DNA of 64,000 nt, from the NCBI GenBank assembly GCA_026707945.1, contig JAPOVV010000105.1, positions 1 to 64,000 of the forward strand, given 5' to 3'. The stretch comes from Gammaproteobacteria bacterium (GTDB lineage: Bacteria; Pseudomonadota; Gammaproteobacteria; Pseudomonadales; Azotimanducaceae). Position 1 is the stretch's first letter; each line of letters begins with the position of its first letter. The notes under the pieces are model-generated. The model was not told the origin of the DNA. It worked only from the letters and a program-made list of their open reading frames with translations, and did no database searches. Shown piece by piece: positions 1-64,000 of the stretch. A program made the translations under genes and the position numbers.

Positions 1-720
1 TACGTCCCTACCTCGCATCAAGAACAAAGACCGTTGTTGCGGTAAAGCGCTGCCGCCCATCTTCATCTCGATGTCGCGCCTATAGATCGAGGTCGTCGGC
101 ATAAAGCGTAATGTCATTCCTCGTCGAGGATTGTCTGATTGATTAGGCTCGGATGCGTGCATTAAGTAAACATCGTGTAAGGAAATCTGCCCTCTTTGAA
201 GTTCGATGTTGACAGCTTCACGCGCGTCAAAAGCGTCCTGGTCCAACTCAAGTGGCAATGCGAGCCCATCCGCTTTGTTGACATGATGGCTCTTTAGTTC
301 ACGGCGCCGATGTGATCCCGGGATCACTTGCAAGCACCCGTTCTCTGTACTGGAGTCGTCGACGGCAATCCAGACCGAGCAAGTCGCGAGCGGGCGTATC
401 GGCCAATACTCCCCATCCTGATGCCAAGGTGTCCTGCTACCGACCTTCGCTGGTTTTGCGAAAAAGCTCGAGTTCCATAACGCGATGTCGGGACCGAGAA
501 TCTGCTCCACCATATCTAAGATGCCGTCATCTCGTGCATAGTCAAGAAAGCTCGTGTCGTAACTTAGCAAGGTGGGGCAGTAGTCCGCGAACTGCGGAAA
601 CCTACCTAAAAGTCTCCCATGACTACGTTGAATCGCTTCAATCGTCGAGTTCAACACGCGAAAGTCTGGTACAACAAAACCATCTTCACGGTATCGCTGT
701 AGTTCTGATTCGGTCAGCAC
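1..720 (-). CDS. Phytanoyl-CoA dioxygenase (PhyH) family protein, partial
   Basis: Reading the minus strand from a GTG at 720 gives 240 codons without a stop, running off the left edge, so the C-terminus is missing. The product begins with the typical PhyH opening (LTESELQRYREDGFVV) and carries the iron-binding HxD in WHQDGEYW. A product-like GCLQVIPGSH segment follows, then a distal His in LHDVYLMHAS and a 2-oxoglutarate-binding Arg in RRGMTLRF. These are the expected Fe(II)/2-oxoglutarate oxygenase residues (established for the family). The GTG lies 16 bases after the stop of the upstream NUDIX gene, so the two probably form one transcript. No strong ribosome site is visible at the GTG. The substrate cannot be inferred; the family hydroxylates varied small molecules. 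Confidence 0.85.
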   Translation of the reverse strand, partial: MLTESELQRYREDGFVVPDFRVLNSTIEAIQRSHGRLLGRFPQFADYCPTLLSYDTSFLDYARDDGILDMVEQILGPDIALWNSSFFAKPAKVGSRTPWHQDGEYWPIRPLATCSVWIAVDDSSTENGCLQVIPGSHRRRELKSHHVNKADGLALPLELDQDAFDAREAVNIELQRGQISLHDVYLMHASEPNQSDNPRRGMTLRFMPTTSIYRRDIEMKMGGSALPQQRSLFLMRGRDV

Positions 721-736
721 GATTATTCTGAGGTGT

Positions 737-1474
737 CTAGTAAGCGGCAGCTGAATGGAGGAATTTAAACCCACTTCGTTCCATCACAAGACGATGCGTA
801 TCGCCCTGGGCGTCAGCATCGAAATCCACGTATCCGGCATCGCCTTCCCACATTGCGATTCGAGTTCCAGAACGGCTCTTCGCTAGATGGGTTTCGTAAT
901 AGCGTGGCGTTAATTTGCTGAAGTGTGCAATTGCTTCCGCGCTGGGACTGTACTTTGATAAGTGGTAAAGCGTCACCCATGTTGGAGGCGCTAGATCAAT
1001 CTCCTCGCGTACGTGACGCTCAAGAGCTTCAGCGGGGGTGATCCATGCGTGTTCCTTAATTTCACCGCCATCTACCTGAACTTCATCACTAGTGCTAGCC
1101 GCATACGCGAGGAAGAACCAAGTTGCAAAACGTACAGGCGTGCTCGCTGGAGGCGTCCAATGGGCGAACCAATGAAACGCATTGCCTTCCAGCGTGATGT
1201 TGGCCTCTTCGAGGGTTTCACGCACCGCCGCGTTTCGCGCTGCTTGCTCAAGATCGTCCGGGGATTCGAAGTCATTGGCATCAATTCGTCCCCCCGGGAA
1301 CACCCAAAGGCCTCCGAAGGCTATTTTTGAGTTCTTCTTCAACATGAGAACTTCCGCGACGCCGTTGCGGTCTCTAAGCAACGCAACCGTCGCCGCTGGT
1401 ACAGCGGGTGTGTCCGTTTCGCGCTTCTCGATGTCACCGTAGATGTCATTCCGATGCTTCGATGGTTCTGACAC
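737..1474 (-). CDS. NUDIX hydrolase, NUDT19-like (possible CoA/acyl-CoA diphosphatase)
   Basis: A 245-residue protein starting at GTG. The Nudix box is split by an insertion: FPGGRID at about residues 59-65 is followed some 20 residues later by RETLEEANI at 85-93, giving the metal-binding REUxEE helix. This spacing, together with the HWTPPASTPVRFATWFF segment (105-121), resembles the NUDT19/RP2 group, whose characterised members cleave CoA and acyl-CoA. The CoA assignment here is inference from that resemblance. It is divergently arranged with the nitronate monooxygenase gene at 1601 and is upstream of the PhyH gene. A role in trimming acyl-CoA pools would suit the CoA-rich neighbourhood. Confidence 0.8.
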   Translation of the reverse strand: MSEPSKHRNDIYGDIEKRETDTPAVPAATVALLRDRNGVAEVLMLKKNSKIAFGGLWVFPGGRIDANDFESPDDLEQAARNAAVRETLEEANITLEGNAFHWFAHWTPPASTPVRFATWFFLAYAASTSDEVQVDGGEIKEHAWITPAEALERHVREEIDLAPPTWVTLYHLSKYSPSAEAIAHFSKLTPRYYETHLAKSRSGTRIAMWEGDAGYVDFDADAQGDTHRLVMERSGFKFLHSAAAY

Positions 1475-1516
1475 TGTAAATTTCCGTTGGCTACCTCACT
1501 TGCGTGCGAGGCATTC

Positions 1517-1542
1517 TAGGGATTAGCGAATATTCCCTAATC
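1517..1542. promoter_or_regulatory. Inverted repeat in divergent intergenic region
   Basis: In the 126-base gap between the divergent NUDIX and nitronate monooxygenase genes, two overlapping 6-base inverted repeats nest together: TAGGGA (1517-1522) with TCCCTA (1534-1539), and GATTAG (1521-1526) with CTAATC (1537-1542). A heptamer TTGGCAT also occurs twice further down (near 1564-1581). These could be operator half-sites, but no promoter consensus is clear. Confidence 0.3.
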
Positions 1543-1600
1543 AGCATCTACCTTCGCGTAACCATTGGCATAATTTTGGCATGCGTCTCGGAGTACTCCT

Positions 1601-2734
1601 ATGAAATCCAAAGCCTGCGAATTACTTGGTATCGAGTTCCCCCTCTTCGCGTTCAGTCACTGTCGCGACGTCGTCGCGGAAGTGAGCGCTGCCGGCGGAT
1701 TCGGCGTCTTAGGTGCCGTGGGACATTCGCCAAAATCCCTCGACATCGAACTGAGTTGGATCGACGAACACTGCGACAAGAAGCCCTATGGCGTCGATCT
1801 GCTCGTGCCGACAAGCATGGATAGCAAAGAAGCGGCTCTGGATCGTCAGGAATTAGAAGATCGCATTCCGTTTGATCACAAACGCTACGTCGAACAGTTG
1901 CTAGCTCGTCACAACATCGACACAAGCGATCTTTGGGATGATGTGATGCGCGATGGCGTAGGCGACAACATGCGTAAAGAAGGTGCCGACTCTGTACTAG
2001 AAGCCGCCTTCAACCACCCTGTCAAGATGGTTGTCAACGCGCTGGGTGTGCCACCTGATTTCATGATTGAAAGGGCACGTGCAAACGACGTGGTGGTTGG
2101 TGCACTTGCAGGCGCGAAAGAACACGCAATCAAGCACGCGGACGCAGGAATTGACCTGATCATCGTCGCAGGCACCGAAGCGGGAGGTCACTGTGGAGAG
2201 GTTTCGACGATGGTCTTAGTGCCCGAGGTGATCGAGGAAATTAAGGATTCCGGCATGGTGGTATTGGCGGCTGGAGGGATCGTGACCGGCCGCCAGATGG
2301 CCGCATGTATGGCAATGGGCGCTGACGGTGTATGGACGGGATCGGTTTGGTTGACGACTGCAGAAGCAGAAACGCTGCCAGTGGTCAAAGAGAAAATGCT
2401 AGTCGCGAATTCGCGACAAACGGTGAGATCACGCAGTCGTACGGGGAAGTACACGCGACAACTGCGTAGCGCATGGACCGATGCATGGCAAGCAGAGGAG
2501 AGCCCCGATCCGTTACCGATGCCCTTACAAGGTGTTGTAGCAGAAGCCGCGTTTCGAAAGATCAACCAACTGGCTCAGGGTGACCACGAAGGTGCAAAGC
2601 AGCTGGCGAACTATTTCGTCGGTCAAGGCGTCGGACTTATGAACGAAGCAAAGAGTGTTCGCGGTGTCGTCTATGAATTCATGGAGGACTACGCATCAGC
2701 TACAGAACGCCTAATCGGAATGACCGAGGAATGA
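1601..2734 (+). CDS. Nitronate monooxygenase / 2-nitropropane dioxygenase-like FMN oxidoreductase
   Basis: A 377-residue TIM-barrel flavoprotein. The N-terminus (MKSKACELLGIEFPLFAFSH) and the loop GTEAGGHCG at 191-199, containing the candidate catalytic His197, match the nitronate monooxygenase/enoyl-reductase-II superfamily. AAGGI (223-227) and MGADGVWTGS (239-248) form the FMN-phosphate region. The family oxidises alkyl nitronates or reduces quinones and enoyl groups, so the reaction here is not fixed. A GGAG lies upstream of the ATG. A close paralog lies at 17252-18379 in the same window, and both share an unusual SHCRD/THCRD motif near residue 20. Confidence 0.85.
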   Translation: MKSKACELLGIEFPLFAFSHCRDVVAEVSAAGGFGVLGAVGHSPKSLDIELSWIDEHCDKKPYGVDLLVPTSMDSKEAALDRQELEDRIPFDHKRYVEQLLARHNIDTSDLWDDVMRDGVGDNMRKEGADSVLEAAFNHPVKMVVNALGVPPDFMIERARANDVVVGALAGAKEHAIKHADAGIDLIIVAGTEAGGHCGEVSTMVLVPEVIEEIKDSGMVVLAAGGIVTGRQMAACMAMGADGVWTGSVWLTTAEAETLPVVKEKMLVANSRQTVRSRSRTGKYTRQLRSAWTDAWQAEESPDPLPMPLQGVVAEAAFRKINQLAQGDHEGAKQLANYFVGQGVGLMNEAKSVRGVVYEFMEDYASATERLIGMTEE

Positions 2735-2787
2735 GTTTCTAGAGCCCAGCGCTCTTAAACGAATTTCGTGGTGATAAGGACGCTACG

Positions 2788-3519
2788 CTAGGGAACACCC
2801 ACCATTTCGGTATCGCCGAACATGATGTCCATACGTGCCGAGTCGACGAAATTCTCCATCCCGTCCGCTCGCATTAGCGATTGACATTTCTTCCAATCGT
2901 CCTCGCTGTGGAAATACAGTTCGGCCATACCCGCGTACGGAGCGAGCTCGGGATAGATACTGTGACTCACCACGTAGCGAAAACCACCCGCCTGATTCGT
3001 CCAAGCGCTGATGTTGGGCACGTGAACTTCGAGCCAGTGTTTGTAAAACGCGTCGTAGTCAGTGCCTTCCTGAGCAGGAACTAGAAAGTTAACACGGAAG
3101 AATCCAGATCGCGTTGAGGGATATGGATCGTTCAACGTTAACGGCGCTACGCTTAAGTGCTCAGATCCATCGATCGCGACATATTCTCGCGTAGCCCAAG
3201 AGAAATAAGGTGCCGCTTTTTCCTGAAAAGTGTCAGTCGGTTCTTGACCGTGGTCATTCGTCGCTGGTTTTTGAGGATCTGCGAACCATAGCTGCGCCAT
3301 GCCATCCCAGCTCATATCGTCTTTGTTTGACGAATTGAATAGTTGGGCGATGTATCGAGATGCGCCATCTCTACCCTGTTCGATCGCACGATCCTGCGCC
3401 GTAATTACAGCCGGCATGTGGTTCTTGTACCACTGCATGATCAGTTCGTCGCGAGATGAACCTTTGCGGCGTTTGATCAGGAAGATCATCTTCGCTCTTT
3501 CGTTTGGTTCCACTGACAT
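2788..3519 (-). CDS. Protein with two EthD-like (dimeric alpha/beta barrel) domains
   Basis: A 243-residue protein in which a ferredoxin-like alpha/beta motif occurs twice: KMIFLIKRRKG...WYKNHMPAVI at about 10-39 and RVNFLVPAQEG...HWLEVHVPNI at about 142-170. The strand followed by an HWxxxHxP-type helix is characteristic of the EthD/Dabb superfamily, whose members are often accessory to oxygenase or polyketide clusters. GAGGAGG five bases before the ATG fixes the start. It is convergent with the nitronate monooxygenase gene and is followed upstream by a separate membrane-protein gene. The function is unknown. Confidence 0.7.
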   Translation of the reverse strand: MSVEPNERAKMIFLIKRRKGSSRDELIMQWYKNHMPAVITAQDRAIEQGRDGASRYIAQLFNSSNKDDMSWDGMAQLWFADPQKPATNDHGQEPTDTFQEKAAPYFSWATREYVAIDGSEHLSVAPLTLNDPYPSTRSGFFRVNFLVPAQEGTDYDAFYKHWLEVHVPNISAWTNQAGGFRYVVSHSIYPELAPYAGMAELYFHSEDDWKKCQSLMRADGMENFVDSARMDIMFGDTEMVGVP

Positions 3520-3577
3520 CAGTGCCTCCTCAATCTTCTTGAACGATAAACCGGACTATTGCATTTCAAGTCTGCCA

Positions 3578-4225
3578 CTATTCTCTTGATTCCATGACGT
3601 GACGAATCCAATACTTATCTCGAGCTTTCTCGTAGCCTTTTCTAGATATTTTGCCTTCATCGACCAGTTTCTCCAATCGATCAAGTCGGTCCGTAAGCGT
3701 TACGTCTCGCCCTTCTTGGCTTCCAACTCCCTGCTGGCCTGTCGTCAGCAGCGAACGGTCTTGAAAACCGTAGCTCGCTTCGCGATACGCCACCTTTTGA
3801 TTTACGCGTCTGATTTCCTGGAACAACAATTCAACTGCCATCAGAGCTATGAGGAGTACCACACTCCAAGTCAATCCGATATTCGTATAGACATAGACGA
3901 CCAACGCGATATTCGGGAACTGAACGAGTAACGTCAGTAATGCAAACAACCTCCGTCGTAGCTTTGTCGTGCCGCCGATCTCTTGTTCGTCGTCGTTCTG
4001 ACTTCGAATTACCCAACCGATGCGATCAACTTCACTGGCAACATAGCGAAAAACTTGCGATAGCGCCACTAAACCTACAGCTAGCAGTCCTGCCTGCCAA
4101 CCGATCAATACGAGAGTTGCAACTATGACCACAATGTATAGTGCCGCAATGCCAATGTAAAGCGTGCCTTTCCAGAGTCGTCGTAACTTAGTTATGTAGG
4201 GACTATCGCTTTCGGTATCGCTCAC
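3578..4225 (-). CDS. Inner-membrane protein of unknown function with C-terminal SHOCT-like segment
   Basis: A 215-residue protein beginning at GTG, with GGAGG eight bases upstream. Four hydrophobic stretches appear as two hairpins: about residues 17-50 (LYIGIAALYIVVIVATLVLI and the next helix) and about 92-136. The cytoplasmic tail has DRLEKLVDEGKISRKGYEK, a short helix-turn pattern like the SHOCT-type tails found on many small membrane proteins. I do not recognise a family for the membrane part. Confidence 0.65.
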   Translation of the reverse strand: MSDTESDSPYITKLRRLWKGTLYIGIAALYIVVIVATLVLIGWQAGLLAVGLVALSQVFRYVASEVDRIGWVIRSQNDDEQEIGGTTKLRRRLFALLTLLVQFPNIALVVYVYTNIGLTWSVVLLIALMAVELLFQEIRRVNQKVAYREASYGFQDRSLLTTGQQGVGSQEGRDVTLTDRLDRLEKLVDEGKISRKGYEKARDKYWIRHVMESRE

Positions 4226-4394
4226 GTCTTGTTCCTCCGTACGACCGGTACGACATCGTTCAGATCATTGATCAACTCGTTACACACGATCAAGATTAGA
4301 CGCCACCAACCGCTTGTATTTGAGAGTATGGTCGTATACATTAAGATGAAAACTCAAGCAAATACAAGATCACATCTACTGCCCGGTTAATTTG

Positions 4395-5051
4395 ATGGAA
4401 CAGATAAAGCTTCAATTCGAACGGTTCACCGAAAAAGAAATGATCGAACGCGGTCAGGCATTTCGAGCGCTCATGGTCCGACGAAGAACGGTACGAGACT
4501 TCGACGATCGTCCCATTCCTACTGGTGTCCTAGAAGACGCACTTCGGGTCGCAGCATCTGCGCCGAGCGGTGCGAACCGACAGCCGTGGCGTTTCGTCAT
4601 CGTAGAAGATCCGGAGACCAAAGCTCGCATAAGAGTCGCAGCTGAAAAGGAAGAGCAAGAGTTCTACTCCACACGCGCACCCGACGATTGGCTTGAAGCA
4701 CTCGAACCGCTTGGTACTGACGCAAATAAACCATTTCTAACAGAAGCGCCTGCGTTGATTGCGATCTTTCTCGAAAGGTTCGGCATCGATGAAGATGGAA
4801 AGCGAATTAAGAACTACTACATGGGCGAATCTGTCGGTATCGCGACTGGATTTCTAATTTCTGCCCTGCATCAGGTCGGACTAGCGACGTTAACCCATAC
4901 ACCTAGTCCGATGCGATTCTTAAATGAGATTCTGAATCGTCCGGCGCGCGAAAGGCCTTATCTATTGCTCGTTGTTGGTTATCCGAAGGTCGGCGCAATG
5001 GTTCCTGCAATTGAACGACTTCCTTTTGACACGGTCGTGACCAAAGTTTGA
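4395..5051 (+). CDS. Nitroreductase-superfamily flavoprotein, iodotyrosine deiodinase-like
   Basis: A 218-residue protein counted from the ATG at 4395; a TTG directly before it is an alternative start. Positions below count from that TTG. The FMN-binding SGANRQPW is at 59-66. Compared from memory with human iodotyrosine deiodinase, the substrate-clamping triad Glu157/Tyr161/Lys182 has equivalents at Glu88, Tyr92 and Lys113 with identical spacing (4 and 21). The HTPSP loop (169-173), LNRPARERPYLLL and VVGYP also follow that family closely. Characterised members reductively dehalogenate halotyrosines using FMN. Dehalogenation here is inference. It stands alone, convergent with the PhyH gene at 5100. 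No obvious ribosome site. Confidence 0.75.
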   Translation: MEQIKLQFERFTEKEMIERGQAFRALMVRRRTVRDFDDRPIPTGVLEDALRVAASAPSGANRQPWRFVIVEDPETKARIRVAAEKEEQEFYSTRAPDDWLEALEPLGTDANKPFLTEAPALIAIFLERFGIDEDGKRIKNYYMGESVGIATGFLISALHQVGLATLTHTPSPMRFLNEILNRPARERPYLLLVVGYPKVGAMVPAIERLPFDTVVTKV

Positions 5052-5099
5052 TCCGGGTGAGTGGAGTTTTGAAATTCGTCCGGCTTAATTCAAGCTGAA

Positions 5100-6095
5100 C
5101 TAGATACTCCAATCGTCCCACATGTTGGTCGATGTCGGAGCAGGGTCCTCTCGGAAATGTCGTGTATCGACCCACCACTGGTGTTTGCTTCCGGGTCCTA
5201 GATCATCGTCGTCATAAAACGTGTAACCAGGTTTTTGGAAATCGCAGGGTATGGCGTAACGAATAAGCGAAGCATTAAGTTCGGCTGAGTAGTTCACACC
5301 CGCAGAATGAATCAATCGCGGGTGCCAGAACACCACATCGCCAGCTTCGCCAACAAATTCGACGGGAACAATGTCCCTCAAGATCGCCTTGAATTCTTCG
5401 TCGAACTCGTTCTTTATTCGCTGATTGAAATGCGCCCCCTGACAAGATGTCCAATATCGATGCAGCCGCGCGTGTGAACCAGGCCAAACCGTAAAGCCAC
5501 CAGTACGAGGCGGTATTTCGTCAATCAGAACCATCGCGCTTAATTGAGCGGCTGAGTGATCCACATGTGGACCTAACCGACCTTCTACCGAAGGTGATTT
5601 GGGCAGTACAACATATACTCCTCGAACGCGCTCCGCTCGTTCTAGTCGCTCACCTAGAAATTGCTTGACCACAGCGCGCACCCGGGGATGGTTGGCCGTG
5701 ACCTTCAGCAGCGATTCCTCTCGGCCGTACCGATGTGGCGAGCGCATTTTCCAAGCGGAGTGTTGAAGTACTCCAATCCGAGCCGCCGCGCCTATCGGCC
5801 AACGCTCGTGGGGCTCGTCAACCCACGACGTAGGATCCTCGCGGGACATTACGCCCTCAGGTACGGTTTCCCAAACGTAGTCGACGATTGCCTTGAACTC
5901 TTCGCTAGCCGGTACTAGCCCGCGTTTGACTAAGAATCCCTCGCGTTTGAAATGTTCAACTTCCGTCTGTGAAAGCTGTAGATCTGCGCTACCTAGCAGA
6001 TCAGCTTTGTATGGCACCGGTTCTCGAATGGTTCTGTCTCTATCCAACTCGGTTTTGTGCGCCGTTTCTGCATCGAAAGGCGGACGCGTCTTCAC
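5100..6095 (-). CDS. Phytanoyl-CoA dioxygenase (PhyH) family protein
   Basis: About 331 residues from a GTG at 6095. The frame is open further up to 6260, but that would run into the divergent thioesterase gene, and a TTG at 6047 is a third option. The PhyH core begins at LSQTEVEHFKREGFLV. Iron ligands are visible as HVD in GRLGPHVDHSAAQ and a distal His in FWHPRLIHSAG, with Arg in NASLIRYAIP as the 2-oxoglutarate partner. TGGFTVWPGSH is the usual strand before the distal motif. The long polar N-terminal stretch is less conserved. Divergent from tesB-like gene 6147 with about 50 bases between starts, so the two may share a promoter region. Confidence 0.8.
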   Translation of the reverse strand: MKTRPPFDAETAHKTELDRDRTIREPVPYKADLLGSADLQLSQTEVEHFKREGFLVKRGLVPASEEFKAIVDYVWETVPEGVMSREDPTSWVDEPHERWPIGAAARIGVLQHSAWKMRSPHRYGREESLLKVTANHPRVRAVVKQFLGERLERAERVRGVYVVLPKSPSVEGRLGPHVDHSAAQLSAMVLIDEIPPRTGGFTVWPGSHARLHRYWTSCQGAHFNQRIKNEFDEEFKAILRDIVPVEFVGEAGDVVFWHPRLIHSAGVNYSAELNASLIRYAIPCDFQKPGYTFYDDDDLGPGSKHQWWVDTRHFREDPAPTSTNMWDDWSI

Positions 6096-6146
6096 CTCAA
6101 GCCTATCATATCGCGCTTCAAGAAGACTACGACGCGGCAAATCTCG

Positions 6147-6986
6147 ATGCCTCGGTTTGACGATGTGATCGGTCTCGAGCGTACTGCCGATGATCGTTAC
6201 ATAGGCGCTAAGAGCCCCGATCAAGCTGAACGAATGTTCGGTGGCTTTCTTATCGGTCAAGCACTAGCTGCGTGCCGCTATACGATCGAGTCTGACCGAT
6301 CCGTACATTCTTTGCATTGCTACTTTCTAAGACCTGGTGACACAAACCAGCCGGTCGAATACACCGTAGCAAGGATTAGAGACGGTCGAAGCTTTTCGCA
6401 CCGTCAAGTCATCGCGACACAGAACGGCAAAGAAGTATTTCGAATGGTTTGCTCCTACGCGATTACATCTGAGAGTCCGACTTTTGTCGGCGGCGTTGCA
6501 CCGAGCGTACCGCAACCCGAAGAAGTGGACTACACCTATGAGGATTTCTGTAGAGAGCAGATGCCTAATCCTGATTACGTACGGGACGTTAAGAAGCGAC
6601 CGTTCGAAATCAAGTACATTAACCCACCAACTCGCTTCGAACCAAGTGACACTCTAGAAAACCAGCTCATGTGGATGAGGTTAAACTGCGACGTGTCTGA
6701 GGATCCCCACGTACATGACATCGGCGTCGCGTATCTCTCCGACAGCACCTTGATAGACCATATCACGTTACCTCACGGTAAGCGATGGCATGACTCGGAT
6801 TTCGACGGTACGAGTTTGGACCACGCCATGTGGTTTCATCAGACCGTCCGCTCTGACGAGTGGTTGCTGTTCGATCAGAAAGTTGAGTGGACCGGCGACG
6901 GTCGTGGCATGGCGTCTGGACGGATCTATACCGAAAACGGTACGCTCGCGGCGACATGCATGCAAGAGGGTCTAATGCGTTTTTAA
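6147..6986 (+). CDS. tesB: Acyl-CoA thioesterase II (TesB-type double hotdog)
   Basis: About 279 residues from the ATG at 6147; the frame is open upstream but homology begins at FDDVIGLERTADDRYIG. The segment AERMFGGFLIGQALAAC is the N-terminal hotdog signature, followed by LHCYFLRPGDTNQPVEYTV and RDGRSFSHRQVIATQNG, which are hallmark TesB stretches. The C-terminal hotdog has SLDHAMWFH and a MASGRIYTENGTLAATCMQEGLMR ending. Members hydrolyse medium- and long-chain acyl-CoA to free acid and CoA in the cytoplasm. It lies between a PhyH dioxygenase and an LLM oxidoreductase, fitting side-chain or branched acyl-CoA turnover. The symbol follows family membership only. Confidence 0.88.
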   Translation: MPRFDDVIGLERTADDRYIGAKSPDQAERMFGGFLIGQALAACRYTIESDRSVHSLHCYFLRPGDTNQPVEYTVARIRDGRSFSHRQVIATQNGKEVFRMVCSYAITSESPTFVGGVAPSVPQPEEVDYTYEDFCREQMPNPDYVRDVKKRPFEIKYINPPTRFEPSDTLENQLMWMRLNCDVSEDPHVHDIGVAYLSDSTLIDHITLPHGKRWHDSDFDGTSLDHAMWFHQTVRSDEWLLFDQKVEWTGDGRGMASGRIYTENGTLAATCMQEGLMRF

Positions 6987-7059
6987 ACGTATGGAGCAAG
7001 TCAGAAAATGAACAATTCAAAAAATACCAAACAAATCAAACTAATATGAGGGAATCTTC

Positions 7060-8064
7060 ATGAAACTGAGTTTGGGCGTCGGTCCGATGGGTCCACCCGG
7101 TGGCAACATGATTATCGAGCACGCGAAGTTTGCGGAGAGTCTTGGATATGACACGATTTGGACGTCAGAAATCTACGGCTCCGATTGCTTTACCCCACTC
7201 GCATGGATAGGAGCAAACACGGAGCGGATCAATCTCGGAACTTCGATCATGCAAATCTCGGCGCGGTCCCCTGCGAGCGCCACTATGCATGCGGTAACGT
7301 TGGACTATCTGTCAAACGGGCGGATGAAATTAGGAATAGGTGTCTCCGGTCCGCAAGTCGTGGAAGGTTGGTATGGCCAACCGTATCCCAAACCACTGGC
7401 AAGAACACGAGAGTGGATATCGATTTTCCGCGATATCGTGTCTAGAGAGGGACCCGTTTCCTTTGACGGGAAGCACTATCAATTGCCGCTGGATGGAGGT
7501 ACGGGATTAGGTAAACCGCTAAAGCTCATCTTGCATCCAGTGCGTGAAGAGATTCCTTTGTATCTAGGTGCTGAAGGACCGAAGAATGTCGCGCTTGGTG
7601 CAGAACTATGCGACGGCTGGATTCCTATGTTTCTATCTCCCTATCGTATGGACATGCTCTACGGCGAGTCGCTCAAGCACAAACGGTCGGACTTTGACAT
7701 CTGCGCGCCCGTCACTGTCATCGTAACAGACGATATTCAGAGTGGCATCGATTCGGTAAAACAGAATGTTGGGTTTTATGTCGGTGGTATGGGCGCGAAG
7801 TCGTTCAACGTGCACAAAGATCACATCTCCAGAATGGGATTTGAAGATGAAGCGAATCACGTTCAGGAGCTCTTTATGAATGGACGACGCGATGAAGCGA
7901 TGGCGGCCGTACCTAACGAGCTATGTGATGAGATATCGCTCATCGGACCGAAGGAGCGCATCCGCGAGAGACTAGCAGCATGGCGAGAAAGCGCTGTTAC
8001 GACGATAAACGTCTCAACAGGCAATCGTGATACCTTGGCGTTTATGGCGGAAGAGTTGCTCTAA
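7060..8064 (+). CDS. LLM class flavin/F420-dependent oxidoreductase
   Basis: A 334-residue luciferase-like monooxygenase fold protein. MKLSLGVGPMGPPGG, the AESLGYDTIWTSEIYGSD strand-helix and LGTSIMQISARSPASATMHAVTLDYLSNGRMKLGIG are typical of the F420/FMN-dependent LLM class. IPLYLGAEGPKNVALGAELCDGW marks the C-terminal cofactor-phosphate region. GAGGGA sits six bases before the ATG. It follows tesB after 73 bases on the same strand and may be co-transcribed. Whether it uses F420 or FMN cannot be told from the sequence. One of five LLM genes in this window. Confidence 0.83.
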   Translation: MKLSLGVGPMGPPGGNMIIEHAKFAESLGYDTIWTSEIYGSDCFTPLAWIGANTERINLGTSIMQISARSPASATMHAVTLDYLSNGRMKLGIGVSGPQVVEGWYGQPYPKPLARTREWISIFRDIVSREGPVSFDGKHYQLPLDGGTGLGKPLKLILHPVREEIPLYLGAEGPKNVALGAELCDGWIPMFLSPYRMDMLYGESLKHKRSDFDICAPVTVIVTDDIQSGIDSVKQNVGFYVGGMGAKSFNVHKDHISRMGFEDEANHVQELFMNGRRDEAMAAVPNELCDEISLIGPKERIRERLAAWRESAVTTINVSTGNRDTLAFMAEELL

Positions 8065-8074
8065 CCGTAACTCA

Positions 8075-8101
8075 GGCGGCGCTGACGATGTCAGTGCCAC
8101 C
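8075..8101. terminator. Stem-loop between convergent genes
   Basis: GGCGGCGCTGAC (8075-8086) pairs with GTCAGTGCCACC (8090-8101) around a GAT loop, with one mismatch and one G-U pair. It lies just after the LLM stop and before the end of the convergent pcm-like gene. There is no T-run directly behind it, so intrinsic termination is possible rather than certain. Confidence 0.45.
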
Positions 8102-8208
8102 CTAATTCAATATCCATCTAAACCAACAACTCGAGGCGTGTTGTAGCGACCTTACCTCACCAATTTATCTAAAAAAATCAATAAGTTAATTTAAATTGCT
8201 AAATACGG

Positions 8209-8952
8209 TTAATCAAACTGGGCTGCTTCCCCAGTCATTGGTACAAATCTCACTGGCAGGATTACGCGTCGATCAAGTTTCGTCTCACTCATTTTTTCGA
8301 CAAGCACCAGCTCTTGGTAGCCATCGTAGTCGCCAACTGGCAATACCATCTTGCCACCGATCTTTAATTGTGAGATCAATTCCGGTGGTAGTTTAGGGGC
8401 TACCGCCGTCACCATGATTTTGTCGAACGGCGCTTTTTCCGGCCATCCGAACCAACCATCACCGATACGGACGGAAACGTTTTCGTACCCCAGCCGTTTC
8501 AAACGGCTATCCGCTTCCTTTGCCAATGGCTCAACGATTTCGATCGTATAGACGTCGTAAACAAGCTCACCGAGAATTGCTGCCTGGTATCCCGAGCCCG
8601 TGCCAATTTCCAGTACGCGATCGCGCGATTCCAATGCCAGTACGTGTGTCATCAGCGCAACGATGAATGGCTGAGAAATCGTCTGTCCATGCCCTATTTC
8701 CAGAGGTTGATTCGCAAATGCGAAACGACGCTGCTCATTAGGTACAAATTCAGAACGATCGACCCTACGAAGCGCACTGATGACTGACTGATCAATGGTC
8801 GACACGCCTGTGTAGTCGACGCTGAAGCGCGCCATTGACGAAATCTCACTCAACATCGCTTCAGTTCGATTCGGGTCCGCGTCGTAACACGCGCAGACCC
8901 CTAACGTCAATATGGCTGCGATGTATGGCGCTGAGCGCATTCGTGCTACCAA
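8209..8952 (-). CDS. pcm: Protein-L-isoaspartate O-methyltransferase with N-terminal signal (probable lipoprotein)
   Basis: A 247-residue PCMT-family protein. The signature GHGQTISQP is at 88-96 and the SAM-binding motif I VLEIGTGSGYQ at 113-123, followed by an acidic post-I strand (YTIEIVEP). The family repairs isoaspartyl residues by methylation. Unusually, residues 1-20 form a signal-peptide-like segment (MVARMRSAPYIAAILTLGVC) with Cys20 and Cys22; VCAC could serve as a degenerate lipobox. Most bacterial Pcm proteins are cytoplasmic, but exported members exist. The start overlaps the end of gloB by seven bases, so the two genes are translationally coupled. Confidence 0.85.
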   Translation of the reverse strand: MVARMRSAPYIAAILTLGVCACYDADPNRTEAMLSEISSMARFSVDYTGVSTIDQSVISALRRVDRSEFVPNEQRRFAFANQPLEIGHGQTISQPFIVALMTHVLALESRDRVLEIGTGSGYQAAILGELVYDVYTIEIVEPLAKEADSRLKRLGYENVSVRIGDGWFGWPEKAPFDKIMVTAVAPKLPPELISQLKIGGKMVLPVGDYDGYQELVLVEKMSETKLDRRVILPVRFVPMTGEAAQFD

Positions 8953-9740
8953 CTATTGCGCAATTCACGCAATTTGAGAAACACCTCTCTTGGCGAAGGT
9001 GAATCCGGTAGATCACTAAAGGACTCCTTCAGCTTTGCTATGACAGTTGTACTGTGGAGTCGAAAGAACGTATTGATTTTCTCTTCCTGCTCTAGGTCGG
9101 TAATGAGACTGTTAGCCGGATCGTGGGTCCCTTCCAGTTCTTTGAGCAACGCGCTCGCATTCTCATTGTCAGGTTCCCGATTCAATGTGAATTTGAGGTT
9201 ATTTTCAAGGTAATCGTGGCCCGGGTAAATCTGCGTGTTCTTCGGTAACTTTGCCAATTGTGAAACGAAGGTGTCGTACAGTTCTTCCGGATGGCCACCG
9301 CCGTGACAGTTTCCCGCGCCTGCGTTGAAGAGTGTGTCTCCTGAAAATAGCGCAGGTTGATCCGTATGAGACAGAAGACATATGTGACTCATGGTGTGAC
9401 CGGGGGTATCCAATGCTTCAAGTAAAACGCTTCGACCAACCGATACTGTATCGCCGGCTTGAAGACCAACGTCCATCCCGGGGATTTTTGAAGAAGCTTT
9501 ATGGTGAGCGAGTAACTTAGCACCGGTAGCGTCGATAACTGCTTGATTTCCCCCCGTATGATCGCCATGCTCATGTGTGTTTAAGACTTGCGTGATTTGC
9601 CATCCGCGTTCTTTTGCCGCACTAAGGCACTTCTCATGGTCCAGTGGGTCGATTGCGAGCGCTTCACCTGTTTCTCCACACGCAATCAGATAGTTGAAAT
9701 TACGTAACGCATTTCCAGTCCAGATCTGTTCTACAAGCAC
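8946..9740 (-). CDS. gloB: Hydroxyacylglutathione hydrolase (glyoxalase II)
   Basis: A 264-residue metallo-beta-lactamase-fold enzyme. THEHGDH at 55-61 supplies the first metal ligands, DTPGHTMSHIC and FSGDTLFNAG follow in family order, and YPGHDYLENNLKFTL matches the glyoxalase II hinge into the glutathione-binding C-terminal domain. It hydrolyses S-lactoylglutathione to lactate and glutathione, detoxifying methylglyoxal. The usual GCGR after GDTLFxA is altered (AGAGNCHGG), a modest departure. First gene of a two-gene unit with the exported pcm. A glutathione transferase gene lies 1.4 kb away, consistent with glutathione metabolism in the host. Confidence 0.9.
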   Translation of the reverse strand: MLVEQIWTGNALRNFNYLIACGETGEALAIDPLDHEKCLSAAKERGWQITQVLNTHEHGDHTGGNQAVIDATGAKLLAHHKASSKIPGMDVGLQAGDTVSVGRSVLLEALDTPGHTMSHICLLSHTDQPALFSGDTLFNAGAGNCHGGGHPEELYDTFVSQLAKLPKNTQIYPGHDYLENNLKFTLNREPDNENASALLKELEGTHDPANSLITDLEQEEKINTFFRLHSTTVIAKLKESFSDLPDSPSPREVFLKLRELRNSW

Positions 9741-10021
9741 CGTTTACTCCCTATCACATGTCGTACATCGCAGTTTCGATTTCCACTCAACCCTCGATGC
9801 CGCTGCACTGCGATATCAAAGGCTCTAACAAAGAATATCAAAGCTACGCGGACATCGACCACGGTAGCGTATCGCTTCACATTTTGCACGGGCGTGGTTC
9901 TATTCCCTCAACCGTGGTTGGTAGAATAAAAGTAAGGCGGCAAAACGCTATTTGGCAAGGTGTTTGCCTAAGTTAACTCTAGGCAAGGTCAATCGCGTCG
10001 AGCAGGCACTTATTCCCATGA
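9741..10021. other. Divergent intergenic region between gloB and the acyl-CoA operon
   Basis: This 281-base gap must hold promoters for both flanking transcription units. I see a short hairpin GGCAA/TTGCC near 9954-9968 but no clear promoter boxes and no coding region with family resemblance. Confidence 0.4.
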
Positions 10022-11134
10022 ATGGCATTGGACACAACCATGAGCAATCTACCTGAATCTGTATTGATCCTCGATGATACGATGCGGGAAGGCCTTCAGA
10101 TAGAAAGCCCGGACATCCCAGTTTCAGAGAAACTTCGCCTGTTAAACGCCATAAGCGAGATGGGATCGAAGACGATCTCGATTGGCTCGTTCGCTCATCC
10201 CAAATGGACCCCTTCGATGGCATGCATCGATGAAATTGCCGAACAGTTTGAACCAAAGCCAGGTATCAAGTACACCGCCGCAGTCTTCAATAAGAGAGGC
10301 TTCGAACGAGCTGATGCCTACTACCCGAAGGTTGATGTTCGCGGACGCAGCTTTGGGTCACATGTCGAATTGTGTGACACCTTCGCTCGGCGAAACTACA
10401 ACCGAACGAAAGGTGAACAAATGGCAGGCGTTGCAGGCGCCGTTGAAAATGCTCGAAGAGCCGGTGCTGAGCAGGGCTCTGTCGCACTTGGCAATCCGTT
10501 TGGATCGAATTTTGAGGGACCGTTTTCCCTCGCCCAGCGTATGGAGCTCTTGGACTTCATGGTAGAGCAATGGCACAACGGTGGACTAACAGTCAAGCGA
10601 GTCTCATTCCTAGACGCGATGGGCTGGAACATGCCGCATACGACCGCGGAATTCATCCAGGCGATTCGCGACAAGTATCCCGAAATCGAAGATTTCCACA
10701 TGCACTTGCACAACACGCGAGGAGCGACCATCGCGAGTTACTATGAAGCGCTGACGCTAGGCGCTCGTGAATTCGACACGTCGCTCGGCGGGATGGGTGG
10801 ATGTCCCTATTGTGGTAATGGTCGATCGGCAGGACACGTCCCAACCGAAGACATGGTGCATATGTGCCATCAGATGGGAATCGAAACAGGCTATGACCTT
10901 GATAAAGTCATCGAGGCTGCATGCATCGCAGAGGAAGTGGTTGGTCATTCGCTTTGGGGTCACGTCTCCAAGGCAGGACCACTACCGTCAACGGAAGAGG
11001 TTTATCCTGCTGATATGCCATTCGTAGAGACGCTTGACGAAGCGGCACACTTCCGTAAAGGTTCATCGGTCTACGAAGGTCAGATTTCTCCTTGGCGAGA
11101 AGGCGACGCACTGACACGACCTAGTGCTGCATAA
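10022..11134 (+). CDS. HMG-CoA-lyase-like DRE-TIM metallolyase
   Basis: A 370-residue protein; the ATG at 10040 is an alternative start. The DRE-TIM metal and substrate motif is DTMREGLQ at 19-26, HMHLHN at 226-231 provides metal-binding histidines, and GGMGGCPY at 256-263 carries the Cys expected in HMG-CoA lyases. The family cleaves 3-hydroxy-3-methylglutaryl-CoA or analogues to acetyl-CoA and a keto acid. Human/bacterial HMG-CoA lyases are near 300 residues; the extra length is at the C-terminus. It heads an operon with a GST, both carboxylase subunits and a hydratase, so a leucine- or terpenoid-type pathway is likely, with the true substrate unknown. Confidence 0.8.
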   Translation: MALDTTMSNLPESVLILDDTMREGLQIESPDIPVSEKLRLLNAISEMGSKTISIGSFAHPKWTPSMACIDEIAEQFEPKPGIKYTAAVFNKRGFERADAYYPKVDVRGRSFGSHVELCDTFARRNYNRTKGEQMAGVAGAVENARRAGAEQGSVALGNPFGSNFEGPFSLAQRMELLDFMVEQWHNGGLTVKRVSFLDAMGWNMPHTTAEFIQAIRDKYPEIEDFHMHLHNTRGATIASYYEALTLGAREFDTSLGGMGGCPYCGNGRSAGHVPTEDMVHMCHQMGIETGYDLDKVIEAACIAEEVVGHSLWGHVSKAGPLPSTEEVYPADMPFVETLDEAAHFRKGSSVYEGQISPWREGDALTRPSAA

Positions 11135-11146
11135 CGCCGCTTCAAC

Positions 11147-11752
11147 TTGAAGCTCTATCACTGCAAGCGGGCGCGATCTATGCGCCCGCTTTGGACTTTA
11201 GAAGAAATGGGACTTGACTACGAGCTCGAGTCCTTACCGTTTCCGCCTCGGTATCTGGCCCGCGAGTATTTAGAAGTAAATCCGCTAGGCACGGTTCCTT
11301 GCCTCGTTGATGGAGAGGTCAATATGACGGAGTCCGCCGGCATATGTCAGTACCTTGTCGAAAAATATGGTCCGACCGATCTCGGTCTGACCTCAGATCA
11401 TCCCGACTACCCTCAGTATCTAAATTGGTTGCATCGCAGTGACGCGACACTTACATTCCCGCAGACTTTAGTTCTTAGATATACACAGCTTGAACCGGAA
11501 GATAAACGCAATCCACAAGTCGCGAGCGACTACCGTAAGTGGTTTGTAGGACGCATGCGAAGCGTCGAAAGCGCATTGTCGGATCGAGACTATCTCGTTG
11601 CCGATCGATTCACGATTGCCGACATTTGCATCGCATACGCGCTTGTCCTCGCCAATTCACTCGACATCAGCGAAGCATTTACACCGAAAGTTCAAGACTA
11701 CTGGCAACGCATGAACGAACGACCCGCGTTTCAACGCGCTTACGATCTATGA
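11147..11752 (+). CDS. Glutathione S-transferase family protein
   Basis: A 201-residue protein starting at TTG, 12 bases after the lyase stop. The N-terminal thioredoxin-like domain runs KLYHCKRARSMRPLWTLEEMGLDYE, followed by the cis-Pro stretch GTVPCLVDGEVNMTESAGICQYL (about 46-68) that binds the glutathione gamma-glutamyl group. The C-terminal helical domain includes RDYLVADRFTIADICIAYAL. The family conjugates glutathione to electrophiles, isomerises or dehalogenates. Being inside an acyl-CoA carboxylase operon is unusual; it may handle a reactive unsaturated intermediate (inference). Confidence 0.88.
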   Translation: MKLYHCKRARSMRPLWTLEEMGLDYELESLPFPPRYLAREYLEVNPLGTVPCLVDGEVNMTESAGICQYLVEKYGPTDLGLTSDHPDYPQYLNWLHRSDATLTFPQTLVLRYTQLEPEDKRNPQVASDYRKWFVGRMRSVESALSDRDYLVADRFTIADICIAYALVLANSLDISEAFTPKVQDYWQRMNERPAFQRAYDL

Positions 11753-11765
11753 CGAAGGAGAATCC

Positions 11766-13439
11766 ATGGCGGTTCTGACATCCTCGCTCGATACTCGATC
11801 GAACGCTTATGCCGAGAATCGAGAGCAAATGCTTGAAAAACTTGCGTATCTGGACGAGCAGTACACCGAAGCGGCAAAGGGCGGTGGTAAGGAAGCCATG
11901 GATCGATTGGCTTCTAGAGGCAAGATGCCAATAAGAGAACGAATCGCGTGGGTGTTGGATCGCGATTCACCTTTCCTGGAGGTGAGTCCACTAGCAGCGT
12001 GGCGCTCGCACTACGCGGTCGGTTCCGGTTTTGTCGTAGGAATTGGAGTTATAGAAGACGTTGAGTGCGTGATTCTCGGGCATGATCCGTCTGTGCGCGC
12101 TGGCGCGTTCAATAGTTTCAATTCGAAAAAGCTCATGCGTGGTCTCGAAATAGCACGGGAAAATCGCATGCCGTACGTGCAATTCGTCGAGTCAGCAGGA
12201 GCGGATCTACGCGGCGGAGGTGGGGGAAGTGGCGGTGGCCGAGGCGGCGAACCCGTGGATCCCAAACAAGCATTGATCAATAGCATGCTTGGCGAAACCG
12301 GGCATTTCGCGGAATCGGGCCGTCTGTTTTACGAGATCATCGAGCTGTCAAAAATGCGCATTCCAACCGTGTCAGTCGTGTTTGGCGCTTCGACTGCCGG
12401 TGGTGCATATCAACCTGGCATGAGCGACTACAACATCTTCGTTAAAAATCAGGCAATGGTCGCGCTTGGCAGTCCGCCACTAGTCAAAATGGCAACAGGC
12501 GAGGACGCGGACCCAGAAAGACTGGGGGGCGCGGATATGCACACTGCCATCTCAGGTCTCGGCGACTATATCGCCGCCGATGAGATGGATGGCATACGCC
12601 TCTGTCGCGAAGTATTACGCCACTTGAATTGGCGAAAACACGGACCGGGTCCTTCCCTCCCTAGCGATCCACCAGTCCATGACCAAGAAGAACTGCTAGG
12701 CATCGTTAACGAAAACTTGACCATTCCATTCGATATTCGAGAAGTTATCGCGCGGATTGTGGATGGTTCCCGATTTGAGGAGTTCAAGCCACGCTATGGA
12801 CCCACTCTGGTAACGGGCTGGGCATCCGTGCACGGTTATCCGGTTGGCATTCTTGGAAACAACGGTCCGTTGTTGTCTCAATCTTCCGAGAAAGCATCAC
12901 AGTTTATTCAGCTATGTAACCAAATCGATGTTCCTCTGTTGTTCCTGCACAACATCACAGGATTCATCGTAGGGTCCGATTTCGAAGCCGACGGCATCAC
13001 CAAGAACGGATCAAAAATGATCAATGCGGTAACTAACTCAACGGTCCCGCACATTACCGTCATTGTTGGCGCATCGTACGGGGCAGGTAACTACGGTATG
13101 AGCGGACGGGCGTATGGAACACGATTTACTTACACCTGGCCTACTGCGAAGATCGCCGTCATGGGACCGAAACAACAAGCAGGTGTCATGACCATCGTGC
13201 AACGCGCCGCTGCTGAGCGACGCGGACTGGAGTTCGACGAATCAGCGAACGACCAACGCGTCGCTTCCGTTGAAATGTCGCTCGAAGAAAGATCGAAAGG
13301 CTTATTCGCGAGTTCCCGTGTAACGGACGACGGCATGATCGACCCACGGGACACGCGTGACGTGATTGGATTTTCATTGTCAGCCTGTCACAACAAAGAA
13401 GTGAAAGGTACGAAGGAGTTCGGAACATGGCGGATGTAG
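11766..13439 (+). CDS. Acyl-CoA carboxylase, carboxyltransferase (beta) subunit
   Basis: A 557-residue member of the propionyl/methylcrotonyl-CoA carboxylase beta family with AAGGAG before the ATG. Two crotonase-fold halves are visible: GASTAGGAYQPGMSD in the first and GASYGAGNYGMSGRAY in the second, both of which position the acyl-CoA and biotin carbonyls. A glycine run, LRGGGGGSGGGRGG, at about 149-161 replaces the shorter loop expected there. The segment ESGRLFYEIIELSKMRIP also departs from the FYNQARMSA stretch typical of methylcrotonyl-CoA carboxylase, so I do not assign mccB. Overlaps the alpha-subunit gene by 13 bases. Confidence 0.88.
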   Translation: MAVLTSSLDTRSNAYAENREQMLEKLAYLDEQYTEAAKGGGKEAMDRLASRGKMPIRERIAWVLDRDSPFLEVSPLAAWRSHYAVGSGFVVGIGVIEDVECVILGHDPSVRAGAFNSFNSKKLMRGLEIARENRMPYVQFVESAGADLRGGGGGSGGGRGGEPVDPKQALINSMLGETGHFAESGRLFYEIIELSKMRIPTVSVVFGASTAGGAYQPGMSDYNIFVKNQAMVALGSPPLVKMATGEDADPERLGGADMHTAISGLGDYIAADEMDGIRLCREVLRHLNWRKHGPGPSLPSDPPVHDQEELLGIVNENLTIPFDIREVIARIVDGSRFEEFKPRYGPTLVTGWASVHGYPVGILGNNGPLLSQSSEKASQFIQLCNQIDVPLLFLHNITGFIVGSDFEADGITKNGSKMINAVTNSTVPHITVIVGASYGAGNYGMSGRAYGTRFTYTWPTAKIAVMGPKQQAGVMTIVQRAAAERRGLEFDESANDQRVASVEMSLEERSKGLFASSRVTDDGMIDPRDTRDVIGFSLSACHNKEVKGTKEFGTWRM

Positions 13440-15406
13440 CCATCAAACCCATTTCGCGGATCTTGGTCGCAAACCGTGGCGAGATCGCATGTCGGGTTTT
13501 TCGAACGGCCAAAGACATGGGTATTTCGACCGTCGCGATCTATGCGGACGGAGATGCGGATGCACCGTTCGTGCGTGATGCCGATCTTGCGATTGCGCTT
13601 CACGGCACGACTTCGGCACAAACCTATCTGGATATCGACAAAGTTCTTGCGGCATGCAAGGCTTCTAACGCGGACGCGGTCCATCCTGGTTACGGATTTT
13701 TATCGGAAAACGCACAATTTGCAGAAGCCGTCGAAGCAATGGGACTTACTTGGATTGGACCACCGGTTGCCGCAATCAAACAGATGGGAGACAAACTCGC
13801 CGCGAAAGCTCTCATGACGGATGCCAACGTACCTACGCTCCCTGCGCAGGAGGTTTCTGATAACACCGACCTCGTGAAAGCCGCCGAAGAGATCGGTTAT
13901 CCGGTGCTCGTAAAGGCGTCAGCAGGCGGTGGTGGACGTGGTATGCGAATCGTCGAAGACCCGTCAGGTCTCGAAGACGCGGTTGCAGGTGCTCGTCGTG
14001 AAGCGGGTGCATCTTTCGGTGACGATACGATATTCTTCGAACGGTGGTTGACTTCGTCGCGTCACGTTGAAATGCAAATCATGGGTGACCTGCATGGAAA
14101 TGCGGTGCACATGTTCGAACGTGAATGCTCAATCCAACGTCGACATCAGAAGATCATTGAAGAAGCGCCTTCATCAGCCGTTTCCGAAGACCTACGCGAG
14201 CGTATGGGATCAGCGGCGCTCGCAGCAGCTCAACAGCTCGGTTACACGTCTGCAGGTACCGTCGAGTTCTTGGTTAGCGGCGAAGAGTTCTGGTTTCTTG
14301 AGGTCAACACACGACTCCAGGTCGAGCATCCGGTGACCGAGGAAATAACCGGGATCGACTTAGTCAGAGAGCAAATTCGCATCGCGGAAGGCGAACCGCT
14401 AGGCTATGAGCAAGGTGACTTGACGATCAACGGTCATTCGATTGAAGCGCGCGTGTACGCTGAAAACCCCGTTAACAATTTCTTGCCCTCTCCAGGAACC
14501 ATCGACATCTGGGTACCCTCCTCTCGCGTACGTGTGGACTCGGGCGTCGAGTCTGGTAGCGAGGTCAGCATTTATTTCGACCCCTTGATTGCGAAAGTAA
14601 TTAGCCACGCCCCGACGCGTCGAGAAGCCGCAGCCAAGCTAGCGAGAGGTTTAGAAACAACGCAACTTCACGGTATCGCCAATAACCGCGATTTTCTTGT
14701 GGCGGTATTACGTACACCGGAGTTTCTTGCCGGCGATACGACAACGGATTTCATTGAGCGAGTCGACCCTGCGCGTGCACGAGAAGCCACTGAGGAAGAA
14801 TTGATCGACGTCGCTGTCGCCGTGTCTTTATTCTCGCAAAACCAACGCCGCGAGGAAGCACGAGTGTTGACGTATATACAGTCGGGCTGGCGGAATTCAC
14901 TGATGCCGCCTGAACGGGTTCGATACACGTACGGCGATTCCGAAATCAATGTTGAATACCGCTCCCAACGGGACGCAAATTTCGCCGTCGACGTTAACGG
15001 TCATTCCATGAATGCACTCGTGAGGCACGCAGACGACGCTGCCATCGATCTCGTCATCGACGGGCGCAGAATGATGTTCCAAATGCGAGCAAACGGTGCG
15101 GTCTGGCAAACCCATGGTCCCGCCGGCGATCTGCAAATTGAAGAGTTACCTCGCTTCGTTGTTCCAGACGAGGCAGAACTATCCGGCGGTTTGGTTGCAC
15201 CGATGCCAGGGAAGGTACTCGCAACTGCAGTTACAGAAGGCGAAGAGGTCGAAGCGGGTCAACTGCTCGTCGTGCTCGAAGCAATGAAAATGGAGCACCG
15301 CATCGTCGCCCCAGCAGCAGGAACCGTGACCAAGATTCATATCGAAGTCGGCGAGCAAGTCGAAAAGGACGTCGTACTAGTCGATCTGGAAGAAACCGAG
15401 ACATAA
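13427..15406 (+). CDS. Acyl-CoA carboxylase, biotin carboxylase/carrier (alpha) subunit
   Basis: A 659-residue protein with GGAG before its ATG inside the beta gene. Domains in order: biotin carboxylase N-terminal (ILVANRGEIACRVFRTAKDM), ATP-grasp with KASAGGGGRGMR, the carboxylase signature ECSIQRRHQKIIEEAP and EVNTRLQVEHPVTE, the C-terminal domain, then a carrier domain with EAMKMEH whose Lys621 is the biotinylation site. It carboxylates biotin with ATP and bicarbonate and passes CO2 to the beta subunit. Length suits methylcrotonyl-, geranyl- or propionyl-type carboxylases. The neighbouring lyase and hydratase favour a branched 3-methylcrotonyl-type substrate. Confidence 0.92.
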   Translation: MADVAIKPISRILVANRGEIACRVFRTAKDMGISTVAIYADGDADAPFVRDADLAIALHGTTSAQTYLDIDKVLAACKASNADAVHPGYGFLSENAQFAEAVEAMGLTWIGPPVAAIKQMGDKLAAKALMTDANVPTLPAQEVSDNTDLVKAAEEIGYPVLVKASAGGGGRGMRIVEDPSGLEDAVAGARREAGASFGDDTIFFERWLTSSRHVEMQIMGDLHGNAVHMFERECSIQRRHQKIIEEAPSSAVSEDLRERMGSAALAAAQQLGYTSAGTVEFLVSGEEFWFLEVNTRLQVEHPVTEEITGIDLVREQIRIAEGEPLGYEQGDLTINGHSIEARVYAENPVNNFLPSPGTIDIWVPSSRVRVDSGVESGSEVSIYFDPLIAKVISHAPTRREAAAKLARGLETTQLHGIANNRDFLVAVLRTPEFLAGDTTTDFIERVDPARAREATEEELIDVAVAVSLFSQNQRREEARVLTYIQSGWRNSLMPPERVRYTYGDSEINVEYRSQRDANFAVDVNGHSMNALVRHADDAAIDLVIDGRRMMFQMRANGAVWQTHGPAGDLQIEELPRFVVPDEAELSGGLVAPMPGKVLATAVTEGEEVEAGQLLVVLEAMKMEHRIVAPAAGTVTKIHIEVGEQVEKDVVLVDLEETET

Positions 15407-15420
15407 CGAGGAGAAGATTG

Positions 15421-16197
15421 ATGGCAAGCACCGAAGCTACGCTTTATGACGTCGACAATGGCGCTGCGTGGATCACACTCAATCGACCAGAAAACCGTAA
15501 TGCACTCTCAGCTGTATTGGTCAGTGAGATGTACGAGCATCTTGGCGTCGCGAACGACGATCCAGATGTACGATGCATTGTGATCACCGGTACCGATCCC
15601 GCATTTTGCGCGGGGGCAGATTTGAAGAGTCCACCAGGTGGCTCGATTGAAGGGCGTCGTTCCGTTCCCTACCCTGATGTTCTTACGCGAATCCAAGATA
15701 GCGATAAACCGGTCATAGCAGCGGTAAATGGCGCGGCGTTCGCGGGTGGATTAGGTCTGGTCGGCGCGGCGGATATCGTGGTCGCTCGGGAAGACGTTCA
15801 GTTCAGTTTCAGCGAAGTACGGATCGGCGTGATCCCCGCCGTCATCTCCGTTGTATGTATTCCCAAATTAGGTACGCACCACGCAATGAAGCTCTTTCTT
15901 ACGGGCGAACGCTTTACCGGGGCTCAAGCGGTTGAAATGGGGTTTGCGCATCGAGCCGTACCGGGTGATGAACTTCGTGCTGCCGTCCAGGAAGAGATCG
16001 ATATGATCAACCAAGGCGGTCCAAACGCGGTCGTCGAGTGTAAGAAGCTAGTTCGTGCAGTACCGAAGTGGGATCGCGAGGAAGCATTTGCAAAGACTGC
16101 TGAGTGGAGCGGTCGCATGTTCCGCTCAGACGAAGGTGCCGAAGGCATGGCGGCGTTCCGCGAGAAGCGCAAGGCTTCCTGGATTCCTCAAGATTAG
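15421..16197 (+). CDS. Enoyl-CoA hydratase/isomerase family protein
   Basis: A 258-residue crotonase. AGGAG lies seven bases before the ATG at 15421. The CoA-binding oxyanion loops are ITGTDPAFCAGADLKSP and AAVNGAAFAGGLGLVGAADIV. The strand FSFSEVRIGVIPA keeps a Glu at the first catalytic position, while the following VISVVCIPK departs from the usual GGTQRL. In context it would hydrate the glutaconyl-CoA type product of the carboxylase before lyase cleavage (the role of LiuC/AtuE in leucine/terpenoid catabolism), which is inference. Last gene of the operon, followed by a terminator. Confidence 0.88.
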   Translation: MASTEATLYDVDNGAAWITLNRPENRNALSAVLVSEMYEHLGVANDDPDVRCIVITGTDPAFCAGADLKSPPGGSIEGRRSVPYPDVLTRIQDSDKPVIAAVNGAAFAGGLGLVGAADIVVAREDVQFSFSEVRIGVIPAVISVVCIPKLGTHHAMKLFLTGERFTGAQAVEMGFAHRAVPGDELRAAVQEEIDMINQGGPNAVVECKKLVRAVPKWDREEAFAKTAEWSGRMFRSDEGAEGMAAFREKRKASWIPQD

Positions 16198-16235
16198 CTA
16201 GTCACGAAATTCTGTACTAGCGACGCTAAAAACAA

Positions 16236-16268
16236 AAAGGGAGCGTCCTGTAGCAGAAAGCTCCCTTT
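16236..16268. terminator. Bidirectional intrinsic terminator
   Basis: AAAGGGAGC (16236-16244) pairs perfectly with GCTCCCTTT (16260-16268) around a 15-base loop. An A-run precedes and a T-rich stretch follows, so it can act for both the hydratase operon and the convergent LLM gene. Confidence 0.85.
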
Positions 16269-16283
16269 CTTATAGACAAGCGT

Positions 16284-17192
16284 CTAGTCGAACGCTGGGA
16301 AGATTTCTTCGTTGAGTTCGGCGTAAATGTCAGGACGTTGCAGAATCGACTGCAACATGAACTCTTCTGATCCTGCATCGATGTAATCTGCACAGCGATC
16401 AATCACGTATTGTGGTGACCCGATCATCAAATGGTCGCGACCGCCGCGGAGTTGCTTTGCCTTCTCTTCGTCACGCTCGATTCGCATCGGAACATGCGCG
16501 GACATTTTTATTTCAGAAGGATCTCTTCCGACTACCTCGCAGTGCTTGTGAAGCACCTCTTTCTTATGCCGTATGTCATTCGGACTGACACCTACCAAAT
16601 TACAGATGTCGGCATACTTCGCGGCCGTACGGAGCGTGCGTTTTTCACCGTTCCCACCGACCATGATTGGAATTGGGGTTTGTACGCCTTTAGGAGCAAA
16701 CGGCGCCGACTTCAATTGGTAGTACTTCCCGTTGTAGTCAAACATGCCGTCATTGGTGAATAGCTTCTTGACGAGTTCACAGGCCTCTTCAAGTCGATCT
16801 GAACGCTCTCGTATCGAAGGGAATTCCCAGCCATACGCTTCGTGCTCACGAATATTCCATCCAGCACCAATGCAATATTGCGCGCGCCCATTCGAAATCA
16901 TGTCCATCGTCGCAACCATCTTCGCCATCAAGGCTGGATTGCGATAGGTATTCCCAGCGACCAATACCCCCAATTTCAAGCGCGTCGTCACGGCGGCAGC
17001 GGCCGCCATTAATGTAATGCCTTCCAATGTGTCGATCGTATCGGACTCTCTAACTTCGGCTGTATGGCTCCAAGGTGGTACGAAATGATCATAGAAATAG
17101 ACGCTCTCCCACCGTCCTTGTTCCATAGTATCAAGGACAGCGACGATCTCCTGCCAGGATGTTGCCTGGTTATACAATTGTGATGAAAACAC
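16284..17192 (-). CDS. LLM class flavin/F420-dependent oxidoreductase
   Basis: About 302 residues from a GTG at 17192, chosen because AAGGAG lies seven bases upstream; the frame is open a further 21 bases. VYFYDHFVPPW, LGVLVAGNTYRNPALMAKMVATMDMISNGRAQYCIGAGW and HEAYGWEFPSIRERSDRLEEACEL are typical of the LLM F420-type group. PIMVGGNGEKRTLRTAAKYADICN is the cofactor-phosphate loop. It closely resembles the gene at 41925-42845, indicating paralogy. Divergent from the nitronate monooxygenase gene at 17252 with only 59 bases between starts. Confidence 0.85.
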   Translation of the reverse strand: MFSSQLYNQATSWQEIVAVLDTMEQGRWESVYFYDHFVPPWSHTAEVRESDTIDTLEGITLMAAAAAVTTRLKLGVLVAGNTYRNPALMAKMVATMDMISNGRAQYCIGAGWNIREHEAYGWEFPSIRERSDRLEEACELVKKLFTNDGMFDYNGKYYQLKSAPFAPKGVQTPIPIMVGGNGEKRTLRTAAKYADICNLVGVSPNDIRHKKEVLHKHCEVVGRDPSEIKMSAHVPMRIERDEEKAKQLRGGRDHLMIGSPQYVIDRCADYIDAGSEEFMLQSILQRPDIYAELNEEIFPAFD

Positions 17193-17251
17193 GTTTTTCT
17201 CCTTACGAATCACTTAAAAGAATAATCGATTAGCTTTTGTCGGAGTCTTAA

Positions 17252-18379
17252 ATGAAGTCAAAAATCTGTGATTTACTTGGTATTGAATTTCCTCTAGTCG
17301 CCTTTACACACTGTCGAGATGTCGTTGTAGAAGTATCAAAGGCTGGTGGCATGGGCGTCCTGGGCGCGGCTGGACACGGTGCGGAATCCTTGGACTTTCA
17401 GTTAAGTTGGATCGATGAACGGGTCGATGGTAAACCGTACGGAGTGGACCTCATTGCACCGACCAGCATCGCGATTACGGATGACACGACGCCGAAAGAA
17501 ACGCTCGGCATGGTTCCTGAAGGCCATCGTGACTTCGCACGAGGAATTCTTGCCCAACACAACATCGATACGCGAGACCTCTACAAAGGCCAGGTTGGCG
17601 GCGGTGGCGGATTTCTGACTAAAGGACGTGCTACAAACATCATCGACGTAGCCTTTTCACATCCTATCAAACTGATCGCTAACGCGCTCGGTGTTCCACC
17701 ACGTTACATGATCGAGATGAGCAAAGAACGCGGCGTAATCGCTGCGGCACTTGTCGGCGCTAAAGAACACGCCGTCAAGCAAGTCGAAGCTGGCGTTGAA
17801 GTTCTGGTGGTCGCGGGCACTGAGGCGGGCGGTCACTGTGGTGAAGTTTCGACCATGGTGCTAGTACCTGAAGTTGCCGGGGCAGTCAAAGACTCCGACG
17901 TCGCCATACTTGCGGCTGGGGGCATCGTAACTGGTCGCCAAATGGCGGCTGCAATGGCAATGGGCGCTGACGGTGCTTGGACAGGTTCCGTGTGGCTCAC
18001 AACGATCGAAGCCGAGACGTCTCAAGTCATCAAAGAAAAATACGTCCAAGCGAGTTCGCGTCAGACCGTACGATCGAAATATCGAACCGGTAAATACTCG
18101 CGGCAATTGCGGTCGCCATGGACCGATGCATGGGAATCGGAAGAAGCGCCCGAACCGCTTCCAATGCCACTTCAATCCTTGGTCTCAGAAGCACCGCTCG
18201 CTCGCGTGACCAAACTCGCGGAGGGCGGACACGAAGGTGCACGTCACCTCGCAACGTCTTTCGTTGGTCAGGGTGTAGGACTTATGAATTCAATTCAATC
18301 GACGCGAGACGTTGTTTTCGAGTTCATGGAAGACTACCTGAATGCCACCGAAAGACTCAGAGGAACAGTTGAGGAATAG
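17252..18379 (+). CDS. Nitronate monooxygenase-like FMN oxidoreductase (paralog)
   Basis: A 375-residue protein with GGAG six bases before ATG. It is highly similar throughout to the protein at 1601-2734: MKSKICDLLGIEFPL, FTHCRDVVVEVSKAGG, GTEAGGHCGEVST (189-201) with the candidate catalytic His, AAGGIVTGRQMAAAMAMGADG, and a C-terminus ending in VFEFMEDYLNATERLRG. Both copies also share an RQTVRS...GKYSRQLRSPWTDAWE segment. Family reactions are nitronate oxidation or quinone/enoyl reduction; the substrate is unknown. The two copies have distinct neighbours, so this is dispersed rather than tandem duplication. Confidence 0.85.
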   Translation: MKSKICDLLGIEFPLVAFTHCRDVVVEVSKAGGMGVLGAAGHGAESLDFQLSWIDERVDGKPYGVDLIAPTSIAITDDTTPKETLGMVPEGHRDFARGILAQHNIDTRDLYKGQVGGGGGFLTKGRATNIIDVAFSHPIKLIANALGVPPRYMIEMSKERGVIAAALVGAKEHAVKQVEAGVEVLVVAGTEAGGHCGEVSTMVLVPEVAGAVKDSDVAILAAGGIVTGRQMAAAMAMGADGAWTGSVWLTTIEAETSQVIKEKYVQASSRQTVRSKYRTGKYSRQLRSPWTDAWESEEAPEPLPMPLQSLVSEAPLARVTKLAEGGHEGARHLATSFVGQGVGLMNSIQSTRDVVFEFMEDYLNATERLRGTVEE

Positions 18380-18455
18380 CTTTCCACAAGCTATGTTGAT
18401 TGATAAAACCCGTAGGCGCCGATTGAGCTACTGCCAGTCCCCTAGTTCTAAGACC

Positions 18456-20369
18456 TTAGTGACTATGTCCGGGTAGATTAATAGCCGGATTCCGTCCAAA
18501 AAATCCAACCGGATGAAGCGTGAAGCCTGTGTATTCAACCGGCATGACCGGCCAATCCTCTGGTCTAGGTAGGTGCGTTACACCACAGGTGTGCCATACG
18601 ACCACATCTGTATCTTCGATATTGCGATCAGCCGAAGTCCAATGCGCGATTCCGTCACCTGGACCTAAGTGTGGGTAATCGCCTGCCGCGCATAGTTCAG
18701 CTTCGTTATACGGTGTAACCCAAAGATTGTGTTTGGCGAAACCAGCGCGTCTTGCGACCTGAGAATCTTCCCGAGCAAACAAAGTCGGTATCGCGTGTGG
18801 AGTTAGACGATATCCGACGGGTTTACCGAGTCGATTCTCGCTGGCATGATTCACGACCTTCCAAGCTCTTGCCTTGGATGCATCGGCATCGCGCCTTGCA
18901 ACCAACTCGCTTGTTAACAGTGTTTCATGGGCTGAGAATGCTGTCCCATCAGGGTTCTCTTCGCTCATGGGCTCAGCTTCCGTATTCACTTCGTAAACGG
19001 AGTTACTCGGCCCGTCCAGTTCAAAGTCCAGTCTAAAGCAAAACAAGTGTTGATGAATCGGTGAGGCGACGTTCGGGGCAACGAGTGGCGCGAACGCAGG
19101 TCGTTCCTCCCCTTCCTCTACAGCTGAAACGCCCACGATACCGGTCAGCTTGACTTCCATCTGGATCGTGCCATCGAGATATAGGTACCAATAGAAACCG
19201 TACTCGTAATTTCCAACGGTATGAAACGTGCTGACGACCAATCGGCGAGATCGCCTAACTTCCGTACTCCGAGAATGACCGTTATGGTGTTTCCAAAGCA
19301 CACCGTAGTCTTCTTCGTGAATGCAAATCGCCCGTTCAACCAAACGAGCGGTGCCGTCTGGCTTTACACACACGTGATCGAGGTAGTGGATTTCGCCTAG
19401 ACAGTCGCAACCAAGCGTTAGTGAATTTACGCAGTTGCCGATGCTTGCCTCGCCCGCGTCTAAGACGTGCTTCCAACTATGCATAGGGTCCGTGTCACCA
19501 TATGGCACCACCATGTCCGACAACGCCGCCCGGTGCAATATAGTGCGAATCTTTTCGCCCTCCTCATAACCAAGCTCATGTAGAACTAGCCCATTCACAG
19601 GATGTACACTGACGCGAAAGCTCCAGTTTTGCCATCGAATTTGGTGTCCCTCTACAGTGAAGCCTGGACCATTCGGCTGAGAAATTTCTAGCTCATTCGG
19701 GGCTTTTCGAAGTGTTTCAAAGTCGCTGTTTTCGTACCTGCCGTGCTCTTCTGGAACGGCGACAACGCCGTGGTCCTCAAGATGTGCAATGCGACCTTCT
19801 GTGAGGTCAACATGTGCAATCAATCCTTGGATCGGGTGCGCATACCCGTTGTCCGCTGCATTTTCACGGTAAAACGCGATGACTCGATTTGCCCGGTGGC
19901 CTTCAGGGATCGACGCATGCTGGTAGCCTCCTGCGGGCCATGGATCGAGTTGGACGTGGGTGACGTCTTCAATCCCACGTTTCCGCATTGCCTTAAGCCA
20001 TCCCGGATCCGCTTTCGTAATCGTCACGGCACTAACGTAATCCGCGAAGCCAATGGGCGCGTGACCGTTCGTTATTCGATCAACATGAACGTCTCCGGTC
20101 GAGAGATTGACAGTCGCTTCAAATCCCCCGTCAAGTTGCTCGGAGTCTGGATAATCGAAGCCGTCATATCGCAAGATCCGATCAAAAGACTGTCCCTTCT
20201 TGTACTCTCGAAGGAGCTCTTTACTTGGCTCCTGTAGCCTTACGGAACAGAATGACGCTTTTTCCCCGAGTTTCGTCTGTGCGAGTCGAGCGCCCTTTTC
20301 AACCTCATCGCTCGTTGGCGGGTCGAGCGGATGTCCTGTTTGTACTGAAGTTGCGGATTCATCGAGCAT
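18456..20369 (-). CDS. Copper amine oxidase (primary-amine oxidase)
   Basis: A 637-residue protein. The cofactor motif NYEY is at 387-390, where Tyr388 would self-process to topaquinone. The catalytic base lies in LDAGE (Asp304), and copper ligands are His439 and His441 in PIHQHLF plus a late His in GVTHLPRPEDWPVMP. The order of N-terminal domains and the C-terminal beta-sandwich matches bacterial phenylethylamine/histamine oxidases of about 640 residues. It oxidises primary amines to aldehydes with H2O2 and ammonia. No signal peptide is visible, so it may be cytoplasmic. It is transcribed alone, with about 195 bases upstream. Confidence 0.92.
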   Translation of the reverse strand: MLDESATSVQTGHPLDPPTSDEVEKGARLAQTKLGEKASFCSVRLQEPSKELLREYKKGQSFDRILRYDGFDYPDSEQLDGGFEATVNLSTGDVHVDRITNGHAPIGFADYVSAVTITKADPGWLKAMRKRGIEDVTHVQLDPWPAGGYQHASIPEGHRANRVIAFYRENAADNGYAHPIQGLIAHVDLTEGRIAHLEDHGVVAVPEEHGRYENSDFETLRKAPNELEISQPNGPGFTVEGHQIRWQNWSFRVSVHPVNGLVLHELGYEEGEKIRTILHRAALSDMVVPYGDTDPMHSWKHVLDAGEASIGNCVNSLTLGCDCLGEIHYLDHVCVKPDGTARLVERAICIHEEDYGVLWKHHNGHSRSTEVRRSRRLVVSTFHTVGNYEYGFYWYLYLDGTIQMEVKLTGIVGVSAVEEGEERPAFAPLVAPNVASPIHQHLFCFRLDFELDGPSNSVYEVNTEAEPMSEENPDGTAFSAHETLLTSELVARRDADASKARAWKVVNHASENRLGKPVGYRLTPHAIPTLFAREDSQVARRAGFAKHNLWVTPYNEAELCAAGDYPHLGPGDGIAHWTSADRNIEDTDVVVWHTCGVTHLPRPEDWPVMPVEYTGFTLHPVGFFGRNPAINLPGHSH

Positions 20370-20563
20370 GTACTGCGTCCTACTATCAGTCGGTTCTTAA
20401 GTTACGGTCCGGCGAATTCATCGGTTAGTCGAACTTGCATTCGGAATTATCGAACCGTTGAGCACGTAATTGGAAGGTTCACTTCGGATCGATTTCGATC
20501 GCACGTTTAGATCACAATGGGCACTCAAATTGCTTAAATGAGTTTGACACTTCACTTTGCCAA

Positions 20564-22297
20564 TCAATTTTCAATCGCAACCGCTTCAAGGATATGGTTC
20601 GATCGTCGGGTCACGTAGTTTGCCAACGGCTTAAGCAATAAGCCAGCCACTACCAACGCCACAATGAACTCAAGGAGGGAAACTAGGAAATAAGTAGAAA
20701 CTCCAAAAATCTCACCAACAGCATCGTCCATTGCCAATACGTACGAAGCTATCGATATCACCAACCCCATTAAGATCAGCTCAGCCAGAACCGCTAGTGC
20801 ATTGGCTGCACCACCATGCGCTTTCATCGAAGTGAACGACACGGCATAGGGGTATCGTGCCGACAATATAACGCCGACGACACAACAGCAAATGAAAACC
20901 AATCCCGTTTGAAACACCGTACCAAGGAGATGGAAAAGGGAAATCGAAGTCATGGTAACCGCTAGCGCGAATACGAGGATACAAATCACGCTAAACACCA
21001 TCGATAACGCTACAAACTTTCCTAGGAGTACGTATTTCAGATTTATCCCCGCGAATAAATAGAGCCGAAACCCTAACCTGTCAAATGCGAATAAATTGCA
21101 AACCAAGCCTACCGGCGCGCCAATAAACGCGACAGCGCCAATCAGCACAAGGGGAAGCCAACTTGGCTCAAACAGCGCTGGATAGCGCAACAAGACAAGA
21201 GGGATTAGCATCAACAAGATGAGCGGCGATAACAGAACCATCTTCCCGTATGCCGAACGTAACCAACTCTTTATCGTGATATTGACGACCGCATAAGTCG
21301 GTGATCTCGCAATCCTAGAACCTCGCGCGCTCCGTCGCTCACTTGTATTCTTTATCGCCGTCTTCTTACTTACGTCCTGTCCGTCACGATATCGGATAAG
21401 GGTGCTACGGTAACTTCGCCGAAGGCTAAGTAACACCAAACCAAGAAGCCCAACGGACAAAGCGGCGGACCACCATGGGACTGTCGATTCATTGGGTTTA
21501 CCATTGAGAACCCAGCTACTAGACCAGTGATCTGACGTAACCTCATTTTCTTCTACGACGCTATCTCTAGAGTTTTCTTCCTCGTTTACCGAATGTTCGT
21601 TCACGATTTCAGCAACGATTAATTCGGTCTGAGTCTGCGTCCGCTCTGTATTGACTGGTTTCTGAGATAGGACGAAATAGAGATTCGGTAGCTGTGCTGC
21701 CACAATGACGCAAACAAAAAGCAAGTAGGCCCACACCATTCGCGTCCGTTTGTTAACCATCGACAACAAGAGCCAGTTGTGGAACTGGTGCAAGATTGCT
21801 CCAACGCATAGTGCAAATGCAAGAACGGCAGGCACCAGTACTAAGTTACCTAAAGGCAGAACGATCGCAGAAGCAATTGCGAACCCTAGAAACATCGGCA
21901 AGAAAAAGAGGTTTGCGAACGAGACTTGCGACAGCACGAAATTAATGTAGAACACAGTTCTGAAGGCGATAGGTAGATGCAGCAATCGATCGAAGGCAAG
22001 ACCGTCGTCTTGCTGCAAACTGAACCACAATCCCATGATGCGTAAGTAGATAAACAGCGAAAGCGATACAAGCCAAATAACGGCGACGAATGTAGGTGAA
22101 GCCGTTGGGAGTACCACGACTCCTAGCCCAAGCGCGAGAAAAAATGACAAAGCGCACAGGGGGATTGCGATGATCGTACCAAGGACGCCGAGAGCTCGTA
22201 GCAAGGGACCCTGTCGATGCCAACGACGACGCCACAATTTCCAGCGTAACCAGAAAATAGCGCTCACGTAGCCGTGTCTACTCGGTATCGCGTTCAT
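20564..22297 (-). CDS. ABC exporter membrane subunit (ABC-2-like permease)
   Basis: About 577 residues from the ATG at 22297. Multiple hydrophobic helices come in two clusters (roughly residues 30-230 and 370-570), separated by a polar segment containing NEEENSRDSVVEENEV. The first cytoplasmic stretch (WLRWKLWRRRWHRQG) is strongly basic. The arrangement fits an exporter permease, and it is downstream of an ATPase gene on the same strand with about 70 bases between. I cannot name the substrate. Large permeases of this kind often move drugs, lipids or cell-surface material. Confidence 0.7.
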   Translation of the reverse strand: MNAIPSRHGYVSAIFWLRWKLWRRRWHRQGPLLRALGVLGTIIAIPLCALSFFLALGLGVVVLPTASPTFVAVIWLVSLSLFIYLRIMGLWFSLQQDDGLAFDRLLHLPIAFRTVFYINFVLSQVSFANLFFLPMFLGFAIASAIVLPLGNLVLVPAVLAFALCVGAILHQFHNWLLLSMVNKRTRMVWAYLLFVCVIVAAQLPNLYFVLSQKPVNTERTQTQTELIVAEIVNEHSVNEEENSRDSVVEENEVTSDHWSSSWVLNGKPNESTVPWWSAALSVGLLGLVLLSLRRSYRSTLIRYRDGQDVSKKTAIKNTSERRSARGSRIARSPTYAVVNITIKSWLRSAYGKMVLLSPLILLMLIPLVLLRYPALFEPSWLPLVLIGAVAFIGAPVGLVCNLFAFDRLGFRLYLFAGINLKYVLLGKFVALSMVFSVICILVFALAVTMTSISLFHLLGTVFQTGLVFICCCVVGVILSARYPYAVSFTSMKAHGGAANALAVLAELILMGLVISIASYVLAMDDAVGEIFGVSTYFLVSLLEFIVALVVAGLLLKPLANYVTRRSNHILEAVAIEN

Positions 22298-22366
22298 CAA
22301 ATTTTTGGAGCGCGCATCTCACTGAAGTTCAGCGATTGAGCAATATTTCCTTTACGCACATGTGGT

Positions 22367-23152
22367 CTATAGCCAACTCAATTCCGACCTCATTTCTTCC
22401 GTTGAACCTACCAACTCGAGAAATACGTCCTCAAGACGTCGCTCACTTAACGAATCCATACGATCTTGAAACACGAGCTTGCCCGAATCGATGATGCCGA
22501 CGTGGCTACAGATACCTTCCACAATATCAAGAACGTGCGACGTGAGGAATACGGTCGATCCACGGTTGACAAATCGATCCAGTATGTCACGCATGATGCG
22601 CGATCCAACAGCATCGACACCTTCGAATGGTTCGTCGAGAAATAGGAGATCCGGGTCCGGCAGAAGTGCTGCAGCTAGTGCAAGTTTTTTTCTCATACCA
22701 TGTGAATATTCGAGCACTAACTGTTTGTGGTCAGCACCTACTTCCAAAACGTCAAGGACCTCATTAATCCGGTCTGCAAGCGTCGCGTCGTTGAGCCGAT
22801 ACATCCGTGCTACGAATGTCAAATACTCTGAACCTGTCAGCGTATCAAACAATGCCAAATCTTCTGGTACAACGCCGATTCGTCGTCGAACCCCGATTGC
22901 TGATTCATCATTCGCAACGTTTGTGCCAAGTAACCGGATATTTCCTGCAGTCGGCTTGAGAATTCCAGTAAGCATTTTGATGGTCGTCGATTTTCCGGCA
23001 CCGTTTCGACCTAGAAATCCGTACATCGTGCCCGATTCGACTCGCAAATCTAAATCTCGCACGGCATCGAAATCCCCAAAAGCCCGTGACAAAGCCGCAG
23101 TTTCGATTGCGAGCGTGGATTCAGTATTCATGGCAATTTTCGAAGTAGACAT
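22367..23152 (-). CDS. ABC transporter ATP-binding protein
   Basis: About 261 residues from the ATG at 23152; a TTG at 23182 and an ATG at 23131 are alternatives. Walker A is GRNGAGKST, the Q-loop region is RRIGVVPEDLALFDTLTG, the signature is degenerate (EYSHGMRKK in place of LSGGQ, as in many ABC-2 exporters), Walker B is LLFLDEPFEGVD, and the H-loop is TSHVLD. It would drive the permease encoded just downstream. This pairing of a CcmA/NatA-type ATPase with a large permease is common in bacterial exporters. Confidence 0.9.
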   Translation of the reverse strand: MSTSKIAMNTESTLAIETAALSRAFGDFDAVRDLDLRVESGTMYGFLGRNGAGKSTTIKMLTGILKPTAGNIRLLGTNVANDESAIGVRRRIGVVPEDLALFDTLTGSEYLTFVARMYRLNDATLADRINEVLDVLEVGADHKQLVLEYSHGMRKKLALAAALLPDPDLLFLDEPFEGVDAVGSRIMRDILDRFVNRGSTVFLTSHVLDIVEGICSHVGIIDSGKLVFQDRMDSLSERRLEDVFLELVGSTEEMRSELSWL

Positions 23153-23267
23153 AAGTTCCGGAAGTGCGAACGGTTTCTTCAATCAAAAGTCGCTTAAGCG
23201 GATCGACTAGACCATTCAAGCGCTGGCGCACCTCATCACCAAAAATCGAACAAACCGTTAAATAAAC

Positions 23268-24869
23268 CTATGCAGCCTGATCTTCCAAAATCATTTGGCT
23301 CCCCTTCTCTGCAATCATGATCGTCGGTGCGTTGGTATTTCCGGAAACAAGCGTTGGCATGATCGACGCATCGATGACTCTGAGTCCGTTTACGCCGTGT
23401 ACACGTAGGCGTTCATCAACCACCGCCTCTGGATCACTACCCATCTTGCATGTGCCTATCGGGTGGTAGACCGTGCCACCGGTCTTCCGACAGAAAGTGA
23501 GAAGGTCCTCATCAGAGTCAACGCTTTCACCCGGATAGATTTCATGATCCACGTACTTTGAAAGAGCGTGGGTACGTCCTAGCTCTTGTGCAATGCGCAT
23601 CCCGCCGGTCAATGCGCGACGGTCGACTTCCTCGCTTAGGAAATTTGGTCGAATTGCCGGACCCGCGTCGGCGTCGGCACTCTTGATATGAATGGATCCG
23701 CGACTTTCTGGACGTAGCTGACAGACCGATACGGTCATCCCTGGTTCGTTTTCAAGTTTAGTACGGAGAGCACCACGTCGATAGCTCCCGTGAGCAAAAT
23801 GGAACTGAACATCTGGCGTTTCGAGATCGTCACGCGATTTCACGAATCCATGTGCAATTCCTGCTGTGTATGTCATCGCACCACGTCGCGCCAATAACCA
23901 CTTTAGACCTTCCAAAATCATCGGGAACCCATGAGTTTTGGCATTGAGCGAATCGCTACCTTTCACTCGCCAAGCGACACCTGACGCGTAGTGATCGCGG
24001 TAGTTTTCACCGACGCCCGGTAGTTCATGCACGAGGTCGATGCCGTGTTCGTCCAGTAAATCAGCCTGACCAATACCCGATAGTTCCAAAATCTGCGGTG
24101 ACTGGATGGCCCCCGCACACAAAACGACTTCGTTCCGAGCACGCACTTCCTGAACACTGCCGGAATTGTCTCTGAAATGTACGCCAACCGCCGTCGTACC
24201 GTCAAAAATAACAGATTGGCAGAGGGCATTGGTCTCGATTTCTAGGTTGCCACGACCACGAATTGGATCCAGAAACGCTCGTGCGGTGCTGAATCTCCGG
24301 CCTCGTTTCTGTGTTACCTGGTAGATGCCAAAGCCATCTTGCTTGGTACCGTTATAGTCTGGGTTATGTTCATACCCTAACTCCACACCCGCTTCAACGT
24401 AGGCATCCAATAGTCGGTGGTTTTCCACCATGTCGGCAACGTTTAACTCGCCGTTACCACCACGAAATTCATCCGCACCTCGTTCGAAGGATTCAGATTT
24501 TCGGAAGAACGGCAGTATTTCATCGTATGACCAACCTTGATTGCCGAACTGTGACCAGAGATCGTAGTCTTGTGCTTGTCCTCTGACATACAACATTCCG
24601 TTAATCGAGCTAGATCCACCAAGAACCTTTCCACGTGGAATGGGGATTTGCCGGTTATTGGTGCCCTCTTCCGGTTCAGTCGAGAAACACCAATTCACAC
24701 TAGGTCGATCAATTAGGTGCCAGAATCCCGCGGGGACATGAATTAGTGGGTGCCAGTCTCGACTCCCGGCTTCAAGTAAGAGTACGCTGTTATGGCTATC
24801 TCTAGATAGGCGGTTAGCGACCACGCAACCTGCGGAACCAGCGCCGACAACGATATAGTCAAATTCCAT
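23268..24869 (-). CDS. GMC family oxidoreductase (choline dehydrogenase-like)
   Basis: A 533-residue FAD enzyme with GGAG six bases before ATG. The dinucleotide-binding motif is [16 protein letters not shown] at the N-terminus, with LLLEAG closing the fold. [19 protein letters not shown] is GMC signature 1 and [15 protein letters not shown] signature 2. The active-site His/Asn pair is expected in [14 protein letters not shown] and [15 protein letters not shown]. Members oxidise alcohols such as choline, glucose or long-chain and polyethylene-glycol alcohols. It starts 11 bases after the aldolase stop, so the two are likely co-transcribed. Confidence 0.92.
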
Positions 24870-24880
24870 TTTCAGCTCCG

Positions 24881-25771
24881 CTACGTAGCCGATGCGGCGG
24901 CGATACTACCGATAGCGTTATCTAAAGCCCCTGTAAAGTCGCCTTCACTCTGTGACACACGAAGATATTCCGTCAGTGCGCGTGAAAAGCTTGCGATCAT
25001 CTTGTGGTTATCGGCTAGGCGCCTATTGGATTCCTCTTGCGAATACCCACCCGATAACGCGGCAACTCGTAAAACCCGCTGGTTGTCACAAAACTCGCTG
25101 TAGAAACCAGCTTCCTCTGGAAGTGTTAGCTTAAACACCACCGCTGTCCCGTCATCTAAACTCGCCAATCCGTCGCGCAGACTTTCGCGTAAATTCAGTT
25201 CACATCCTGCCTTATCTTCCGCGGCTATGTCGATCTCTGGTTCTATGATAGGTACCAGACCATTAGCGATGATTTGCGAAGCGAGTTTGAATTGTTGCTC
25301 CACAACGTCGCGTATCCCTTGTTGGATATTCGCTTTGATTACCGATCTCATCTTTGTTCCGAATACGCCAAGACCGCGTGCTTCCTCTAGTCGATCATCG
25401 AGGTCGTCCTCGAATGGCTTCATTAGTTGAACACCGTCCGACTCATCTGCAAGTCCCTTATCTACCTTCAGGAACGGCAGAATGTTCTTTTGCTCCCACA
25501 AATACTGACTGGTACGCATCCCTTCCACGTCTCGATGCATGGTGCCTTCAAACAAAATCGCGGCAAGTACACGCGGCCGTGCAAATGAAGGGTTTGTCAT
25601 GATGCGAACACGCATGGAATGGACGAGATCAAACATCGCGTCTTCGCTGCTGTATGCGTCGTTTTGGATACCATACCGCTCTAACGCTTTCGGCGTGCTC
25701 CCTCCGCTTTGGTCGAGCGCAGCAATGAATCCCTCACCGTGTTTCATGAGCTGAATCTGTTCGTTTTTCAC
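24881..25771 (-). CDS. Class I fructose-bisphosphate aldolase
   Basis: A 296-residue protein starting at GTG. GFIAALDQSGGSTPKAL at about 14-30 is the N-terminal signature, IEPEI at 176-180 provides the acid residues, and VVFKLTLPEE places the Schiff-base lysine at 214. It matches the fructose-bisphosphate aldolase class I (FDA-type) family of about 295 residues. The enzyme cleaves fructose-1,6-bisphosphate or condenses triose phosphates. Pairing with a GMC oxidoreductase is unusual for a central enzyme. Divergent from the carbonic anhydrase gene, separated by 144 bases. Confidence 0.9.
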   Translation of the reverse strand: MKNEQIQLMKHGEGFIAALDQSGGSTPKALERYGIQNDAYSSEDAMFDLVHSMRVRIMTNPSFARPRVLAAILFEGTMHRDVEGMRTSQYLWEQKNILPFLKVDKGLADESDGVQLMKPFEDDLDDRLEEARGLGVFGTKMRSVIKANIQQGIRDVVEQQFKLASQIIANGLVPIIEPEIDIAAEDKAGCELNLRESLRDGLASLDDGTAVVFKLTLPEEAGFYSEFCDNQRVLRVAALSGGYSQEESNRRLADNHKMIASFSRALTEYLRVSQSEGDFTGALDNAIGSIAAASAT

Positions 25772-25915
25772 GTGTCGTTAGCCGGTTTTTGCGGACATCG
25801 GCGATTTTACGAACGGTCGTTAAAGTGAAATTCGCAGTCCCTAAGCAATGAGCATGTGTTGGTAATGCGCACGGAGCGCGAAATCGATAGGCAATCTAAA
25901 TAGGACTACAGAACC

Positions 25916-26437
25916 GTGAAGTCGCAAGAAAAAACCACGAACAATATCGCGAATTTACTCAATCGAGGCTTTGCTAGCCACCTTTCGACAGAGGGCTCAA
26001 AGAGGTCTGGTGAACCGGGTCATCGCGTTGTTATCGTGACGTGCATGGATACCCGTATCAATCCCTATCGGATTTTCAATTTATCGGAAGGTGAGGTACA
26101 TCTGCTACGAAACGCCGGCGGCGTCATTACGAGTGACGTCATTCGATCCATTTTGATCTCACAAAGATTGTTGAATACGTGTGAGGTTCTAGTTGTTCAA
26201 CACACCAAATGCGGTATGGCTACATTTGACGGCGAGCAGTTTAAGGACGACGTCGAACGTGAAACGCATCACCGTCCTGAGTTCGAAATGTGCACTTTTA
26301 AGGACGTCTATGAAAACGTCAAATCTTCTCTTCAGCTTCTTCACGACAATGTGTTCTTAACTCGCACTACACACATCCGTGGTTTCGTATATGACGTCGA
26401 CGAAGATCGTCTTGAGGAGGTCGTTATGGACCGCTAG
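25916..26437 (+). CDS. Beta-class carbonic anhydrase
   Basis: A 173-residue protein starting at GTG. Zinc ligands and the catalytic dyad are all visible: VTCMDTRINP gives Cys43 with Asp45 and Arg47, and QHTKCGM gives His96 and Cys99. LLRNAGGVITSDVIRSI is the usual intervening segment. It belongs to the short, type II-like beta carbonic anhydrase group. It interconverts CO2 and bicarbonate, and may supply bicarbonate to biotin carboxylases such as the one at 13427 (inference). Confidence 0.88.
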   Translation: MKSQEKTTNNIANLLNRGFASHLSTEGSKRSGEPGHRVVIVTCMDTRINPYRIFNLSEGEVHLLRNAGGVITSDVIRSILISQRLLNTCEVLVVQHTKCGMATFDGEQFKDDVERETHHRPEFEMCTFKDVYENVKSSLQLLHDNVFLTRTTHIRGFVYDVDEDRLEEVVMDR

Positions 26438-26440
26438 TTT

Positions 26441-26533
26441 TCGGTCGTAGGACCGATCAGACTGCGGTCGAAATAGGAAAACTCTCGAAATCTACTAAAA
26501 ATATATTTATATCAATAAGATATATAAATATGC
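26441..26533. other. A+T-rich intergenic stretch with inverted repeats
   Basis: Between the convergent carbonic anhydrase and LLM genes, TCGGTC (26441-26446) pairs with GACCGA (26451-26456) around GTAG, and a near-palindromic A+T tract spans about 26500-26533, with arms resembling ATATTTATATC and its complement. Together these could end transcription from both sides, but neither is a standard intrinsic terminator. Confidence 0.35.
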
Positions 26534-26554
26534 TCCCAAATCCCGCGTTCCAGA

Positions 26555-27637
26555 TTAGTCCAATGCGATTGTTTCCGTTGCGCTACTTCGTCGAACATCG
26601 TGCGCAGCATCTGCAACGATTTCATAAGAACGCAGGCGCTTCTCAAAGTCGTAAATCTGACACACCACGATTAGCTCGTCGGCCTGCGTATCGTTCACGA
26701 ACTTCTGCATCCCGTCTCGGACGTTGTCCCGATCACCTACAACGGACGCGGCACGCGCTGTTTTTAACATGTTCCGAGATGTCGGATCCAAATTCGCTTC
26801 GAAATCCTTCACTGGTGGTGGTAATCGACTTGGACGACCGCTACGCATGCGTAAAAATGACTGAAGACCAGACGTACGCAAGTAATTTGCCTCATCGAAG
26901 GTGTCTGCCGCACACACGTTGTAACCGAGCATGACATAGGGCCGATCAAGCTGCTCCGACGGGCGAAACTTTTCCCGATAGATTGTGATGGCTTCGTGCA
27001 TCATCGCGGGTGCGAAATGGGATGCGAATCCGAACGGCAAGCCATACATCGCCGCAACCTGCGCACCATAGAGACTTGAACCTAGGATCCAGATCGGAAC
27101 ATTCGTGTTCATCCCTGGAATCGCGTGAACCTTCTGGTTTTCCTGCCTCGGACCAAGGAAGAACTGTAATTCGCGAATGTCCTGTGGAAAACTATCTACA
27201 GCAGAATTCAGAGTACGTCGGAGCGCATATGCGGTTTGTTGATCCGTACCCGGCGCTCGACCAAGTCCGAGATCAATTCGGCCAGGATAAAGAGACGCAA
27301 GCGTCCCGAACTGTTCCGCGATTACTAATGGAGCGTGATTGGGCAACATGATGCCACCGGAACCTACCCTGATGTGCTGTGTCGCCGCGGCCACATGTCC
27401 AATTACGACCGCAGTCGCGCTACTGGCAATACCTTGCATGTTGTGGTGCTCGGCAACCCAGTAACGAAGGAAACCAAGGCGTTCGGCCAACTTTGCTAAG
27501 GGAATCGTGTTCGCTAACGCCGTTCCCGCATCACTGCCCTGTACGATCGGTGCTAGGTCCAAAACTGAAATATGCACACTAGTGCTTGACTCAGAAGGCA
27601 CTGACGGACTTGCACCGTTATTGTCTGATTCCGACAC
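26555..27637 (-). CDS. LLM class oxidoreductase, MsnO8/YhbW-like
   Basis: A 360-residue luciferase-like protein. After a variable 20-residue leader, [23 protein letters not shown] and [39 protein letters not shown] match the MsnO8/YhbW subgroup very well. [27 protein letters not shown] is the flavin-phosphate region. The start shares one base with the GH3 stop (TGATG), so translation is coupled. Natural substrates of this subgroup are mostly unknown. Confidence 0.87.
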
Positions 27638-29283
27638 TATTGAAGCATGGCTTCAGAAAAACTCAATGGAATGTCGGTCTGATCCTGAAGATGTGGAAGT
27701 ACATATAGTGGATCGGCAAATCCATCTCGAACCGAGCGCGCTCGGAGCGCGTTGATGCTGCCCGTAGGCACCCGATGGAACTCCGGCGCTTGCATGCGTT
27801 CTGAGACCCGTTTCACAGCCCACTCAGAGTTACAACTTTCTAGGGCATTGTCAAACCAATTAGCAACTAGCTCTGGTTCCCATGCACTCTCACTTTCGAC
27901 GTAAAGTCGGTAGTGCTTGCTATCAGTGTCACTCGTCATTAAGAACTGACTAATTTCGCACCCGTGTTCAGCATTGAGTTTTTCGATTGCAGAAATCACG
28001 TGCGATTCCGCGAGGCGCTCTCCGTTAATGTTGGTGCTACTCGACCCGTTCTGCACGAACTCAAACGTTGGCGTGTTATGGACTTTGCCGGTAACCCTCA
28101 CGATCTGATCTGTCTGGAGCCGATATAAACCGGAACGGGTCGTCACTAAAACGTAGTACTCTTGACCGACGACAAGCTCGTCCAAGAGCTTCAGCTGACC
28201 AAATCCCGCTTCCCATGCTGATCTTTCGGCGAATTCGTAGAAATTTCGATGGAACGAAAGTAAACAAGCATTACTCCTAGTGTCAACATTGATCGTGCCA
28301 AAGGACGCACTAGATTGGTAGCCAAGTTCGAGAACCGGTGTCCCCTCGGGTAACTGCGTGCGCAAGAATTGGGCTGATGATCGGCAACTACCTGCAGTCC
28401 AGCAGATAACGCCTCGGATTTTTGGCCAGAAATCCCCAAATACCTTGCGATCTTTCGTCTCAGCAAGTGTACGTAGTTGCTCCGCACGCTTCGGATTCGC
28501 GCGCAAGAATTGTCTACCGCGTAGCGCCTGCTGAATTCGTTCAGGCAGAATCCCCTTTTCGATCGCATCACAAATCTCATCGAAATTCTGATTGATCACA
28601 TATAGAAGGTGTACCAACGTTGCCGGATTTGCAGTCACTAAGCAGGTTACTTTCGTCTCTGCAAGCGCAATGATCGCATGAGCCAAGTACCTAGTCTCCG
28701 GGTTCTTGATAGCGGTAATTTCGGTATTTGAAATACATCGCCGTCGCATAAAGCTAGGCAGATTTCGGAAAACAAACCCAGTGACGGTACCTTGCGGCAA
28801 GCCTGTTTTGGAAAACGACCTAGGCTCGCCTTCCAATAAAGCAAGAACGCGGTTTCGCCACAAACCGTAGTGTCGTAACCATGCGTACGCGGTCAATCTG
28901 ACATCTCGGCGCGCGTCACGCAACGCGTCTGCCGTAAATGGGAAAGCTTTGAAGTTCTTCGGGTCCGCATTGTGGTTGAGGTAGACAAACTGACGGGCAC
29001 ACAGCACGTACTTACCCGACGATTCTTGCAAGCGCAAATCGTTTTTGATATCGGCGTACGTGTTTAATCCAATTTGCGCTCGAAACTCTTCAAGATCACG
29101 GATGAAGCTGAATCGGTAGGTCCGACCAATCTGCGATTCCTTGTTATCTCGCACGATGCGCTTCAATAACGCAATCTGTATGTTCCGCGGTTTTTTCGTC
29201 AAGTGGATGAATCGATGAAACGCATATACGTCAAGTAACCCACTGAGCATCCAATAGACTGCATAGGCGATCCAACTGATCAC
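27637..29283 (-). CDS. GH3 superfamily acyl-acid adenylating enzyme
   Basis: A 548-residue protein with a hydrophobic N-terminus ([22 protein letters not shown]). The GH3 plan is visible: [20 protein letters not shown] (early motif), [12 protein letters not shown], and [16 protein letters not shown] near the middle, which corresponds to the adenylate-binding Y-x-S/T-S motif. [24 protein letters not shown] matches the GH3 hinge. Plant GH3 proteins join amino acids to jasmonate or auxin through an acyl-adenylate; bacterial roles are largely unassigned. It is translationally coupled to the LLM gene, suggesting a shared pathway. Confidence 0.82.
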
Positions 29284-29659
29284 GTGTGATAAGCCTTATT
29301 GTGATTGTCTCTGACGAGCATCGATCTAGATCGTCTCATTCCTAACTGTTGCGACCCATTCGATTTGAGTTGATTCACAGCGCGATTTACGTATGCGGCA
29401 ATTATTGTGAATTGGTGCGTCAGGAGCGGAAGAATAAGTCACCCCCTAAATAGGCAGATCGCAGCACGTCGAATAGGCTCGTACTTAAGGGCGTACCAAA
29501 TCGAATATCGTACATGTGCATCGGACATAGCATAAAACCGCGCTCAGCGACCCTGCCAATCGTCGAAGAATGGGTCTACTCAGAGCACCCATTAGAATAA
29601 ATCTGCCAGTTTCACTGACGAGTATTTAAATTGCCGTCTAAAAATTTGGACAAACGTAA
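29284..29659. other. Divergent intergenic region with a 12-base perfect palindrome
   Basis: A 376-base gap between the divergent GH3 and SDR genes. CGATCTAGATCG at 29322-29333 is a perfect palindrome about 40 bases upstream of the GH3 start and could be an operator. I find no gene, tRNA or clear promoter boxes elsewhere in it. Confidence 0.4.
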
Positions 29660-30457
29660 ATGACCGATTGGTTTTCAATCCAAGACAAAGTCGCGCTTGT
29701 GACTGGTGGTTCGCGAGGAATCGGAGAGATGATCGCGACGGGTTTCCTACTGCATGGCGCTAAGGTCTACATTAGCTCGCGCAAATCTGACGTATGTGAT
29801 GCGACAGCCGCCAGATTACAGGATCAATATGGAGGAAGTTGTACTTCAATTCCAGCTGATCTATCTGAACTTTCAAGCATTGAGACGCTAGTCAGCGCAA
29901 TAGCAGAACGCGAATCGCAGCTGGACATCCTGGTCAACAACGCTGGATCAACCTGGGGTGCCCCCTTAGATGAGTTTCCAGAAGTCGGATGGGACAAAGT
30001 GATGGACACCAATGTGAAGGGAGTCTTTTTCATGATCCAGAAGTGCCTCCCGTTGCTTCGTAAATCGGCGACCCGAGAGGACCCCGCTCGAGTCATCAAC
30101 ATCGGCTCCGTTGACGGCATCAAGACACCTGGTTTCGAAAACTTCTCATACGGGCCGTCAAAAGCAGCGGTCCACCACTTAACCCGACAAATGGCTGCAC
30201 AGCTTGTTCGCGAAGACATCATTGTCAACGCCATCGCACCCGGTCCATTCCCGTCATGGATGCTCAGCGCTGGAGTCGGTTTCGGGGGCGAGGTAGAAGG
30301 AGCAGATTGGGAATCCGTAGGACGCGGTAACCCCAGAAAGCGCGTTGGCACGATGGAGGACATTGCAGGTCTTGCAATATTCCTCAGTTCTCGAGCAGGC
30401 GCATACACCGTCGGCGAGACCATCACCTGCGATGGTGGCGCGGTTGCGGTATCCTAA
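29660..30457 (+). CDS. Short-chain dehydrogenase/reductase (SDR)
   Basis: A 265-residue Rossmann-fold enzyme: TGGSRGIG (15-22) binds the dinucleotide, NNAG stabilises the core, and the catalytic Ser and YxxxK lie in NIGSVDGIKTP and YGPSKAAV. The C-terminus FLSSRAGAYTVGETITCDGG is typical of classical SDRs. In length and form it resembles 3-oxoacyl-ACP reductase-type or gluconate-type SDRs, and the substrate is unknown. It stands alone between the GH3 gene and the ATP-grasp triad. Confidence 0.88.
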   Translation: MTDWFSIQDKVALVTGGSRGIGEMIATGFLLHGAKVYISSRKSDVCDATAARLQDQYGGSCTSIPADLSELSSIETLVSAIAERESQLDILVNNAGSTWGAPLDEFPEVGWDKVMDTNVKGVFFMIQKCLPLLRKSATREDPARVINIGSVDGIKTPGFENFSYGPSKAAVHHLTRQMAAQLVREDIIVNAIAPGPFPSWMLSAGVGFGGEVEGADWESVGRGNPRKRVGTMEDIAGLAIFLSSRAGAYTVGETITCDGGAVAVS

Positions 30458-30578
30458 CGACAATTTGAGAATCAGTACAAAATCCAGAATGCCACTTCGT
30501 AAGGGCATTCAGGAGCTCATTCAAAGCGCAGACCTGTAGGTAAAGCGCTTTCCGTCTTAGGCTATAAGGTACACGGCA

Positions 30579-32012
30579 ATTAGGTTCGACGACTACCCGC
30601 TCGATCCCAAGTTCTTCGACGAGTTCTTACAACCCGATCGACAACCTCGCGACTACACGCGCGCGCTGTACGAGGCATTTTCGGAAATGCCGCCTGAACG
30701 GATGGCGACGATTCAAGAACGTGTTACCCGGTCATTTACAAATGAAGGAATTTCGTTCACGTTATACGACGAGGATGAAGCAACCGAACGCATCATTCCG
30801 ATTGATGCTATTCCTCGTATCGTGCCACAGAGTGAATGGCTCACGATCGAAACAGGTCTGAAACAGCGAGTCAGTGCACTCAACCGTTTCTTGCATGACG
30901 TTTACCACGACGCTCGCATCATCAAGGATGGCGTGATTCCGGTCGACATCATCAAGAGCTGCCCCCAATATCGCTTAGAAATGCATCGGGTCACAGTTCC
31001 GAATGACGTATATGTAGGCATATGCGGTAGCGATATCGTGCGAACGAACGACGGCTATCGCGTACTCGAAGATAACTTGCGCGTACCGTCAGGTGTTTCC
31101 TACATGATCGCAAACAGGCGTGCCGTTAAGTCCAACATGCCACGCATTTTTCGCCAAAACGAAGTCATGGAAGTTGAACACTATGGTCGAAATCTGTTCG
31201 AGACACTGAGGGAACTAACCTGGACGCAAACAAGTGAACCTTCAATCGCACTACTCACTCCAGGCCTCTTCAATGCAGCCTTCTACGAGCACGTATTTCT
31301 CGCTCATGAAATTGGCGCAGCGCTTGTTGAAGGACAGGATCTGGTGGTGAACGATGGGTTTGTCTACATGCGTACGACCACCGGCCTCAAGAAAGTGGAT
31401 GTCATCTACCGGCGTGTCGATGACGACTTCATCGATCCATTGGCGTTCCGCAGAGATTCCGTATTAGGCGTTCCAGGACTGCTGCATGCGTTTAAGCTCG
31501 GAAACGTAGCTCTGGTAAACGCACCCGGGACCGGCGTAGCGGACGATAAAAGCGTCTATGTTTACGTACCTGAAATGATTCGTTACTACCTAAGCGAAGA
31601 ACCTATACTCCAAAACGTCGATACATACTTGTGTCGCAGACCAGAAGACCTTGAATACACACTTGATAACCTCGACAAACTCGTTGTTAAGACGGTCGGT
31701 GGATCTGGCGGGTATGGAATGTTGATCGGTCCCCAAGCAACCCAAGAGGAACGCAGTAAATATGCGCAGGAAATCCGAGACGATCCTGCGAATTTCATCG
31801 CTCAACCATTGATGCAGTTGTCGCGTTCGCCTTGCTGGATCGAAGGTGCGCTTCGCCCACGTTGCGTTGACCTACGACCGTTTATTCTTCAAGGCGCAGA
31901 AACAAGGATCGTCAGTGGTGCTTTCTGTCGCGTAGCGTTACCAGAAGGTAGCTATGTCGTCAATTCCAGTCAAGGTGGTGGCGGAAAAGATGTATGGGTT
32001 GTTCGAGATTGA
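30579..32012 (+). CDS. Circularly permuted type 2 ATP-grasp protein (non-ATG start)
   Basis: First gene of a conserved three-gene set. The first in-frame ATG is at 30687, but the 36 codons before it read as a family-like N-terminus (RFDDYPLDPKFFDEFL...RDYTRALYEAFSE). The frame closes at a TAG at 30558-30560, so initiation must be at ATT 30579, ACG 30573 or ATA 30564, or the start codon is mutated. AAGG at 30566-30569 sits nine bases before the ATT. Core motifs: YRVLEDNLRVPSGVSYM, VIYRRVDDDFIDPLAFR, VKTVGGSGGYGMLIGPQA, and DLRPFILQG. The family is predicted to form amide bonds (peptide-like ligation). Confidence 0.85.
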   Translation: MRFDDYPLDPKFFDEFLQPDRQPRDYTRALYEAFSEMPPERMATIQERVTRSFTNEGISFTLYDEDEATERIIPIDAIPRIVPQSEWLTIETGLKQRVSALNRFLHDVYHDARIIKDGVIPVDIIKSCPQYRLEMHRVTVPNDVYVGICGSDIVRTNDGYRVLEDNLRVPSGVSYMIANRRAVKSNMPRIFRQNEVMEVEHYGRNLFETLRELTWTQTSEPSIALLTPGLFNAAFYEHVFLAHEIGAALVEGQDLVVNDGFVYMRTTTGLKKVDVIYRRVDDDFIDPLAFRRDSVLGVPGLLHAFKLGNVALVNAPGTGVADDKSVYVYVPEMIRYYLSEEPILQNVDTYLCRRPEDLEYTLDNLDKLVVKTVGGSGGYGMLIGPQATQEERSKYAQEIRDDPANFIAQPLMQLSRSPCWIEGALRPRCVDLRPFILQGAETRIVSGAFCRVALPEGSYVVNSSQGGGGKDVWVVRD

Positions 32013-32015
32013 GCA

Positions 32016-32999
32016 ATGCTAGCAAGAAGCGCTGAATGCTTGTATTGGATGGGACGTTACCTCGAACGGACGGAACACCTATGTCAGTTACTAGGGGTTC
32101 AGATAGGCGCTCTAATCGATCGACCCGTTAGTGAACTGACGTTCGGTTGGCATCGAATCTACAAGCATCTGCAAGAAACACCTCCGTCCGGTGAAAAGGC
32201 GGAGGAGTTTTCATTCTCGGAGGATGAGTCACTCGCCGACGCCTATACACTCACCGATGATCTGACGTTCGAACCGAGCAACAAATATTCGATCTGGAGC
32301 TGCTTCGCGCAAAGTAGAGAGAACGCCCGTCAAGCCCGACACTGCATTTCCGAAGACATGTGGAGTTCGCTAAACCTGAGCTATCTGCGTATACGAGACG
32401 CGACGCTCTCCGATATTTGGCAAGATGAACCAGAACTGTTCTATGTAGATCTTGTCCGTGATGTAAATACTTTCTTTGGCATGGCGTCGGTTTCAATGTA
32501 TCGTGACGAAGGATGGGACTTCCTGCAGCTCGGCAAGACGATCGAACACCTGCAGTTGCGGGTGAATCTACTAGCTATTCAATCGCAAGACAGCATTCCG
32601 TTGCCTCCAGATGGTTCGCGCGATTTCGAATGGACCAGCCTTCTCAACGCGTATCGCGCGAGCGGTGCATATCAGCAGAACTACGGTATCGACGTAAACG
32701 CAAACGACGCCTTGGACATGCTCGTCTCAAACGCGGACCTTCCGAACTCCCTCATGTACGCGATCACACGTACCGATGAGAGAATTCGAGACTTGGATAC
32801 TGCACCCGACGCGAAATCTGGCGATTCTGCGCTAAGGTTCTCAGGACGTCTCAAGTCCCTTGTCGCACACGAATGGCCTGACACGGAAGATCGAGCGCGC
32901 ATGCTCGTAATGATCGGCAATTTGGCTGAAAGACTTCACGATCAAATCGCGGAAGCGTGGTTTAACTATCGAAACGAAAACGCATCGAGGCAGTTTTAA
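32016..32999 (+). CDS. Alpha-E domain-containing protein
   Basis: A 327-residue, largely helical protein starting three bases after the ATP-grasp stop. The N-terminus LARSAECLYWMGRYLERTEHL is the family signature; SCFAQSRENARQARHCISEDMWSSLN is the other strongly conserved helix. Members occur almost always with the circularly permuted ATP-grasp protein and a transglutaminase, and are predicted to work with them on a peptide or amide product, though no activity has been settled for most. Its stop overlaps the next ATG by one base (TAATG), showing tight coupling. Confidence 0.88.
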   Translation: MLARSAECLYWMGRYLERTEHLCQLLGVQIGALIDRPVSELTFGWHRIYKHLQETPPSGEKAEEFSFSEDESLADAYTLTDDLTFEPSNKYSIWSCFAQSRENARQARHCISEDMWSSLNLSYLRIRDATLSDIWQDEPELFYVDLVRDVNTFFGMASVSMYRDEGWDFLQLGKTIEHLQLRVNLLAIQSQDSIPLPPDGSRDFEWTSLLNAYRASGAYQQNYGIDVNANDALDMLVSNADLPNSLMYAITRTDERIRDLDTAPDAKSGDSALRFSGRLKSLVAHEWPDTEDRARMLVMIGNLAERLHDQIAEAWFNYRNENASRQF

Positions 33000-33913
33000 T
33001 GGCACAGATCATGCGATACGACATCAAGCATACGACGTCATATCAATATGAAGAGAACATCAGTTCGTGCGTGATGTCGCTTTGCATGCAGCCTCGAAAC
33101 CATCGAGGTCAGACGGTAAACAGCTTCTTCATTCATACCTCACCCATTACTTCGTTTAGCGTGGAATTCGACGCGTTTGGCAACCGGCACCACTTTTTCG
33201 ATATCGACCATCCGCACGATCAACTCGATATTACGGTCTCGGCTGTCATCGAGCGCGAAACGCGAGATCCACCAAATGATGGATTCTCGCTCCCAATCAG
33301 CTCGTGGTCTGAACTCGAGGCACTAGAGAACGATTGGGACATGTGGGAGTACCTTCGTTCTACTAAACGAACCACGGTATCCGATGTGTTGAACGAGTGG
33401 CTCAAAACCATTCCCTCATCTGGCGAAGACGACCCCTATTCGCGTCTAAGAAGATTGACGCGATATATGTTCAAGACTTTTGAGTACGAACCGGGATCGA
33501 CGCACGTCGATTCCACCATCGACCATTTTTTAGAAATGCAAGCCGGGGTATGTCAGGACTACGCCCATTTGATGATCGCGGTGGCTCGATCCTGGGGCAT
33601 ACCCGCTCGTTACGTATCCGGTTACCTATACGATGCGGAAGAACACACGCTTCGTGCGGAAAACGCTACGCATGCGTGGGTCGAATGTTGGCTACCGCAA
33701 CTAGGATGGATGCCTTTCGATCCAACCAACGCTAAGGTTGATGATGAGAATCTGATTACCGTGGCTATCGGTCGCGATTACGGTGATGTCGCGCCTTCTC
33801 GAGGCGTCACGTTCGGTGGAGGTCGAAGTGAACTATTGGTTGGCGTCAACGTGAAGCGTCAATGGGCGGAATCGAATCCACAATCGACTGAACGTCAAGC
33901 CATGCAGCAGTGA
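32999..33913 (+). CDS. Transglutaminase-like cysteine protease family protein
   Basis: A 304-residue protein. The N-terminal strand region (YDIKHTTSYQYEENISSCVM) is the usual beta domain preceding the papain-like core. The catalytic triad is visible as Cys185 in QAGVCQDYAH, His225 in NATHAWVE and Asp241 in MPFDPTNAK. No signal peptide is seen, so it is probably cytoplasmic. As the third member of the ATP-grasp/alpha-E/transglutaminase set it may cleave or transfer the amide bond formed by the ATP-grasp enzyme (inference from published genome-context analyses of this set). Confidence 0.9.
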   Translation: MAQIMRYDIKHTTSYQYEENISSCVMSLCMQPRNHRGQTVNSFFIHTSPITSFSVEFDAFGNRHHFFDIDHPHDQLDITVSAVIERETRDPPNDGFSLPISSWSELEALENDWDMWEYLRSTKRTTVSDVLNEWLKTIPSSGEDDPYSRLRRLTRYMFKTFEYEPGSTHVDSTIDHFLEMQAGVCQDYAHLMIAVARSWGIPARYVSGYLYDAEEHTLRAENATHAWVECWLPQLGWMPFDPTNAKVDDENLITVAIGRDYGDVAPSRGVTFGGGRSELLVGVNVKRQWAESNPQSTERQAMQQ

Positions 33914-33920
33914 GGCTTGA

Positions 33921-35624
33921 TTACCTCGCCAACGGTCCTCTTAGGAGCTCACCACTCTGAGAACCAGTGTGAACGTTTCGCTCTAGGAATACTTCACCGT
34001 TCACGATCGTATTTTTGATTCCATGCGCCACCTGCTTGAGGCGACGCGCACCTGATGGCAAATCATGGACGACCTCGGGCATATCTGGACCGATAGTAGC
34101 TGGATCAAAAATCGTTACATCTGCGGCGTTGCCAACCCGCAGCAAACCTCTATTCTTCAGTCCCCATCGCTTCGCCGGAACGCTCGTAACAAGACGTACG
34201 GCCCCTTCCAGTGTCAGCGCATTCTCTTCTCTAACCCAATGCTTGAACAGGTGCGTCTGGAGTGAGCTATCCATGATCTGAGATACGTGCGCTCCCGAAT
34301 CTGAAAACGTGCACACTGTATTGGGCGTCTTAATGAGGTCGATTACTTCAGAATCAATCTCATTGGCAATGGGTTGTCGAAACATTGCCTTGAAATCGCT
34401 CTCAACAGCTAGATCAATCATCAATTCGACGGGTGAAATCCCCTTGTGCGCAGCGAGCTCATCCATCCGTTTTGTGCCACCGGACGGCTCATCGAGTAAA
34501 AACGTCCAGTGCCAATCTGGCGGTCGTACTTCTGCACCAATGGCGCGATGTCGTTCGCTTGGATGCGAGGCGATTTCGACGAGTTTCGCCTTTATCTCGG
34601 GGTCGCTAAGTTTGATGATCTGCTCGGCTTTGGGAAGACTTCGTATTTCACGCCAAAGCTCCCAACTATCAAACGGAGTGCGCGTTTCAAAACTCAATAT
34701 CACATTGAGAGCACGTGAATGTACTTGTGTGAACATCTCCCCACCAGCGGCATTAACGTCCTGCACAAAGTCGAGATAACCTCGCCAAAAATCCGGTGCG
34801 CGTCGGGAACTGAACATGCCAAATGTCACAGGGACGCCGTAGTCAACCGAAAGTTCACGTAGACGATTTTGATAGTCTAGAAGTCGTTCTGGATGTCGGC
34901 CCGTATCTTCCGACGCGATTTCAAAGATTCCCGCACCCGTCTCCCGCATCTTGGTCACGATGTACTTAACCTCGGACCAATCTGCTAACCGACTCGCAAC
35001 CGGTTTTCGGTCGGCTGTTTCGTGATTTCTCGTGCGCGAAGTTGAGAAACCGATCGCACCCGCCTTTACGGCTTCTTGAACAATGGATGCCATCGTTTTC
35101 AGTTCGTCTTCCGTCGCACTCTCCTCGAATGCCCGTTGACCCATCACGTACGTTCGGAGTGCGCTATGGCCGACATACCCCGCATAGTTGATGCCTTTAG
35201 GTGTGGCTGCTACCGCATCCATGTATTCCGGATAGGTTTCCCATCGCCACTCAATGCCTTCAAGCATGGCTTCTCGCGAGATGTCTTCCGCACGTTCCAG
35301 ATTCCTGAACACGAGATCTGCCTCGTTCTCACGACATGGCGCTAACGTAAATCCGCAATTTCCCATCACGACACTCGTGACACCGTGATAGCACGAGCAC
35401 GATCCGAGTTGATCCCAAAAGACCTGCGCGTCCATATGAGTGTGGCCGTCAACAAAACCCGGAGAGACGACATGACCTTCCGCGTCAATTGTCTGCTTCG
35501 CCTGCTCGCTCAGTTTTCCAATCGCTGCTATTTGACCGTCCTTTACTGCAACATCAGCCTGTACGCCGGGAGTGCCGGAACCATCCACTACGAGTCCGTT
35601 CTTTATTAGCAGGTCGTGTGCCAC
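33921..35624 (-). CDS. D-aminoacylase-like amidohydrolase family protein (paralog 1)
   Basis: About 567 residues from the GTG at 35624, chosen because it gives the MAHDLLIKNGLVVDG start shared with the other two copies; a GTG at 35633 is also possible. The metal-binding GFVDGHTHMDAQ, the Cys in NCGFTLAPC, and the late FSDSGAHVSQIMD Asp are present. TQVHSR keeps a His that the two paralogs lack. The N-acyl-D-amino-acid deacylase family hydrolyses N-acyl amino acids, ureas or hydantoin-like rings. The gene is divergent from the LLM gene at 35780. Confidence 0.87.
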   Translation of the reverse strand: MAHDLLIKNGLVVDGSGTPGVQADVAVKDGQIAAIGKLSEQAKQTIDAEGHVVSPGFVDGHTHMDAQVFWDQLGSCSCYHGVTSVVMGNCGFTLAPCRENEADLVFRNLERAEDISREAMLEGIEWRWETYPEYMDAVAATPKGINYAGYVGHSALRTYVMGQRAFEESATEDELKTMASIVQEAVKAGAIGFSTSRTRNHETADRKPVASRLADWSEVKYIVTKMRETGAGIFEIASEDTGRHPERLLDYQNRLRELSVDYGVPVTFGMFSSRRAPDFWRGYLDFVQDVNAAGGEMFTQVHSRALNVILSFETRTPFDSWELWREIRSLPKAEQIIKLSDPEIKAKLVEIASHPSERHRAIGAEVRPPDWHWTFLLDEPSGGTKRMDELAAHKGISPVELMIDLAVESDFKAMFRQPIANEIDSEVIDLIKTPNTVCTFSDSGAHVSQIMDSSLQTHLFKHWVREENALTLEGAVRLVTSVPAKRWGLKNRGLLRVGNAADVTIFDPATIGPDMPEVVHDLPSGARRLKQVAHGIKNTIVNGEVFLERNVHTGSQSGELLRGPLAR

Positions 35625-35779
35625 GTGTTTCACTCTAAATCGAAGAGATGCGAAATGCTAACACGTCCGCGTTGATGTACCACATGTCGATTGAAGCGCA
35701 ACTCGCTTTCTTTGCTTTGAGCGAAAAAGTCTCGCTACGCCACCCCTCTATACTTGCGCCCAAACCGCTCGGGCATCTC

Positions 35780-37015
35780 ATGAAATTCGGCATCTTCTAT
35801 GAACATCAGCTTCCTCGGGATTGGCAGCACGACAGTGAACATCGCCTTCTCAAGAATTCATTAGCGCAAATTGAGCTAGCTGATCAGCTGGGATTCGACT
35901 ATGCATGGGAGGTCGAGCATCATTTTCTTGAGGAATATTCACACTCGTCCGCGCCCGAAGTATTCCTCGCGGCTGCAAGTCAACGTACCAAAAACATCCG
36001 TTTAGGTCACGGCATCGTTCAGATGACCACGAACCATCCAGCGCGCGTCGCCGAAAAAATCGCGACGCTGGATCTGGTGTCAGATGGTCGTGTCGAACTA
36101 GGGTTAGGAGAAGGCGCGTCGGTCACGGAGTTACATCCCTTCAATTTACGTTTCCGAGACAAGCGAGATGTTTGGGAAGACGCGGTTCGATGCACTCTCC
36201 CTATGTTCTGGAATCATGGCTGGGAGTACGACGGAGAATTCTTCAAGTTCCCGCTGCGCGCGGTCGTACCGAAGCCTCTTCAAAAACCTCACCCTCCACT
36301 TTGGGTTGCCTGCTCTCAGTTAGACACCATCAAGTATGCGGCACACCGAGGCATGGGTTCACTGTGTTTTAAATTTGTGAGTTTGGATGCCGCACGCGCT
36401 TGGGTCAATGCTTACTACAACACGTTCGTTCGCGATCTAGAAAAACTTGAGGAATATCAGACCAATCCCAATATCGCTGTTGTCAGTGGCTTTATGTGTG
36501 CCGCAACAGATGATGAAGCTTGGGAAAAGGCGGACGGGTGGACGTTTTTTCAGTTTGCTCTTCAGCTCTACAACAAGGAAGGTCCGTTCGCACCGGGTTC
36601 GATGAACTTCTGGGAACGCTATCAGGAATGGAAACAAACGCCTGCAGGACAGAAGCGGTCTGGGAGCGAACTGATTGGTTCACCCGACACCATACGACAG
36701 AGACTTCTCGAATTGGAACAGTCCAACGTCGATCAAGTCATCTTGCTCAACCAAGCGGGTAAGAACACTCACGAAGATATTTGTTCAAGCCTGGAGCTAT
36801 TCGCCAACGAAGTTATGCCGGAATTTCACGCGCGCCATGGAGAGCAAGAAGCATGGAAAGCCGCAGTATTGAACGGTGAGATTGAACTAGAAGACCTCGA
36901 CACAGATCCTTATAACTTCGCCGCTCGTGGAAAACCGACGTTGCCTTCGTCTCATGACAAGAAAAACGCCATCTCTGGCGTCGTAGGACGTCCCGAAGCT
37001 CAATCGATAAGTTGA
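35780..37015 (+). CDS. LLM class flavin-dependent oxidoreductase
   Basis: About 411 residues from the ATG at 35780, where homology begins (MKFGIFYEHQLPRDW); the open frame extends 44 codons upstream without family resemblance. YAWEVEHHFLEEYSHSSAPEVFL and GIVQMTTNHPARVAEKIATLDLVSDGRVELGLGEGA are clear luciferase-like motifs, and PLWVACSQLDTIKYAAHRGMG is the cofactor region. The long C-terminus is rich in acidic residues. Divergent from the amidohydrolase gene, so the two may be co-regulated. Confidence 0.85.
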   Translation: MKFGIFYEHQLPRDWQHDSEHRLLKNSLAQIELADQLGFDYAWEVEHHFLEEYSHSSAPEVFLAAASQRTKNIRLGHGIVQMTTNHPARVAEKIATLDLVSDGRVELGLGEGASVTELHPFNLRFRDKRDVWEDAVRCTLPMFWNHGWEYDGEFFKFPLRAVVPKPLQKPHPPLWVACSQLDTIKYAAHRGMGSLCFKFVSLDAARAWVNAYYNTFVRDLEKLEEYQTNPNIAVVSGFMCAATDDEAWEKADGWTFFQFALQLYNKEGPFAPGSMNFWERYQEWKQTPAGQKRSGSELIGSPDTIRQRLLELEQSNVDQVILLNQAGKNTHEDICSSLELFANEVMPEFHARHGEQEAWKAAVLNGEIELEDLDTDPYNFAARGKPTLPSSHDKKNAISGVVGRPEAQSIS

Positions 37016-37079
37016 TAACCTTGGATGTCGTATCTACCAATTGGGAAGCTATTCATATATCTATTTGATTTTAAAAACT

Positions 37080-37406
37080 TTAATCGGGTTCTTCCACTCG
37101 AAATAGATTCATTAACCCTTGTAAGGAGAATGCTCCTTTTGCGGAAAGTTTGCTAACTACCCAGCCAGAAAGTGCGGCTATTACAACGAGCACAGTGATA
37201 ACCAGCATATACCCCATCACGAGAATGAACACCGTCACGGCTTCGACAAACCCAACACTCTCTCCCGATGAGCGTCGCGCTTCAATAAAGAAATCCAAAA
37301 TGGGAACGAGAAGACCCATGCCCAGAATCACGCCGCTGAACACCATCGCAATCACGACCATCACACAGCTGATAGCTCCGGCGACGGCAGGATGTGACCA
37401 ATTCAT
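37080..37406 (-). CDS. Small membrane protein in ABC exporter operon
   Basis: A 108-residue protein with a hydrophobic pair at about 8-40 (AISCVMVVIAMVFSGVILGMGLLVPILDFF) and a second at about 60-88 (VFILVMGYMLVITVLVVIAAL). Its ATG overlaps the stop of the preceding small gene by four bases, so it belongs to the ABC exporter operon. I do not recognise a family. It may stabilise or regulate the exporter. Confidence 0.6.
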   Translation of the reverse strand: MNWSHPAVAGAISCVMVVIAMVFSGVILGMGLLVPILDFFIEARRSSGESVGFVEAVTVFILVMGYMLVITVLVVIAALSGWVVSKLSAKGAFSLQGLMNLFRVEEPD

Positions 37407-37618
37407 CTAGGGTTTACAGTCACAGCTGGTTCAGTGTAGCTAGGCGTGTCTTCGACCATTGCAACCGTCTGCGGGCAATCCTGCTTCTGTAAATCCAAGT
37501 AGATTCCCCACGCAAAAAGTAAGCACAAGAGTAGACACGACACGATCACCCCGGAGCCTACCAGCTTCATAGCGAAGGGTTGGCGCGGTGGTTCGACAGT
37601 ATTTCTAAAGTTGTCCAT
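37403..37618 (-). CDS. Very small single-pass membrane protein in ABC exporter operon
   Basis: 71 residues from the ATG at 37618, chosen because GAGGA lies a few bases upstream; the frame is open into the ABC gene. A single hydrophobic helix KLVGSGVIVSCLLLCLLFAW follows a polar N-terminus with PPRQPF. The C-terminus outside contains one Cys (QDCPQT). It starts seven bases after the exporter stop and overlaps the next gene by four bases. No family recognised. Confidence 0.55.
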   Translation of the reverse strand: MDNFRNTVEPPRQPFAMKLVGSGVIVSCLLLCLLFAWGIYLDLQKQDCPQTVAMVEDTPSYTEPAVTVNPR

Positions 37619-37625
37619 TTGGTCC

Positions 37626-39587
37626 TCAAGCAGTTTGAAGTGAAACGAAGCGAGCGTAAATGCCGTCTTGACGCATGAGCGATTCGTGATCACCCCATTC
37701 GACGATCGCCCCGTCGTCCATTACATAAATACGATCCGCAGCGCGAATGGTGGAGAGGCGATGAGCTATCACAATCACGATCCGACCTTCTCTCGCCATG
37801 CGCAGATTACGAACCAATTCGTTCTCGGTGCGAGGGTCAAGTGCGGCCGTCGGTTCATCGAGTATTAATACCGGTTTATTGGATACCAAGGCGCGCGCGA
37901 TTGCAATACGCTGCTTTTGCCCGACGGATAGTTTTGCGCCTGCCTTCCCCAGATTTGTTTCGTAGCCCTCTGGCAAGTCCTCGATAAATTCATGAGCGCC
38001 GGCAACACGCGCTGCCTCCTGAACGTCGTCTATCGAAGCATCACGCCGACCCATTCGAACATTGTTTGCGATGGTGTCATTGAAGACGGATGTCTCTTGG
38101 AATACGAATGAAACTTGCTCTCGAAGCCTGACTAGATCGTATTGACTCGGCTCTACACCATCGACTAGAAGTCGGCCTCTCGTAGGCGAAATCAGCGCTG
38201 GGATGAGGTACGCAAGCGTGGTCTTGCCTGCCCCCGTCGGACCCGAAATCGCGACCATCTCACCGATGTTTGCACTCAGATTAATTTCTCGAAGGACTTC
38301 TCTCCCACCAGGATAGCTGTACGAAACATTTTCCAGTTGGATCGACTCTGTCAGCGTAAGCGACGAGTCAGATTCCTGCAATTCACTAATGGGGTCCACG
38401 TTTTCTAGTTCACTGTCCAAGATCATGAACACGCGATGCATTCCTGCGATGCCCTCCTGCAAGGTCAGCCACAATCTTCCCAACCAACCAGCGGACGCAG
38501 AAATCGCGCCGTAGTAGCCCCAAATGACAAACCAGTCACCCGGGGAATACTCTTGATTGATAAACGGTACGGCAAGGTAGTAGAACACGATGTACACCAT
38601 GTTCGCACCTATGACAAAGCCGATGAAATTCCCGCTTACACCCACTAAAACAACTTGGCGAAATCGCGAGAACGAAAACCAACTTGCCTTTCGAAACTTT
38701 TCTACATAGATATCGGTGCTACCAATCCCCTGAACCGCCATCATGTTAGCAAGACCTTCTTCAATGACCGCGGTCGCCTTTGACCCTGCTTCTCGCGCCA
38801 ACGTCCCGTATTTACGGGACAGCTTGGCGATATAGAGCATCAGAAAAAAGTTCAGCGGTCCAACCGCAATAGCTCCCCAGACGACTACCGGCTCATTACG
38901 GAATATGACGAACATCACGAGAATCGTTGTAACGAGATTCACGAAGGAAGTGATAGGTCCAACCCATAGATTGAAGATGATGTTTGATACACCCGGTGTG
39001 TCATACATCGCACGATAAACGACATCGCCGTTTGCCCGATTCGATAACTCCGTGATACTGTGTGACTTAAATCGATGGAAGATGTCGCTTCGTAATGTGT
39101 GATTGAGTCGATGAGCAACGCGAATGTGCCAGAGCGACTCAAACAAGCCGTACAACCCACTAACCAGTGAGTGCATGCTGTTTGCGGCGTTCTCTGATCG
39201 CGTTGCGATGTCCTCACCCTCAGATAGCCAAGCAACCGCACTTGAGCGTTGTGCTCCATCCGTACCGTACGCACCGACTAGTACGAGCATGGTGATGAAT
39301 AGCGCACCAAGGAAAAATGCGGTCTCGTATACCGACAGCGTCAGCATGTAGTCGATGATCGGCAGGAAGAAGAATGGCACGTTGGCATCGCTTGGCGGGC
39401 TGATATCTCGAACCACAATAAAGTCGACAATCGCCTTTCCGGTTAGCGGTAAGAGCAAGATCCAAAAAATGCTCGTCGCCTGCGTCATCCCCTTCACAGC
39501 TAGCTCAAAGTCGTAGCGCAGCGAATATTTCAATGCCCGACCGACCGTTTGGATCGCCACGCGTCCCGTGATCATCGACTCACTCAT
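37626..39587 (-). CDS. ABC exporter half-transporter (permease fused to ATPase), second subunit
   Basis: A 653-residue protein: N-terminal membrane domain with about six helices, then an ATPase domain with Walker A GPTGAGKTT, signature LSVGQKQR, Walker B PVLILDEPTAALD with catalytic Glu, and H-loop IAHRLST. Its ATG overlaps the stop of the upstream half-transporter by four bases, so the two probably form a heterodimer. Both halves retain the catalytic Glu and His, unlike many heterodimeric exporters with one degenerate site. The cargo is unknown. Confidence 0.9.
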   Translation of the reverse strand: MSESMITGRVAIQTVGRALKYSLRYDFELAVKGMTQATSIFWILLLPLTGKAIVDFIVVRDISPPSDANVPFFFLPIIDYMLTLSVYETAFFLGALFITMLVLVGAYGTDGAQRSSAVAWLSEGEDIATRSENAANSMHSLVSGLYGLFESLWHIRVAHRLNHTLRSDIFHRFKSHSITELSNRANGDVVYRAMYDTPGVSNIIFNLWVGPITSFVNLVTTILVMFVIFRNEPVVVWGAIAVGPLNFFLMLYIAKLSRKYGTLAREAGSKATAVIEEGLANMMAVQGIGSTDIYVEKFRKASWFSFSRFRQVVLVGVSGNFIGFVIGANMVYIVFYYLAVPFINQEYSPGDWFVIWGYYGAISASAGWLGRLWLTLQEGIAGMHRVFMILDSELENVDPISELQESDSSLTLTESIQLENVSYSYPGGREVLREINLSANIGEMVAISGPTGAGKTTLAYLIPALISPTRGRLLVDGVEPSQYDLVRLREQVSFVFQETSVFNDTIANNVRMGRRDASIDDVQEAARVAGAHEFIEDLPEGYETNLGKAGAKLSVGQKQRIAIARALVSNKPVLILDEPTAALDPRTENELVRNLRMAREGRIVIVIAHRLSTIRAADRIYVMDDGAIVEWGDHESLMRQDGIYARFVSLQTA

Positions 39588-41500
39588 GCCGTTTCATCGA
39601 GTTGTTGCGCGGTAGCGAGTTCAGCCTCTACGAATCGCTGATATTCCCCATCGGGTTTGGCGATCAAATCGTTGTGGGTGCCGTAATCCGCAATGGTGCC
39701 ATCGCGAATGAAAGCAATTCGGTCTGCCTGACGTATCGTGGAGAGTCGGTGGGTCACTAGAAATACAGTCCTAGCTGCCGCCCATTCTTTGAGATTAGCC
39801 ATGATGCGTCGTTCTGTCTCAGCATCTAACGACGCCGTAGGTTCGTCCAAAATTAGGATCGGCGTGTCTTTGAGAATCGCTCTCGCGATTACAAGTCGCT
39901 GTCGTTGGCCCGTGGAGAGTTTGCTTGCACGCTCGCCCAAAAATGTTTCGTATCCGTCCGGCAATTGCTCAATGAATTCATCCGCGCACGCGATCCGTGC
40001 AGCTTCCTTAATCTCATCGAGGGTCGCGTCTTGACGTGCGTACGCGATGTTCTCCCTCACGCTTAAAGAGAACAAAATGTTCTCCTGAGTCGCAAGCGTG
40101 ATCTTCTCTCGCACCGACTCGAAGGTGAATTCACGAATATCTTGGTCGTTAATTTGGATCGCGCCACCTTGGTATTCAAACAATCGCAATAACAGTAACA
40201 TCAACGTGGATTTGCCCGAACCCGTCGGTCCCATGATCGCGGTGACTTCGCCCAATTTCGCATCAAACGTGATGTTCTCGAGGACGCGCCGCTCCGGATA
40301 CGCGAACTGCAGATCGACAAACCGAATGTCGGATTCAATCACCTTGAGCGGTACCGCATCTACCCGATTTTGAATTTCGGGCGCTAGATCGAGAATCTGG
40401 TAGACGCGGTTCAGACCCATCGCCATATCCTGCGCGCGCCCCCACAACAGAAATAGCAACTGAATATTCGATACCCCTTCACGCGCTCGCGAACGCGCTG
40501 CATCCTGCGCACCTAGGCTCCAGACAGCAAATCCAAACAACACAAGCAAATCACTAGCGAACGTCGGCACCTGCTCGAAAGCTAGAACGGCTGCATAGAG
40601 TTCAATGAAGGTTAGAGGGAGTGCCGCAAGCATGAACGCGAGAAAACCATAAAGCAGGAGGCGCACACGAGCGTTATGTGAGGCTACGAACGCGTCGACC
40701 GATGCATTTTCAAAGATGAGCTGCCGTTCGCGTTCTAATCCATTTACTTTAATCGTTCGAATACCTTCGATAGACTCCTGAATCGTCGACGTAAGTGTCG
40801 AATTGCGCACGCGAGCTTCGAGGAACAAATGTCGAAGCTTGGCTGACATGAAGTTAGCGAGCACAACCAATGGCACCCACGTGACCAATATCGCGACCGC
40901 CAACAGGGGACTGAAAAACATTACGACAAAAATGCCGATGAAGAACCGTACGCTCATCAAGAACGGGTCAATCACCAGTGACTGGATGATCTGGGTCACC
41001 ATGGCACTGTCTTGGAACAGTCGATAGATTCCATCACCCGTTTTGGAGTCAGCATGGAACTTCAACGACAAGTGGTGAAGCTGCGACATCAAGTGCATGC
41101 GCAGGTTCTGATTGATGTTCTGCATAACCCAAACGCGGTAGTAATCCCCACCGTTATCGATCATGGCACCTAACGTTCCGGATATGACCGCTAGCATGAC
41201 AATAAGGGGGACAAGCTGGAAGCGTTGATCAACCGTTAGCGCTTCAACGTGAACCAAAAGATCGTGGTCTAAAAAAAGGATCGAAGCGGACACGACCGCG
41301 ACGGGTTGATCCAAAATCACGTTCTGGTAGATCATCGTCAGGATCGTGATACCCCAGAACGTACCCCACGCAGTCGCGATGACACTGATGCCGATAAACC
41401 CTAGTACATGCCAGGCCATCGGTCGAATGTACGGCCAACCTCGAAGAAAGATGCCGACGATATCAGCGAAATGCACCTTATCCGGCTCGATACGCCGCAT
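39584..41500 (-). CDS. ABC exporter half-transporter, first subunit
   Basis: A 638-residue protein with N-terminal transmembrane domain and ATPase domain: Walker A GPTGSGKST, signature LSTGQRQR, Walker B PILILDEPTASLD and H-loop THRLST. The frame is open for about 90 bases upstream of the ATG and encodes a basic stretch (RPRRDRRSFIRRSIEG) without another canonical start, so the true N-terminus may be longer. First gene of a four-gene unit with the second half-transporter and two small membrane proteins. Confidence 0.9.
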   Translation of the reverse strand: MRRIEPDKVHFADIVGIFLRGWPYIRPMAWHVLGFIGISVIATAWGTFWGITILTMIYQNVILDQPVAVVSASILFLDHDLLVHVEALTVDQRFQLVPLIVMLAVISGTLGAMIDNGGDYYRVWVMQNINQNLRMHLMSQLHHLSLKFHADSKTGDGIYRLFQDSAMVTQIIQSLVIDPFLMSVRFFIGIFVVMFFSPLLAVAILVTWVPLVVLANFMSAKLRHLFLEARVRNSTLTSTIQESIEGIRTIKVNGLERERQLIFENASVDAFVASHNARVRLLLYGFLAFMLAALPLTFIELYAAVLAFEQVPTFASDLLVLFGFAVWSLGAQDAARSRAREGVSNIQLLFLLWGRAQDMAMGLNRVYQILDLAPEIQNRVDAVPLKVIESDIRFVDLQFAYPERRVLENITFDAKLGEVTAIMGPTGSGKSTLMLLLLRLFEYQGGAIQINDQDIREFTFESVREKITLATQENILFSLSVRENIAYARQDATLDEIKEAARIACADEFIEQLPDGYETFLGERASKLSTGQRQRLVIARAILKDTPILILDEPTASLDAETERRIMANLKEWAAARTVFLVTHRLSTIRQADRIAFIRDGTIADYGTHNDLIAKPDGEYQRFVEAELATAQQLDETA

Positions 41501-41924
41501 ACGTTCGCTGTCGACACGGATACCTTCAATCGAGCGACGTATAAAGCTCCGTCTATCTCTTCTTGGTCTAGGCGATGATGAATCCTGAATGATTAACTAG
41601 TCCTAATAAACCATCTACAACGCAACCTCGCGTCACCTACCATCAAGTGAACGAATGCGGCCGCTTGAAGCGACCATCTATTTCCCCAACGCCGACCCGC
41701 GAACACCATGTGCACGAATCGGCATCAACCTACGACGTCAAACAACAATAGGCTGCGTAAACGTAGTGTTTATATCCGCTGACTCAACAACAGAATCTTC
41801 CATTTCACTAAACGCCTCGATTCAACTATCGGCAATCCGTTAATAACCACATTACGGCTCGTGACACGCGAAGCGTTCGTATCATGGCGAAATCTATCGA
41901 TTCTTTTTCTGAAAAGGACATGTA
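41501..41924. other. Divergent intergenic region
   Basis: A 424-base gap between the ABC exporter operon and the LLM gene. The first roughly 90 bases continue the exporter reading frame on the minus strand without a standard start. The rest shows no gene resemblance, tRNA or clear promoter boxes. Confidence 0.4.
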
Positions 41925-42845
41925 ATGCAGTTTGGTGTACAAGTTAATTGCTATCAAACGGAATGGAACGCCATTAAGACTTCTATCGAAACGATGGAAG
42001 CAGGCAGTTGGGACAGCATTTGGTTCGCTGATCACTTCCTACCTCCGAGCCGACCTAACGCGGAACAAGGCACCGCGTTTGAAGGCTATACACTCATCGC
42101 CGTCGCCGCCGGGATGACGAAGAAACTTCGTATGGGTCATCTAGTTCTAGGCAATCCATATCGCAGCCCAGGCTTGCTCGCTAAGATGGCAACAACATTA
42201 GACCAGGCGTCAGAAGGCCGATTCACACTAGCTCTCGGCGCCGGATGGTTTAAGCGAGAACATGAAGCATATGGCTGGGAGTTCAAGTCCATGAAAGAAC
42301 GCCAAGACCGATTTCAGGAAGCTTGTGAACTCATCCGATTGCTCTTCACCTCAGACGAGCCTGTAACGTACAACGGCAAGTACTACCAGCTCGATAACGC
42401 ACCTATGAGTCCCGGTTGCTATCAAAAGCCTCACACGCCCATCATGGTAGGTGGAACCGGCGAACGACGCACCTTGCGTACACTCGCGATGTTTGGTGAT
42501 GTGATGAACATGGACGGTTGGGCCGGTCAAGGGATGTCGATGGAGATCTTTCAACACAAGGTAAACGTCCTTGAAAAGCACTGCGCTGACGTTGGACGGG
42601 ATCCAGCAGAAATTCAGAAAACGCTCTTGATGCCTCTGCTTATCACTGAGAACAAGGAGCATATTGAAGGATTTCAGCGTCGACTCGGACGCGGATCAAT
42701 GGCAGGACCTAAAAACGAAGTGATTGACCGCATCGGTGCGTTCGAAAAAGCCGGCGTCTCTGAGATCATGTTTGGCGGCGTTCAAACCGGTGATGTAGAA
42801 GCTTATGAGCGCATCGAAAAAGAGATCGTGTCAGCTTTTCACTAA
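41925..42845 (+). CDS. LLM class flavin/F420-dependent oxidoreductase (paralog)
   Basis: A 306-residue protein with AAGGA seven bases before ATG. It resembles the protein at 16284-17192 closely: WFADHFLPPSRP, GHLVLGNPYRSPGLLAKMATTLDQASEGRFTLALGAGW and HEAYGWEFKSMKERQDRFQEACEL. The cofactor loop is PIMVGGTGERRTLRTLAMFGDVMN. It precedes an amidohydrolase gene with a 106-base gap and may share its transcript. Substrate unknown. Confidence 0.87.
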   Translation: MQFGVQVNCYQTEWNAIKTSIETMEAGSWDSIWFADHFLPPSRPNAEQGTAFEGYTLIAVAAGMTKKLRMGHLVLGNPYRSPGLLAKMATTLDQASEGRFTLALGAGWFKREHEAYGWEFKSMKERQDRFQEACELIRLLFTSDEPVTYNGKYYQLDNAPMSPGCYQKPHTPIMVGGTGERRTLRTLAMFGDVMNMDGWAGQGMSMEIFQHKVNVLEKHCADVGRDPAEIQKTLLMPLLITENKEHIEGFQRRLGRGSMAGPKNEVIDRIGAFEKAGVSEIMFGGVQTGDVEAYERIEKEIVSAFH

Positions 42846-42881
42846 GTAGCCACCCGACTAACATGTCGTGCTTGAGCCACG

Positions 42882-42909
42882 GAACACCTTGACACGTGTA
42901 TAGGTGTTC
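42882..42909. promoter_or_regulatory. Stem-loop between LLM and amidohydrolase genes
   Basis: GAACACC (42882-42888) pairs with GGTGTTC (42903-42909) around a 14-base loop. No T-run follows, so it could be an operator, an attenuator or a weak terminator ahead of the amidohydrolase start. Confidence 0.35.
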
Positions 42910-42951
42910 AAGTAGTATTTCGCCCTCGCATTTTGGTTCTTGGAGACATGT

Positions 42952-44592
42952 ATGTCACATGACATAGTAATCCGCGGCGGCGAAATCGTCGACGGTTCTG
43001 GTACTGCTGCATTTCACGGCGATCTCGCCATTGACGACGGCCTGATATCGGCTGTAGGCAAAGTCGACGGCAAAGGAGAACGTGAAATCGACGCGACCGA
43101 CCATGTCGTTAGCCCCGGATTTGTCGATCTTCATACGCACCTTGATGCGCAGATTGGCTGGGATCCTTTACTGACACCCGTTAGTTGGCACGGCGTGACT
43201 ACTGCGCTTATGGGTAACTGCGGTGTGACATTCGCGCCATGTAAGCCGACTGACCAAGAGCTACTTGCTGGCATGATGGAGACCGTTGAGGACATTCCAA
43301 AACATGCGATCCTTACGGGTCTGCCTTGGGACTGGGAAGACTATGGCGGCTATCTCGATGCACTCGAACGGTTGAATCCAGCTGTAAACGTCGCGGGTAT
43401 GGTGGGACACTGTGCTGTGAGGTTCTATGTAATGGGCGAACGCGCCGTTGAAGAACAAGCCTCGGACGACGAATTGAAGCAGATGGCCGAAGTCGTTGGC
43501 AATTCACTAGATAAAGGCGCGATCGGCTTCTCAACCAATCGCTATCCGCCTCACAAGCTCCCGGACGGTCGTTCCATCCCAGGTACATTTGCTGATCCTA
43601 AAGAGCTTGTTGCGATTGCAGAGGCGGTAGGACCTCGCAATGGTCTTATGCAAGCCGTTGGCGCAGACTTTGATGTTCTGAGGAAGATCAGTGATACGAC
43701 CAACGGTCGCGTCCTGTTCAGCTATGGTACGGGTCCCCAGGAAGGCTCTGGCGAAACCCAAGCTAAGCATCTTGCTCGACTGTGCGAAGGTCGCGACATT
43801 ACCGCGATCACGCAGGTACGCGGTTCCGGATTCATGTTCGGATTACAGTCCAACTTGCCTGTTCAAGGTGAAACTTGGGCGAAAGTTCGCGAAATGGATC
43901 TACAACGTCGTCTTAATGCGATTAACGATCCAGACACTCGCGCGAAGTTGATTGAAGAAGGCAAGGCAATCAATTCACGATTCCCACTAAATAACGTCTA
44001 CTACCTAGGACACGGCGACGTACCAAACTACGCTGCTGGTCCAGAGGCGAGTTTACAGAGTATGTCCGAACAGGCCGGCGAGCATTGGGTTGAGACCTTT
44101 ATCCGCGTCTCGCAAGAAAGCAACGGCAGAGGTTTGTTCAACCTTCGCATGTTCAATCAAAGCTTGAAGGAACTCGGTGACCTGTTCAAGAGCGAGCACT
44201 GCTTCCCGAGTCTTGGCGATGCGGGCGCTCACGTTTCACAAATCATGGATGCAGGTTGGGCGAGCTTCACAGTAGCACATTGGATTCGAGAAACCGGCTT
44301 GTATACGCTCGAGGAAGGTATCCGTCGCTTGACGTCAGGACCTGCACGGGTCCTCGGATTGAACGATCGTGGCACGCTTAAGGAAGGCATGCGAGCAGAC
44401 GTAAACGTTTTTGACCTATCTAAAGTCGCAGAACGGCAACCTGAACTCGTCCACGACTTCCCGGGCGGTGCGCCTCGGTACATACAGAAGTCATTTGGCT
44501 ACAAGACGACAATCGTCAACGGTCAAGTGAGTCTCGAAGACGGCGAACATACTGGCGTAAGAGCTGGTACCGTTCTTCGACATCAAGCTTAA
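42952..44592 (+). CDS. D-aminoacylase-like amidohydrolase family protein (paralog 2)
   Basis: About 546 residues from the ATG at 42952 with GGAG six bases upstream. SHDIVIRGGEIVDGSG, FVDLHTHLDAQ, NCGVTFAPC and LGDAGAHVSQIMD follow the D-aminoacylase-like plan. Where paralog 1 has TQVHSR this protein has TQVRGSG, so one candidate metal-ligand His is absent. The family removes N-acyl groups or opens cyclic amides. It follows an LLM gene and ends at a strong terminator. Confidence 0.87.
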   Translation: MSHDIVIRGGEIVDGSGTAAFHGDLAIDDGLISAVGKVDGKGEREIDATDHVVSPGFVDLHTHLDAQIGWDPLLTPVSWHGVTTALMGNCGVTFAPCKPTDQELLAGMMETVEDIPKHAILTGLPWDWEDYGGYLDALERLNPAVNVAGMVGHCAVRFYVMGERAVEEQASDDELKQMAEVVGNSLDKGAIGFSTNRYPPHKLPDGRSIPGTFADPKELVAIAEAVGPRNGLMQAVGADFDVLRKISDTTNGRVLFSYGTGPQEGSGETQAKHLARLCEGRDITAITQVRGSGFMFGLQSNLPVQGETWAKVREMDLQRRLNAINDPDTRAKLIEEGKAINSRFPLNNVYYLGHGDVPNYAAGPEASLQSMSEQAGEHWVETFIRVSQESNGRGLFNLRMFNQSLKELGDLFKSEHCFPSLGDAGAHVSQIMDAGWASFTVAHWIRETGLYTLEEGIRRLTSGPARVLGLNDRGTLKEGMRADVNVFDLSKVAERQPELVHDFPGGAPRYIQKSFGYKTTIVNGQVSLEDGEHTGVRAGTVLRHQA

Positions 44593-44606
44593 GATCAGCT
44601 AAATCT

Positions 44607-44640
44607 ACAAGGCACCATGCATTGCATGGTGCCTTGTTCT
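44607..44640 (+). terminator. Intrinsic terminator after amidohydrolase
   Basis: ACAAGGCACCATGC (44607-44620) pairs perfectly with GCATGGTGCCTTGT (44624-44637) around a 3-base loop, followed by TCTATATTA. The 14-base stem is unusually strong; the T-run is short. Confidence 0.8.
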
Positions 44641-44693
44641 ATATTAGTTTGATAAATTTCTGCGCTGGTCATTTGCGCAGCTAGAGAGATTTT

Positions 44694-45806
44694 TTGACCG
44701 ATTTCGCTACGCCTCGTCAGGTAGGCGGCACATCCTTACGCGTTACACCGATGGGATTTGGTGGCGCTTGGATAGCACCGTCTAATGTACCGCTAACGCA
44801 AGTAATCGACACAGTTCGCTCAGCATGGGATAACGGTGCGCGTCTTTTCGACACGGCTCCGTGGTACGGCGTCGGTCGTTCCGAACGACGGCTCGGCATC
44901 GCTCTCGCGGAACTTCAAGCTCCACGGGACCAATATAGTGTCAACACGAAGGTAGGACGGACGCTCGAACCTGAATACTTCGAGGACTCGACGAATGACA
45001 GCGACGCAGCAGATGGCACCGCGCGTACCCCCAGGGATGCCGAGAGCGGCTATCGTGTTCATTTCGACTATTCGTATGACGCGATTCGGCAGCAACATCG
45101 CGACTCACTGCAACGACTCGGCCTGTCACGCATAAATACGCTGACCCTGCACGATATCGACTACGGCTATCACCCAACTCAACTAGACATAGTTCTTCAC
45201 CAACTTTCTGCCGACGGGATGCGTGGGGCGACAGCTCTGAATGAACTCAAGTCGAGCGGAGAAATTGACGCCATCGGGATGGGATGCAATCTCGAGACGA
45301 AGAATGCCTTCAGTTGGGAGGATTCGTCCCATGAGGACCTCGTTGAACGTGTGATGTCACTCGTTGACCTGGACTTCGTGATTGTCGCTGGCGGCTACAC
45401 CTTGCTCGAAACTCGTGCGTTACGACGGGTTTTTCCGGCTTGTGCACAAAGAAACATAAGCGTCATCATCGCTAGTCCGTTTGCGGGCGGTTGGCTCGTA
45501 AACCCTGACAAAATGGGTTATATGTATAGTCGGATGTCGGGGTTGAGTGCACCTGAGCACATTCGGGAGCGCACCGCAGGCATGCAGGAGGTTTGTTCAG
45601 AATTTGACGTGCCGATAGGTGCAGTCGCATTGCAATTTGTTCTTACCCATCCGTTGGTGGCGGCAGCAATTCCAGGTGCAGCTAGCCCCGCTGAAGCGGC
45701 AAGCAGCCGCGAGTTTATTGAATTTGACATCCCGCGTAAACTTTGGGAACGCATGCGCGAACGAAATCTTCTACCCCACGACGCGCCGTGTCCAGACGAT
45801 AACTAA
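44694..45806 (+). CDS. Aldo/keto reductase family protein
   Basis: A 370-residue protein starting at TTG after [24 protein letters not shown] contains the Asp and Tyr of the catalytic tetrad, NTKVGRT the Lys and LTLHDID the His. The longer length (typical members are near 320) and motifs fit the fucose/galactose dehydrogenase-like or pyridoxal-dehydrogenase-like subgroup. It reduces aldehydes or ketones with NAD(P)H or oxidises sugar hydroxyls. A hairpin CTGCGC/GCGCAG lies at 44660-44680 just upstream. Followed closely by folE. Confidence 0.9.
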
Positions 45807-45814
45807 TAAAACAC

Positions 45815-46384
45815 ATGTCCAAACAAACTCGAGACATCGACAACATATCCAACCTATATCGGTCGTTATTGACGGAAGTTGGCGAAGATGCGTCGCGCGA
45901 GGGATTGGTTCGAACCCCTACCCGAGCCGCGCGAGCGCTCGACTTCTTAACTCAGGGGTACCATCAAACGTTAGACGAAGTGGTCAACGGTGCATTGTTC
46001 TCTTCAGAACTAAGCGAGATTGTCATCGTAAAAGATATCGAGCTTTATTCGCTATGTGAACACCATGTCTTGCCATTCCTAGGAAATTGCCACGTTGGTT
46101 ATCTGCCTAAAGGAAAAGTGTTGGGATTGAGTAAAGTCGCGCGAATCGTTGACATGTTCGCAAGGCGACTGCAGATTCAAGAAAAACTCACACAAGAGAT
46201 TGCGGAAGCGATCGAGACTGCGACGGGCGCAATGGGCGTTGGTGTCATTATTGAAGCGCAACATCTTTGCATGTCAATGCGCGGGGTCGAAAAGCAGCAT
46301 TCGATAATGAAGACTTCCGTTCTTTTGGGGAGCTTTCGTGACGATCACGCGACCCGTAGTGAATTCCTTCAGCTAGTTAAATGA
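45815..46384 (+). CDS. folE: GTP cyclohydrolase I
   Basis: A 189-residue enzyme with zinc ligands Cys81 and His84 in [10 protein letters not shown] and Cys152 in [27 protein letters not shown] and [20 protein letters not shown] are strong family signatures. It converts GTP to 7,8-dihydroneopterin triphosphate, the first step of folate and tetrahydrobiopterin synthesis. It starts eight bases after the aldo/keto reductase stop and the next gene follows in six, indicating an operon. Confidence 0.96.
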
Positions 46385-46390
46385 CTAACC

Positions 46391-47170
46391 GTGCCTAGCC
46401 GACCTCTTCGTTTCATCCATACGTCAGACGTTCACCTCGACAGTACATCATCTCGAGGCGACGTTGAGGGGTTTCGTAACGCGGCGGAATACGCATTTGC
46501 TCAAGTCGTCGACGCTGTAACGAATGCAGCATGCGACCTATTCTTGATCGTCGGTGACCTCTTCGACAGCGCACGCATCAAAGAACACGACTTCGAGTTT
46601 GTAAGAGCTCAACTCAGCAAAATTGATTGCCCGGTGGTCTTGATTCCCGGTAACCATGACGTACATGACGATACCTCCGTTTGGCGAAAATTTGATCCCG
46701 TGGATCTAGGTTCCCATGTATATCCCATCATGGAACATGAAGGCGACCTGCTTGAATTCCCCGATCTTTCGACGACGATATGGGCACGTGCAATGGATGA
46801 GCATTCACCTAGTTACGAACCGCTCTTAGGAATACCAAACATCGATCGAGATAACTGGTTTGTCGGTATGGCTCACGGGCAAGTTGTGCACAAGCGCGTG
46901 AACGGAAGTTCATCGCAAATAACGCATGCAGAGATTGAGACCTCTGGATTCGACTATCTAGCACTGGGCCATGTACACGTTTGGGACACATTTGAATTTG
47001 GTGATGTCATCGCATGCTATTCGGGATCACCGGTCGAAGCTTTTGCTTCGAGCCATGGCGGTTACTACGCACATGTGGAACTTGATCCCGAACGAGGCGT
47101 CACTGTGACGAAGAATAGACTGCAATCGAAGGTCGGGCATCCACAAGTTACGCATGGGGTTTTCTTCTAG
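46391..47170 (+). CDS. Metallophosphoesterase, SbcD/Mre11-like
   Basis: A 259-residue protein starting at GTG. The five phosphoesterase motifs are present: SDVHLD, VGDLFDSA, PGNHD, MAHGQ and GHVHVW, giving a two-metal site. The form matches the DNA repair exonuclease SbcD-like family but lacks the C-terminal region of full SbcD, and no sbcC gene is nearby. It may be a standalone phosphodiesterase. Last gene of the aldo/keto reductase-folE unit, before a long gap. Confidence 0.85.
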   Translation: MPSRPLRFIHTSDVHLDSTSSRGDVEGFRNAAEYAFAQVVDAVTNAACDLFLIVGDLFDSARIKEHDFEFVRAQLSKIDCPVVLIPGNHDVHDDTSVWRKFDPVDLGSHVYPIMEHEGDLLEFPDLSTTIWARAMDEHSPSYEPLLGIPNIDRDNWFVGMAHGQVVHKRVNGSSSQITHAEIETSGFDYLALGHVHVWDTFEFGDVIACYSGSPVEAFASSHGGYYAHVELDPERGVTVTKNRLQSKVGHPQVTHGVFF

Positions 47171-47736
47171 CTAGCTACTGATGGCAGGATCACTGCAATC
47201 TCGTTGTTACGTTAAGACACACCTTCACCATTGACCGTAAGTACTCGTTTATGACGTCTTCCCGAATAGCGTTGAGCCACAAGTAATGTCCCAACTTACG
47301 AGCGTTCTGCGAAAGCTATCTGCAATTCAGTATTAATAGTCAACTGTAAAAATACTTAGGTACTGCGTCTTAGTTAGGCGAGCAGAAGGGTATGAAAGTT
47401 TTCGCTCAAGCCAAATTGCAGAGCGAACGAGTAGACCCCGACACCTCTCTTCAACCTATAGAAACCTATAGAAAAAATCGTAGTTTCAGTGTCGATTCGC
47501 CGTCACCTACCCGCGTACGCTGAGTTTTTTCGTTCCCATAGCGCATAGAGAACGAGCAAGAGAGTGAAAGCACTTTTTAACGTAGTCCGATCGGCTGTGC
47601 TAAACCCACCCGACCCAAATCATATTTGACGCCGAGGATCTGCTGCTGTGTGATTGCAGACCTACCCGACAATGTTCAAATCAAGGTCTAATATATAGGC
47701 GACGTTATTGTCGTACAACGATCCAATTTCACGAAC
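47171..47736. other. 566-base intergenic region
   Basis: No gene or tRNA is recognisable. The stretch lies upstream of the haloperoxidase fusion and probably holds its promoter and leader. A perfect 10-base tandem repeat (see 47453) is the only clear structure. Confidence 0.5.
47453..47472. repeat. Two tandem copies of AACCTATAGA
   Basis: The decamer AACCTATAGA occurs twice head to tail with no mismatch, followed by a short A-run. It may be a regulator-binding pair about 270 bases upstream of the haloperoxidase fusion gene. Confidence 0.6.
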
Positions 47737-50700
47737 TTGATATCGTACGCGAGCACGCTTCAAACCGTTGCTAAACACTGCGCGTATCTAGGCAATGCTT
47801 TCCTATTCCTACTTCTTGCGAGTTGTGGTAGTGGGGATTCCTCGCCGCAATCCATCACGTCACCACCCTCAGTACCTGAACCTGAAGCTTCACCTCGTGA
47901 AGGACTCTGGTTTGAAAGAGACCCATCTACTTTTTGGTATCGAGCGATTGAAGAATCTGCCGCAGGTTTAGTTGGAGGTGGGGTCGCCGCCGCCGACTAT
48001 GACAACGATGGCGATATCGACTTCTACGTCGTCGGCGGTGAGATCGATCCGAGCCATCTATACGAAAATAAAGGCAATGGAACGTTCGTTGAACGAGCCG
48101 TTCTCGTAGGACTAGCTATAGACGGATGGTACAGTGGTCCTGCATTTGGTGATATCGATTCAGATGGCGATCTAGATCTCTTTGTCAGTGGGATCGATGA
48201 CACCGAACCGCGTCTTTTCGAAAATCGTATGAAAGATTCGATCGGCCGGTTTGTGGATATTACGGCTGAGTCCGGTCTCGACATAACCGCTCGAAACACG
48301 GTATCCGCGACGTTCTACGACTATGACAATGACGGTTGGCTTGATCTAGCCACGACGCACTGGAATAGCCTCAACCCGGGTGCAGATACACAAACCTTGT
48401 GGCGAAATACTGGCAACGGAAGATTCATTGCGGCGACCCTATCGAGTGGTCTTAGTGGCGCATTACTTGAAGGAGATATCGACTTCACCTTCACCGCGAA
48501 CTTCACAGACCTCGACAATGACGGTGATGGTGATCTTCTAATGGCGGCTGACTATGACGAGAGTCAAGTTCTTCGCAACAACGGTGACGGAACATTTTCA
48601 AACATCACCGACAAGCGAATCATCATCGATCAAGCAGGTATGGGTGCAGCGGTCGGTGATTTCGATAACGACGGCGACATGGACTGGTTCGTTACATCGA
48701 TCTACAACATAGATGAAAACGGGACTTACTTCGGTAACCGCATGTATCAGAACGATGGAAGCGGTGTATTTGCCGATGTGACTATAGGGGTCGCTGACGG
48801 AGGATGGGGTTGGGGTGCTTGTGCCGCCGACTTCGATAACGATGGCGCTTTAGATATAGCCCAAACGAATGGTTGGCTCGTCGAGGGACGATGGGACTAC
48901 AGTGCGGACAACGTTCGATTTTTCCATAACATCGATCCATCAAATCTTCGGTTTGAAGAACGTGCCATCGATATTGGTTTCAACAACGTCTCGCAAGGTC
49001 GAGGAATTGCTTGTTTTGACATGAATCGCGATGGGAAACAAGACATAGTGCTAACGAATAACGCCGCAGACAACGTGGTCGTTTTTCGCAATAGGACAAG
49101 AAACACCAATCACTATGTTTCGATCCGGCTAAACGGTCGGTATCCAAATCATTTCGGTGTAGGTTCCAGAGTCATCGCCACAACCGAAGCGCTCTCTCAG
49201 ATAAGAGAGCTCGGCGGATCGAACAATTACGCGTCACATAATCCATACGAGGTCCACTTCGGGTTAGGCAACGAAACTCGCGTCGATATTCGAGTGATTT
49301 GGCCCGACGGTGCTGAAAGCGAAGTGCTCCAAGCGCCGGTCGATCGTCTCATCACGATTGATCAGCCACCGCCAGTTAATCGTCTCTCCGTGTCACGCGG
49401 GGTTGGTGGCGGAACTTACGCCGCCGGTGAGTCCGTCAGAATCGAAGCAGGACCCTCCGAAGAAGGCTACTACTTTTCACATTGGCGGAGTGACAATGGT
49501 GGTTCGTTTACGAATGCATTTGCGCCTTCGACGTATTTCACGATGCCTCAAGGTAGTGTGACCGTCGTAGCAAACTATCTGCCGGGTGTAGCTGCTGACG
49601 CTTCTGTATCTGTTGCACGTCGTTGGAACGAAGTACTACTAGAAGCTATCCGAAATGATTACGCCAGACCAACGGTTCATGCACGCAACCTCTTCCACTT
49701 TTCCGCAGCCGTCTACGATGCGTGGACGCTCTATGACACCACAGCAACACCTTGGTTGTTCGGTAAAGAACGATCTGGCTATTTTTGTCGATCGGACACG
49801 ATTGAGCCAATCGCGGATCTGAGGCGCGCAAGGGAGGAAGCGATTAGTCACGCCGCAAAGATGCTCCTCAAGCACAGATTTGCACAATCGCCTGGCGCAG
49901 CACAAACGCTACGCGATATCAACACGCTGATGCAGTTTTTAGGTTTCGACGTCGAAGACGATGAATTGGAGAACGGTTCCCCCTCTGCTTTAGGCCGACT
50001 TATCGGTCGTTGCTTTATCGAGTTTGGCTTTGTCGATGGAGCTAATGAAGAGCAAGACTATGGAAATAAAAACTACACACCAGTCAATCAACCACTAAAA
50101 CCGCACGAGCCAGGTAATCCTTCGATCACCGATTTGAATCGGTGGCAACCACTATCCCTACGCGAATTCGTCGACCAAGCTGGGAATCCGAGCGGTTCGA
50201 CACCAAGTTTTTTAAGTCCCGAGTGGGGGAGCGTAGTACCGTTCGCGCTGTCAGGTGACGATCTCAAAATATATCAACGCGACGGGCATGACTACTGGGT
50301 GTATCACGACCCGGGACGGCCGCCGATGATCGACGGTGAAGGTAGCGCGAATTACAAATGGTCACATTCATTAGTCGCGATTTGGTCCTCTCATTTAGAT
50401 CCGAGTGATGGCGTACTTTGGGATATCTCACCCGCTTCGATCGGAAATATCGACGAATATCCATCAAGATTTGAAGACCACAGGAATTTCTTTAAAACTG
50501 ACGGAGGAGACGGCAGCAGAGGTTATGTCGAAAACCCTATAACACGTGAAGCGTACAACGCTCAATTGGTACCGCGCGGTGACTATACGCGAGCGCTCGC
50601 GGAATTCTGGGCCGACGGTCCAGACTCGGAGACTCCACCGGGGCACTGGTTCGTGATACTAAACGAAGTGAACGATCACCCATTGTTAACAAGACGGTTC

Positions 50701-51441
50701 CAAGGCCAAGGCGAACCACTCAGCCTCCTTGAATGGGATGTGAAGGCTTACTTTACGTTAGGTGGCGCAATGCACGACGCCGCAATAACCGCTTGGGGGA
50801 TCAAAGGGTGGTATGACTATGTAAGACCGATTTCCGCTATACGCGCAATGGCGGACCGAGGTCAGAGTAGCGATCCAAATCTAGAGTCGTTTCACGAACT
50901 TGGCATCCCTCTAAGCAAAGACTTCATCGAATTAGTCAGCGCCGCCGATCCACTAGCGGGTGAAAATGGCGAACACGTCGGAAAAATCAAGCTGCTTGCG
51001 TGGCGCAACCCAGAGAGTATCGAAGATCCTGCGACAGATGTTGCGGGTGTTGGATGGATTCTCGCCGAAAATTGGTGGCCGTACCAGCGACCTACTTTCG
51101 TGACGCCGCCCTTTGCAGGATATGTGTCAGGCCATTCAACGTACTCGAGAGCCGCTGCCGAAGTGTTGTCCGCAATTACAGGGAGTGCATTTTTCCCAGG
51201 CGGTATGAGCGATTTTCAGATTAAGGCAGGAGAGTTTCTGGTATTTGAGGACGGTCCGTCAGTGGATTTAGTCCTTCAATGGGCGACGTATCGAGACGCT
51301 GCCGACCAGTGCAGCCTGTCGAGAATTTGGGGAGGAATTCACCCGCCAGCGGATGACCTGCCCGGGCGTCAAATTGGTTTTGAAGTCGGAAACGATGCGT
51401 TTAACGCTGCACTTGGCTTCTTCAGCGGCGAATTAGAGTGA
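47737..51441 (+). CDS. FG-GAP/ASPIC/vanadium-haloperoxidase fusion lipoprotein
   Basis: A 1234-residue lipoprotein starting at TTG. Residues 1-30 are a signal with lipobox LLASC, placing it in the periplasm or outer membrane. FG-GAP/VCBS calcium-binding repeats (DYDNDGDIDF style) fill about 80-450, an ASPIC/UnbV domain about 458-543 and a small beta-repeat about 550-615. From about 620 the vanadium haloperoxidase fold follows, with all expected vanadate ligands: Lys1023 and Arg1030 (KGWYDYVRP, spacing 7), Ser1131-Gly1132-His1133 (YVSGH), and Arg1196 with His1202 (SRIWGGIH). It would oxidise halides with H2O2. Whether it halogenates or acts as a phosphatase is not decided. Confidence 0.9.
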   Translation: MISYASTLQTVAKHCAYLGNAFLFLLLASCGSGDSSPQSITSPPSVPEPEASPREGLWFERDPSTFWYRAIEESAAGLVGGGVAAADYDNDGDIDFYVVGGEIDPSHLYENKGNGTFVERAVLVGLAIDGWYSGPAFGDIDSDGDLDLFVSGIDDTEPRLFENRMKDSIGRFVDITAESGLDITARNTVSATFYDYDNDGWLDLATTHWNSLNPGADTQTLWRNTGNGRFIAATLSSGLSGALLEGDIDFTFTANFTDLDNDGDGDLLMAADYDESQVLRNNGDGTFSNITDKRIIIDQAGMGAAVGDFDNDGDMDWFVTSIYNIDENGTYFGNRMYQNDGSGVFADVTIGVADGGWGWGACAADFDNDGALDIAQTNGWLVEGRWDYSADNVRFFHNIDPSNLRFEERAIDIGFNNVSQGRGIACFDMNRDGKQDIVLTNNAADNVVVFRNRTRNTNHYVSIRLNGRYPNHFGVGSRVIATTEALSQIRELGGSNNYASHNPYEVHFGLGNETRVDIRVIWPDGAESEVLQAPVDRLITIDQPPPVNRLSVSRGVGGGTYAAGESVRIEAGPSEEGYYFSHWRSDNGGSFTNAFAPSTYFTMPQGSVTVVANYLPGVAADASVSVARRWNEVLLEAIRNDYARPTVHARNLFHFSAAVYDAWTLYDTTATPWLFGKERSGYFCRSDTIEPIADLRRAREEAISHAAKMLLKHRFAQSPGAAQTLRDINTLMQFLGFDVEDDELENGSPSALGRLIGRCFIEFGFVDGANEEQDYGNKNYTPVNQPLKPHEPGNPSITDLNRWQPLSLREFVDQAGNPSGSTPSFLSPEWGSVVPFALSGDDLKIYQRDGHDYWVYHDPGRPPMIDGEGSANYKWSHSLVAIWSSHLDPSDGVLWDISPASIGNIDEYPSRFEDHRNFFKTDGGDGSRGYVENPITREAYNAQLVPRGDYTRALAEFWADGPDSETPPGHWFVILNEVNDHPLLTRRFQGQGEPLSLLEWDVKAYFTLGGAMHDAAITAWGIKGWYDYVRPISAIRAMADRGQSSDPNLESFHELGIPLSKDFIELVSAADPLAGENGEHVGKIKLLAWRNPESIEDPATDVAGVGWILAENWWPYQRPTFVTPPFAGYVSGHSTYSRAAAEVLSAITGSAFFPGGMSDFQIKAGEFLVFEDGPSVDLVLQWATYRDAADQCSLSRIWGGIHPPADDLPGRQIGFEVGNDAFNAALGFFSGELE

Positions 51442-51570
51442 GTCCTAAGAAATCGACATACGGCGGACTAGTATCCGTAAAAGACTTCACTCGAAAACTG
51501 CTCGACACAGACAATACCGAAATAAGGAAACTTCTCAGCCCCGAAGGTTATTCTTAACCGTCAAAGGAGG

Positions 51571-51620
51571 TCAGATCTTAATACGCGATCTGATCACTAG
51601 ACGCTTCGCTGAGACGAAGC
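51571..51620 (+). promoter_or_regulatory. Two hairpins upstream of amidohydrolase paralog 3
   Basis: TCAGATC (51571-51577) pairs with GATCTGA (51587-51593), and GCTTCG (51603-51608) pairs with CGAAGC (51615-51620). A perfect anti-16S match AAAGGAGGT lies just before the first hairpin (51564-51572) with no start codon behind it. The set might form a leader regulating the amidohydrolase gene at 51671. Confidence 0.35.
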
Positions 51621-51670
51621 TGAAACATCAAAGACATTTTGAGTACGACAAGAACAAACGAGGTAGTCAA

Positions 51671-53359
51671 ATGGCACACGATCTAGTAATACGTGACGGC
51701 GTGATCGTCGATGGATTAGGAAACGAGCCATTTCGTGGTGATGTTGCAATCGATGGCGACAAGATTTCCGAAATAGGCAAGGTTCCGTCGCGTGGAACGA
51801 AAGAGATCAACGCTGACGACAACCTTGTGACACCAGGTTTCGTCGACATTCACACACACCTTGATGCCCAATTTGGATGGGATCCGCTAGGCACGTCATC
51901 CTGCTATCACGGCATTACTTCGGTTGTACTCGGGAACTGCGGCGTCACGTTCGCACCATGCAAGCCAAAGGATCGGGAGTACTTAGCGGAATTGATGGAA
52001 TCGGTCGAGGACATTCCGCGGGAGTCTATTCTCGAAGGCTTGACCTGGGATTGGGAAACCTACGGGGAGTATCTAGAGGCGTTGGATCGCCTACCCAAAG
52101 GTATCAATGTCGGAGGCATGGTTGGTCACTGCGCGGTTCGATACGCCGCGATGGGAGAACGAAGTCTAGACGAAACTCCTGCCGGAGGCGACGATATTGA
52201 GCGCATGTGTGAGCTCGTCGATGAAGCGATCAGCTCAGGCGCACTTGGGTTCTCGACGTCGCGTACATTTCTTCATAGAGTTCCCGATGGACGTCCGGTG
52301 CCGGGTACATATGCTCAGCCCGAAGAACTACTAGCTATTGGACGAGTCCTAGGTAAGTACCAACGCGGCGTGTTCGAAGCTGCCGCGCGCCTCGGCGAGC
52401 GAGATGCACCAGACTTGCCGAACACCCGGAAAGAAGTTGCATGGATGGGCGAGCTTTCGCGCGAAAACGGAATAAACGTTACGTTTGGTCTTGCTCACAG
52501 CGAACGTCGAGAGACGCTCTACCAATCAGTCGTCGAATTCGCTTCAGAAGAAAATGCCAAAGGCGCACGATTACGCCCGCAGACGACGTCTCGCCCAATT
52601 GGAAGTCTCTACAGTCTCCATAACCGAACGATGTTCGACCGATCAGAACCGTGGCGTGACCTCAAGAACAAGAACTTCGGTGCCCGACTTGAAGCGATGC
52701 GCGACGCCTATACCCGTGAGCGATTAGTCGAAAGCGTTGACTTTGAACAAATCGATCTCGACTTTGACAGACTATACGTGCTCACACCCAACCGTGTGCG
52801 TTATGACATGCAGCCGAAAGACTCGTTGGGGCACATCGCACGAGAACGACAAGAATCAGTGGTCGAAGCTTTCATTAATCTCAATCTGGAAACTAATGGC
52901 CGAGTGGTCTTCTACTACGCATTCCTTAACCAACGCCTGGATCCGATCGAGTACATGATGAACCAGCCGGTAGTTGCAATGGGTTTAGCCGACTCTGGTG
53001 CACACGTTGGACAGATCATGGATGCGAGCCAACCAACATGGTTGTTGTCGTACTGGGTACGCGAACGACAAATGCTCACGATTGAAGACGCCATTCGACG
53101 CTGGACTTCCGATACCGCGAATCTATTTGGGATCAAGAACCGCGGCCGTCTAGAGGTTGGGGCGTGTGCGGATCTAAACGTCATCGATCTAGAAAATCTA
53201 GGAATGGACGTACCAACATACCAGTACGACTTCCCAGGTGGCGCGGGTAGATATGTCCAACGAGCCCAAGGATTCAAATATACGATCGTGAATGGCAAGC
53301 ACTTTCTGACGGACGGAGTTCACACAGGTGAGCTCGCCGGTGTCACTCTGCGAAGCTAG
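51671..53359 (+). CDS. D-aminoacylase-like amidohydrolase family protein (paralog 3)
   Basis: A 562-residue protein: MAHDLVIRDGVIVDGLG, FVDIHTHLDAQFGWDP, NCGVTFAPC, FGLAHSERRE and LADSGAHVGQIMD follow the family. Where paralog 1 has QVHSR this copy reads PQTTSRP, so metal ligation differs among the three. C-terminal GACADLNVIDLENLG is the conserved beta-sandwich closure. Start supported by MAHD homology. The PhyH gene begins 17 bases after its stop, so the two are probably co-expressed. Confidence 0.88.
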   Translation: MAHDLVIRDGVIVDGLGNEPFRGDVAIDGDKISEIGKVPSRGTKEINADDNLVTPGFVDIHTHLDAQFGWDPLGTSSCYHGITSVVLGNCGVTFAPCKPKDREYLAELMESVEDIPRESILEGLTWDWETYGEYLEALDRLPKGINVGGMVGHCAVRYAAMGERSLDETPAGGDDIERMCELVDEAISSGALGFSTSRTFLHRVPDGRPVPGTYAQPEELLAIGRVLGKYQRGVFEAAARLGERDAPDLPNTRKEVAWMGELSRENGINVTFGLAHSERRETLYQSVVEFASEENAKGARLRPQTTSRPIGSLYSLHNRTMFDRSEPWRDLKNKNFGARLEAMRDAYTRERLVESVDFEQIDLDFDRLYVLTPNRVRYDMQPKDSLGHIARERQESVVEAFINLNLETNGRVVFYYAFLNQRLDPIEYMMNQPVVAMGLADSGAHVGQIMDASQPTWLLSYWVRERQMLTIEDAIRRWTSDTANLFGIKNRGRLEVGACADLNVIDLENLGMDVPTYQYDFPGGAGRYVQRAQGFKYTIVNGKHFLTDGVHTGELAGVTLRS

Positions 53360-53376
53360 ACTGAGGTATCTTCGAT

Positions 53377-54489
53377 ATGAGTCGAGAACTTTCCGCAGAA
53401 CAGAAGCAATCCCTTTACGATGATGGCTACGTGATCGTTAGAGGTGCAGTCGAAGATCAGCTTGTTGACGCTGCGCTCGACTGCATTAATAGTTCAGAAC
53501 GACCCAACATCATGGGGACGCATTCCGCGTTCACGAAACTGGTCAACGCATCTTCGGTCACGCCCATCATGCATGAAGCGATGGGCTATTTTGACCCACC
53601 CAAGGTGTGCCAAGTCGGTGTTCGCCCAGTAGGCAAACCTACTGATCGATTCAACAATCTCGGTTATCACGAACGCGATATGCCTTACTTCGCATCAGAG
53701 TCACACGTGGACGGCAGTATGACGATCGCCGTACCTCAGGAGGTTCAAGAAGGTTCCGACGAGGAGATATACAGACGTTACATAGCGTCCGGTCCTAACG
53801 GTGATCTAGGGAGAAGCCCGGATGTCATCGGTCACAACATGGTGCCAATGTTTCAAGACCCAGAAATGACCTTGGGACTTGGGAGCTTCACTGCATTCGT
53901 ATTCGTGTGTTTGAACGATCAAACCGTCGAAGGTCGAGGCCAGACTTCACTGTTAAGAGGTTCACATCACGAAGTTGAGAAGTTCTTTCGGTGGCAGCGT
54001 GATACCAACAATCATTTGGGCGTCGAAGGTCCAGGTTGGCCTCGACTAGACCACGATGTACCGAATCGGTGCGGACTGGTTTATCTACCTCAAGCCGTTC
54101 GAGATAAATTCATCACTGATGATGCTGAATCCACACCCGACGGCAAAAAATGGCCTCGGCCCACACAAATTCTTATGGAACCCGGCGACGCATGCATCGC
54201 GATGTACCAAATCCCCCACTCCGGTACACGCAATGAATTAGGCACAGAATCGCGCAAGAGCATCATCTTCCGGCTGCGCAATAAAAGTCGTCAACCTGAC
54301 AAGATGGTGAATGGCATAACCGACCACCCAGATCGAGGTCAACGCGGTGAGTGGCTCGAATTTGAACCTGGCAATAACCCTTGGGAGCGCTCGAAATATG
54401 CCATGTGCAATATGTGGCACGAATGGCACGGGATGCGTGACACTGTCGCACAAAATGCCGCACGTAACACAAGTAACTTAGCGAATTAA
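53377..54489 (+). CDS. Phytanoyl-CoA dioxygenase (PhyH) family protein
   Basis: A 370-residue protein. The helix EQKQSLYDDGYVIVRGAV is the PhyH opening, His110 and Asp112 in SESHVDGS form the proximal iron motif, and the distal His and Arg lie in IPHSGTRNELGTESRKSIIFRL. Extra segments between, such as the QEVQEGSDEEIYRRY insertion, make it longer than the roughly 280-residue norm. Downstream of the amidohydrolase by 17 bases. Confidence 0.87.
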   Translation: MSRELSAEQKQSLYDDGYVIVRGAVEDQLVDAALDCINSSERPNIMGTHSAFTKLVNASSVTPIMHEAMGYFDPPKVCQVGVRPVGKPTDRFNNLGYHERDMPYFASESHVDGSMTIAVPQEVQEGSDEEIYRRYIASGPNGDLGRSPDVIGHNMVPMFQDPEMTLGLGSFTAFVFVCLNDQTVEGRGQTSLLRGSHHEVEKFFRWQRDTNNHLGVEGPGWPRLDHDVPNRCGLVYLPQAVRDKFITDDAESTPDGKKWPRPTQILMEPGDACIAMYQIPHSGTRNELGTESRKSIIFRLRNKSRQPDKMVNGITDHPDRGQRGEWLEFEPGNNPWERSKYAMCNMWHEWHGMRDTVAQNAARNTSNLAN

Positions 54490-54528
54490 TGTGTGTGCGG
54501 CATGGCCGCGCATCAATTCAACTATCCG

Positions 54529-55569
54529 CTAGCGTGTATCACCACGCGCGAATGCCACTATGCTGACCGCTGTTTCGCGTGCGATATCTGGAGCCGTCAA
54601 GGGAAATACCTCAGTACCGTGCGTCGTGCCCATAACCTGTCGACAGAACGCACGAACGCCAGCACTAAGAAGCAAACGGTAAAAGTTAATCCCTTCGTCT
54701 CTAAGCGGGTCGCACTCGTTCACACTGATCATCGTCGGCGGTAAGCCTTTAACGTCCGACTCAGTCGCGAAACTCGGCCACGCGAGCGGGTTCTTCTTGT
54801 TGTACTCCTCTATCCCATAAGCTATCGCGCCACGGTTGTTGTGCAGATCGAGCATGATCCCGTTGTTCTCGACGGAAGACGGACTCTCGTCAAGCGGCCA
54901 TACACCGGCGATATACGGGCATAGTGCATATAGCCCTTTGATACGATCGATATCACCATCCTTGAGAAGGCGCATGCCAGTCGCTAGCGTCAGATTACCA
55001 CCACCACTCTCACCTGCAACGATGATGTTTTCCGCGTCGAAGTTCAACTCATTCGCGAGATCCGGTAGCTGACGGAGAACCGAAACACAATCGTTCAATC
55101 CCGCTGGATATGGCGCAATTTCGGGTACAGACGACGCCATCAAGCAATTGCGAAAATCGATCATGACCACGACAACACCATGCGCAGCGATGATCTTCCC
55201 CCAAGCGCGATAGTTTCCGTAAAAACAAGACATCGTCTGCATACCGCCACCATGTATGTAGTAAATACAAGGCAGTGTGTCACTCGTGTCAGGTCGAATA
55301 ACCTGTAAATTAACTGTATTGCCGTCGGGTTGTGAAATTGCCGTTCGCATTTCAACGTTCAAGCCACTTTGAGGAGCAGTCGGCTCTGAATCCACTGCTT
55401 CGAATATGCTCTCGAGCTCGGCGGCGCGAGCAAGCCCAGCCGGTGAATTCGCTTGTTCTACCAGTTCGTCACGGCTCGTGGCATCACCAGGGTTCGGTAC
55501 GGCGGGCATTGCCAAGAGCATTTGCTTAAGTCGCGGATCAATTCGTGGGTCTTCAGCAATATTGGGCAT
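54529..55569 (-). CDS. Alpha/beta hydrolase, hormone-sensitive lipase (HSL)-like esterase
   Basis: A 346-residue protein. YIHGGGMQ is the oxyanion-hole HGGG motif and VAGESGGGNLTLA the GxSxG nucleophile elbow. The acid is in NECDPLRDEG and the His in GTTHGTE, completing the triad. The family cleaves short-chain carboxyl esters or amides. No signal peptide. Convergent with the PhyH gene and divergent from the TauD-like gene at 55717. Confidence 0.9.
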   Translation of the reverse strand: MPNIAEDPRIDPRLKQMLLAMPAVPNPGDATSRDELVEQANSPAGLARAAELESIFEAVDSEPTAPQSGLNVEMRTAISQPDGNTVNLQVIRPDTSDTLPCIYYIHGGGMQTMSCFYGNYRAWGKIIAAHGVVVVMIDFRNCLMASSVPEIAPYPAGLNDCVSVLRQLPDLANELNFDAENIIVAGESGGGNLTLATGMRLLKDGDIDRIKGLYALCPYIAGVWPLDESPSSVENNGIMLDLHNNRGAIAYGIEEYNKKNPLAWPSFATESDVKGLPPTMISVNECDPLRDEGINFYRLLLSAGVRAFCRQVMGTTHGTEVFPLTAPDIARETAVSIVAFARGDTR

Positions 55570-55716
55570 CTAAGTTCCTTTCGACTTATGGCATGGACAA
55601 ACGAGAATGCGCAATCATATTGAGTAATAAGCAGCACTAATGTGTGAGCAAACACAGACTGGTATAAAGCTCGACTTATCCATACTGCTGACGAATATCA
55701 GGGTAGCTTCATCGAA

Positions 55717-56529
55717 ATGACAGGTTTAGCCAAAGAGCTTCTCTCACCGGCTATGGGGGTTCGGGTCGATGGTCTCGACCTCAAAAGCGCGAATGACGCG
55801 GTTGTAGGCGAGCTACGCAGCTTATTGAATAAGCACCATCTGGTCTGCGTGAGCCAGCAAGACCTTCACGAGGAAGAACAGCAATCGTTTGGCATGCTCT
55901 GGGGTGAACTGCTCACCCATCCCGCCGCTATGAAGCGCAGTAATCCATACGTGCAGATACTCGCTGGGGATGGTCGAGCCAAAAATCGCGCATTTGGTGC
56001 TTGGCATTCAGACATGACGTGGCACCCAACGCCACCATGGATTACGATGCTGCATGCCCGAACGATTCCCGGTTTCGGTGGCGACACCGGTTATGCGAAT
56101 CAGCATCTAGCGTGGGAGTATCTGGACCAAGCGCGGAAAGACCAGCGCCGTTCCCATCGTCGCTATCTACCTTCAGCTGAGCAACTACTCGAATTGCGTG
56201 CAAACCACACTGGTAAAGGATTCGGTCCCAACGTTCCCGATTCGATTCACCCTGTCATCAGAACCCACAACGAGAATGGAAAACAAGCACTTTACGTTAA
56301 CCCGGAATTCACTACCCATATCGTCGATATACCCGAAGAGGAATCAAGGAGTACGCTATTTCCGCTTTGGATTCACGCGATTACTGAAGAGTTTTGCTAT
56401 CGTCACCGATGGCGCGAAGGCGACTTAGTAATCTGGGACAACCGTTCGGTGATGCACACCGCGATACTTGACTATGACAAGCCAAGAGCGATGCAAAGAG
56501 TAGTTGTCAAAGGCGACAAACCAACGTAA
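55717..56529 (+). CDS. TauD/TfdA family Fe(II)/2-oxoglutarate dioxygenase
   Basis: A 270-residue protein. The iron motif HxD is in GAWHSDMTWH (His97, Asp99) and the distal His247 in NRSVMHTA; an Arg in DKPRAMQR binds 2-oxoglutarate. The N-terminus (GVRVDGLDL) and FGGDTGYANQHLAWEYL match TauD/TfdA enzymes, which hydroxylate sulfonates, aryloxyacetates, carnitine precursors and others. It heads an apparent operon with a small lipoprotein, a hydratase, a PhyH enzyme and two acyl-CoA dehydrogenases. Confidence 0.9.
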   Translation: MTGLAKELLSPAMGVRVDGLDLKSANDAVVGELRSLLNKHHLVCVSQQDLHEEEQQSFGMLWGELLTHPAAMKRSNPYVQILAGDGRAKNRAFGAWHSDMTWHPTPPWITMLHARTIPGFGGDTGYANQHLAWEYLDQARKDQRRSHRRYLPSAEQLLELRANHTGKGFGPNVPDSIHPVIRTHNENGKQALYVNPEFTTHIVDIPEEESRSTLFPLWIHAITEEFCYRHRWREGDLVIWDNRSVMHTAILDYDKPRAMQRVVVKGDKPT

Positions 56530-56914
56530 ATTGCCCCGACTTCTCTTCCAAATCACCGTCATGTGCTTGAGCGTATCGCTTGCGTCCTGTGGTGAGAGCA
56601 ATGCCATTGGTGATCTTGAGTCGAAGTATCCAATCGAGATTGAAAGCTGTGTGTGCCGTTTTCTCGCATTCGAGGCAGACAGCTACTCGGGACTACCATA
56701 CGACGAAATGCTCTCTCAGTGTAATACGACGACACGTAACGGACACCCTAGTCTACCTCCGGATATCGAAAGTAATCCCTCATTGGATACGTTGCGGTGT
56801 CCTGAATCTGTCGAGGACTGGCAAGAAACCGTTGCAGAAGAGCGTGCTCAACAAGCGTCGAATCGACAAAACTACAAAGAACTAACTCAAACAAAAGACG
56901 AGCCAACACCATGA
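56504..56914 (+). CDS. Small cysteine-rich lipoprotein of unknown function
   Basis: About 136 residues from a TTG at 56504, overlapping the dioxygenase end; a TTG at 56531 is an alternative. The signal CLSVSLASCG places the lipidated Cys at 29. Four further Cys (CVC, SQC, LRC) could form disulfides in the periplasm. The C-terminus is polar (EERAQQASNRQNYKEL). Its stop overlaps the hydratase ATG. No known family recognised; a lipoprotein within a cytoplasmic beta-oxidation operon is unusual. Confidence 0.65.
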   Translation: MSKATNQRKLPRLLFQITVMCLSVSLASCGESNAIGDLESKYPIEIESCVCRFLAFEADSYSGLPYDEMLSQCNTTTRNGHPSLPPDIESNPSLDTLRCPESVEDWQETVAEERAQQASNRQNYKELTQTKDEPTP

Positions 56915-57717
56915 TCGATCACGAGTTTTCCGTTACTCAATTCAAAGTAGAAGGTCACGTCGCTCGGATAACGTTGAATCGCCCAGAGGCTATGAATTCA
57001 CTGAATCCCGAAATTCGATGGGAGCTCTCGCAACGGTGGGATACCGTCGAAGCAGATCCTGATATCTGGGTAGCCATCGTTACTGGCGCGGGTGAACGGG
57101 CGTTTTGTGCGGGCGCAGATCTGAAACACCGATCACGCGAACGCGATGCGACTCCTGAATTGCGCGAGAAATGGCAACGCATGAATGCTGAAACGAAATC
57201 ACTCCACGAACGATGGTATTACCCTAAACCAATCATCGCCGCGGTAAACGGATTCGCACTCGGTGGAGGGTTAGAGCTGGCGATGTCATGCGACATCATC
57301 GTGGCAGCCGAACATGCCGAGCTCGGTTTACCTGAGCCGAGACGCGGTTTAATCGCAGGAGCCGCAGGTGTCCATAGGCTACCGCGTCAAATCGGCTTGA
57401 AAGTTGCAATGGGGTATATGCTTACTGGTCGCCATATGTCGGCGCAGCGAGCGTATGAACTCGGCCTCGTAAATGAAGTGGTTCCCTCAGCTAAACTTCA
57501 CGAAACGGTAGACGCCTACGTCGAAGATATGCTTAAGTGTGCACCGTTATCGGTTCGTGCGACCAAAGAGGCAACGATGAGAGGCTTGGATATGCCGCTG
57601 GCTCAGGCGTACTACACTCCCTATGAATGGGAGAGTCGACGTGCAAAATCGCAGGATGCAATCGAAGGTCCGCGGGCATTCGCGGAGAAACGAATGCCAG
57701 ATTGGAAGGGAGAATGA
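56911..57717 (+). CDS. Enoyl-CoA hydratase/isomerase family protein
   Basis: A 268-residue crotonase. ITLNRPEAMNSLNPEIRWEL, TGAGERAFCAGADLK and AVNGFALGGGLELAMSCDIIVAAEHAELGLPEP are canonical, including the oxyanion loops and first catalytic Glu region (LGLPEPRRGLIAGAAG). Adds water to enoyl-CoA, or isomerises it. Overlaps the lipoprotein gene at its start and the PhyH gene at its end (ATGA), so it sits in the middle of one operon. Confidence 0.92.
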   Translation: MIDHEFSVTQFKVEGHVARITLNRPEAMNSLNPEIRWELSQRWDTVEADPDIWVAIVTGAGERAFCAGADLKHRSRERDATPELREKWQRMNAETKSLHERWYYPKPIIAAVNGFALGGGLELAMSCDIIVAAEHAELGLPEPRRGLIAGAAGVHRLPRQIGLKVAMGYMLTGRHMSAQRAYELGLVNEVVPSAKLHETVDAYVEDMLKCAPLSVRATKEATMRGLDMPLAQAYYTPYEWESRRAKSQDAIEGPRAFAEKRMPDWKGE

Positions 57718-58859
57718 TGGGAAACGAACGCTTGACTGCTCTATCCGATATTAGTGCTTACTGCGCCGGCGGAACCGAACGTGCTCTCAAACTCGGTAAT
57801 CGTGGTCCTCTTCTGTTCGATAACGCTGGCAACGTTGCCAAACACATCCTCGAGACATATCACAAAGTCGGTTTCTATGTGTTCGAGCAGGCGATTTCGC
57901 CAACGGAGATCGATGATATTCGAGCAGAGTTCAACCATGTGCTCTCGCGAGCCCCAGTCGATTCCAAAGCAACCGAGGATGCTGACGGCAATCCTGCCAT
58001 CGGTCAGGAATTCAAATATCGATCGTTCCAATATGCAAGACCCCTATCCGATCCGTACGGTGGCACTGACGCAGCAAATGGTCGATATGAAGCGAAGATG
58101 AGCGAGCCATCACCTGCAGAAGATGCACCGGGTGAAACGATCTTTTTCATTTCAGGTATGTGTCAACTCATGGATTCGTGCTTGCGCCATTACGGTAATC
58201 CGCGACTACTCAAGGTCGCGGAAGCGTTGAACGGTCCTGATTTCACACCGTTCACGGACGGTATTTGGATTAAAGAGCCAGAACTGGGCACGTCGGTCGC
58301 CTGGCATCAGGACGGAACAACCCTTTGGCAACGATCCGACTGGCACGAGGACATTCATGGATTCAATTTCATGACGCAGCTCTACGACACGACTGCGGAG
58401 AATGCGCTATGGGTTGTGCCAGGCTCACATAAACTGGGCAAAATCGACATTCGGAAGCGTGTCGCTGACGCGGGTACAGACCGACTCCCCGAAGCGACAC
58501 CGATGCTTTGTAAAGCGGGCGATGTGGCGATCTGCAATCGCCAAGTGCTTCACGGTAGCTTCGCGAATACCTCGTCGCAACGACGGGTCACCGTAGTCCA
58601 TGGGTTTCATATGCGAGATTCGGTCTTGGGCGCCGAAACGTCGTTTCCTGCCGGCACTTCGCTTCGCTATGACGAGGAACGTGTGCATCGCAGTTCAAGG
58701 CTTATTCCATTGGCAATCGACGCTCGCCGCCAGCATTTCACGGACGAAGATCCTTACGTCTATGAACCGCTAGATGCTGAAGTCGAGCAAAATCGATTTA
58801 ACGATGAGACGCGAGAAACGTTGCTAAAGAACTACAACATGTACTCACTGGGCCTTTGA
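57714..58859 (+). CDS. Phytanoyl-CoA dioxygenase (PhyH) family protein
   Basis: About 381 residues from the ATG at 57714 (or 57717), with GGGAG just upstream; the open frame extends into the hydratase gene. YHKVGFYVFEQAISPTEIDDIR is the PhyH opening, WHQDGTTLW gives the HxD, ALWVVPGSHK follows, and RQVLHGSFANTSSQRRVTV carries the distal His and Arg. Overlaps the hydratase stop by four bases, so it is translationally coupled. It may hydroxylate the acyl-CoA handled by the neighbouring hydratase and dehydrogenases (inference). Confidence 0.88.
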   Translation: MMGNERLTALSDISAYCAGGTERALKLGNRGPLLFDNAGNVAKHILETYHKVGFYVFEQAISPTEIDDIRAEFNHVLSRAPVDSKATEDADGNPAIGQEFKYRSFQYARPLSDPYGGTDAANGRYEAKMSEPSPAEDAPGETIFFISGMCQLMDSCLRHYGNPRLLKVAEALNGPDFTPFTDGIWIKEPELGTSVAWHQDGTTLWQRSDWHEDIHGFNFMTQLYDTTAENALWVVPGSHKLGKIDIRKRVADAGTDRLPEATPMLCKAGDVAICNRQVLHGSFANTSSQRRVTVVHGFHMRDSVLGAETSFPAGTSLRYDEERVHRSSRLIPLAIDARRQHFTDEDPYVYEPLDAEVEQNRFNDETRETLLKNYNMYSLGL

Positions 58860-58918
58860 ACGTACACCCTCCAACCCTATCCACATAAGCAACGTGTACC
58901 CAGATCCTAGAAGAACGA

Positions 58919-60049
58919 ATGTCGACGTTTGCATTCACTGACGAACAGCTTCAGCTCCGCGAATCAGTTCGCCGATACCTGACTGACCACGCAACCGTAA
59001 GTCGAACGAGAGAGCTCATGGGCGATTCTGACGGCTTCGATCGACAGTCTTTCCAAGGTCTTTTTAACGAACTTGGCATCGGAGGCGTCCACCTACCGGA
59101 AGAGTATGGTGGCGCGGGTCTCAGCTACGTCGAATTGTGTGTCGTACTCGAAGAGATGGGGCGGGCCTTGTACCCCTCGCCTTATCTGTCTTCCAACGTG
59201 CTCGCAGCAAACGCTTTGCTACTGACAGGTACCACCGAACAAAAGGCAGAGCTCTTGCCTTTGATTGCTTCAGGTGCGAGGCTCGCGACCGTTGCGCTGT
59301 ACGAGGATAGCAACCGATCAGATGTTGCGAATATCGAACAAATTGTCGTTGGCGGATCGTTTACGGGTACCAAATCCTTTGTTCTCGACGCCACTGTTGC
59401 TGAGTGTTTCGTCGTCGTTGCACGAGAAGGATCCGATCGCCATAACGCGCCACGATTCTGGCTTGCAGATAGCAACGATCCGGGTATCAAATGTAGCGCG
59501 ACAGAGTCCATTGACTCAACGCGCCGAATTGGTAGCGTTTCGTTTGATAACGTCAGCGTCGAACGCCTTGGCGAAGCTGAACGAGACCTTACGAGATTTG
59601 ACAAATTCGTCGATTTAGCATCGGTCGCGCTAGCGAACGAGATGGTCGGTGGTGCACAATGGCTACTCGAGAGTTCTGTCGAATACGCGAACAGTCGCGT
59701 CCAGTTCGGTCGTCCTATAAGCTCGATGCAAGCCATCAAACACAAGTGCGCCGATCTATTACTCGAAATAGAGCTCGCAAAGTCGGGCGCATACCGTGCT
59801 GCACAAGCGGTAGCCGACGACGATCCAGCTCTACCCGTCTACGCAAACATCGCTAAGGCGGCAGCAAACGACGCTTACATGAAATCTGCAGCTGATGCGA
59901 TTCAAATCCATGGAGGGATTGGATTCACCTGGGATAACGACACCCACCTTTGGTTCAAGCGTGCGAAGAGTTCCCAGGTGTTACTTGGTACATCCGAGAT
60001 ACATCGCGACCAGCTGCTTGAGCGTATCGATTTTCTAGAGGCGGACTAG
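58919..60049 (+). CDS. Acyl-CoA dehydrogenase (first of a pair)
   Basis: A 376-residue flavoprotein: FTDEQLQLRESVRRYL, GGVHLPEEYGGAGLSYVELCVVLEEMGRALYPSP, SVEYANSRVQFGRPISSMQAIKHKCADLLLEIELAKS and AADAIQIHGGIGFTWDNDTHLWFKRAKSSQ are classical motifs. The middle domain is shortened and the FAD-binding TDEI-type loop is modified to GTSEIHRD. Located directly before a second dehydrogenase with a 7-base gap, it may form a heteromer, as in steroid side-chain catabolism. Confidence 0.9.
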   Translation: MSTFAFTDEQLQLRESVRRYLTDHATVSRTRELMGDSDGFDRQSFQGLFNELGIGGVHLPEEYGGAGLSYVELCVVLEEMGRALYPSPYLSSNVLAANALLLTGTTEQKAELLPLIASGARLATVALYEDSNRSDVANIEQIVVGGSFTGTKSFVLDATVAECFVVVAREGSDRHNAPRFWLADSNDPGIKCSATESIDSTRRIGSVSFDNVSVERLGEAERDLTRFDKFVDLASVALANEMVGGAQWLLESSVEYANSRVQFGRPISSMQAIKHKCADLLLEIELAKSGAYRAAQAVADDDPALPVYANIAKAAANDAYMKSAADAIQIHGGIGFTWDNDTHLWFKRAKSSQVLLGTSEIHRDQLLERIDFLEAD

Positions 60050-60056
60050 CTGAACA

Positions 60057-61301
60057 ATGGAATGGAGTGAAACAGCGGTCAGGGATGAACTTCGATCGTT
60101 TCTTGAGGAGAACTGGGACCCGAACGCTGAGTTGCTCGATTGGCGGAACAAGCTCGTTGATTCTGGTTGGGGCATGCCCAGCTGGCCAGAACGCTGGTTT
60201 GGTCGAGATATGCCTCAGAGCTTGCTTAGTGTCGTCGCTGAAGAATTCGCTCGAATCGGTGCAGTCTCTGTCGCACGAACCGGCATTCGATTACTCGCGG
60301 CAGAAACCTTGCTCGCACACGGTAATGACGCGCAGCGCGAACGTTATCTACGAAAGATCCTGACCGGAGAAGAGACTTGGTGTCAATTGTTCAGCGAACC
60401 GGGAAGTGGCTCTGATCTCGCAGGCTCTACGACGCGTGCGGAGCTCGTCGGAGACGACTGGATCATCAATGGACAAAAGGTGTGGACCACATCTGCTCAT
60501 CACGCGGATTTCGGTTTGTTGTTGGCACGGCATGATTGGGACGTACCCAAACACCAAGGATTGTCGTATTTCATCCTCGATTTTCACCAGGAAGGCGTTG
60601 AAGTACATCCTCTAAAGCAGATGAACGGACACGCATCGTTCAATCAAGTGTTCTTTAACAATGCGAAGGTTTCGCGTAGCGACCAAGTCGGCGAAAACGG
60701 CGACGGTTGGCAGATTGCGATGACGACTCTCATGCATGAACGGCGTAATGCCGGCAACATATTTGTCGAAGCGAGGCGTCGCGGGGATTTCAAAGGGTCT
60801 ATCTACGAACAGGAAGCCGAAGAGAACAAAATCTTGCTGGAACCATATACCTGGTATCCACAACGCGCTGGACGTGTAGATCTTGTCTTACCGCGTGCGA
60901 AAGCCACGGGTGCTATCAGAGACCCTGTCGCAAGACAAGAAATCGCCAAGCTGATGATCATGTCACGTTGTGCCGAGTGGACGGCCCTCCGTGCCCGAGC
61001 AGCTCAACAACAAGGTCAACCGCAAGGACCCGAGGGTTCGCTTGGCAAGCTGGCAGGTAGCAACATCGCTCGTCAAGCAGCCACGGTCCATACCTTGATT
61101 TCCGGCGTTGACGCAATGACCGCAGGAGAGGAAAGCCCAGAATCTGGCATTGTCGCGGAAATTTTGCTCTCGGTCCCAGCGATATCGATTGCAGGTGGTA
61201 CCGATGAAATTCAACGCAACATCATTAGCGAGCGTGTTTTAGGAATGCAAAAGGAACCACGTATGGATACCGGTCCCTTTAAGGATGTACGAAAGAGCTA
61301 G
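60057..61301 (+). CDS. Acyl-CoA dehydrogenase (second of a pair)
   Basis: A 414-residue flavoprotein. GEETWCQLFSEPGSGSDLAGSTTRAE and INGQKVWTTSAHHADFGLLLARHD are strong family motifs, and ISIAGGTDEIQRNIISERVLGMQKEP is the complete C-terminal FAD/CoA signature. It starts seven bases after the other dehydrogenase. One partner of such pairs usually carries the catalytic base and the other the FAD contacts. Last gene of the rightward operon; a short hairpin GTTAG/CTAAC follows at 61301-61314. Confidence 0.92.
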   Translation: MEWSETAVRDELRSFLEENWDPNAELLDWRNKLVDSGWGMPSWPERWFGRDMPQSLLSVVAEEFARIGAVSVARTGIRLLAAETLLAHGNDAQRERYLRKILTGEETWCQLFSEPGSGSDLAGSTTRAELVGDDWIINGQKVWTTSAHHADFGLLLARHDWDVPKHQGLSYFILDFHQEGVEVHPLKQMNGHASFNQVFFNNAKVSRSDQVGENGDGWQIAMTTLMHERRNAGNIFVEARRRGDFKGSIYEQEAEENKILLEPYTWYPQRAGRVDLVLPRAKATGAIRDPVARQEIAKLMIMSRCAEWTALRARAAQQQGQPQGPEGSLGKLAGSNIARQAATVHTLISGVDAMTAGEESPESGIVAEILLSVPAISIAGGTDEIQRNIISERVLGMQKEPRMDTGPFKDVRKS

Positions 61302-61320
61302 TTAGTTTGCTAACTTCTGG

Positions 61321-62127
61321 TCAACTAATCGGTGGTTCGAAGAACATCGACGTGCGACCACCATCGACAACCAAATCGTGACAGTTGACGTAACTTCCGG
61401 CATCACTCGCCAAAAACAGCGCGGCTTCCGCAATATCCATCGCGAGACCACTTCGAGGCATGGGTGTTGCTCGCGCGAGATTTCCTCGCAGCTTCTTCAT
61501 CTTACGCTCATTCTCTGAGTCTGGCAACGTGTTTGCGCGTGCAGAGCCACCCCAGAAGATAGGCGTCGCGATCGCGCCGGGTGAGATGGTGTTCACACGT
61601 ATCTTGTGAGGTCCGAGTTCTACCCCAGCCATTCTCGTGTAATGAGTAACCGCCGCCTTTAGTACCGAATAGAGTATGTTGCCTTGGCGATATCGCAGGC
61701 CTGCAACGCTAGAGTTATTGATGATGGAGCCACCACCACTCGCAATCATCGGTTCAACCGCATGACGCGTCGTGAGCATTACACTGCTAAGCAGGAGCTT
61801 TACGCCATAGTCAATTTGCTCGCTTGAGATGTTGGTGACGTCCCCAGCCGTTGGTCCTCCCGCGTTGTTGAACAGGACGTCGAGGCGACCGAACGTACTC
61901 GTGGTGAAATCGAGCGTGCGCTTGATGTCCGCTTCGACACTCACATCCGCATGTTGATAGACTACTTGGTCGCCAAGTGAATCGGCGAGATTCGATCCTT
62001 TTTCCTCCGATCGGCCCGTTATAACGACCTGCGCGCCTTCTCGCGAAAACAGTTCTGCTGTCGCAGCACCGATCCCACTTGTGCCGCCTGAAATGTAGGC
62101 GACCTTTCCGTCAAGTTTTCCCGACAC
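61321..62127 (-). CDS. Short-chain dehydrogenase/reductase (SDR)
   Basis: About 268 residues from a GTG at 62127, seven bases after the MaoC stop; the frame is open upstream into that gene. SGGTSGIG is the dinucleotide motif, FNNAGGP the core strand, and SSVAGLRYRQGNILYSVLKAAV holds the catalytic Ser, Tyr and Lys. C-terminus FLASDAGSYVNCHDLVVDGG is typical. As the third gene of a leftward unit after two MaoC hydratases, it probably oxidises the 3-hydroxyacyl-CoA they form (inference). Confidence 0.88.
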   Translation of the reverse strand: MSGKLDGKVAYISGGTSGIGAATAELFSREGAQVVITGRSEEKGSNLADSLGDQVVYQHADVSVEADIKRTLDFTTSTFGRLDVLFNNAGGPTAGDVTNISSEQIDYGVKLLLSSVMLTTRHAVEPMIASGGGSIINNSSVAGLRYRQGNILYSVLKAAVTHYTRMAGVELGPHKIRVNTISPGAIATPIFWGGSARANTLPDSENERKMKKLRGNLARATPMPRSGLAMDIAEAALFLASDAGSYVNCHDLVVDGGRTSMFFEPPIS

Positions 62128-62134
62128 GGATAGA

Positions 62135-62554
62135 TTAAGCGGGTAGTTCGATGGTCGCGGTACCCTGAACCCGCGTCTCGTTCGCTTCGTTAGTGATCGT
62201 GATGTCGATCTCAACCTGTTTGAGGTCTTCCTCTATATTGGTCACAACACCGGTGATCGTGTGCGGTTGATCGACTAATACTGGGGCACGAAAAATCGTG
62301 TCAATCACCTTGATCTGAGCCGACGGTGCCCATCGATGAATCATTGCGCCAAGGAAGCCTTGACTCATGACGCCAGGAATAATCGCGCCTGGGAAGCCTT
62401 CTTTTCGCGCTGCTTCATGATCGGTAAATCTACCGCCACCCCACCCGACGTACTTTCCAAAGCGTCGAACGTTATCGAGGCTTGTATCAGGATCGAATGC
62501 TGGTAGCTCGACGCCAAATTCAACTTCAGAGATTTTTGCAATTTGATCAGCCAC
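62135..62554 (-). CDS. MaoC-like hotdog dehydratase, C-terminal-type partner
   Basis: A 139-residue single-hotdog protein. GWGGGRFTDHEAARKEGFPG provides an Asp/His pair in the place of the hydratase-2 motif, and AIIPGVMSQGFLGAMIHRW is the hot-dog helix. It overlaps the next MaoC-like gene by eight bases. Pairs of single-hotdog MaoC proteins form functional heteromers in steroid degradation (ChsH1/ChsH2 type), which supports reading these as one enoyl-CoA hydratase. Confidence 0.8.
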   Translation of the reverse strand: MADQIAKISEVEFGVELPAFDPDTSLDNVRRFGKYVGWGGGRFTDHEAARKEGFPGAIIPGVMSQGFLGAMIHRWAPSAQIKVIDTIFRAPVLVDQPHTITGVVTNIEEDLKQVEIDITITNEANETRVQGTATIELPA

Positions 62555-62993
62555 TGGGACGCTCCCTAATCACGGTTCGTGTATCGGCATTCGCGACGTG
62601 AGTTCCATCTTCCGAATACAGCTCCATCCGCGTGACAAGAAACACCATACGCCCCGAGCGCCCTGTCTTGGTATATATGTCGTGAAGGTGCGATTTGCCG
62701 GTAAGCGTCATGTTGTCTCTAATCGGAGCCAACCATTCAACCGCCTTCCCGGCATCCATACCGACTCCGTTCAGTTGCGGGAAATCCTCAGGTAGATTTC
62801 GGCGACCCACCAATGTCGCGACGAACGTTGGCGGTGCTTGAAAGTCCTCGTGAGTCGGGTCAGTGAACTTCTGATCTAGTTCGCCGCATGCCTTTGCATA
62901 TTCGGCGAAGCGGATGCCATCGATCTCAAGTTTTACCTCATCAAATTCTCGATTGAGGAACTGATCACGCATGACTTGGATGTCGTCGTCCAA
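62547..62993 (-). CDS. MaoC-like hotdog dehydratase, N-terminal-type partner
   Basis: A 148-residue FAS1-type dehydratase domain from a TTG at 62993 with CAGGGG six bases upstream; the ATG at 62972 is an alternative. FAEYAKACGELDQKFTD, APPTFVATLVGRRNLPEDF, LTGKSHLHDIYTKTGRSGRM and VFLVTRMELYSEDG follow the family pattern. It lacks the usual catalytic Asp/His so is probably the structural partner of the neighbouring MaoC-like protein. First gene of the leftward three-gene unit with the SDR. Confidence 0.82.
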   Translation of the reverse strand: MDDDIQVMRDQFLNREFDEVKLEIDGIRFAEYAKACGELDQKFTDPTHEDFQAPPTFVATLVGRRNLPEDFPQLNGVGMDAGKAVEWLAPIRDNMTLTGKSHLHDIYTKTGRSGRMVFLVTRMELYSEDGTHVANADTRTVIRERPSG

Positions 62994-63077
62994 GAAAAAC
63001 CCCTGCTTTTGGCGTTAAAGTGGAGCGCGAAATTATCTAAAAACGTTTGGAGCAGAACCGGTAACGACTACCAAGCG

Positions 63078-63869
63078 TTATTGCGGATAGATCGTAGGAA
63101 GCTCCGCTTCATTGTCCAATACGTCGCCGATCGTCAGCGACGCGATGTAATTGTCTGAGAGGATGTTCTTTTTACCGTTGAATCTGACACCATGAGGCAT
63201 GTATGCACATGTCATTGCACGTCGATAGGTCGACGTCATGTTGCATCCTGCGCCATGTGCAACCATACCGTCGATATAGATCGCATCGCCGGCTTTGGCC
63301 GGAACAGCAACTGGTTCGATTGCCGCTAACTCGGGGTATTGGGTGGCTAGTTCGCCCATATTCACGCCAATCGGCGCGTGCTCATAGTCCGTCAAACATT
63401 GAGACCTTGGTAACACATACAGGCAACCGTTGTCAGGAGTCGCGTCGTCCAGTGCGACCCAAATGCTGATTGCTTGGGTGGAATCGAAACTCCAGAATGG
63501 CACGTCGCGATGAAAAGCCGTTGCGTTTGCGAGTGGTTCCTTAATCAATGCTTGGTCATGCCACATGTGAATTCGATCTAGACCCGCCAACGTCGCTGCT
63601 AACTCACCCAGTCGCGGATCGTGCATGAGTTCGTGTACTTCGACATGAGTCCTCGACAACAACATTAACTGGAGGAACACATTCGAATACGGATTTTCCC
63701 GATGACCAGCAGGTTGTCCACGCAACGGATGGCCAATTCGATCTTCAACCGCAGCGGTGATGACCTTCTGCCAATGTCTTAATTCAGTCTGATCAAGAAA
63801 AGCTGTGACGTGCAGATAACCGAGGTCCCGATAACTATCGATCTCCTCAGGCGTGAACCCTGTACGCAT
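63078..63869 (-). CDS. Phytanoyl-CoA dioxygenase (PhyH) family protein
   Basis: A 263-residue protein near the family norm. FTPEEIDSYRDLGYLHVTAFL opens it; AFHRDVPFW supplies HxD, GCLYVLPRSQ the next strand, and AGDAIYIDGMVAHGAG the distal His with TYRRAMTCAYMP as the Arg region. It starts three bases after the stop of the TauD-like gene and forms a dioxygenase pair with it. Separate from the MaoC unit by about 80 bases on the same strand. Confidence 0.9.
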   Translation of the reverse strand: MRTGFTPEEIDSYRDLGYLHVTAFLDQTELRHWQKVITAAVEDRIGHPLRGQPAGHRENPYSNVFLQLMLLSRTHVEVHELMHDPRLGELAATLAGLDRIHMWHDQALIKEPLANATAFHRDVPFWSFDSTQAISIWVALDDATPDNGCLYVLPRSQCLTDYEHAPIGVNMGELATQYPELAAIEPVAVPAKAGDAIYIDGMVAHGAGCNMTSTYRRAMTCAYMPHGVRFNGKKNILSDNYIASLTIGDVLDNEAELPTIYPQ

Positions 63870-63872
63870 CGC

Positions 63873-64000
63873 TTATTGCGGTTTAGGTCCAGCGACTGTT
63901 ACGCGTTCCATCAGCCGCTCGTGCTCGCCGTAGTCCGGAACGCCGCAGTGTTGAACCGAACGGTTATCCCAAAATGCGATCGAATTAGCTTCCCAGCGAA
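63873..64000 (-). CDS. TauD/TfdA family dioxygenase, partial (C-terminal end)
   Basis: The minus strand from the right edge down to a TAA at 63873-63875 encodes the end of a TauD-like protein: SIAFWDNRSVQHCGVPDY contains the distal His, and HERLMERVTVAG the 2-oxoglutarate-binding Arg. The N-terminus lies outside the window. Three bases separate its stop from the PhyH start, so the two are likely co-expressed. Confidence 0.8.
   Translation of the reverse strand, partial: RWEANSIAFWDNRSVQHCGVPDYGEHERLMERVTVAGPKPQ

Follow-up and report, generated by a model that had tools for sequence, protein, structure and literature searches.

A gammaproteobacterial lipoprotein-type protein joining an FG-GAP/ASPIC propeller to an intact-looking vanadium haloperoxidase domain

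We analyzed a 64,000-nucleotide stretch of gammaproteobacterial DNA (the window), in which one open reading frame, free of internal stops, encodes a putative lipoprotein with an N-terminal propeller and a C-terminal vanadium haloperoxidase (VHPO) domain (Table 1). The original prediction had listed a lipobox, calcium-binding FG-GAP repeats, an ASPIC/UnbV domain, a small beta-repeat and a VHPO domain, and each of these was recovered by sequence pattern or Pfam. FG-GAP_3 (E 7e-38, five stretches), UnbV_ASPIC (aa 474-539, E 1.5e-14), Flg_new_2 (aa 557-614, E 4e-11), DUF6851 (aa 657-805, E 4e-10) and VCPO_2nd (E 1.1e-6) all scored over their curated cut-offs. Its central proposal, an intact-looking VHPO fused to an FG-GAP/ASPIC propeller in a lipoprotein-type protein, was borne out by the sequence and by a model of the VHPO half. 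Ten neighbouring genes were also scanned with Pfam: nine matched metabolic or general enzymes (a luciferase-like protein, two amidohydrolases, an aldo/keto reductase, GTP cyclohydrolase I, a metallophosphatase, an alpha/beta hydrolase, a TauD dioxygenase and an enoyl-CoA hydratase) and one had no match. With this make-up, a biosynthetic cluster around the gene was dismissed, and none of the ten clearly suggested a source of H2O2 or a pathway for halogenation. A tRNA scan found none, and a promoter scan returned one site, fewer than in shuffled sequences (mean 4.2).

Table 1. Positions of the features discussed, numbered along the window.
Feature	Position	Strand	Basis or remark
Whole ORF, lipoprotein-type propeller-ASPIC-linker-VHPO	47737..51441	+	1234 aa, TTG start
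Putative signal peptide and lipobox LASC, lipidated Cys30, +2 Gly	47737..47826	+	Pattern only
FG-GAP propeller and ASPIC/UnbV domain, aa 56-545	47902..49371	+	Pfam, alignment, fold match
InlB-type B-repeat linker (Flg_new_2), aa 557-614	49405..49578	+	Pfam
VHPO domain, two helical bundles, aa 621-1234	49597..51438	+	Pfam, model, fold matches
Motif W1020-x2-K1023-x6-R1030	50794..50826	+	W, K, R in 87/87 aligned domains
Motif F1126 ... S1131-G-H1133	51112..51135	+	S, G, H in 87/87; F1126 in 86, one ambiguous
Motif R1196-x5-H1202, His the expected axial vanadate ligand	51322..51342	+	R, H in 87/87
Intergenic stretch, site of a TonB-dependent receptor gene in the G001 and G010 orthologues	47171..47736	.	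No receptor trace in window

Seven DxDxDG-type calcium loops, starting at aa 87, 139, 195, 258, 308, 365 and 428, suggest a propeller of seven blades, and their Asp positions are mostly kept among 44 aligned proteins (window protein included). The best PDB match of the propeller was CRTAC1 (9etn, TM 0.71 by target), and the calcium-loop FG-GAP blades and UnbV_ASPIC domain of CRTAC1-like proteins are both present. The lipobox LASC-G (aa 27-31), identified by pattern rather than by a signal-peptide predictor, places the lipidated cysteine at Cys30 with a residue other than Asp at +2. A non-Asp residue after the lipidated cysteine marks the outer-membrane type, and by this +2 rule the protein is predicted to be an outer-membrane-type lipoprotein.

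The VHPO half was predicted with a pTM of 0.92, and all 17 PDB matches of this model at E <= 0.001 were VHPOs, with NapH1, NapH3 and XhnO11 matched at TM 0.70-0.74 by target. Structure prediction of both halves, proposed earlier as a check, thus gave a confident VHPO half, whereas the full-length model was weak in that half (pTM 0.52) and gives no domain arrangement. By its modeled two-bundle fold, the C-terminal half is classed with the vanadium haloperoxidases. All expected vanadate-site residues (K, R, S, G, H, R, H) were found in its sequence, and Lys1023, Arg1030, Ser1131, His1133, Arg1196 and His1202 were unchanged in 87 of 87 sequences, comprising all 86 related VHPO genes among the matches listed and the window gene. 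Trp1020 sits three residues before Lys1023, a placement reported for the chlorinating C. inaequalis and A. nodosum enzymes in the available excerpt of PMC11871015, and Asp1206 lies four residues past His1202. The ligands had been predicted to show canonical spacing; their residue numbers were exact and the spacing held within motifs (K-x6-R, S-G-H, R-x5-H), but between motifs it is atypical, with 101 residues from Arg1030 to Ser1131 versus about 42 in the fungal enzyme (taken from R360 and H404 in PDB structure titles) and an interval between motifs 1 and 2 about 50 residues longer than in PDB 9l8x. Judged by these residues, the vanadate site appears complete and the domain looks catalytically intact.

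The same domain order was then sought across genomes. The main homologue search comprised the best 79 loci, 68 of which were aligned with the window (alignment A1). Among the matches listed, 86 related VHPO genes occurred in 83 loci: 48 were fused to a propeller, 11 lay beside a separate propeller gene, and 27 stood without one, although several of the latter lie close to a sequence end (e.g. L022, L043, L074, L118, L120 and L121) and may thus have lost a neighbour. The 48 fused genes are nearly all on contigs of separate assemblies. The notion that bacterial VHPOs are usually stand-alone agrees with the characterized enzymes tabulated in the available part of PMC8407142, single enzymes of about 460-640 residues, but not with the 48 of 86 relatives that are fused. 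The adjacent separate propellers are 36-55% identical to that of the window, and the six other ASPIC proteins of the window's genome 25-31%. One split gene set (L079) belongs to a named strain, Cognaticolwellia mytili KCTC 52417. The tree drawn here was quick and long-branched, with a midpoint root for drawing only. Genes of the PF04820 flavin-halogenase family were present in 4 of 106 loci (L064, L079, L126 and L154; some loci overlap), and in two Colwelliaceae loci such a gene lies in the same run as the VHPO gene. Of the 44 fused relatives whose 5' end is complete, 27 satisfied the strict lipobox rule and 17 failed it; lipobox-less copies in arrays seem to begin with a transmembrane segment instead, and in a few cases a standard signal peptide seems to stand at the start. 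Under a looser rule all 11 split VHPOs have a lipobox, while the two stand-alone Bacteroidota proteins scanned (L066 and L085) both carry a Por_Secre_tail sorting domain.

Within the genus, matches to the window gene were found in 15 of 18 genomes and a full-length open frame of 1247-1303 aa in 13 of 18, with partial matches only in G011 and G014 and no internal stop among the matches listed. dN/dS against four orthologues was 0.04-0.08 in both halves, with dS near saturation in some pairs. Five same-genus genomes carry tandem copies, and the host bacterium is possibly sponge-associated.

We also analyzed the flanks of the VHPO genes for TonB-dependent receptors. Among the matches listed, and with kinship ignored, a receptor gene flanks 27 of 59 propeller-bearing VHPO genes versus 0 of 27 others (20/48 fused, 7/11 adjacent, 0/27 alone); the Fisher p of 3e-6 likewise ignores kinship and includes the near-copies L034 and L035. 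A binomial p, again ignoring kinship, assumed 3500 genes and 31 receptors, the latter being the matches over cut-off in the genome, which spans 3.8 Mb and has about 30 receptor genes. In ten fused genes the receptor lies directly upstream on the same strand with very short gaps, and in 32 of the 59 propeller-bearing relatives no receptor was seen in flanks of limited length. The profile used for receptors came from gammaproteobacterial sequences and could overlook SusC types from Bacteroidota; an earlier, narrower profile gave 20 fused, 4 adjacent and 1 alone, the last a weak 159-aa fragment 5.3 kb off. Neighbour clusters were listed for the 25 largest, many of which are shadow frames. Orthologues in G001 and G010 have a receptor gene just upstream; no linked receptor gene was found at the window's locus, and three receptor queries run through tblastn at E 0.01 detected no receptor-gene remnant in the window. 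Searched against the window's genome, the L010 receptor gave partial matches only, the best of them spanning 116 residues at E 7e-15. The propeller had been described as sensor-like, a description left unsupported. The Pfam scan found no signalling domain in the window protein, and the neighbour found to recur among the clusters scanned was a TonB-dependent receptor, suggestive of a role in capture, docking or uptake.

Taken together, we consider it fairly probable that the protein is a VHPO anchored at the surface, with a propeller for docking or capture that in relatives is often paired with a TonB-dependent receptor. The lipoprotein would bind vanadate at the cell surface and convert H2O2 and halide to hypohalous acid or an enzyme-held equivalent, which would in turn halogenate or oxidise nearby organic molecules. 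More speculatively, the propeller might act as a docking and capture module with TonB-dependent receptors, in a role like that of BtuG on BtuB, and such docking might couple the surface chemistry to uptake. As a linked receptor gene is missing from the window's locus, the protein there would work by itself or with a receptor whose gene lies at another place in the genome.

This missing receptor would also fit a surface enzyme for defence or antifouling, a possible but somewhat unlikely reading in which the propeller serves just for anchoring or adhesion. Free hypohalite would then kill competitors, repel them or destroy signals, and the neighbouring receptor gene would be there by coincidence or serve other uptake. 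VHPOs are described as mostly releasing free hypohalous acid in the available part of PMC8407142, and non-selective ones as antifouling in that of PMC8407465; moreover, the tandem copies would fit dosage. However, the confinement of receptor linkage to propeller-bearing genes (kinship ignored), together with the ten very short same-strand gaps, argues against it.

We regard as quite unlikely a non-halogenating, NapH3-like homologue whose pocket converts a captured molecule otherwise. NapH3 belongs to the nearest fold matches (TM 0.72-0.74 by target) and, by its structure title, catalyses a rearrangement, so that halogenation does not follow from fold and site; furthermore, a substrate pocket could be shaped by the extra residues between the first two motifs. 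Against this, all 87 sequences retain the S-G-H His, whereas the aligned XhnO11 (9l8x) has Ser. That the site instead hydrolyses phosphate esters, as a PAP2-type surface phosphatase, seems very unlikely: the available part of PMC4859513 describes an active site common to acid phosphatases and phosphatase activity of the fungal VCPO (also in the title of 3bb0), but the acid phosphatase treated there has one bundle whereas the window domain has two, as in VHPOs, and an acid phosphatase was matched by fold in the PDB no better than at E 2 over 109 columns, and the PAP2 profile at E 0.2, below the Pfam cut-off. Finally, although the window's genome is a 117-contig draft, the 48 fused genes on largely separate assemblies and the stop-free, full-length frames across the genus make it extremely improbable that an assembly or gene-calling artefact fused two genes, and a one-off fusion was dismissed.

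The preferred reading, a surface-anchored VHPO with a docking or capturing propeller, has a more ambitious extension that we hold to be doubtful: a TonB-linked halogenating surface machine of marine Gammaproteobacteria, in which the propeller lipoprotein caps or feeds the receptor and the VHPO halogenates, dehalogenates or oxidatively trims molecules at the transporter's entrance before import. If true, redox chemistry would be built into a lipoprotein-assisted transporter from outside Bacteroidota, and some bacteria, possibly living with sponges, would carry it in tandem copies. The gammaproteobacterial VHPO-propeller branch would place hypohalite chemistry at a nutrient uptake or contact point, and the window protein is a concrete candidate for bacterial surface halogenation and for an ASPIC propeller role. 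In a literature search with most subscription journals outside its scope, no paper paired vanadium haloperoxidase with FG-GAP, or haloperoxidase with CRTAC1; a VHPO-propeller fusion was likewise absent from titles and abstract openings among the matches listed, and may already have been published.

Among known proteins, CRTAC1 and the UnbV-ASPIC FG-GAP proteins share propeller plus ASPIC with the window protein; CRTAC1 (9etn) ranks first by sequence and also, when the full-length model is compared, by fold, and its solved chain of 551-586 residues spans propeller and ASPIC. To our knowledge, CRTAC1 has no enzyme domain. NapH1 (3w35/3w36), NapH3 (8cxl) and XhnO11 (9l8x), the best Foldseek matches, have the same two-bundle VHPO fold and K/R and R/H motifs that align with those of the window protein, but their PDB chains, of 459-531 residues, lack a propeller and are 16-18% identical in the Foldseek alignments. 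The Zobellia galactanivorans iodoperoxidase (4cit/4usz) and the Curvularia inaequalis VCPO (1vnc) also match the window VHPO by fold, and 4cit shares S-G-H, the preceding PPF, W-x2-K and R-x5-H; both are listed in the available part of PMC8407142 as single enzymes (458 and 609 aa), and neither has a propeller or ASPIC domain. VHPO-type profiles also match inside larger proteins, namely a Rhizobium 2581-aa Ig-like protein, below cut-offs, and a Rhodobacteraceae 827-aa 'calcium-binding protein' with no Pfam match in its first ~310 residues (26-29% identity for these VHPO-like proteins). BtuG is described in the available part of PMC10404256 as a seven-bladed propeller surface lipoprotein forming a lid on a TonB-dependent transporter. 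A likeness to BtuG-BtuB and SusCD may lie in gene linkage, with a TonB-dependent receptor gene flanking the propeller lipoprotein gene in 27 of 59 propeller-bearing relatives; in contrast to those systems, the window locus is without a linked receptor and the window-type propeller bears an oxidative enzyme.

The propeller-haloperoxidase gene of the window encodes, in this order, a lipobox, FG-GAP repeats, an ASPIC/UnbV domain, a divergent B-repeat and a vanadium haloperoxidase (VHPO) half, each Pfam domain scoring above its curated cut-off (Table); in an NCBIfam scan of the protein the sole match had an E-value of 0.69, far below the cut-off. The lipobox, LASC, places the lipidated cysteine at residue 30 with glycine next to it. 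The tethering of the haloperoxidase to the propeller, described originally, stands. The propeller contains seven DxDxDG-type calcium loops, starting at residues 87, 139, 195, 258, 308, 365 and 428. Across 44 full-length proteins, window included, loop Asp positions 1, 3 and 4 were nearly invariant, while position 2 varied, most so in the last loop.

Features and loci with coordinates
Feature	Position	Strand	Remarks
Whole ORF	47737-51441	+	1234 aa, TTG start to TGA, no internal stops
UnbV_ASPIC	aa 474-539		Pfam
Divergent InlB B-repeat	aa 557-614		Pfam
DUF6851	aa 657-805		Pfam
FG-GAP repeats; VCPO_2nd			Pfam
PF04820 (flavin-dependent Trp_halogenase family)	L064 2467-4038		Colwelliaceae
PF04820	L079 2541-4085		Colwelliaceae
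PF04820	L126 1168-2439		same genus as window
PF04820	L154 5304-6578		same genus as window

The ligand residue numbers first assigned were exact, and the vanadate site appears intact from its sequence: the K, R, S, G, H, R and H residues, together with a Trp at Lys minus 3, did not vary across the 87 sequences compared, the window's among them. The spacing described as canonical holds inside each motif but not between motifs, as Arg1030 and Ser1131 lie 101 residues apart, farther than in the fungal enzyme; PDB 9l8x has about 50 residues fewer between the equivalent positions. An AlphaFold2 model of the VHPO half, built from 69 aligned sequences, had a mean pLDDT of 87.9 and a pTM of 0.92. Foldseek searches of the PDB with this model gave 17 matches at E ≤ 0.001, all of them VHPOs (NapH1, NapH3, XhnO11, Curvularia chloroperoxidase and Zobellia iodoperoxidase); algal and cyanobacterial VHPOs matched more weakly (E 0.017 and above), and acid phosphatase only at E 2. 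When the mature chain of 1200 aa was modelled as a whole, the propeller half was good, the VHPO half poor and the overall pTM 0.52. The best match of that propeller half was CRTAC1 (TM 0.71 by target).

We scanned the VHPO half against genome contigs and analyzed the best 79 loci plus four loci from a class-wide search. Among their 86 VHPO genes, 48 were fused to a propeller, 11 had a separate propeller gene adjacent, and 27 had none in the flanks examined. The window's propeller was 36-55% identical to the adjacent separate propellers and 25-31% identical to six other ASPIC proteins of its own genome. On an 87-domain tree, stand-alone genes from Bacteroidota, KSB1, Calditrichota and Gemmatimonadota took outer positions. 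Nearer ones were taken by adjacent pairs from Colwelliaceae and Alteromonadaceae, and by Woeseiaceae genes, mostly stand-alone. A single branch of 54 rows contained 48 of the 49 fused rows, five split pairs and one gene interrupted by a contig end (L022); the remaining fused gene (L119) lay outside, on a long branch. Four changes of the fused state were required on the tree, and well-supported branches force three of these. The tree is compatible with a partnership that preceded fusion and with re-splitting afterwards, though it is no proof of this order.

Other architectures were also observed: the version in an assembly with the title Halioglobus japonicus (L029 2206-7845) was 1879 aa long and had Y_Y_Y domain matches, best between ASPIC and B-repeat; Cu-binding_MopE matched five stretches of a Saprospiraceae VHPO (L085 5929-9045), which also carried the sorting domain Por_Secre_tail; and a 2581-aa Rhizobium beringeri plasmid gene (L163 3211-10956) combined bacterial Ig-like domains with a weak VHPO-like stretch.

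Matches occurred in 15 of 18 same-genus genomes (full length in 13), in 20 of 58 relatives at E ≤ 0.001 (some only partial), in 9 of 369 genomes of the class sample at E ≤ 1e-20 (the window's own, four long and four partial) and in 1 of 398 genomes of the phylum sample at E ≤ 1e-40, the window's own. Many close loci among the best 79 came from bins named COS, RHO, IRC and APA. These labels may stand for the sponges Coscinoderma, Rhopaloeides, Ircinia and Aplysina of PMC8163846, which would point to a sponge host, perhaps also for the window. Five same-genus genomes carried two or more tandem copies. Tandem propeller-VHPO genes in L126-L131 and L156 (G005, G002, G008, G009, G012, G014; partial only in L156) were surrounded by proteins of ~1170 aa that appear to begin with a membrane-spanning segment; two of these were scanned, one giving no Pfam match and the other Golvesin_C just below the cut-off.

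Of the 44 fused relatives whose 5' end was complete, 27 had a lipobox under a strict rule. By inspection of the other 17, array copies seem to begin with a hydrophobic, membrane-spanning-like stretch, a few proteins resemble ordinary signal peptides at their start, and the starts of some others are doubtful. A looser rule found a lipobox in 11 of 11 split and 9 of 26 stand-alone VHPOs. Constraint on both halves is strong (dN/dS 0.04-0.08; some pairs approach saturation in dS), and the propeller-VHPO is a conserved protein that is probably anchored at the surface.

The propeller had been called sensor-like, a label without support here: the protein has no signalling domain, and the recurrent neighbour identified in relatives is a transporter, the TonB-dependent receptor. 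Pfam matched its plug and barrel in L016, L030 and L063 and its barrel in L064. By a refined profile, and ignoring kinship, a receptor flanked 20 of the 48 fused genes and 7 of the 11 adjacent ones, but none of the 27 that stand alone. At ten fused loci (L010, L011, L024, L027, L030, L034, L035, L047, L071, L081) the receptor lay upstream in the same orientation and either overlapped the gene or ended ≤ 170 bp from it. Chance adjacency is rare, kinship again ignored, because the window's 3.8-Mb genome has about 30 receptor genes (31 matches above cut-off, two sharing one frame).

Nine of the ten window neighbours scanned were metabolic or general enzymes, and no receptor was linked to the window's gene or its G016 and G017 orthologues. 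Gene order upstream is conserved in four same-genus genomes, and downstream in three of these. Since the G001 orthologue has an upstream receptor (916 aa, apparently complete, open frame) and the G010 orthologue one (at L133 about 4900-7562) that looks frame-broken near its 5' end, the window's locus may, judging from these sequences, have lost its linked receptor. Two Amidohydro_3 genes, at 42940-44592 (three genes away) and 51671-53359, flank the window's gene. Elsewhere in its genome, four clustered ASPIC/FG-GAP proteins (L149-L150, contig C72 about 111-134 kb) occur with TPR-repeat proteins and a long TonB-dependent receptor, and another ASPIC protein (L147 7975-12635, contig C7) has a TonB-dependent receptor next to it, same strand, 122 bp off.

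L064 and L079 share the gene order receptor, PF04820 gene, propeller lipoprotein, VHPO lipoprotein, the L079 receptor being called by the receptor profile only, without a Pfam match; in L126 and L154 the PF04820 gene adjoins a propeller gene. Such genes near propeller or propeller-VHPO genes occur in two distant groups. They were found in 4 of 106 loci scanned, some overlapping, and family membership is no proof of halogenation.

We infer that the propeller-VHPO carries out its chemistry, with hypohalous acid, on the surface of the cell; defence and quorum quenching, proposed originally, are possible roles. We leave the choice of chloride, bromide or iodide unpredicted because halogen specificity, according to PMC11871015, is not traceable to any single residue. 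XhnO11 lacks the His of S-G-H in the alignment, whereas the window's protein has it; in this His, and in its Trp three residues ahead of the Lys (PMC11871015), the window's protein resembles enzymes such as Curvularia chloroperoxidase. Capped transporters seem exclusive to Bacteroidetes according to PMC10404256, which describes BtuG, a seven-bladed propeller lipoprotein, as a lid on BtuB; by analogy with this precedent, the propeller would act as a docking or capture module.
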